Positions 1 through 27,335 of a DNA stretch of 27,335 bases are shown here, one piece after another. This stretch comes from a virus. The translations under genes and the position numbers were made by a program. Each line of letters starts with the position of its first letter. Position 1 is the stretch's first letter. The stretch covers positions 1-27,335 of IMG/VR virus record IMGVR_UViG_3300020197_000123, one strand, 5' to 3'. Below the pieces are notes generated by a model that was given only the letters and a program-made list of their open reading frames with translations, did no database searches and was not told where the DNA came from.

Positions 1-1219
1 CGTCACCGCCGCCACCACCGCCACCACCAACGCTTGTAAATGCGACATTAATGATTCCAGAATTATTTGAAGTAGAAACAGTGACTGTTGCAGTATTGAC
101 AAAGTTGATCGTGCTACCTGTGATTGATCCTGCACTGTTTGCAGTTACAAATACAGAGTTACCAGTTGGACCTTGTGGACCTTGTGGTCCTTGAGGACCA
201 GTTGCACCAGTGGCACCAGTGGCACCTTGTGAACCAGTTGGTCCTTGAGGACCAGTTGCACCAGTGGCACCTTGTGAACCAGTTGGTCCTTGAGGACCAA
301 CATCACCTTGTGGACCTTGAGGTCCTTGAGAACCAGTGGCACCAGTGGCACCCTGTGATCCAGTTGGTCCTTGAGGACCAGTTGCACCAGTGGCACCTTG
401 TGAACCAGTTGGTCCTTGTGGACCTTGTGGTCCTTGTGGTCCTACTGGTCCTAATACAGCTGGATTGGATGTATTTGCTTCAAAATAAAATACAGTATTT
501 GAAGAACCAGATCCTGCAGCAGAACGAACATTAACGGAAGCAGAATTTGCGACTGTAATAATTGTATTATCAAATGTAGCGTTTGTGTTTGCGTGAATTA
601 CCCTAGCTGAATTTGCTGCATTATTCGCTTGTCCATAAGCATTTAGAGCAACTGTAGTGGCGCTTCCACCAGTTCCCGCTGCAGCGTTCGCTGTGCTATA
701 TGCATTATTTGCAGTAGTACGAGCAGTATTTGCTTGTTCATACGAATCGTTTGCCGTACCACGCGCCGTATTCGCCTGTGCATATGCAGCATTTGCCTGA
801 ACATAAGCAGCATTTGCTTGTGTATATGCAAATAATGCAGAATCAAATGAATAGAAAGTAGAACCGTTATCGCTCCAACCCCACTTGTCTGTTGTTTCAT
901 TCCAACGCAAGAAAGTGTCAGTAGATGTTCCACGATTGACTGTAATGCCTGCATCTAAAACTGGAGAAGCTGTAACGTTTGATAGAAGTTTAATATCTGC
1001 ATCTTCAACTGTAAGCACTTCGGTATTCAAAGTTGTTGTGTTACCTTGAACAATTAAATTACCAGAAACAGTTAAGTCTTGAAGGATCAACTTGCCGTTA
1101 TCTTTATAATAATCTGAATTTCGAAGATTATTTCTATCTTGAATCAAATCATTTGTAATTGCACGCCACTCGTTAAATGTGTTAACAAGCTGAATATGTG
1201 TTATATTTGCATTGGCCAT
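1..1219 (-). CDS. Collagen-like tail fibre protein (3' end outside window)
   Basis: An open frame from ATG at 1219 to the left edge gives 406 residues without a stop; the C-terminus lies outside the window. The N-terminus ([18 protein letters not shown]) and the following stretch (about residues 25-70, ending in [11 protein letters not shown]) resemble the virion-anchoring start of marine T4-like phage fibres. About residues 126-185 hold Ala/Asn-rich repeats of the type YxQANAAY, probably a trimeric coiled coil. Residues 257-353 are 32 uninterrupted Gly-X-Y triplets ([12 protein letters not shown]), a collagen-like triple helix. A Ser/Asn/Thr-rich segment follows, then eight glycines in a row at the edge. 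The ATG overlaps the stop of the preceding small gene (TAATG), so translation is probably coupled. The likely role is a trimeric tail fibre or adhesin at the baseplate rim; receptor specificity would be in the missing C-terminus. The fibre class is confident, the exact role inferred. Confidence 0.8.
161..451 (-). repeat. Collagen-type Gly-X-Y coding repeat
   Basis: On the minus strand this stretch encodes 32 consecutive Gly-X-Y triplets plus a final Gly. At DNA level it is built from near-identical 9-nt units arranged in longer blocks: the protein block [15 protein letters not shown] occurs repeatedly. Such arrays change length by slippage or recombination. Shadow reading frames on both strands here are artefacts of the repeat. 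Confidence 0.9.
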
Positions 1220-1443
1220 TACTTGCTGCCTCTAGAAAGCATTTCTAAAATTTTTGAAAGATCACCTTTAATAGAGGAGATTTCTTCTTTGAGATTATTT
1301 ATTGAAGAATCTATTTCCCTCTCTCTTTTCATTTTTTCTTGATATATCTGATCTTTTAAAAGAGACTTTTTATTGATATTTAAAATTGCTTGTGAGCGAT
1401 CATCTCTTACTAGATCATCGTTATCCTTAATCTTAATTAACAT
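1219..1443 (-). CDS. Small coiled-coil protein between virion genes
   Basis: A 74-residue protein starting [19 protein letters not shown] place the start at ATG 1443 because a good ribosome site (AGGA, about 7 nt upstream) precedes it and it lies just after the stop of the upstream gene at 1448. The in-frame ATG at 1467 would overlap that gene and lacks such a site. The second half (about residues 35-70) is charged, with hydrophobic heptad positions ([19 protein letters not shown]), and is predicted coiled coil. Similar short proteins with a 'KIKDN..LVRD' start occur beside fibre genes in marine T4-like phages. It may be a fibre-associated structural protein or a trimerisation aid. The function is not known. 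Confidence 0.75.
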
Positions 1444-1447
1444 ATAA

Positions 1448-4186
1448 TTATCCTGCAGGTGTTGCAATTGCTCTATAATTGCGAACTTGTGGAATAACAG
1501 CTGAACTTCCAGCTGTCATTACAATTTTAATTGCATAATACTTAAACTTACCACCCAGCGGATAAGTTACACCATTTTCTTCATATGAAGCCTTGTTATA
1601 ATCTAAACTTGGTCGATATTCGAGTTCAATCACTTGATTTTGATCTTTAGAGAAATTGTCATTGACTTTATACATCAACTGCCATTTCTTTTCTTCAAAA
1701 GCCTGATTATCGTCAGCTGATTTAATCTTGTAATAAACTACAACATCAGTTTCAACTGGACGATTGCAATCTAGATAAACTCTCAAATCTCCTGCATCAA
1801 ATCCATCTGCAAGTGTAACAGTCTTAGAGACATACTTGGCTTTACAATTACCACCAGAAGTACCATTTTCACCAGCAATCACTGCAGTGGCATTTGCTGT
1901 GGCGCTTGGTTCTGAAAATGTAACTGTTGGTGCTTTGTAGTATCCAGAACCTGGATTATCAACAACAATTACAGACACGTTTCCAGTGTATCCTGTGATA
2001 GGAGAAAGCGCAGCCACATAAGCATTTGCCGTAACACCATCAATACGATCAGGTGCTGAGAACGTCATAGTGATATTTGCAGCATTCGAATGTTGACCAA
2101 GATTTGATAGTGTAATATCAGCAACAGAAATACCTGCATCATTAATCACATACTCAGTAGCAACTGCGCACACACTTTCCATATCGATTGTAGGTGCAAT
2201 GTATGGATCGTTTGTTGTCAAATCAATTTTTACCAATAGTGATTCATTATTACCTGCTACAATTCTTCTTCTACGGAATCCTGTTTTTGTAGAAGTTTGT
2301 AAATCGCCGCCAAAGTCGTAAAATTCATTTTTACGAATTTTCTTCCAATCGCTATCATGAGTTCCGTCGATAGTGGTTGATTTGAAAGAATAGTCAATAG
2401 ACGTTGGTTTAAAGTTGAAATCACTCGAATGAATTAGCAATGAGTCGACATTAATATTAGAAAGAATATTATCTGTCATAAACACAATGCTGTTGGAAGT
2501 TGAGCCAGCCCAGTTATTATAACGAACTCTAAACATCAAATCTTCATTTGGAATTGGAGTCCAGTTCGAAGCATTTTGGGCTTTAAAGAACTGTCCAATA
2601 TATGGCTGTTCTGAAACTCTTCTCGGTGGCGTTGTGCCGAGAATATCACCACCAATTTCCGCAACAAATAAATTATAATCTGGAGAAGATGTGGTTACAG
2701 TGATTGCATATTCCTTTGAAGGTTTTACAATTACTGGTGGCGAGAATTTAAACGTTGTAAAATCAGATTCAGCATATGGAATTGTAGATGTTTTCACATC
2801 TTTTGCATCTACCATGCTTTGACCAAGAATTCGAGTTGTTGGCAATCCATTTTCAAACTCATTAATTGTTACCATGATAGGTAATTCTAAGTCGCCGCTC
2901 GTTGGTTTAGCCGAGAAGTATAGATCAACTGATGAGATTTGTAATGCAGTCAATGGCGCAGAAACACCATTTGTATGCGTATTTTGAGTTGCTGGAGTGA
3001 AGAATGATTGAGACAGTGGGAAAAATTTACGATTATTTGTAGCAATATCAGGTAACATAGCTGCTACTGGGAAATCACCAGAAATGCGCGGGACTGGCAT
3101 TAATCTTGCAAATCCGCTATTTGGACCAGCACCATAATCATTCACAGCGCGCATCGTATAATTTTCTGATGTGCTAGTTGCTGCATCAGTAACTGTAAAT
3201 GGAAGAATGCCTGTTGGGAAAGAAGCACCATTAGTTTCTGGGACATTAAACATACCAGCAATTCCACCATAATCGTCAACCTCATGATCACCGTAAGAGT
3301 ATCTTGAATTTGAAGATACACCAACGTTTGCACTAAGTGTAATCATAAATCCATTAGCGGAAACTGCATTGATTGTTCTTTGAGCTGTCACGCCTGCACC
3401 TGCAGCAATTCTAAATGTATTACCTACAGCAGACGCTAAATTGCCAGATACATGAATCACATTTGTATCATTTGCAGCGGTATATGAAACTACGCCAGAA
3501 TAATGCTCATGAGAACTTACTGTTGCAGTTTTACCAGAACTCCAGCCAACACTATAAACATTTGATCCGACTGGGAATGCATTTGCTACTGTTTGATTTG
3601 GACTTACATTCAAACGAATATTTTGATTATCTCTTAAGAAGATAATTGAATTTGGACTAAACTTTCTAAATGAACCATCAACAGGTTTAATTGCCATATA
3701 AGCATGTGAAGTGCTTGTATTTTGATAACGTTCAACAATACCAGCAAATGTAATTTTTCCACCAATTTTGTCAGATGCAGTTTGATAAACAACATCTTGC
3801 TCGATTACAGTTGTTGATGATAATGTATTTCCTGCAAAAGGAGCTACATTTACGTTGATAAAATTTTCGTTTAGATAAACAAAATTGTTAGATGATGAGA
3901 TTACTTTCGCAAATGCATTTGTCGTTGTATTAATAATAGACTCATCGTTCCAAAACGATGTATAACCTTCAGGCGACGTAACATTTGTAACAGTGAGTTT
4001 GTTTGCTTTCTGTGTAAATGGTTTGACATCAATTTTGTCAAAGAATACGTTAGCCTTTTTATCTGGGCATAACCCGCGACCAAAGAATGAAACTTCTTGT
4101 GAACGCATAAAACGAGTGAATTGAACTTTTCTCGTAGCATCTTCAGTAATTGAATTTTTAAAGTACTGATCTATTGATTCTGACAT
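1448..4186 (-). CDS. Large virion structural protein (912 aa), DUF4815-neighbour type
   Basis: A 912-residue protein preceded by a strong ribosome site (GAGGA, about 10 nt before ATG). Near the N-terminus, QFTRFMRSQEVSFFGRGL followed by PDKKANVFFDKIDV resembles a segment ('R...V.F...GL.P....YAFFD..DV') that I recall from the C-terminal part of large DUF4815 virion proteins of marine T4-like phages. Here it is a separate gene directly after the DUF4815 gene. The rest is Thr/Ser/Asn-rich and beta-type with no catalytic motif, as expected for a baseplate-periphery or fibre-attachment protein. Residues about 735-775 (PGSGYYKAPTVTF) carry a small Gly-Tyr beta module also present in three neighbouring genes. 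The C-terminal 170 residues include YLDCNRPVETDVVVYYKIKS. A structural role is confident; the precise location in the virion is inferred. Confidence 0.75.
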   Translation of the reverse strand: MSESIDQYFKNSITEDATRKVQFTRFMRSQEVSFFGRGLCPDKKANVFFDKIDVKPFTQKANKLTVTNVTSPEGYTSFWNDESIINTTTNAFAKVISSSNNFVYLNENFINVNVAPFAGNTLSSTTVIEQDVVYQTASDKIGGKITFAGIVERYQNTSTSHAYMAIKPVDGSFRKFSPNSIIFLRDNQNIRLNVSPNQTVANAFPVGSNVYSVGWSSGKTATVSSHEHYSGVVSYTAANDTNVIHVSGNLASAVGNTFRIAAGAGVTAQRTINAVSANGFMITLSANVGVSSNSRYSYGDHEVDDYGGIAGMFNVPETNGASFPTGILPFTVTDAATSTSENYTMRAVNDYGAGPNSGFARLMPVPRISGDFPVAAMLPDIATNNRKFFPLSQSFFTPATQNTHTNGVSAPLTALQISSVDLYFSAKPTSGDLELPIMVTINEFENGLPTTRILGQSMVDAKDVKTSTIPYAESDFTTFKFSPPVIVKPSKEYAITVTTSSPDYNLFVAEIGGDILGTTPPRRVSEQPYIGQFFKAQNASNWTPIPNEDLMFRVRYNNWAGSTSNSIVFMTDNILSNINVDSLLIHSSDFNFKPTSIDYSFKSTTIDGTHDSDWKKIRKNEFYDFGGDLQTSTKTGFRRRRIVAGNNESLLVKIDLTTNDPYIAPTIDMESVCAVATEYVINDAGISVADITLSNLGQHSNAANITMTFSAPDRIDGVTANAYVAALSPITGYTGNVSVIVVDNPGSGYYKAPTVTFSEPSATANATAVIAGENGTSGGNCKAKYVSKTVTLADGFDAGDLRVYLDCNRPVETDVVVYYKIKSADDNQAFEEKKWQLMYKVNDNFSKDQNQVIELEYRPSLDYNKASYEENGVTYPLGGKFKYYAIKIVMTAGSSAVIPQVRNYRAIATPAG

Positions 4187-4206
4187 AGTATCAAATCCTC
4201 GTTATT

Positions 4207-7200
4207 TTAAAATACTTCCATATTGGTAAATTCGGCATCCAAGTTAAAATCACCTGCGCTTCCACCACTTGTGCCTGTATCACTTGGAGTTGCAAACACT
4301 TCTGGTGTGTAAACTGGAGCAGAATACCAGGTATCAACAACTGCAACTTGCGGCGCTGCACCAACAATATCAGGTGGAATTTCAACCAATGGTGGCGGAA
4401 ATATCTCAGCAAAATTAATTGTAAGCGCACCGCCCAATGTTAATCCAAAATTAATTGGCGATGGAGTTGGTGGTGGCGATGCAGGAACTGGTGGTGAAGG
4501 TAAGACCAAAAATTCACCAACTTCGAATGGATCGGGATGTGGCATAGCTCTCATAATTGATCGTGGTTCAAATGGTTCTGGACGATCTATTGGCGGTGGT
4601 GCCACATATACTGGTGGTGGAGGTGGTATAAATGGAGGAGGCACATATGGCGGAGGCGGTGGAATAACAGGTTCAACAGGAGCCTGAGCCAATGGTGGCG
4701 GAGGAGGTGGAGGTGCTGGTGGTGTTACAGGAACTTCAATGGGTGGTGGAGGAGGCGGTACATAAGGAGGAGCCGCTGGCGCACCAGCTACTGGTAATGG
4801 CAACACAGGTGTTGGTGATATTAACACAGGTGGTATGATAACAGAGAAATAATTATCTGATGACGGAACTAGTGTCAACCATCCATCAAACTTAGCCGCC
4901 AAAACTGGAGGAATAACTGCAGTATTTTTTGTTGCTGCTGTTTGATTGTTAATGATAATTTCTTCTGATGGAATTGTCCACATGGTTTTTCTTGCATGTG
5001 TTGGATCATTTGGTTTAAGATATATTCGATCGTATGGAATCATATTAATATTTGTTGTTTTTCCATATGGCTTCAATACACCCTTTTCAATAGAGCACTT
5101 AAAGTCTGGGCTAGTTGTATCACCAACAGAGAATCCACTGAAATTGTCGACAACCATGCCATATTTTTCTTTCTGTGTAGCGTTATCTTCATAGAACAAC
5201 GTTGAATCTTTTGCTTTTGTTTCTGCTAAAGACAATGCAGAATAATACTCTACATTCTTAATTCTTTGTTCTAGTTTACCAATATCACGCATTGTGTAGC
5301 GACGATGATCCATTGCTTTTACAGTAATATCTCTTGGAGAATTAGTATAAGCAGGAATATCAAGCATGAATAATGTCATTGCATCAGAAAGATCTGCTGG
5401 ATATTTTGGATTCTTATCTGGAATTCCATTGATCAATTTTAATTCTTTTGATGCAGTAACTACAATTTTATCCTTTCTTGGAATATAGTATTGATATGTC
5501 ATTTCCATTGATTGATATGGAAGCGGAATACGTGATCCGAAGAAAGTATTTGCAGTTGTTCCCAATGTTCTTGTTGGACGGAAATCAATACTATCACGCA
5601 ATGGATATGATGTTCCATCGCTAGATTTAAATATTGGAATTTCTCCGTTTTCATACTGCGCTGCTGGATAAGAATCTACGTTAAAATAACCAGCAGTTGT
5701 TGCATGCTCATAGTATTCTAGAATTGCAACTGTTTGTCCACGTGGAGGATTTCTACCAGCCTTTAAAACAAGTTTAGAGTGATCGTAGTATTCTGGTGTT
5801 TGACCTGGATCCAAATAGAAACTTGATGTCACATCAATAACATTTGTTGTATTCGGAGCATAAGAAATGCTACCAGAATCATATACTTTTACAAGTTTAT
5901 AAACATCAGGAATAAACAATGAAGTGTTTCCACCAGGTGTTGTATTAATTACTGATGGATCTGTAAACCACACACGACCATTTGCAGTGTCAAAATAAAC
6001 ACTAGTGCATCCACTGACTGATGTTGCTTGACCACCTGTATAATTTGCAGTTGCTGTTAAAGTTGTATTAGCAACATTACCTTTCTTTGTTTTTAGGCGT
6101 CGATTATGATCTTCAGAATTGTCCATCTTAACACGAACATACACATCAGCGGTAAACGATCCGTTGAGACCAGAATTGATTGTTAGACCAGTGCTTGATG
6201 TTCTTGTGATGCTTGATGGAGTAATAATGTCACCAACTGCAACTGACGTTGCATTACCACTATAAGCTGTTGCTGTACCGAGCGAACGAATCGCGATAAT
6301 GAAGTTTTGATTAATAAGTGCAGAAGAAATTGTGCTTCCATCTGATCCATAATCAAGCACCTCATTATTTGTTAAGGTAAGTGATAGAATTCCGCCAGCA
6401 TTAAATGATTGTGTACTGAAAAACCTACTTGTTACATAATCAGCATTGTCAATTGTGCTGTTTGCGATCTGCGCTTCTGGTAATTTAAAGATTAAGATTC
6501 TGCGATTTGTATCGTACACAATCGTGCCACCAGCAGTATCTTTACTATTATTCGATACATTCATAGAGAAATTAAATGCAGCCTTAGAAGATACTACATC
6601 TACGAGCGAATCAATATCCTTTGTGCTATAAAGTAGAGCAAATGTTTGACCAGTACCAATCAAACCACTAAATGGAAGATCAACCACACCAATTCTTGTT
6701 GTTGAATTGTAGGCTACAATTTTACGCACATCACCTGCAGAAGCACCAGAAGTAATTCTAACAGAAACATTAGTATATGCACCACTTAAATTTGAGTAGT
6801 TAACAGGAAAATTAATGGCAAGTGTATTTGCACCAGTTGATCCTGCTGTTACTGTGTTTGATTCAAGAGCAACGTCGCTCAAATAAACAATATATTCTGT
6901 TCCAGCATTACGTGTGATATGCTTTAACTTAGCACTGCCCATGTAGGTAGCATTGTAAGTAATCGAATTTGTTGTATTGATGCTATTTTTTGGAACACAA
7001 TGCAACTCTAATGTTGGAAGGCTAGAAGTATTTGCGAATCCATTTGCAGAACCTACAATGGAATTTGCATATAGATAATTTCCATATTCAAGAGATAGGT
7101 CAAAGTCAGTAGATGTTTGCTTGGTTCTCGCCTTTAATCCTTCGATTCTTTGCGGACCAATGGCTTCGTATTCGAATCCTTTGACATATGCTTTGCCAGG

Positions 7201-8148
7201 TTCAATAACAGCAACATACTTTTCTGTATTTGCAGTGTTTGCTTCTAGCGATAATTTAAATGGAGAAACTGTATAGTCACCAGACTCATCATAGGTACGG
7301 CGAGCAAGAGTTTTCTCAAGTTCAGTATATATTGGGTACTTAACTTGTTTGGTGATTACTCCATTTTCGATACGAAGAAGTTCAAAGAACTTTGTATCGT
7401 CTGAAGAATTCAACGCTCTCTTTGATAATTCTAATTTAAATTGATAACGATGCGCGCCTGGAGCTTGATAGTTAAATGAAGCCTGTGCTGGATCTAGAAG
7501 ATTCGCATCTGCGCTCTCATCAACAATCTTTTCTACAATTTGTAAACCAACTTTATATGATGGAGTATTTCCATATGCATCGAGCACAATTGACTGTTCT
7601 GCTACTTGAACAAAGAATCCATCAACATAGAATACTCCAGGTTGAATAGAAGCAACTGAGCCGAATCCAGTTGCAGCTGATGCCAAAAGTTTGGCTTCAT
7701 CACCGCCTGATTCTGCATTAGAGATAACTTCATTATTTGAGAATATTGTTCCTCTCAAATACTTTAACATAAGCGTTGGAAAAGTTTGAGATTCGTCCGA
7801 GGCAACAACTTTAGCTCGAATTTTAGAAGTGCCAGAAACGTTGCGAACGATTGCACTATCAAAATCTTCCACATCAACGTCAGAACCATTGTAAGAAGTC
7901 TGCAATTTAATATAAGGAACCTTCAAATCATAAGTGATTTGACCGCCATAAACTGGTGAACCATTTTGAAAGATATGATCGCCAAACTGTTTAATTTGAT
8001 TTTGAATAATACTTTGAATTTGCGTAAGTTCACGAGCCTGAACTGCATATCCAGGACGAAATAAAATACGCATGTAATTTTCTTCTTTGGCTCCATTGGA
8101 GGCTTGGAAGTCGTCGTAAAATGGCTCTACATTAAAATCTGTTGACAT
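4207..8148 (-). CDS. DUF4815-containing virion protein with proline-rich C-terminus (1313 aa)
   Basis: The N-terminus (MSTDFNVEPFYDDF, then NYMRILFRPGYAVQARELTQ and an IQNQIKQFGDHIFQNG segment) is the signature of the DUF4815 family of marine T4-like phage virion proteins. These are large proteins expressed with the baseplate genes. AGGA lies 9 nt before the ATG. Residues 1 to about 1100 are mostly beta-rich with many Asn/Thr/Ser. Around residues 960-1000 a short helical region (MRDIGKLEQRIKNVEYYSAL) probably forms a trimeric coiled coil. About residues 1105-1232 are extremely proline-rich, with runs of six and seven prolines, then an acidic Gly/Ser tail ends in MEVF. It is probably a baseplate or fibre-network component. 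The polyproline part may be an extended spacer or a protein-binding arm. Confidence 0.8.
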   Translation of the reverse strand: MSTDFNVEPFYDDFQASNGAKEENYMRILFRPGYAVQARELTQIQSIIQNQIKQFGDHIFQNGSPVYGGQITYDLKVPYIKLQTSYNGSDVDVEDFDSAIVRNVSGTSKIRAKVVASDESQTFPTLMLKYLRGTIFSNNEVISNAESGGDEAKLLASAATGFGSVASIQPGVFYVDGFFVQVAEQSIVLDAYGNTPSYKVGLQIVEKIVDESADANLLDPAQASFNYQAPGAHRYQFKLELSKRALNSSDDTKFFELLRIENGVITKQVKYPIYTELEKTLARRTYDESGDYTVSPFKLSLEANTANTEKYVAVIEPGKAYVKGFEYEAIGPQRIEGLKARTKQTSTDFDLSLEYGNYLYANSIVGSANGFANTSSLPTLELHCVPKNSINTTNSITYNATYMGSAKLKHITRNAGTEYIVYLSDVALESNTVTAGSTGANTLAINFPVNYSNLSGAYTNVSVRITSGASAGDVRKIVAYNSTTRIGVVDLPFSGLIGTGQTFALLYSTKDIDSLVDVVSSKAAFNFSMNVSNNSKDTAGGTIVYDTNRRILIFKLPEAQIANSTIDNADYVTSRFFSTQSFNAGGILSLTLTNNEVLDYGSDGSTISSALINQNFIIAIRSLGTATAYSGNATSVAVGDIITPSSITRTSSTGLTINSGLNGSFTADVYVRVKMDNSEDHNRRLKTKKGNVANTTLTATANYTGGQATSVSGCTSVYFDTANGRVWFTDPSVINTTPGGNTSLFIPDVYKLVKVYDSGSISYAPNTTNVIDVTSSFYLDPGQTPEYYDHSKLVLKAGRNPPRGQTVAILEYYEHATTAGYFNVDSYPAAQYENGEIPIFKSSDGTSYPLRDSIDFRPTRTLGTTANTFFGSRIPLPYQSMEMTYQYYIPRKDKIVVTASKELKLINGIPDKNPKYPADLSDAMTLFMLDIPAYTNSPRDITVKAMDHRRYTMRDIGKLEQRIKNVEYYSALSLAETKAKDSTLFYEDNATQKEKYGMVVDNFSGFSVGDTTSPDFKCSIEKGVLKPYGKTTNINMIPYDRIYLKPNDPTHARKTMWTIPSEEIIINNQTAATKNTAVIPPVLAAKFDGWLTLVPSSDNYFSVIIPPVLISPTPVLPLPVAGAPAAPPYVPPPPPPIEVPVTPPAPPPPPPPLAQAPVEPVIPPPPPYVPPPFIPPPPPVYVAPPPIDRPEPFEPRSIMRAMPHPDPFEVGEFLVLPSPPVPASPPPTPSPINFGLTLGGALTINFAEIFPPPLVEIPPDIVGAAPQVAVVDTWYSAPVYTPEVFATPSDTGTSGGSAGDFNLDAEFTNMEVF
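4450..4836 (-). repeat. Low-complexity polyproline-coding stretch
   Basis: The plus strand is dominated by GGTGG/GGAGG runs; read on the minus strand they give CCA/CCT/CCG proline codons with interspersed Val, Tyr, Ala, Ile. Runs of up to seven prolines occur, and a 'PPPPxVxPP' pattern recurs. The repeat is imperfect at DNA level. Confidence 0.8.
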
Positions 8149-8159
8149 GAGTTATATTC

Positions 8160-9548
8160 CTAAAACTTTAATACAATCTTAAATTGTTGATGCTCGTCTG
8201 GATCTCGGTTGATTGCAGATGAATTCTGAATATATAAAAGTTCTCCAGAATACAACTTCAATCCAGGATCAATCGAAGAAATTACCGTCGCTGACGCCCC
8301 AGAATTAGCTCCTGTAATAGAGAATGAATTTGCTACATTAACTGTACCGTCATTAACGATATTATTAACATATAACGTGTCATTCACACTATCATAAAAG
8401 TCTACCAATGCCGTTAAATTGGCAGAAGATAGATTTGCACCAACAAAAACACTTTCTCTATGCACGAATGTTCCAGTTGGGATGACCAGAGAATATTTAG
8501 TTGTCGTTCTATAGACTGAAGCCAGTGCTGTGGTATTACCACTCACTTTTGGGTCTTTTAAAAGACCGATTTGTCTAAACTGGGTTCCACCACCGCCTTG
8601 CGTAGGAATCTGGTCGTTTTCATCGCCCTCAATCGCCACACTTATCATTAAGGTGGAGGCTCCTAATTCGCTTGCCACATTAGAACCATGACCGCCTGGA
8701 GGACCGATAACTGCAATCAAATTAGCATTTGCAGTTCCGACGATCTTATTTTCATCGACCAGAGTAATTGTCGCTCGGGTATAGTTATTACCACCAGAAA
8801 TTACGGTATAACCAACGATATTTCCACCGTTTACGCCTGTAGAGTACGCATTAACACGAATGTTCGCACCAGTGCCGTCGCCCTTAACTGAAACAATGTT
8901 TAAAAAATTGTTGCTAACGTTTGCATTGAATCCAGCACCAGAATTTACAATCTTTACGATATCGATTCGACCATCCACTGCACTAGATGCAACGTCATTC
9001 TCGACCACTATAGGCATATATGTTGTAGTAAAGAACTTTTCTTTCAAGCCAGGAGGGATCTTGTACAAATACTTCCATCTGTAGCCATCAGCGGTCTCAA
9101 TGTATGGATTTTCTGGCAGTTGACCACCAAGATCGATCTCTGGCATAACAGTGGAATTTGCGTTTGAATTGTTAAACAAACACTTGAAGATTTGATCCTT
9201 GGCGTTGCGTACATAAAACTTATTATCATACGCAATGTTCGATGTATTTGCTTTGACGAATAAATCTAGATTTTGCGTATATTCTATATATTGAGTCCCG
9301 CTTGTCCAATCTACTCGAGGGATTACTAGATTCATATCGGCTGCAGTAACTCTTTTCATAGCAACCATATCATCCCATACATTAAAAAATGTATTGGTAG
9401 ATTCTATTGGAGTTGGCGTTGTATCGCCATTAGCCCAAGATTGGGGTCTTCCAATGGTCAAATATAGTTTAGCAAGAGTTGAAGAAATGTAGTACTCAAA
9501 TGCTCGAGCGTTTAAAATACCAAAATTTCGTGTAAATAAAGATGACAT
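8160..9548 (-). CDS. gp8: Baseplate wedge protein gp8
   Basis: 462 residues (T4 gp8 is 334). The alignment with T4 gp8 is visible by eye. IGRPQSWANG matches FGRSEPWSSN. VWDDMVAMKRVTAADMNLVI is followed by PRVDW, matching the T4 'MW..M.GTVKV..S..DAVIPRRDW' block. DGYRWKYLYKIPP matches DGYVWEYLFEIPP. FRQIGLLKDPK matches FRQISIITNP, and SGELLYIQN near the C-terminus matches SGEMIYMEN. gp8 dimers bind the gp6/gp7 wedge. The extra length is mostly about residues 193-284, a Gly/Asn-rich beta insertion (NSGAGFN, SGGNNYTRA) of the same type as in neighbouring genes. A GAGGA ribosome site overlaps the stop of the upstream gene, so the two are probably translationally coupled. Confidence 0.9.
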   Translation of the reverse strand: MSSLFTRNFGILNARAFEYYISSTLAKLYLTIGRPQSWANGDTTPTPIESTNTFFNVWDDMVAMKRVTAADMNLVIPRVDWTSGTQYIEYTQNLDLFVKANTSNIAYDNKFYVRNAKDQIFKCLFNNSNANSTVMPEIDLGGQLPENPYIETADGYRWKYLYKIPPGLKEKFFTTTYMPIVVENDVASSAVDGRIDIVKIVNSGAGFNANVSNNFLNIVSVKGDGTGANIRVNAYSTGVNGGNIVGYTVISGGNNYTRATITLVDENKIVGTANANLIAVIGPPGGHGSNVASELGASTLMISVAIEGDENDQIPTQGGGGTQFRQIGLLKDPKVSGNTTALASVYRTTTKYSLVIPTGTFVHRESVFVGANLSSANLTALVDFYDSVNDTLYVNNIVNDGTVNVANSFSITGANSGASATVISSIDPGLKLYSGELLYIQNSSAINRDPDEHQQFKIVLKF

Positions 9549-9557
9549 GTTAGGTCC

Positions 9558-12500
9558 TCAAGTTCTTATAATTTCATAATCAACATTGCTGAATTGCGGA
9601 ATAACTTCGTAAACCAAAGCAGGTGCAACTGGTTTACCATAGTTTCTAGCGTCAGTTGTATCAATTGTTAGGTTAGTTGTATTTGTAATACCAATATTGC
9701 TATTGAGCGTAATAACGTTACCAAATATAACATTAATTGTTTTAATTAGAGTAGATCCGTCAATTTTAATTCTTATTTTATCATTGGATGCAATGAAACT
9801 TGAAATGGTGTTTGTATTTCCCTTAATAACAATACTCGCATTTCCATTAGAAATATGCGCTCTGCCTTCTCCAATTATCACACAAGAACTTTCAATATTT
9901 AGAGAGTTATTATTAGCGATTGATTTGATTTCCTTAACAAATGATCGCTTAGTATCAGCAGAATTAATTACAATCATATCCCCAACATTTGCCAAAGTGT
10001 CAAAACTTTGTCCAACGCCAGTTACATTATTTGCATCATAAGAAACAGAACATGTTCCGATTAATGAATTTGAAGCGAGAATCATTGCATGAGTGTTTAT
10101 ATTAATATCAGGTGCGGTTGAATGTGATTCTGGAATAATATGAACTGGAAGAAGTTTTGTTCCAGTTGGATGGGCAACATCAAAGATTGTCTTTTTATAT
10201 GTATCGTAACTTTCTTCAGAATGTAAGGAGTATGAATAATTGTGATACTTTTCATCGTCTTGGAATCTCTTATCAGAGCTTAGATGACCATCACTGTTTA
10301 GATAGAAACCATTGTAACGTATCAATCCATTGATAAATTCAGCATTGGCTTTTGCTTTACCATTACCATATTGACGTGGATATAGAATTCCTTCGATATT
10401 CGCATTGGCAATTGTCACGCCAGACGTATATACATTCAAGAACACACCTGTGGCATTTGCTCGCGTCACAACTAGATTACCGCTCACCACATTAGGCGTT
10501 CCAGAGTAATTGAACACACGAAGAATTGAGTTATTTGAGTATAATCCATCAACGGTTGCAGTGAATGTTTTATTGTTTGGCAATCCTTGGTAAACTGAAT
10601 CATTCTCTAGAATACCAGCAATGTTTGTTGTATTGCCTGTCACATAAAGGTCATAAATCTTAAGCGATACATTTGGTCGAGAAATATAGTCTGAACCACG
10701 ATTTGTAATATCAAAATCTATGATTTCGCCTAAGAAGGTTGTAGTAGAAGACAATTCTTCTCCATCACCTAGCAAGACGACATTTAAATTTGCTCCAGAT
10801 CCTGATCCACCCGCAACTGCAGTTGGCGATGATACATAGCCTTCGCCTCTATTTGTAAAAGTAATTTTTTGAATTGATCCAGAAATATTAACAGAAGAAA
10901 CATAAGCTGCTGCACCCACTCCAGTACCATTAAAATTTATCGTGTCGTTATTTGCATAACCTGTGCCACCATTTACGATTTCAATTGCGCCAAGAATTCC
11001 CATGCCCATGATCAATGGACGATTATCCATTCTTAATACTTTACTTAAAATATTAATGGAATTGATATTTGTTTCAAATGCTCTTTCCAAGAAAATAGTT
11101 CTTGTCGCACCATCGTAATCAATAATGCTTCTATGGTGTTTATCTAACTTAATTCTGCGACCAACATAAAAATCATCTACTGAAGAGTATTCGCTGCTCA
11201 ATTTAAATGTTGCGTTTGTTTGATTGTATTCTGAAAATTCACCTGGATTAATCGCAATAAATCCTAATGATGATAGATCACTGTCATACACTGAAACAAC
11301 ATTAAAATTCAAATCATCTTCAAATCCACCACCGCCAGAAACAACTGACGTGGCAATAATTGGATGTAAGTTAAAGGTTTCAAATGTAAGCGCACCACCA
11401 ATTTTAGTATCTAATGATGTGGTTAATTTTAATGCACTCGTTGAATCTAAAGTTGCACTTAATGTTGAATTTGCGTTCAATTTTTTATCAGTAGCAGAAG
11501 AACTAAATGCAGAAGTGACCGTTAAATGATATGCATTTGTTATATTTGCAATCGTTCGAAGTTCTCCATTTACTTCAATATCTTTACCTGCTGTAAGATA
11601 ATTATAAAATCCAGGAGAGCCAGCATTAAAATTTGCTATGTCAATGGCAGAAATATTTGAGATAACTTCATTTCCAGTAATGTTCACTTTTCCGACTATT
11701 GAAGTGTTCGCATTGACAACTGCAATTCCATTTGCACCATAATATTGCGAAATAACAACTGTATTAATTAATCCTTGCAGTCCATTTGATCCAGTTCCAT
11801 CTACAACTTTTAAAACATAATTATTGTAGTAGCCATTAGAAGTATTTACAGATGGTAAACTGGAAATATTGACTGTTGTTTGCGTAGAGCCAACAGCATT
11901 TGCATAAAATATTGTAGTGGGTGAAGTGTTTGAGAAGTCTAAATCGTTTTCATACAAATATGAATTTGCTTTTAAAGAAATACCATCAGAGGAATATGGA
12001 ATTGTAATAGTATTTGCAATGGTTGTATCTAAACCAGATACCACAGCATTAGCACCTGCACCATTACCAGTGCCATCATATACAAGAGTTGATGGATTTC
12101 TTGTGATAATATCGATGAATGTATTAGGTGTTGTTCTGAAACCATAACCACCTTTTACCACAGTGACGTTATCTAAAATTGTTACAGTAACATTTCCGAC
12201 TGTTGCAACTGCTTTTTGTCTCGTAAGAGAATTAATATTCTGACCGCCATTGATCACAACAGGATCACCTGTGACGTATCTTCTTCCTCTTCTTTGCGGA
12301 TTAATTTTAATATTGGATAAACTACCAATAATTGTTTCTCTGAATATTTGAGTTACGCCATTCTCATCTTCATATTGAATCTCGAGAAACTCATTGTTAT
12401 TAAATGTTCTTGTAATGCTTGAGACATAAACTTCATAAATTTCATTATTTGTGGCATAATCAATAGTCTTATAAGCTCTTTCAATGATGCAACTTGCTTT

Positions 12501-12992
12501 CGAAACTGAGCCAACGCCTTTTTGATTCTTCAACAAATTTAATTCTACAGATTGATTTCCAGCAGATGATGAGAGCCTGAATGCTTGCGGCTGCACCCAT
12601 TTTCCATCGGAGGCTTTAAAGATTTGCGATTTAGGGAAATAAACTTCAAGTTCTTTATTGTAAAGAACACGAAATAAAAACTTGAAAGAATCTGAAGTAC
12701 CTTTTTTACTATAAAAGTCTCTTGATGCTTTGATAATTTTTTCAGTAGATAGTTCTGATTCTTCAGGAAACGAAGGTAGAATTTTTATTCTGAAGTATTT
12801 TAACAAATTTTCTCTAGTTAAGTCAATATTATAGTTATCAGAAAATCTTTTTAATTCGTAAATAGGATTACCTGGCTGTTCTAAAAACTCATAATACTTT
12901 TCTAGAAATTCAACGAATACAGGATAATCTGAGCGAATGAACTCAGGTAACTGTGATTCAATAAATGTTGAAACTCTATTCAGACTTGACAT
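9558..12992 (-). CDS. Large baseplate wedge protein in the gp7 position (1144 aa)
   Basis: It lies between gp6 and gp8, exactly where T4 has gene 7 (1032 aa), and its length is similar. The N-terminal 140 residues are the best conserved part: SQLPEFIRSDYPVFVEFLEK, YYEFLEQPGNPIYEL, then FYSKKGTSDSFKFLFRVLY. This block heads a large protein family in marine T4-like phages. I do not see clear T4 gp7 sequence similarity, so identity with gp7 rests on position and size. The middle and C-terminal parts are Asn/Thr-rich beta repeats with several Gly-Tyr modules (KGGYGFRTTP, NGGTGYANNDTINF, NRGEGYVSSPT, NRGSDYISRPN). About residues 925-975 contain a Tyr/His-rich block (FQDDEKYHNYSYSLHSEESY). The ATG lies 1 nt after the gp6 stop with only a weak ribosome site, suggesting reinitiation. 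Confidence 0.75.
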   Translation of the reverse strand: MSSLNRVSTFIESQLPEFIRSDYPVFVEFLEKYYEFLEQPGNPIYELKRFSDNYNIDLTRENLLKYFRIKILPSFPEESELSTEKIIKASRDFYSKKGTSDSFKFLFRVLYNKELEVYFPKSQIFKASDGKWVQPQAFRLSSSAGNQSVELNLLKNQKGVGSVSKASCIIERAYKTIDYATNNEIYEVYVSSITRTFNNNEFLEIQYEDENGVTQIFRETIIGSLSNIKINPQRRGRRYVTGDPVVINGGQNINSLTRQKAVATVGNVTVTILDNVTVVKGGYGFRTTPNTFIDIITRNPSTLVYDGTGNGAGANAVVSGLDTTIANTITIPYSSDGISLKANSYLYENDLDFSNTSPTTIFYANAVGSTQTTVNISSLPSVNTSNGYYNNYVLKVVDGTGSNGLQGLINTVVISQYYGANGIAVVNANTSIVGKVNITGNEVISNISAIDIANFNAGSPGFYNYLTAGKDIEVNGELRTIANITNAYHLTVTSAFSSSATDKKLNANSTLSATLDSTSALKLTTSLDTKIGGALTFETFNLHPIIATSVVSGGGGFEDDLNFNVVSVYDSDLSSLGFIAINPGEFSEYNQTNATFKLSSEYSSVDDFYVGRRIKLDKHHRSIIDYDGATRTIFLERAFETNINSINILSKVLRMDNRPLIMGMGILGAIEIVNGGTGYANNDTINFNGTGVGAAAYVSSVNISGSIQKITFTNRGEGYVSSPTAVAGGSGSGANLNVVLLGDGEELSSTTTFLGEIIDFDITNRGSDYISRPNVSLKIYDLYVTGNTTNIAGILENDSVYQGLPNNKTFTATVDGLYSNNSILRVFNYSGTPNVVSGNLVVTRANATGVFLNVYTSGVTIANANIEGILYPRQYGNGKAKANAEFINGLIRYNGFYLNSDGHLSSDKRFQDDEKYHNYSYSLHSEESYDTYKKTIFDVAHPTGTKLLPVHIIPESHSTAPDININTHAMILASNSLIGTCSVSYDANNVTGVGQSFDTLANVGDMIVINSADTKRSFVKEIKSIANNNSLNIESSCVIIGEGRAHISNGNASIVIKGNTNTISSFIASNDKIRIKIDGSTLIKTINVIFGNVITLNSNIGITNTTNLTIDTTDARNYGKPVAPALVYEVIPQFSNVDYEIIRT

Positions 12993-12993
12993 A

Positions 12994-15069
12994 TTAGGTT
13001 ACTTTTATTGTATCAATAGTGACTTGTGATTGATTATCAATGTCTAATGTAATAATTGTATTGCGTTCAGAATTGAACAATGTGTTTTTAGGCGTTGCAT
13101 AAAACTTAATTGTCTTGAATGCATCAATAATATCTAAAGGCTTGAATTGTGATAAAGTTATAATACCTTGTAGGTAATCAATTATTCCAGCATTTTCAGA
13201 GAAGATGACTTTAATATTGTTATTGTCAAAATAGTATGATCGTAATCTACCAGTTGTGTTTTCAATAATGGGTTTTAAGATAACATTTTGTAGTAGATTG
13301 TCGTCTTGATCATACGCTTTGATTGCTGCTGTAGAGTAACCAGAACCAACCTTTTCAATCACAACGGAAGTTACTTTACCATTTGTTATAACAGCGCGCA
13401 AAGACGCACCAATACCATCGCCGTTAATTACTAATCTTGGTATTGTTGTAAGACCTGAACCACCTTGAATCACTTGAACCGCAGAAATGCCTGTAGAGGA
13501 TAGGGGTGCTTCCTCGAAATAGAATTCGCGAAGAACACCTTCATTATCATATGCAGTAAATGCTGGGCTCGAACCAATACGATCAGCACCTGTAGAACGT
13601 TTGAGTTCAGTGTAGTATTTGATGACATAATTTCGCGAAACACCAAGAACAGGAGTCAATCGTTTTTCAATTTTCACATCGATATCATTACTTACAATTG
13701 AAGGATGTGCCATGTCGACTTCATGCATCAATCGTGAAATCTTAAATAATGAGTTAAATTGATCAAGATTTGTATTTGCATAATCATTAATTTTTCCGCG
13801 AACAAGTGAAGAAATCTCCCCTGGAGTCAAAGTCGTTGCAGTCGGATCATATGAAACACGAACGTTTAAATTTAAATAGTTAAAATCTGGGTCAACAAAT
13901 TCTGGCGTTACAGTAAGAATACTAATTGGATTAATAATTTCTCTGAGAATGTAATCTTTTTCTGTTCTTGAAATTTCATAACCAGCTGAAGGTTTTGCAG
14001 ATACAAACACTTTGCCGTAAATTGGTGGAATGTTTTCTTCACCACCCCAAACGTTTACTGCCTCAAATGATGGGTAACGTTGTTGAATCAGTGCTGTGTA
14101 ATCATTCTTTGTTACAGCACGACCGTTAGATGCAAATGTTTTTGGAGCAAGATATTTGATTGTTTCAATTGATTCTATGTCCGCACCACCAGCTGCGACT
14201 TGATCAACCACAATGCTTCCGTTAGTTAATCCATCTACTGAATCGAGTAATTTAAATGATGTGGCTTTATTGGCTTTTTTGCCATTACTCATTAGATAAG
14301 AAACAACAACCATGTTACCTTCTGATAATTTTTTGCCAAGAATATTATCACCGAAATAGATCTTGTAATTTCCATTTTCAATTTCATCGATAAAATAAAC
14401 CGCACTGTTACCAGTAAGTGCTGTAGAATTAGCTGCTAAAGTATATGATTGTTGTGATAGATCAATAGCAGATGTTTGAACAATAACTTCAATTGTAGAG
14501 GTGTCAATATTTTGGTTTCCTAATGTAAATTCTTGCAATGGATTTAATTGTTCGCTGTGTATGAATACTTGTGAAGTGGGTGTTCCTTCGAATATATTCA
14601 GATCAGCGAATACAAACTGATTATTCGCCTTTGTTACTGTAACTTCATCTAAATTTGTAAACGTATAATTAATACCATCAACAGCTGAAGAAGCGAATCT
14701 TGTGAATTTAGGAATAGTTAGTGATGATGTGTTTGCAACCCCAGCATTATTCGCTAAAGTAAAGGTTAAATCGATTCTTGCTATTGAACTGCGAATAGAT
14801 GCTGGAGTATAACCAAGCATCTTAGCATGAGAGATAACAGAATTTCGGATAGATGCGGAATCTAAAAACGACTCATTTGCAATCATGTTCATATAGAACG
14901 AAAGATAATGAGTATTATAAGAGAGCAAATCAATTAACTGAGATAACGTCGAGCCTTCGAAGTCATAATCCGCAAAGGCACTTTGTGACTTTAAAAAGTT
15001 CTTTAGACTTGCTTTAATTGTAAAGAAGTCTGGCTCTGATATTACTAGTTTGCTTTCGACATTAGCCAT
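12994..15069 (-). CDS. gp6: Baseplate wedge protein gp6
   Basis: 691 residues (T4 gp6 is 660). The N-terminal block (FLKSQSAFADYDFEGSTLSQ, then LIDLLSYNTHYLSFYMNMIA, NESFLDSASIRNSVISHAKM, LGYTPASIRSS) is characteristic of gp6/gpJ-family wedge proteins. gp6 forms the inner ring of the baseplate and contacts gp25 and gp53. The mid-region has YLAPKTFASNGRAVTKNDYT and YPSFEAVNVWGGEE, the usual 'baseplate J' core. About residues 527-587 are an inserted Gly-rich module (IQGGSGLTTIPRLVINGDG, VGSGYSTAA) shared with neighbouring genes. It follows gp25 with a 1-nt gap and an AAGG ribosome site about 11 nt before the ATG. Confidence 0.93.
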   Translation of the reverse strand: MANVESKLVISEPDFFTIKASLKNFLKSQSAFADYDFEGSTLSQLIDLLSYNTHYLSFYMNMIANESFLDSASIRNSVISHAKMLGYTPASIRSSIARIDLTFTLANNAGVANTSSLTIPKFTRFASSAVDGINYTFTNLDEVTVTKANNQFVFADLNIFEGTPTSQVFIHSEQLNPLQEFTLGNQNIDTSTIEVIVQTSAIDLSQQSYTLAANSTALTGNSAVYFIDEIENGNYKIYFGDNILGKKLSEGNMVVVSYLMSNGKKANKATSFKLLDSVDGLTNGSIVVDQVAAGGADIESIETIKYLAPKTFASNGRAVTKNDYTALIQQRYPSFEAVNVWGGEENIPPIYGKVFVSAKPSAGYEISRTEKDYILREIINPISILTVTPEFVDPDFNYLNLNVRVSYDPTATTLTPGEISSLVRGKINDYANTNLDQFNSLFKISRLMHEVDMAHPSIVSNDIDVKIEKRLTPVLGVSRNYVIKYYTELKRSTGADRIGSSPAFTAYDNEGVLREFYFEEAPLSSTGISAVQVIQGGSGLTTIPRLVINGDGIGASLRAVITNGKVTSVVIEKVGSGYSTAAIKAYDQDDNLLQNVILKPIIENTTGRLRSYYFDNNNIKVIFSENAGIIDYLQGIITLSQFKPLDIIDAFKTIKFYATPKNTLFNSERNTIITLDIDNQSQVTIDTIKVT

Positions 15070-15070
15070 T

Positions 15071-15463
15071 TTATCTTAACCTTTGCAAAAATATAACCGT
15101 CGTGAATGGTTTAATAGAGTTTAACAAATAGAAACGAATTGTGACATCGAATCCATCCATATCGAAATTTGGAACTACATTGACAAAATCTAATTTTATA
15201 CGCGACTCGTAGTTTTTAAGACTAGTGACGATTTCTTCCTTAATGTTCATTGCCGTCATGTCATCTAATGGCTCGAATAACTGCGAATATACATCACTTC
15301 CAAACTTGGGAGTAAATCTTCGCTCACCATGATTGGTCAAAATGATATTTCGAACTGCACTAATGATTGCATGTTCGTTTATCTTTAAAGAAACGTCTTT
15401 CGTAACTGGATGTTTACTAAATTTTAGGTCTAAGTCAGAAAATACTCGAGCGACTCTTTCCAT
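15071..15463 (-). CDS. gp25: Baseplate wedge protein gp25
   Basis: 130 residues, almost the length of T4 gp25 (132). The motifs RNIILTNHGERRFTPKFGSD and LFEPLDDMTA are the gp25/GpW-family signature: the conserved 'G-E-R-x-F-x-P-x-F-G' and 'F-E-P' segments that form the wedge core where gp25 meets two gp6 chains and the sheath. A good ribosome site (GAGGTG, about 7 nt before ATG) sits just below a late-promoter-like CATAAATA motif. The gene may therefore be transcribed both by read-through from gp5 and from its own late start. Confidence 0.95.
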   Translation of the reverse strand: MERVARVFSDLDLKFSKHPVTKDVSLKINEHAIISAVRNIILTNHGERRFTPKFGSDVYSQLFEPLDDMTAMNIKEEIVTSLKNYESRIKLDFVNVVPNFDMDGFDVTIRFYLLNSIKPFTTVIFLQRLR

Positions 15464-15483
15464 TTAAAGCACCTCTAAATGAT

Positions 15484-15491
15484 TATTTATG
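15484..15491 (-). promoter_or_regulatory. Candidate T4-type late promoter upstream of gp25
   Basis: The minus-strand octamer CATAAATA fits the NATAAATA late-promoter motif of T4-like phages. It overlaps the gp5 stop codon and lies about 20 nt before the gp25 ATG, leaving a short leader that still includes the GAGGTG ribosome site. ATAAATA is not rare in DNA this AT-rich, so the position is the main support. Confidence 0.4.
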
Positions 15492-17886
15492 TCTTAGATG
15501 GGCGAACTATTGTCGTAATGGGACAACCGCCATCTCCAACTAATGAGACATCACCGATTCGACCGTCTCCGATATCAAATCTTGGATCAGGAGGCTGTGA
15601 ACCACCTACAAACGATAGGGCATTATTTTTCTTTTGATAGACGAAATTCACATGATCATTAGCCCAAAGAACGATATCCCCAGGTTGAGCATCTTCAGGT
15701 TTTACACGAGTAAATCTAAAGTCGTTAAATCTCAATTCGATATCTTTAGAATATGGAGTCTGAACGTATCGATAACCATTGTGTTTCAATCCATAATTTA
15801 CAAACGCCATTGCCCATACGGTCTGATCGCTCAATGTCCAGTATTCTTGAGAGAATCCTAGATTTCTCCATAATCCTAAGATATTTTGATTAGATGGCTG
15901 AATAGTTCCCGTAAGTTCGATTCCAGTTTCTCTCCAATAACCATTCGAAGCGAGAGCAAGTTGTCTCTCTAGCCACTTTGATATGTCTGCAGTTTCGTTT
16001 AGATAAATTAAACTTTCCCCAACTACATTATTTAAGATCAAATCAGAACCAGATCTTGGCGACTCAGGAATATATCGCTTGACATTTTGATATTGTGATG
16101 TATAATCATATGGATTGATGAAGAAATTTCGTAGAAATTCATCATTTTGCGTATTAATATTAACACTTAATCGAATAGTTCGATCATTTTCAAGGAATTT
16201 TTGCGCAGCAGTAGGTGTTCCTCTTCTTGGAGCCGTAAAGAGATCGTGAGAGGATTCTGTAAGTTGTTGTGCGCAGAACGATAAGGTATTTGCTTTGACT
16301 TTAAAGGTATCGCCCACCGAAAAGTTAACATTGCCGCTCACAGATGCATTTAAATCATTTTCAACTTGTAAAAAAACATCCCCAACTATTCTTACATTGG
16401 TATTCGATTCAATGACGATGTTTACCTTTCCAGCAACATATAAATGATCATCACTCATTACAATTCTATAGTTGTTTTTGACGACTTTTTCTACCTTAGA
16501 TCCACTAGGATACCATTCTGAGAAACTTCCAGAACGATGCGCCAAATGAACACGTTCGTTTAATGGCGTGTCGTCCATTTCAAAAACGTGACCAGACTCG
16601 GTTTCTCTTGCTTTATTATATGGGTATTCTGCTGAGTATGCTGGACTTGGTTCAGCCCAAGACTCATTGTTTGCACCGATTGCGCTGATTGGAGTTCGTT
16701 CTCGGAATTTTTGAATTAATGTCTTATCTAAATTTGTAGCAACATCGCTTAATGATGGTTTGCCGAGCTCTTCAGGTACTGGGTATTTGATGGATAATGC
16801 ATCTGAATCAGCAGACAAATTAGATTCATGAACTTGTACGCCTACACCTGCTCCCGCAACAATTGAAGGGTTTGTATTTAATTTATTGTTAGCACGCGCA
16901 GAAGTGAGTGAGCTTCTTGGAATAGACTTGAATAAACTTGCTGCAGTATGCGCAAGAGTATCTTCACTGCGTAAATATTTTCCTGTAGACGATTTGAGCA
17001 TCTCAGCACCTAATAGCTGTGAAGCTCGTATAATGTCACCGCTGGTTACTGCAGAACGAACTCCAGATTTCTCAAAGTCGACCTTAACTCCTAAGTGATA
17101 GGCATTAAGCGTAAGACCTGTTTTTTGCGGAGTTGATAATCCATTCCAAGTTGATTCGCCAATCGATTGTTTGGCTCGTTCAATTGTCTCAACAATATCG
17201 ATATCAAGTAATTCCTTTGCTTGCGTCTTCGTTACAATAGTGTTTGCTCCATTGATACCATTTATAATAATGTTATCATTTTTTGTGAGCGCAATATACC
17301 CTTGATTCAATTCGCGTTGTGTAAATTTATGATTGTATCCAACCACATTTTGCACACCATCAGTCAATGACTCTTTAGATTGTAAAGATAGCGGAAGATG
17401 AAGCATAATATTTTCTGCTGTCAACTTCGCAACACCAAGCCCATCATTAATAATATTGCCACTGATTGTGCTTGAATCACCAGTGCGCGCTTCTGGATAA
17501 TCTAACGCGGATGGTTTTTTTGGAGAATTTCGAATTTTATTCGCGTTTCTTAAATCGCCAAATCCTCTGTTACCAGGAGATACTTGTTGATTATATCCTG
17601 GAATTACGCCGAGTATTGCTGGTGATTGACTAAACGATCCATCTAAGAAAAAACCTATAACATATTCGCCTTCTTTTGGTGTTGCGAAAGTATCGTTATT
17701 ATTCACAGAATGAACTGGAATCGCCCACGGAAGATCTTCCGTTGGAATGGCTACAATGTCATCCGTGTGTATACCAAAAATACGCACACGACATCTGCCA
17801 AGTTTTTCTGGATCATTTCTGTCTTCAACGACACCAATCCACCATTGAAACCCATCTTGTCCAACAAAATTTGTGCGCAACTTCAT
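15487..17886 (-). CDS. gp5: Baseplate hub/tail spike protein gp5 with degenerate wall-hydrolase domains
   Basis: 799 residues (T4 gp5 is 575). About residues 12-100 form the gp5 OB-fold (WWIGVVEDRNDPEKLGRCRV, GEYVIGFFLDG, AILGVIPGYNQ). About 155-300 look like a diverged T4-type lysozyme domain: KESLTDGVQNVVGYNH resembles the catalytic Glu/Asp segment (E172, D176), with helices and LTLNAYHLG after it. About 425-540 are the trimeric beta-helix spike entry (ETESGHVFEMDDTPLNER, HRSGSFSEWYPSG, VAGKVNIVIES). The extra C-terminus, about 600-799, resembles NlpC/P60- or CHAP-like peptidases (VWAMAFVNYGLKHNGY, AQPGDIVLWANDHVNFVY, FVGGSQ), but the usual WC-A-A-F-V cysteine is Ala692. The His before NFV is kept. 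The gene starts in an ATGA overlap with the gp27-like gene. Its role is to puncture the outer membrane and locally open the wall; whether either enzyme domain is active is uncertain. Confidence 0.9.
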   Translation of the reverse strand: MKLRTNFVGQDGFQWWIGVVEDRNDPEKLGRCRVRIFGIHTDDIVAIPTEDLPWAIPVHSVNNNDTFATPKEGEYVIGFFLDGSFSQSPAILGVIPGYNQQVSPGNRGFGDLRNANKIRNSPKKPSALDYPEARTGDSSTISGNIINDGLGVAKLTAENIMLHLPLSLQSKESLTDGVQNVVGYNHKFTQRELNQGYIALTKNDNIIINGINGANTIVTKTQAKELLDIDIVETIERAKQSIGESTWNGLSTPQKTGLTLNAYHLGVKVDFEKSGVRSAVTSGDIIRASQLLGAEMLKSSTGKYLRSEDTLAHTAASLFKSIPRSSLTSARANNKLNTNPSIVAGAGVGVQVHESNLSADSDALSIKYPVPEELGKPSLSDVATNLDKTLIQKFRERTPISAIGANNESWAEPSPAYSAEYPYNKARETESGHVFEMDDTPLNERVHLAHRSGSFSEWYPSGSKVEKVVKNNYRIVMSDDHLYVAGKVNIVIESNTNVRIVGDVFLQVENDLNASVSGNVNFSVGDTFKVKANTLSFCAQQLTESSHDLFTAPRRGTPTAAQKFLENDRTIRLSVNINTQNDEFLRNFFINPYDYTSQYQNVKRYIPESPRSGSDLILNNVVGESLIYLNETADISKWLERQLALASNGYWRETGIELTGTIQPSNQNILGLWRNLGFSQEYWTLSDQTVWAMAFVNYGLKHNGYRYVQTPYSKDIELRFNDFRFTRVKPEDAQPGDIVLWANDHVNFVYQKKNNALSFVGGSQPPDPRFDIGDGRIGDVSLVGDGGCPITTIVRPSKT

Positions 17887-19205
17887 GAATTAATTACCGT
17901 ATTCCACATTGAATTGACTGGCGGCGAATAGTTTAGATTAACATTGACAGAATCTTTACACAATTGAGCATAACAATGATACCTGGTATCTAACAAATGA
18001 TGTCTTAGACCAGTAATTAAATAATTGCCAGACATATATCGATCTTCTGAAATATTATCAGGATTTGTTTCTGCTGCGTTTTGTGGAACGCTTACATATA
18101 CAATATCACCAACAGATAGCGAACTGTCGCCTGGAATGTCAATATGTAATCTTGTGTTATTTAATAGCGCGAGTCTAGAAGCTCTCATCAACAACCACTG
18201 ACTAGCAAGATTGTCTTGAAATTTTGGAAACATTCTTATGTATCCAGAAGCCTGACTTATAGATGATCCAATTCTATTCCTAGCGTTATTATATGGCAAA
18301 TATTGATTCAATGTTTTATATTGTTGAATAGATGAAGACATAACTTCACCTTCCACAGTTCTATTCATAACATCTAAAGTAATTAATTGCGACGCAAATG
18401 CACCACTGCTTATACTCTCTAGTGTATCGAACACCTGTCGAAACTGTAATTCATCAAGTTTACTATGTTGTGATGCAATGCTCTCATTTTGTACAAGGTT
18501 TTTTGCAGAGTAATATAGTTTTCTTTTTGGAATCTGCGAATAAATGCTACTCATAGAACTAAATTTAAATCCATCAGCAGTTTCATAAAAGAAAAAACCT
18601 GGAGACAAATCTTTGCTGAGTGCAAAGGATGATATCCAATTGATGGCTTCGAGTGGTCTTAAATTTGGCACTATTAAAGGATTCTTCTCAGGTGTAAGTA
18701 GAAGTGTAGATTCTTCTATGTTAGATTCTGAGAATTTATTTGATGATATTTTTAAAAAGTTTTGCGCAATAATCCTCACTACATCAGACAATCGAGTTTC
18801 TCTGAATGATTTTGAGATAAAATATTGCTGATTGAGTAGAAACTCCTCTGAACAAAAATGTAGTTTATATTTGGCAGCAGATGTTCCTTGCAAAGAATAC
18901 TCACTTATTTTATAGATTCTAAACACTTTCTCAAATCTTTTCATTCCAGGTGATTTAAAAACAATTGAGATAAATTCATTTCCGTGTATTCCCATTCTAT
19001 TAATAATGTCACTCGAATCAGTCAATAAGATATCACCGTTTATAACATTGTTAAAGATATCTTCATAGATATTAATTTCACTATAGATAAAATTAATATC
19101 GATGCTCGTGCCAGAAGCGTTGACAATTTTTAATTCAATGAGAGTAAAGTCGTATGGCGACAATGCACCATCAGCCGACGTTTTGCCACTTGCCATCATT
19201 TCCAT
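17883..19205 (-). CDS. gp27: Baseplate hub protein, gp27-like
   Basis: 440 residues (T4 gp27 is 391). It starts with a short tail followed by the hub-type beta-barrel segment (YDFTLIELKIVNASGTSIDI, INIYEDIFNNVINGDILLTD, HGNEFISIVF), as in gp27/gpD-family hub proteins that build the torus holding the gp5 trimer. It directly precedes gp5 with a 4-nt ATGA overlap, matching the physical partnership. The C-terminal third (DIPGDSSLSVGDIVYVSVPQ, SGNYLITGLRHHL) resembles the 'G-D-x-V-x-V-P ... G-x-Y-L-I-x-x-x-x-H' ending common to hub proteins. There are candidate starts at the first, third and fourth codons (Met-Glu-Met-Met); the first has AAGAT-type spacing after the gp53 stop, while GGAA would serve the fourth. 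Overall similarity to T4 gp27 is low, so the name rests on fold-type motifs and context. Confidence 0.72.
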   Translation of the reverse strand: MEMMASGKTSADGALSPYDFTLIELKIVNASGTSIDINFIYSEINIYEDIFNNVINGDILLTDSSDIINRMGIHGNEFISIVFKSPGMKRFEKVFRIYKISEYSLQGTSAAKYKLHFCSEEFLLNQQYFISKSFRETRLSDVVRIIAQNFLKISSNKFSESNIEESTLLLTPEKNPLIVPNLRPLEAINWISSFALSKDLSPGFFFYETADGFKFSSMSSIYSQIPKRKLYYSAKNLVQNESIASQHSKLDELQFRQVFDTLESISSGAFASQLITLDVMNRTVEGEVMSSSIQQYKTLNQYLPYNNARNRIGSSISQASGYIRMFPKFQDNLASQWLLMRASRLALLNNTRLHIDIPGDSSLSVGDIVYVSVPQNAAETNPDNISEDRYMSGNYLITGLRHHLLDTRYHCYAQLCKDSVNVNLNYSPPVNSMWNTVINS

Positions 19206-19206
19206 G

Positions 19207-20112
19207 TTATCTTGCCGACATTAATGACGTTAATTGATCTTCAATAGAACTTATAATTGAAGATTTAGGCACAAGAATTTTACGTCTGGTTTCATTTAAT
19301 TCTAACTCATAATCATAATATGATACTGGACCAATAGTTGTTGTAATAGTAAGCGTAGCATTGCTGCCGTCTACTGAACTTATTACGTTATAACTGTTAG
19401 AATAAGAAGTATTTGTATTAATGGATATGATATTACCTGTGTTGTAATTGTAAGAATTTGCAGTCACTCTATACTTTCTCGTTTCAGTAGAAGTCGGATC
19501 ATCAGAATTGCGAATAACTTCGGTTGCTTGAAAGTGGCTGATTGTGTTCACTGCCCACTGATAACCATCTTGATTGTTTGTAATACCAATAATTGAATGC
19601 GTCTGCGCTGATGTTACGCCAGAAATGTTACTTCCATTCGCTAAAATTTCAGAAGGAAATTTAACTTGTAACGTTTTTGTTCCAGAGTTATATGCAATAA
19701 CTTTCGCTTCTGCAGTAGTGGCATTGTATGCAGATCCTTGATAGACTACCTCACCAACCGTATAACCTGTAGGATAAGATTCAGTTGTTTTTAAACTTAC
19801 GTTCAATGATGCATATTTTTGTTTAATATGTTTCTCAAAATCGAATGGACCAAGTGCCCAGTCAAATTGAGGATCAATGAGTTTATTCACTAACAATAGG
19901 ATCCAATGCTTTTCTGGATCTCCGTAAACTCTATATGCGATTTGTTCTGGAGTTTCTTCACCTTTAATCTCATATTTAAAGAATAGATTCTCATTTGACA
20001 TGATAGAGTCAATAAATTTTACGCGAGCAAGAATATCAGGAACAATCTTTGCATTGTTGCCTTCTTTGTTAACAGAATATAAAACTCTAGGGAATTTCGC
20101 AAAGTATGCCAT
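19207..20112 (-). CDS. gp53: Baseplate wedge protein gp53
   Basis: 301 residues (T4 gp53 is 196). The N-terminal 105 residues show the gp53 core: an N-terminal segment, then YEIKGEETPEQIAYRVYGDP and EKHWILLLVNKLIDPQFDW. These match T4's 'YYIKGSPRPEELANAIYGNPQLYWVLLMCNDNYDPYYGW'-type region. The C-terminal block (YYDYELELNETRRKILVPK) also fits the end of the family. The extra ~110 residues between them (about 110-225; SYPTGYTVGEVVYQGSA and a Thr/Asn-rich beta stretch) are an insertion. gp53 joins wedges around the hub by clamping gp6 and gp25. Its ATG overlaps the gp48 stop (TAATG). Confidence 0.9.
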   Translation of the reverse strand: MAYFAKFPRVLYSVNKEGNNAKIVPDILARVKFIDSIMSNENLFFKYEIKGEETPEQIAYRVYGDPEKHWILLLVNKLIDPQFDWALGPFDFEKHIKQKYASLNVSLKTTESYPTGYTVGEVVYQGSAYNATTAEAKVIAYNSGTKTLQVKFPSEILANGSNISGVTSAQTHSIIGITNNQDGYQWAVNTISHFQATEVIRNSDDPTSTETRKYRVTANSYNYNTGNIISINTNTSYSNSYNVISSVDGSNATLTITTTIGPVSYYDYELELNETRRKILVPKSSIISSIEDQLTSLMSAR

Positions 20113-21194
20113 TAATATCCCGTCCTAATGTCTCGTTTTGTTAGAATGACAGATTCAATAAATTCTAGTTCCATGCTTATTGAAACAGGAATACCATCTC
20201 TGAATGTTGCAAAGGACTCAAGCTGAGCAGCATAATTTGTATTCACTTGAGCCAACATACAAGTTGTCACGCGAGGCATCGCAAGATTCTCTTCAAATCT
20301 ACCGTCTGATTTTCTTCGTAAAAATTCTATTTCAAAATGATTTGGTGGTACAAGGTATCTTGTTCCACTTCCTTTGGACATTGGATCGTCTGGCTTATCT
20401 GCACTTTCTGAATGCGAATGAAAACGAAATGTCTTAATAATATTTAAAACGTCTTCTGCTTCTTTATGGTTTCTAGGTGCGAATTTAAATTGAAATGCAA
20501 AAGTTCTTGGCTGCGTTCCACCATAAACCATTTCAAGCATCGGATTCAGTGCATATCCTAATCCTGAAAGGAATGCCTCTGTAGAGCGCCCGCCAAATAT
20601 GCCTGCTCTGCCAGCCAGTTCTGCAAATGTTTCGACATTACCTAAAGCTGATCCATCAAACGCTGCTGTATAAAGACCTGCTTTTCCAGATGCTTGATTT
20701 AAAGATATGGGTTGATAATCATGTTTATCAGAATTGATAACCATATCTGGCATATACAAAGTAATCGAATTATCTAAAGATCGAGTCCTTCTACCATAAA
20801 ATGTTTGTTGACCGACTGAAAAATATTGTACTCCAAGTAGACCCACACCTAATAGATCTTCAATAATTGTTGAATCGGGAACGGAAACACTTCTACCAAT
20901 TAAATTAGCAACTGACTGAATAGCGACTCCACCACTTCTTAACGAGAAGGCTGTAAAAAATGCAGTTCCAGTAATAGGAAATGTTCTTCTCCCAGACTGA
21001 TATTGAGTTGGAAGTTCTCTTACATATGGTGTTTCGCCTGGATTGTTTTGAAATGATCTTGTTTGTCCATAAGCCTTAAATCTTATCGCATTCTTATATT
21101 GACCGCTTTTATCGCCCAATTCTTGTGGAAAATATAAATGCTTTTTATATGATTCTTTTTCTCTTTCTAATCGTCTTGCGTCTTCAGTAGGCAT
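20112..21194 (-). CDS. gp48: Baseplate tail-tube cap protein gp48
   Basis: 360 residues (T4 gp48 is 364). The diagnostic block is NPMLEMVYGGTQPRTFAFQF, then KFAPRNHKEAEDVLNIIKTF and RFHSHSE. This is the tube-fold segment of gp48, which sits on top of the gp27 ring and nucleates tube polymerisation with gp54. The N-terminus (RRLEREKESYKKHLYFPQEL) and a Gly/Leu-rich mid-region (LLGVGLLGVQYF) are also typical. It is the first gene of the minus-strand structural operon. AGGAAAGAG lies just before the ATG. It starts 22 bp from the divergent gp4 gene. Confidence 0.9.
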   Translation of the reverse strand: MPTEDARRLEREKESYKKHLYFPQELGDKSGQYKNAIRFKAYGQTRSFQNNPGETPYVRELPTQYQSGRRTFPITGTAFFTAFSLRSGGVAIQSVANLIGRSVSVPDSTIIEDLLGVGLLGVQYFSVGQQTFYGRRTRSLDNSITLYMPDMVINSDKHDYQPISLNQASGKAGLYTAAFDGSALGNVETFAELAGRAGIFGGRSTEAFLSGLGYALNPMLEMVYGGTQPRTFAFQFKFAPRNHKEAEDVLNIIKTFRFHSHSESADKPDDPMSKGSGTRYLVPPNHFEIEFLRRKSDGRFEENLAMPRVTTCMLAQVNTNYAAQLESFATFRDGIPVSISMELEFIESVILTKRDIRTGY

Positions 21195-21204
21195 TACTCT
21201 TTCC

Positions 21205-21212
21205 TATAAATA
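21205..21212 (+). promoter_or_regulatory. Exact TATAAATA late-promoter motif at the gp48/gp4 divergence
   Basis: The octamer TATAAATA is the exact T4 late-promoter -10 consensus, lying in the 22-bp gap between divergent gp48 and gp4. With normal late-promoter spacing the transcript would begin about 6 nt downstream, essentially at the gp4 ATG at 21217, giving a leaderless or nearly leaderless gp4 message. Confidence 0.45.
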
Positions 21213-21216
21213 AGTG

Positions 21217-21651
21217 ATGGCTTATAGTGGTAAATTTAGTCCTAGAAATACCAAAAAATATTTAGGTGACCCCACAAACATCTGGTACAGATCGTTATGG
21301 GAACGCCGAGTTATGGTGCACCTGGACGAAAACACTAGCGTAATTGGATGGTCTAACGAAGAAATCGTCATCCCTTATTTATCCCCTGTTGACAATCGCT
21401 GGCATCGATACTTCCCAGACTTTTATGTTAAAGTCCAGAATAGACAAGGACTCGTCGAGAGCATGATTTTAGAAGTAAAACCCAAAAGTCAGGCAGTCCC
21501 TCCAAAACCAAAAGATAAAGTTACTCGTCAGTATATCCGAGAAGTGACGACTTGGGGCGTTAACGACGCAAAATGGAAAGCAGCCCAGGAATACTGCAAA
21601 GACAGAAATTGGAAATTTAGTTTAATTACTGAAGACCAACTGCGGATCTAA
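21217..21651 (+). CDS. gp4: Head completion protein gp4 (nuclease-fold)
   Basis: 144 residues from the ATG at 21217 (T4 gp4 is 150). The match to T4 is clear from the first residue (MAYSGKFSPRN against MAYSGKWVPKN) to the end (LITEDQLR against ILTEDGLR), with YRSLWE, VIPYLSP, RYFPDFYV, ILEVKPK and WGVNDAKWKAAQ between. That supports the ATG over the in-frame GTG three bases earlier. The fold is a PD-(D/E)xK-type nuclease: E29, D68, E86 and K88 are the candidate metal and catalytic residues. In T4, gp4 acts after DNA packaging to finish the head before tail joining. No obvious Shine-Dalgarno sequence is seen, and the late motif sits right at the start. Confidence 0.93.
   Translation: MAYSGKFSPRNTKKYLGDPTNIWYRSLWERRVMVHLDENTSVIGWSNEEIVIPYLSPVDNRWHRYFPDFYVKVQNRQGLVESMILEVKPKSQAVPPKPKDKVTRQYIREVTTWGVNDAKWKAAQEYCKDRNWKFSLITEDQLRI
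21376..21383 (-). promoter_or_regulatory. Weak candidate late promoter for the gp48 operon
   Basis: Minus-strand GATAAATA inside gp4, about 180 nt upstream of gp48. It would give the minus-strand operon a leader antisense to gp4. It lies within coding sequence and the motif is expected by chance several times in AT-rich DNA, so the support is thin. No better candidate was seen near the gp48 start. Confidence 0.2.
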
Positions 21652-22199
21652 TGCCAGCTTTACTCGAGAAAATAACTCGTGAAATGTCCAAAAAGGGCAT
21701 TAAACCTCGAACAGAGGAAGCCAAGGCATTTATTCAAGAAATGATCTCTAAAACAACGATTTCAACTAGTCGATCGAATGTTCTAAATGATGCCAAACGT
21801 TTAACTCCATTCGCCGCTGTTGGTCGTATGTTTATGTTTCGATACGATCCTCTTACTAAGGAAAGACTCCCACAATGGGACGAATTTCCGTTGGTGATCC
21901 CAACTACGGTAACGGGTGATGGATTTACGGGGATAAACTTACACTTCCTGAATTCAAGTCAACGATTAACTATTCTAGACGGATTGTCAATCTTCCTGAA
22001 TAACGATAAATATGATGGTTCTACAAGATTTATGCTCTCTTATGATTTACTTTCGAGCATGAGTCAATTTTCAGGTATTCGTGATTGTATGAGAAGATAT
22101 CTGTATCAACAGATGGTATCGCCGATGATTTACATTGAGCCGAACCAATGGGAAACAGCCATTTTCTTACCTGTTGCGAATATGAGGAGCAATGCTTAA
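21651..22199 (+). CDS. Conserved T4-like phage protein of unknown function (182 aa)
   Basis: 182 residues; the ATG overlaps the gp4 stop (TAATG), so translation is coupled. The N-terminus is helical and basic (LLEKITREMSKKGIKPRTEE). The core carries a pattern I recognise as conserved in marine T4-like phages: GRMFMFRYDPLTKERLPQWD, then EFPLVIP, GDGFTGINLHFL, and near the end YLYQQMVSPMIYIEPNQWET plus AIFLPV. I cannot assign it to a named T4 protein from sequence alone. Its place between gp4 and a tube-fold protein suggests a structural or assembly role in head-tail or baseplate building. No catalytic motif is seen. Confidence 0.8.
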   Translation: MPALLEKITREMSKKGIKPRTEEAKAFIQEMISKTTISTSRSNVLNDAKRLTPFAAVGRMFMFRYDPLTKERLPQWDEFPLVIPTTVTGDGFTGINLHFLNSSQRLTILDGLSIFLNNDKYDGSTRFMLSYDLLSSMSQFSGIRDCMRRYLYQQMVSPMIYIEPNQWETAIFLPVANMRSNA

Positions 22200-22993
22200 T
22201 GTCTTTAAATCCAAAAAATCTTTTAAACGTAAGTAATTTTCTCTCTCAAGTAAGAAAAAGTGGTTACGCAAGAGCCAGTAAGGTTGCAATTGCAATTTTG
22301 CCACCGAGCCAACTTCTCAACACTCTTCGTTTTAAACTTCCATCGTTATTACAAAACGACTTCTTAACTTATTACTCAGAGTCTGTTGCATTTCCTGGAC
22401 TGAACATTTCTTTGAATAATATGAATTATGGTGGACCTTTGATGAAGGTTCCAGTGAGCACAGACTACAATGAAGTTCAAATCACATTTTTGGTTGATGA
22501 TGAGATGCGTCAGAAGACCTTTTTTGATGCATGGATGAATTTCATAAATCCAAAAGAGAATAAATTTGATTTTAGATATAGAGACGATTATATCGGTGAG
22601 GTATTAATTTTGCAGTTATCTGAAACAGGCAAATATTTTCCTTATGCAGTCAAACTATTCGAAGCATTCCCTGTATCGATGAATGAAATTCGTGGATCTT
22701 GGGCTGATGCTGGCGAAGCAGTTCGCTTGGATGTAACGTTCTCATATCGATATTGGAAAAATCTAAGATCGAGTGACTTTGAGAGAGATGATGCAAATGC
22801 TGAAGAGGATGTAATTGGTATTGATATTGAGAGCAAAGACACTCCTGAAGTGGTGGGCATTGATATCTTTAGTCGAAGAAAAGAAGAACTAGTGGGTATC
22901 GATATCAGAAGCAGAAGAGGAACAGAAGGAACTGAAATAGTGGGTATCGATATCGGAAGTACATCAGCAAGACCAAGAAATAGAAATAGTTAA
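22199..22993 (+). CDS. gp54: Tail-tube-fold protein, probable gp54-like tube initiator, with GIDI repeats
   Basis: 264 residues starting at ATG 22199, which overlaps the preceding stop (TAATG) with AGGAG nine bases before it. The upstream in-frame ATG at 22148 lies inside the previous gene and is rejected. About residues 40-195 have the tail-tube-protein pattern: ESVAFPGLNISLNNMNYGGP, VSTDYNEVQITFLVDDEM, FFDAWMNFI, then FPVSMNEIRGSWAD and LDVTFSYRYW, close to the gp19-type 'L.V..ALDYW' ending. Single-copy tube-fold proteins of this size next to baseplate genes are usually gp54, which works with gp48 at the start of the tube. Residues about 205-254 add four GIDI repeats not found in T4 gp54. 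Tube fold 0.8, gp54 identity lower. Confidence 0.65.
   Translation: MSLNPKNLLNVSNFLSQVRKSGYARASKVAIAILPPSQLLNTLRFKLPSLLQNDFLTYYSESVAFPGLNISLNNMNYGGPLMKVPVSTDYNEVQITFLVDDEMRQKTFFDAWMNFINPKENKFDFRYRDDYIGEVLILQLSETGKYFPYAVKLFEAFPVSMNEIRGSWADAGEAVRLDVTFSYRYWKNLRSSDFERDDANAEEDVIGIDIESKDTPEVVGIDIFSRRKEELVGIDIRSRRGTEGTEIVGIDIGSTSARPRNRNS
22811..22960 (+). repeat. Four GIDI-motif coding repeats
   Basis: The sequence encodes VIGIDIESKD, VVGIDIFSRRKEE, LVGIDIRSRRGTE and IVGIDIGSTSA in succession, with unit spacings of about 14-18 residues. The nucleotide core GG(T/C)AT(T/C)GATATC is nearly constant. A related GIDV repeat occurs at 24728-24811 in another gene. Confidence 0.85.
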
Positions 22994-23006
22994 CATGGAG
23001 TAAATT

Positions 23007-23729
23007 ATGGCTTTACCAAAAATTGATTTACCGACTTATAAATTGAGACTTGAATCGCTAGACAAAGAAATTACTTTTAGACCTTTTGTAGTAAAAGAAG
23101 AAAAGATTCTTCTTATGGCTTTAGAGTCTAATGATTATACAACTAGTTTAGATGCAATTAAACAAATAATTAATAATTGCGTCTATGATCAGATAGAAGT
23201 AGATTCTCTGCCGTTATATGAAATCGAATATTTGTTTTTAAATTTGCGAGCAAGATCTATCGGTGAAATTGTTTCATTAGAGTTTATTTGTGAGAATGTG
23301 ATCGATGATAAAAAAAAGTGTAAAGGCAGAATGGAGTTAGATGTAGATTTGTTAAAGGTTGCATTAGAATACAAACCACGTTCTAGTAATATTCCGCTTA
23401 CAAACGACATTGGAATTAAACTACATTATCCGACATTCAGTGTATCTAAAACTTTAATTGAGAAGTTTAATACGAAAGATATGCCGATTGAAATTCTCAA
23501 AGAATGCACAGAATACTTGTATGATGATAGTCAAGTATATAAACTAGATGAGATGTTGGAAGGTGAATTTGAACAGTTTATTAATAACTTAACAACAGAA
23601 CAATACAAGAAGATCAAGAATTTTTTCAAAGAGATTCCAATGCTTCGTCACGAAAGCACAATAGTTTGCAAGAAGTGTGAAAAAGAACACTTTATCAAAC
23701 TGGAGGGTCTCCTCGATTTTTTCGTATAA
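23007..23729 (+). CDS. gp26: Baseplate hub assembly protein gp26
   Basis: 240 residues (T4 gp26 is about 208). The segment EITFRPFVVKEEKILLMALE is the hallmark of the T4 baseplate/tail-chaperone family that includes gp26. A second conserved block is YEIEYLFLNLRARSIGEIVS. Four cysteines (C95, C105, C221, C224) could form a zinc ribbon joining the middle and the C-terminus (CKKCEKEHFI). A GGAG ribosome site lies 7 nt before the ATG. In T4, gene 26 is followed by gene 51, and both help hub assembly. Here the last codons, GAT TTT TTC GTA TAA, contain a canonical -1 slippery heptamer leading into a conserved-looking extension (see 23717 and 23723). The gene probably yields a short and a long product. 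Confidence 0.85.
   Translation: MALPKIDLPTYKLRLESLDKEITFRPFVVKEEKILLMALESNDYTTSLDAIKQIINNCVYDQIEVDSLPLYEIEYLFLNLRARSIGEIVSLEFICENVIDDKKKCKGRMELDVDLLKVALEYKPRSSNIPLTNDIGIKLHYPTFSVSKTLIEKFNTKDMPIEILKECTEYLYDDSQVYKLDEMLEGEFEQFINNLTTEQYKKIKNFFKEIPMLRHESTIVCKKCEKEHFIKLEGLLDFFV
23717..23723 (+). promoter_or_regulatory. Probable programmed -1 frameshift site T_TTT_TTC
   Basis: The heptamer T TTT TTC is in the correct phase (X XXY YYZ) with the gp26 frame, two sense codons before the end (Phe-Phe-Val-stop). Slippage by -1 continues as Arg-Ile-Ser-Leu-Arg-Asn for 65 residues, ending at 23920. A small inverted repeat, TGAAGT-CAT-ACTTCA (23748-23762), lies about 24 nt downstream; that is farther than usual for a stimulator. 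Confidence 0.7.
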
Positions 23730-23920
23730 GCCTTCGTAATGAGAGTCTGAAGTCATACTTCATGACCAATTTTGCATTGATGCAGCATCATGGATATAGT
23801 CTCACGGAACTTGAGCAAATGCTTCCGTGGGAAAGAACAATGTATGTTTCTTTAGTGGCGCAACACGTCAAAGAAGAAAACGATAGAATAAGAGAACGAT
23901 TGTCGAAGAGTAAAAGATAA
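23723..23920 (+). CDS. Frameshift extension of gp26 (gp51-position ORF)
   Basis: This -1-frame segment follows the slippery site and would add 65 residues to gp26 (304-residue fusion). It reads LRNESLKSYFMTNFALMQHH, then GYSLTELEQMLPWERTMYVS and a charged helix (HVKEENDRIRERLSKSKR). The residues before the first ATG (23762) look as protein-like as those after it. The ATG has no ribosome site and sits inside a small hairpin, so separate initiation looks poor; it would give only 52 residues. 'YSLTELE.MLPWER' is a pattern I recall from small proteins following gp26 in marine T4-like phages. It ends in a TAATG overlap with the next gene. It is in the place of T4 gene 51 but much shorter than gp51 (about 249 aa), so I do not give it that name. 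Confidence 0.75.
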   Translation, partial: RISLRNESLKSYFMTNFALMQHHGYSLTELEQMLPWERTMYVSLVAQHVKEENDRIRERLSKSKR

Positions 23921-25260
23921 TGTTTGTACCAAATATAGATACGCTTAGAAATAACTTTTCAAGTTTTGCAGCTAGAGGTGCAGAACCATCGATGAACTTC
24001 GCATCGAGATTCGGTGGGTATACTGGAACACCTTTTATTGCACAACAATTTAGAGGCGAACCTGATGAGGGATTTAAGAGAGTAATTCCAGATTCTAAGA
24101 GATATGCTAATGCGTTCAATATAGATCAAGAAGAAACAGTCAAATCTTCTGCTCCTGAATCGACATACACGCCACCAAGTGTAAATGAACCCACCGTATC
24201 GACGATTCCAAAAAGTTTTATTTCGAATTTGACAGCCTCTCAAAGTTACGTTCAAAGAACAGAATCAGATGAGAGTATGGTAAATGCAGCTGCAGCTTTA
24301 AAAGCAACAGAAAATACAGCAACCACTGCAGTTCAAAATCCAATATTCGATCCAGTTAAACTTAGATCTCTAATTGATAGTTATAGTAGAGGATCTTTTA
24401 ATGTAGGATTGAGAGCTCCTGCGAATGAGTCATATCGTGAAATCATCGCGAAAGAAGACACTACAATGCCGATGGTAGACGATTACAGCGTCAAATCGCA
24501 AGATCAAACAAAATTAGAACCACAAGCAAAAAGTGTGGCGGCTGAAACTACGAGCACAGAAACAAAGCCACAGGTGGTAATGCCAGAACCAAAACCACAG
24601 GTGGTAATGCCAGAACCAAAACCTCAGGAACAACTTACTTATACTCGAAGCAGTGTCGCAGATAAACAATCAGATACTACTCCAACAATGAGTGATAGAA
24701 ATTTTATTCAGGAAGCAATGGATGATATAGAAGGTATCGATGTCCAATCATCAAGAGGAAGTGCAGAAGGTCTAGAAGGTATCGATGTCCAATCATCAAG
24801 AGGAAGTGCAGCAGAAAGACGTCCAGATAATCCATGGGAAAGATTTAAACAACTCTACGTTGACTTCTATACAGGTGGGCGTGGTGAAGATATTCTGCAA
24901 GAATTTAACCGCAGAGAAGATGCTGGCGAATTCAGTAACATTTATAATGATGCAAATTCAATGAGCAATCTCAATAAAAAATCATACACAGAATCATCCA
25001 GCAGCGCAGGGAATATGAACCGCGATACGAATGTGATTATGCAAGCGAAAAATGAAAGAGATGAATTAGTTGGACCATATCAGCAAGATATGATGGGCAC
25101 AAATAATTCTAGACAATTTGGCAGTCCAACCGTCATAAACAATAATCAAACTTTTGCTACGAATAAAACTAATGATGGATCACGAACATCGCGAGTATTC
25201 AGCGACGATAGCACATTTAATCGTCACGCTTCGGCAGATATGTTTCATCCAAACAGATAA
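23920..25260 (+). CDS. Repeat-rich structural protein following gp26 (446 aa), function unknown
   Basis: 446 residues; the ATG overlaps the stop of the gp26 extension, so translation is coupled. The composition is rich in Ser, Asn, Thr, Glu, Gln and Pro, and most of it looks disordered. The N-terminus (NIDTLRNNFSSFAARGAEPS, MNFASRFGGYTGTPFIAQQF) and the C-terminus (VINNNQTFATNKTNDGSRTS, then FSDDSTFNRHASADMF) look the most structured. Residues 217-234 are a perfect double PQVVMPEPK; about 270-298 are two EGIDVQSSRGSA units related to the repeats in the tube-fold gene. About 308-330 form a compact segment (NPWERFKQLYVDFYTGGRGE). In many tailed phages the gene after frameshifted tail chaperones is the tape measure, which makes that one possibility, but no long helical tape-measure pattern is visible. 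The function remains open. Confidence 0.7.
   Translation: MFVPNIDTLRNNFSSFAARGAEPSMNFASRFGGYTGTPFIAQQFRGEPDEGFKRVIPDSKRYANAFNIDQEETVKSSAPESTYTPPSVNEPTVSTIPKSFISNLTASQSYVQRTESDESMVNAAAALKATENTATTAVQNPIFDPVKLRSLIDSYSRGSFNVGLRAPANESYREIIAKEDTTMPMVDDYSVKSQDQTKLEPQAKSVAAETTSTETKPQVVMPEPKPQVVMPEPKPQEQLTYTRSSVADKQSDTTPTMSDRNFIQEAMDDIEGIDVQSSRGSAEGLEGIDVQSSRGSAAERRPDNPWERFKQLYVDFYTGGRGEDILQEFNRREDAGEFSNIYNDANSMSNLNKKSYTESSSSAGNMNRDTNVIMQAKNERDELVGPYQQDMMGTNNSRQFGSPTVINNNQTFATNKTNDGSRTSRVFSDDSTFNRHASADMFHPNR
24568..24621 (+). repeat. Perfect 27-nt tandem duplication
   Basis: Two adjacent identical 27-nt units, starting CCACAGGTGGTAATGCC at 24568 and 24595, encode PQVVMPEPK twice. The identity includes silent positions, indicating recent duplication. 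Confidence 0.95.
24728..24811 (+). repeat. 39-nt direct repeat with 45-nt period (GIDV motif)
   Basis: Identical 39-nt copies at 24728-24766 and 24773-24811, separated by 6 nt, each encode EGIDVQSSRGSA. Full nucleotide identity suggests recent duplication or ongoing homogenisation. Confidence 0.95.
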
Positions 25261-25282
25261 AAAAGGGGCACTTACGTGCCCC
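25259..25282 (-). terminator. Intrinsic terminator of the gp32 operon
   Basis: On the minus strand, GGGGCAC-GTAA-GTGCCCC is followed by six T: a 7-bp GC-rich stem, a 4-nt loop and a U-tract. It lies 30 nt after the gp32 stop. The U-tract overlaps the last bases of the TAA stop of the convergent plus-strand gene. On the plus strand the same hairpin has no following T-run, so it may only stabilise that 3' end. Confidence 0.9.
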
Positions 25283-25311
25283 TGAAAACATCTACGGTTT
25301 TCTAAATCAGA

Positions 25312-26211
25312 TTACTCTGCGGCAAGTTTCTCAAAAAATGCCATGTCATCATCTTCAACGGTGACATCTTCAGCAGTAACTTTCTTGGCAGGAGCAGAAC
25401 GAACAACAGGAGCATCAGCCTCCTCGTCATCGATCTTCTTAGCAGATGCAGCGGCAGAACCACCAGCACCCAGTACACGCTCCAACTTCGCCTTCAACTC
25501 ATCATAAGTCTTGAAGTTATCAGGCTTCAAAAAATCTTTGAGTGAATGAGCAGACTTCCAAGTCTTTTCGATTTGCACGTCATCGCCAGCGAACAACGGA
25601 GCAGGAGAATCAAACTCCGACTTGTCATAGTTACGATAGCCTTCGACGTTACGAATTTTGACCTTGAAATTTGCACCCTTCCAGAAATCAAACGGATTCA
25701 ACGGTGTTTCATCAGCAAACTGCGGCTCGAGTTTTTCCTTGATCTTATCAAAGATTTTCTTGCCGAACTTGTAGAGGAAAGCCTTTCCTTCGTTTTGCGG
25801 GCGCTTTGGATCAGAGATTACAAGAATATTGCTAATGTAAGTCAGCTTGCGCTTTTGCTTTCGAGCGATTTCTTTATTGGCTTCAATGCCAGAGTTCCAG
25901 AGAACTGTATTGTATTCAGAAACAGGATCATTCTTTCCAAGAGTTGTGAGAGAGTTCTCAATGTACCAACCACCTGGACCTTGAAATCCATGCGACCAAA
26001 CTTGTACCCATGGTAATCCATCTTCACCATCAACTGCTGGCGTATCAAGAAATCGAATCACTGCGTAACCATTTCCTGCAGCATCCACTTCAGGTTGCCA
26101 GAAACGATCATCAATATTTGATTTATTTGAGTTGCCAGAAGAAGAGGCTTCGACTGCTTTCTTTAATTTATCAAGAGATGAACCCTTGTTTTTTAGATTT
26201 GATAGACTCAT
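25312..26211 (-). CDS. gp32: Single-stranded DNA-binding protein gp32 without zinc ligands
   Basis: 299 residues (T4 gp32 is 301). The basic N-terminus (SNLKNKGSSLDKLKKAVE) serves cooperative binding in this family. The core aligns with T4: VWSHGFQGPGGWYIEN against INHGFKKNGKWYIET, LTYISNILVISDPKRPQNEG against the 'SYWANILVVKDPAAPENEG' block, then FLYKFGKKIFDKI. The C-terminus is Ala/Lys-rich and then acidic (AEDVTVEDDDMAFFEKLAAE), as in the T4 protein-interaction tail. In T4 zinc is held by one His and three Cys; here the His is kept (H74) but the protein has no cysteine at all. GGAG precedes the ATG. A sigma70-like promoter lies just upstream and a strong terminator downstream, allowing high, separate expression. 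The A-rich leader could also permit gp32-type translational autoregulation (inference). Confidence 0.95.
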   Translation of the reverse strand: MSLSNLKNKGSSLDKLKKAVEASSSGNSNKSNIDDRFWQPEVDAAGNGYAVIRFLDTPAVDGEDGLPWVQVWSHGFQGPGGWYIENSLTTLGKNDPVSEYNTVLWNSGIEANKEIARKQKRKLTYISNILVISDPKRPQNEGKAFLYKFGKKIFDKIKEKLEPQFADETPLNPFDFWKGANFKVKIRNVEGYRNYDKSEFDSPAPLFAGDDVQIEKTWKSAHSLKDFLKPDNFKTYDELKAKLERVLGAGGSAAASAKKIDDEEADAPVVRSAPAKKVTAEDVTVEDDDMAFFEKLAAE

Positions 26212-26278
26212 ATGTATTACTCCGTATTGCGTTGTATTAAATGTATTTCGTCTTGTCCACTTTTTTCATTACCATATC

Positions 26279-26307
26279 ATTATATAGTATTTTCGTTACC
26301 AAGTAAA
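26279..26307 (-). promoter_or_regulatory. Sigma70-like promoter for gp32
   Basis: On the minus strand, TTTACT, a 17-nt spacer and a perfect TATAAT; the -10 overlaps the gp59 stop codon. Transcription would start near 26272, leaving a leader of about 60 nt that is A-rich (AATGAAAAAAGTGG) and ends in the GGAG ribosome site of gp32. The 68-bp gp59-gp32 gap is the only sizeable non-coding gap in this cluster. Confidence 0.5.
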
Positions 26308-26885
26308 GTTTTCTTTGTCAAAGATTTGTACTTGTCAACGTTTACATTCAAGAATGCTCCGTACTTACGAATCTTTCTTGATACTTTGGGATAGATGATA
26401 TCATCAGAGATCTTCTTGTCCCAAATTCTTATAAAGTCAAAGATGTTATTTAAAATTACCATCGTTTCAATTGTTATTTCTTTTTGCATAAATGCAATGA
26501 GTAATTTCGGAAACTGTCCATCATCAACTTTAAATAGTTCATTGAAATTGTTTTTGTTTGCAATTTTTTGCAAGTCTTCAGCGTAAACCTTGCTCATCGA
26601 ATCTGTTCTTCGTCTCCAATCGCGATATGCTTGCTCAGCTTCTTCTTCAAGGAGTGACTTGGTCCAGTTATCGTCGCGGTCAACAAAATTAGCAACTAAA
26701 AATGGAACCATTTCTTCGTCGCGATACTTGCGCGCAAGACGATGAAATAGAAATTTGTCACGGCGTTTTTGAAACGCATCTATTGATACTCGCGTTTTGC
26801 CATCATATTGAAAGAAATTGTATTGCTCAGAACTAAAATGTAATTTTATGGCTTGATAAGTGCAATACAAATCGTATCCATTCAT
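26280..26885 (-). CDS. gp59: Helicase loader gp59
   Basis: 201 residues (T4 gp59 is 217). The segment RVSIDAFQKRRDKFLFHRLA aligns with T4's RVSDAAYQKRRDKYFFQKLS. The N-terminal YDLYCTYQAIKLHFSSEQYN matches the T4 'YKLYLMIKQHMNGKYDVI' region, and the rest is all-helical with similar spacing (YRDWRRRTDSMSKVYAEDLQ; IETMVILNNIFDFI). gp59 loads the gp41 helicase on gp32-coated forked DNA, which fits its position directly before gp32. The start lies in an ATGA overlap with gp33. The C-terminus is shorter than in T4 by about 15 residues. Confidence 0.93.
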   Translation of the reverse strand: MNGYDLYCTYQAIKLHFSSEQYNFFQYDGKTRVSIDAFQKRRDKFLFHRLARKYRDEEMVPFLVANFVDRDDNWTKSLLEEEAEQAYRDWRRRTDSMSKVYAEDLQKIANKNNFNELFKVDDGQFPKLLIAFMQKEITIETMVILNNIFDFIRIWDKKISDDIIYPKVSRKIRKYGAFLNVNVDKYKSLTKKTLLGNENTI

Positions 26886-27103
26886 AGAGGAAGTTTACCA
26901 CCTCTTGGCAAGTATCTAAGTTCCATTGCTTCACCCTGAATAATACTTTTCAATGATTCATTGATTAAACTAGCAGCAACTTCAATTTCAAGATTGTTTC
27001 GATCACAATAAGTTGTAATCGCGTCCATGTGATCAATTTTTTCATTAATCGCCATGTTCATAATCATCATTGAAAATATATTCTTTTCTTCTCGACTTGC
27101 CAT
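26882..27103 (-). CDS. gp33: Late transcription co-activator gp33
   Basis: 73 residues from ATG 27103 (T4 gp33 is 112). The sequence SREEKNIFSMMIMNMAINEK, then DAITTYCDRNNLEIEVAASL and INESLK, fits the short gp33 family of marine T4-like phages. It sits directly upstream of gp59, as gene 33 does in T4. gp33 bridges RNA polymerase and the sliding clamp to activate late promoters, which fits the TATAAATA-type motifs in this window. I choose ATG 27103 because it follows the stop of the upstream gene by 1 nt (TGAAATG). In-frame ATG 27115 and GTG 27121 would overlap that gene and add a non-conserved MRMRSE-type leader. Confidence 0.85.
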   Translation of the reverse strand: MASREEKNIFSMMIMNMAINEKIDHMDAITTYCDRNNLEIEVAASLINESLKSIIQGEAMELRYLPRGGKLPL

Positions 27104-27104
27104 T

Positions 27105-27335
27105 TCAGATCTCATACGCACTCAAGGAATTGTTTAGTTGTTGAGTGACGCGCACGAATGTTGTACGCTTACTCAAATGCCTCAATTCACTTGCTCCCAC
27201 ATAAGTACATGCCGAACGCAGACCACCAAGTATTTCTTGTAATGTTCTGCTTACCTCTCCGCGATATGGTATCTCAACAGTCTTGCCTTCGCTGGCTCGA
27301 TAGTTAGCAACACCACCATTATGTAAGTCCATTGC
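27105..27335 (-). CDS. guaC: GMP reductase, C-terminal end (gene continues beyond window)
   Basis: The last 76 residues of an open frame entering from the right edge. [38 protein letters not shown] and [12 protein letters not shown] match the C-terminus of GMP reductase: E. coli GuaC has 'EYRAAEGKTVKLPLRGPV', '[20 protein letters not shown]' and 'TKRTTFIRVQEQ'. The enzyme converts GMP to IMP with NADPH. IMP dehydrogenases share the fold, but this ending is closer to GuaC. The catalytic cysteine lies upstream and is not in the window. It is followed by gp33 with a 1-nt gap, so it belongs to the same transcription unit as the phage replication genes. That suggests a host-derived purine-recycling gene used during infection. 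Confidence 0.88.

Follow-up and report, generated by a model that had tools for sequence, protein, structure and literature searches.

The tail assembly chaperone forms gpG and gpGT of phage lambda depend on slippage at the heptamer G_GGA_AAG, and the frameshift signal of E. coli dnaX combines a Shine-Dalgarno (SD)-like stimulator about 10 nt upstream, a slippery heptamer and a downstream hairpin. Frameshifting of the G-T type is widely conserved, with T4 as an exception (Atkins et al., 2016; PMC5009743). Tail assembly chaperones of T4-like phages, with short and long forms, were identified by Vladimirov, Gautam and Davidson (2022, Virology 566:9), as related in passages of PMC10885494 and PMC12846349. 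In some T4-like phages, the former describes two genes, one short and one long and fused, and the latter treats poly-T slip signals as known in T4-like chaperone genes. In Vandenendeviridae and Andersonviridae (phage Adele), a chaperone frameshift with a GTTTTT motif was predicted from conservation (PMC12846349). Both T4 proteins, gp26 and gp51, have been classed as hub assembly chaperones, and the particle is reported to lack gp51 (PMC3004832). The first ~200 residues are missing from cyanophage and marine vibriophage gp51 (Sullivan et al., 2010; PMC3037559).

We analysed a gp26 locus in a 27,335-base viral record, the whole of which is called the window here (Table 1). The gp26 product matches PF12322 (T4_baseplate) at 2.4e-55 (188 bits; curated cut-off in Pfam, 24.5) and phrog_150 ('baseplate hub') at 1.8e-59, and it is the only PF12322 gene in the record, which is a fragment. 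Its 3' end in the 0 frame (23715-23729) reads GAT TTT TTC GTA TAA, and the -1 frame is open for 65 codons beyond it. After a -1 slip, the extension would begin CGT ATA AGC at 23723, and the predicted fusion would have 239 + 65 = 304 aa. The extension corresponds to phrog_634 ('baseplate hub assembly catalyst', gp51; 3.2e-24), with a weaker match to columns 237-282 at the C-terminal end of phrog_150; tblastn in 617-675 phage records further supports it. A first-pass annotation, made from the letters of the window, had already pointed out the in-phase X_XXY_YYZ heptamer and the 65-residue open frame, both of which we confirmed, and had proposed that a programmed -1 frameshift fuses gp26 to the extension. 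The conservation and the purifying selection described below support that proposal, and we consider it highly probable that slippage on T_TTT_TTC yields the predicted proteins gp26 and gp26-51 from this single gene.

Table 1. Features of the gp26 locus and its flanks, in window coordinates.
Feature	Position	Strand	Basis or remark
Tail-tube-like gene, upstream of gp26	22148-22993	+	phrog_45, 3.7e-25
gp26 gene	23007-23729	+	ATG 23007, stop TAA 23727-23729; predicted short form of 240 aa
38-nt invariant block	23700-23737	+	Identical across 16 loci of the window's clade
SD-like GGAGGG, proposed stimulator	23702-23707	+	9 nt upstream of heptamer; anti-SD duplex energy
Slippery heptamer T_TTT_TTC, in gp26 phase	23717-23723	+	Sequence; 182/188 loci; codon statistics
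-1 frame extension (gp51, or C-terminal part of the tail assembly chaperone)	23723-23920	+	65 codons, 23723-23917; stop TAA 23918-23920
Region of stimulatory hairpin in relatives	23730-23760	+	Weak, not conserved by itself in the window's clade
Downstream ORF, position of relatives' tape-measure-like gene	23920-25260	+	Position

The heptamer and the -1 geometry recur in 182 of 188 homologous loci and span phages of at least seven host groups; the loci were taken from viral-contig homologues, from named phages and from S-PM2-type sequences. The conservation of heptamer and overlap that the first-pass annotation expected in marine T4-like phages is thus present. Nearly all of the 79 viral-contig homologues (33-99% identity) have NNT TTT TTY near the stop and an extension in the -1 frame; those first taken for exceptions carry it a few codons farther from the stop, on the upstream side. 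Besides cyanophages, the site-bearing phages include Cr30 (Caulobacter), DLP6 and Yut3 (Stenotrophomonas), phiN3 (Sinorhizobium), RL38J1 (Rhizobium), Va3 (Vibrio), AsFcp_1 (Aeromonas), Melnitz (Methylophilales), Mosig (Pelagibacter), and Desulfovibrio phage 7757. In RL38J1 the site is T_TTT_TTG, so that the run of six T is retained although Phe is replaced by Leu. Loci were located by scans with single proteins; the diverse gp26 alignments offered no conserved stretch usable for such searches, and a scan with the Desulfovibrio protein found no loci.

Six of the 188 loci have no in-phase site. Five are of Ackermannviridae type (L091, L092, L190, L191, L192); where the heptamer would stand they have ATT_TTC or CTT_TTY, and the extension is still in the -1 frame; several carry TAATG, and others have no early ATG. 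In the sixth (L109), reading is broken near position 2247, where the slip run has one T fewer than in its near copy L108 from a Stenotrophomonas phage, and we treated it as a likely homopolymer indel or sequencing error. No extension having its own ribosome site and no slippery site was found in the window's lineage, and the heptamer is absent only from the Ackermannviridae-type relatives.

Codon use at the site was examined in 92 representatives at 90% identity. The codon before the two Phe codons ends in T in 92/92 (log10 P = -17.4) and the first Phe codon is TTT in 92/92 (log10 P = -17.7), both values being conditional on site-bearing loci and ignoring shared ancestry. The second Phe codon is TTC in 76 representatives, compared with 32% of Phe codons elsewhere. 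Elsewhere in the 92 gp26 genes, in-phase T_TTT_TTN occurs 10 times in 19,503 codon positions. The heptamer at this spot is far beyond chance.

The first-pass annotation was right about the heptamer but missed two further parts of the signal, an SD-like element upstream and a hairpin downstream in relatives. The duplex energy of GGAGGG with ACCUCCUU is -9.8, and strong anti-SD pairing in this upstream interval is found in 79% of the 92 representatives, as against 10.7% of the matched background. Where the element includes a Glu codon, this is GAG in 45 of 58 cases, compared with a background use of 28%. In the 16 loci of the window's clade, the element and the heptamer lie within an invariant block (CTGGAGGGTCTCCTCGATTTTTTCGTATAAGCCTTCGT), whereas no other invariant run in the gp26 ORF exceeds 8 nt, and of the third codon positions elsewhere only ~10% are invariant. 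This pattern indicates that conservation around the slip site acts on nucleotides and not on residues alone.

Over the 42 nt downstream, the predicted fold is stronger than that of synonymous recodings (mean z -2.05, n=91; 53% below -2), with controls elsewhere at ~0 to -0.5. Compensatory pairs support the hairpin in two clades, with few pairs in each. A hairpin common to all lineages was not recovered by RNAalifold, as the register of pairing changes from clade to clade. Candidate stimulators are therefore present on both sides of the heptamer, namely the SD-like element and the family-wide hairpins, although the window's own hairpin is weak (z = -1.2).

The extension bears the marks of coding sequence. 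In the window's clade, codons 3-13 of the -1 frame, which precede ATG 23762, have a pN/pS of 0.21, and the codons after it have 0.15, whereas the other combinations of frame and segment are mostly above 1. These values indicate that purifying selection acts before as well as after the first ATG, including the stretch 23723-23761, where the first-pass annotation had seen protein-like, family-like residues and where selection was expected if the frameshift is real. Its remark that ATG 23762 has no ribosome site also holds, the anti-SD energy being -2.4 and reached only at 12-nt spacing. Upstream of 23762, the open -1 frame contains no ATG, GTG or TTG.

A second line of evidence comes from the T4-type phages, in which the two products are encoded separately. 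The gp51 proteins of T4, JSE, ST0, IME13, Thanatos-1 and Acj61 (~250 aa) consist of a PF12322 domain with the extension in frame, and gp26 of the same phages is a PF12322 domain alone, the end of which coincides with the slip position. The slip site and the -1 extension are absent from gp26 of JSE, ST0, IME13 and Thanatos-1. The number of PF12322 genes is one in 13/13 site-bearing phage genomes and two in 4/4 T4-type genomes. In an unrooted tree of 37 rows, one side of a branch (98/92) holds both the g51 clade (100/100) and the g26 clade (94/90), with all one-gene phages on its opposite side, including the Straboviridae Va3, AsFcp_1 and one further relative. Judged by homology, T4 gp26 and gp51 are the same short/long pair, specified by paralogous genes. 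At one T4-type gp51 locus (L204), the match spans 746 nt, which is not a multiple of three, and its frame may be broken.

GenBank annotates the extension in S-PM2, P-SSM2, Mosig and others as a stand-alone gp51, a small gene that would be read from its own start codon or by stop-restart coupling after gp26. An ATG overlapping the gp26 stop in 9 of the 92 representatives would suit such a gene, as would the Ackermannviridae-type relatives without heptamer, several of them with TAATG. Yet the residues ahead of the first ATG are conserved, 54 of the 92 representatives have no ATG within the first 12 extension codons, and Cr30, Va3, Yut3, RL38J1 and S-CRM01 keep the heptamer despite an overlapping ATG. 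The window itself has no overlapping start and no SD sequence for ATG 23762, and the gp51 of T4-type phages is a fusion rather than the short piece. We rejected a separate gp51 gene as the main explanation because of the conserved residues before the ATG, the retained heptamer and the fused T4-type gp51, and regard it as improbable; the overlapping ATG means that coupled re-initiation may coexist in those nine representatives.

Two other explanations concern the T run itself. RNA polymerase could slip on it and give a mixed mRNA, for which a run of six or seven T in an AT-rich context would be suitable. However, the run is usually exactly six T followed by C, and the preference for TTC shortens it; moreover, a fixed phase and a conserved SD-like element at dnaX-like spacing would be needless for a polymerase. 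With the run kept short, the phase fixed and the element conserved, polymerase slippage was also rejected as the main explanation and appears even less probable than a separate gene. Alternatively, the site might be conserved for the sake of the protein only, since gp26 ends in a conserved G-L-x-D/N-F-F motif, and the open -1 frame would then be incidental. This is hardly credible and was likewise rejected, being contradicted by the synonymous invariance at the site, by the coding-type selection seen for the -1 frame, and by the T4-type phages, which have a fused homologue.

The first base of the ORF downstream of gp26 is also the final base of the stop codon that ends the extension. In Cr30, phiN3 and Va3, the corresponding gene is similar to tape measure proteins; no tape-measure match was obtained for it in P-SSM2, in Mosig or for the window ORF. 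Four 'GIDI' motifs (VGIDIxSRR-like) stand in tandem at the end of the upstream tail-tube-like gene, and the downstream ORF has two 'EGIDVQSSRGS' motifs; motifs of the GIDI type were not found in the ten minus-strand ORFs searched. Elsewhere in the window (1448-8148, minus strand), two adjacent ORFs (912 and 1313 aa) each match a separate part of phrog_358 (2056 columns, function unassigned) and are possibly a split giant virion gene. Confident AlphaFold2 models were obtained for gp26 (pLDDT 88.9) and for a T4-type gp51 (pLDDT 91.9), the latter with a helical extension. As to the fold of HK97 gp13 and YqbN, when the gp26 model was compared with the PDB by Foldseek, only HK97 gp13 (2OB9, 0.63) and 3FGX (0.60) exceeded a probability of 0.5 among the matches listed, both weakly with E ~1 (2OB9, E = 1.1); these two structures are tail assembly chaperones (PMC9603447). 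Among the matches listed for the gp51 model, there was no tail assembly chaperone. A G/GT-type chaperone role for gp26 and gp26-51 appears likely.

In the frameshift mechanism that we favour, the majority of ribosomes would terminate at TAA 23727 and release gp26 as the short tail assembly chaperone. A minority would slip back one base on T_TTT_TTC during decoding of the two Phe codons, aided by pairing of GGAGGG with 16S rRNA and, in many relatives, by the hairpin just downstream. The slipped ribosomes would translate 65 more codons, and the resulting gp26-51 fusion of 304 residues would be the long chaperone. The part common to both forms may coat hub or tape measure proteins, while recruitment of tube or hub subunits may fall to the helical extension, as in gpG/gpGT of lambda. 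T4-type phages would obtain the same pair from the paralogues gp26 (short) and gp51 (long, an in-frame fusion). The sequences themselves show the signal and its conservation, the coding constraint, the paralogy and the distribution of one-gene and two-gene phages; ribosome slipping, its frequency and the chaperone role are what we infer from them.

We lean towards a broader reading, in which a dnaX-like cassette (SD-like GGAGGG, U_UUU_UUC and a lineage-swapped hairpin) makes the 26/51 pair across most of the T4 superfamily and is ancestral, and T4-type Straboviridae replaced recoding by gene duplication. That recoding came first is suggested by its breadth, the tree being unrooted. T4 would then look like an exception to G-T frameshifting because duplication had replaced recoding there, which would link the recoding literature (PMC5009743) to T4 genetics. 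The frameshift mechanism itself, independently of this broader reading, explains why cyanophage gp51 seems to lack ~200 N-terminal residues. It also corrects the annotation of hundreds of phage records, in which the 175-195 nt ORFs called 'gp51' in cyanophages and their relatives become the 3' end portion of the gp26 gene. The mechanism also predicts that the ratio of gp26 to gp26-51 matters for hub or tail assembly.

The first-pass annotation treated this arrangement as apparently undescribed for T4-type gp26; for T4-like phages as a class it is not new, since PMC10885494 and PMC12846349 refer to their chaperones as already identified. Given that identification (Vladimirov et al., 2022) and the known poly-T signals, the core idea has probably been published. 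The dnaX-like signal is apparently undescribed, and the cassette and its breadth may be new.

Among the closest known systems is T4 gp26/gp51, which by homology are the same proteins, with short and long forms sharing an N-terminal domain; in T4, however, gp51 is a separate in-frame fusion gene, whereas the window has one gene and a predicted -1 slip. The likeness to lambda G/GT noted in the first-pass annotation is borne out by the architecture, by the order of genes and by the paralogy with T4 gp51. Short and long forms, with a slip near the end of the short gene, are known in lambda and predicted here; the lambda gene lies between tail-tube-type and tape-measure-type genes, and the window has a tail-tube-like gene upstream and, downstream, an ORF in the position of the relatives' tape-measure-like gene. 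Unlike lambda, the window has a T_TTT_TTY heptamer, an SD-like element upstream, hairpins downstream in the family, a shorter extension, and unrelated sequence. Adele-type phages are likewise myophages with a predicted poly-T -1 signal where the chaperone gene ends, but they belong to other phage families and were compared by signal and position. The three-part layout of SD-like stimulator, heptamer and hairpin is that of E. coli dnaX, from which the locus differs in having U_UUU_UUC instead of A_AAA_AAG and a weak hairpin in the window's clade; the dnaX shift gives a shorter product, whereas the slip here would give a longer one.
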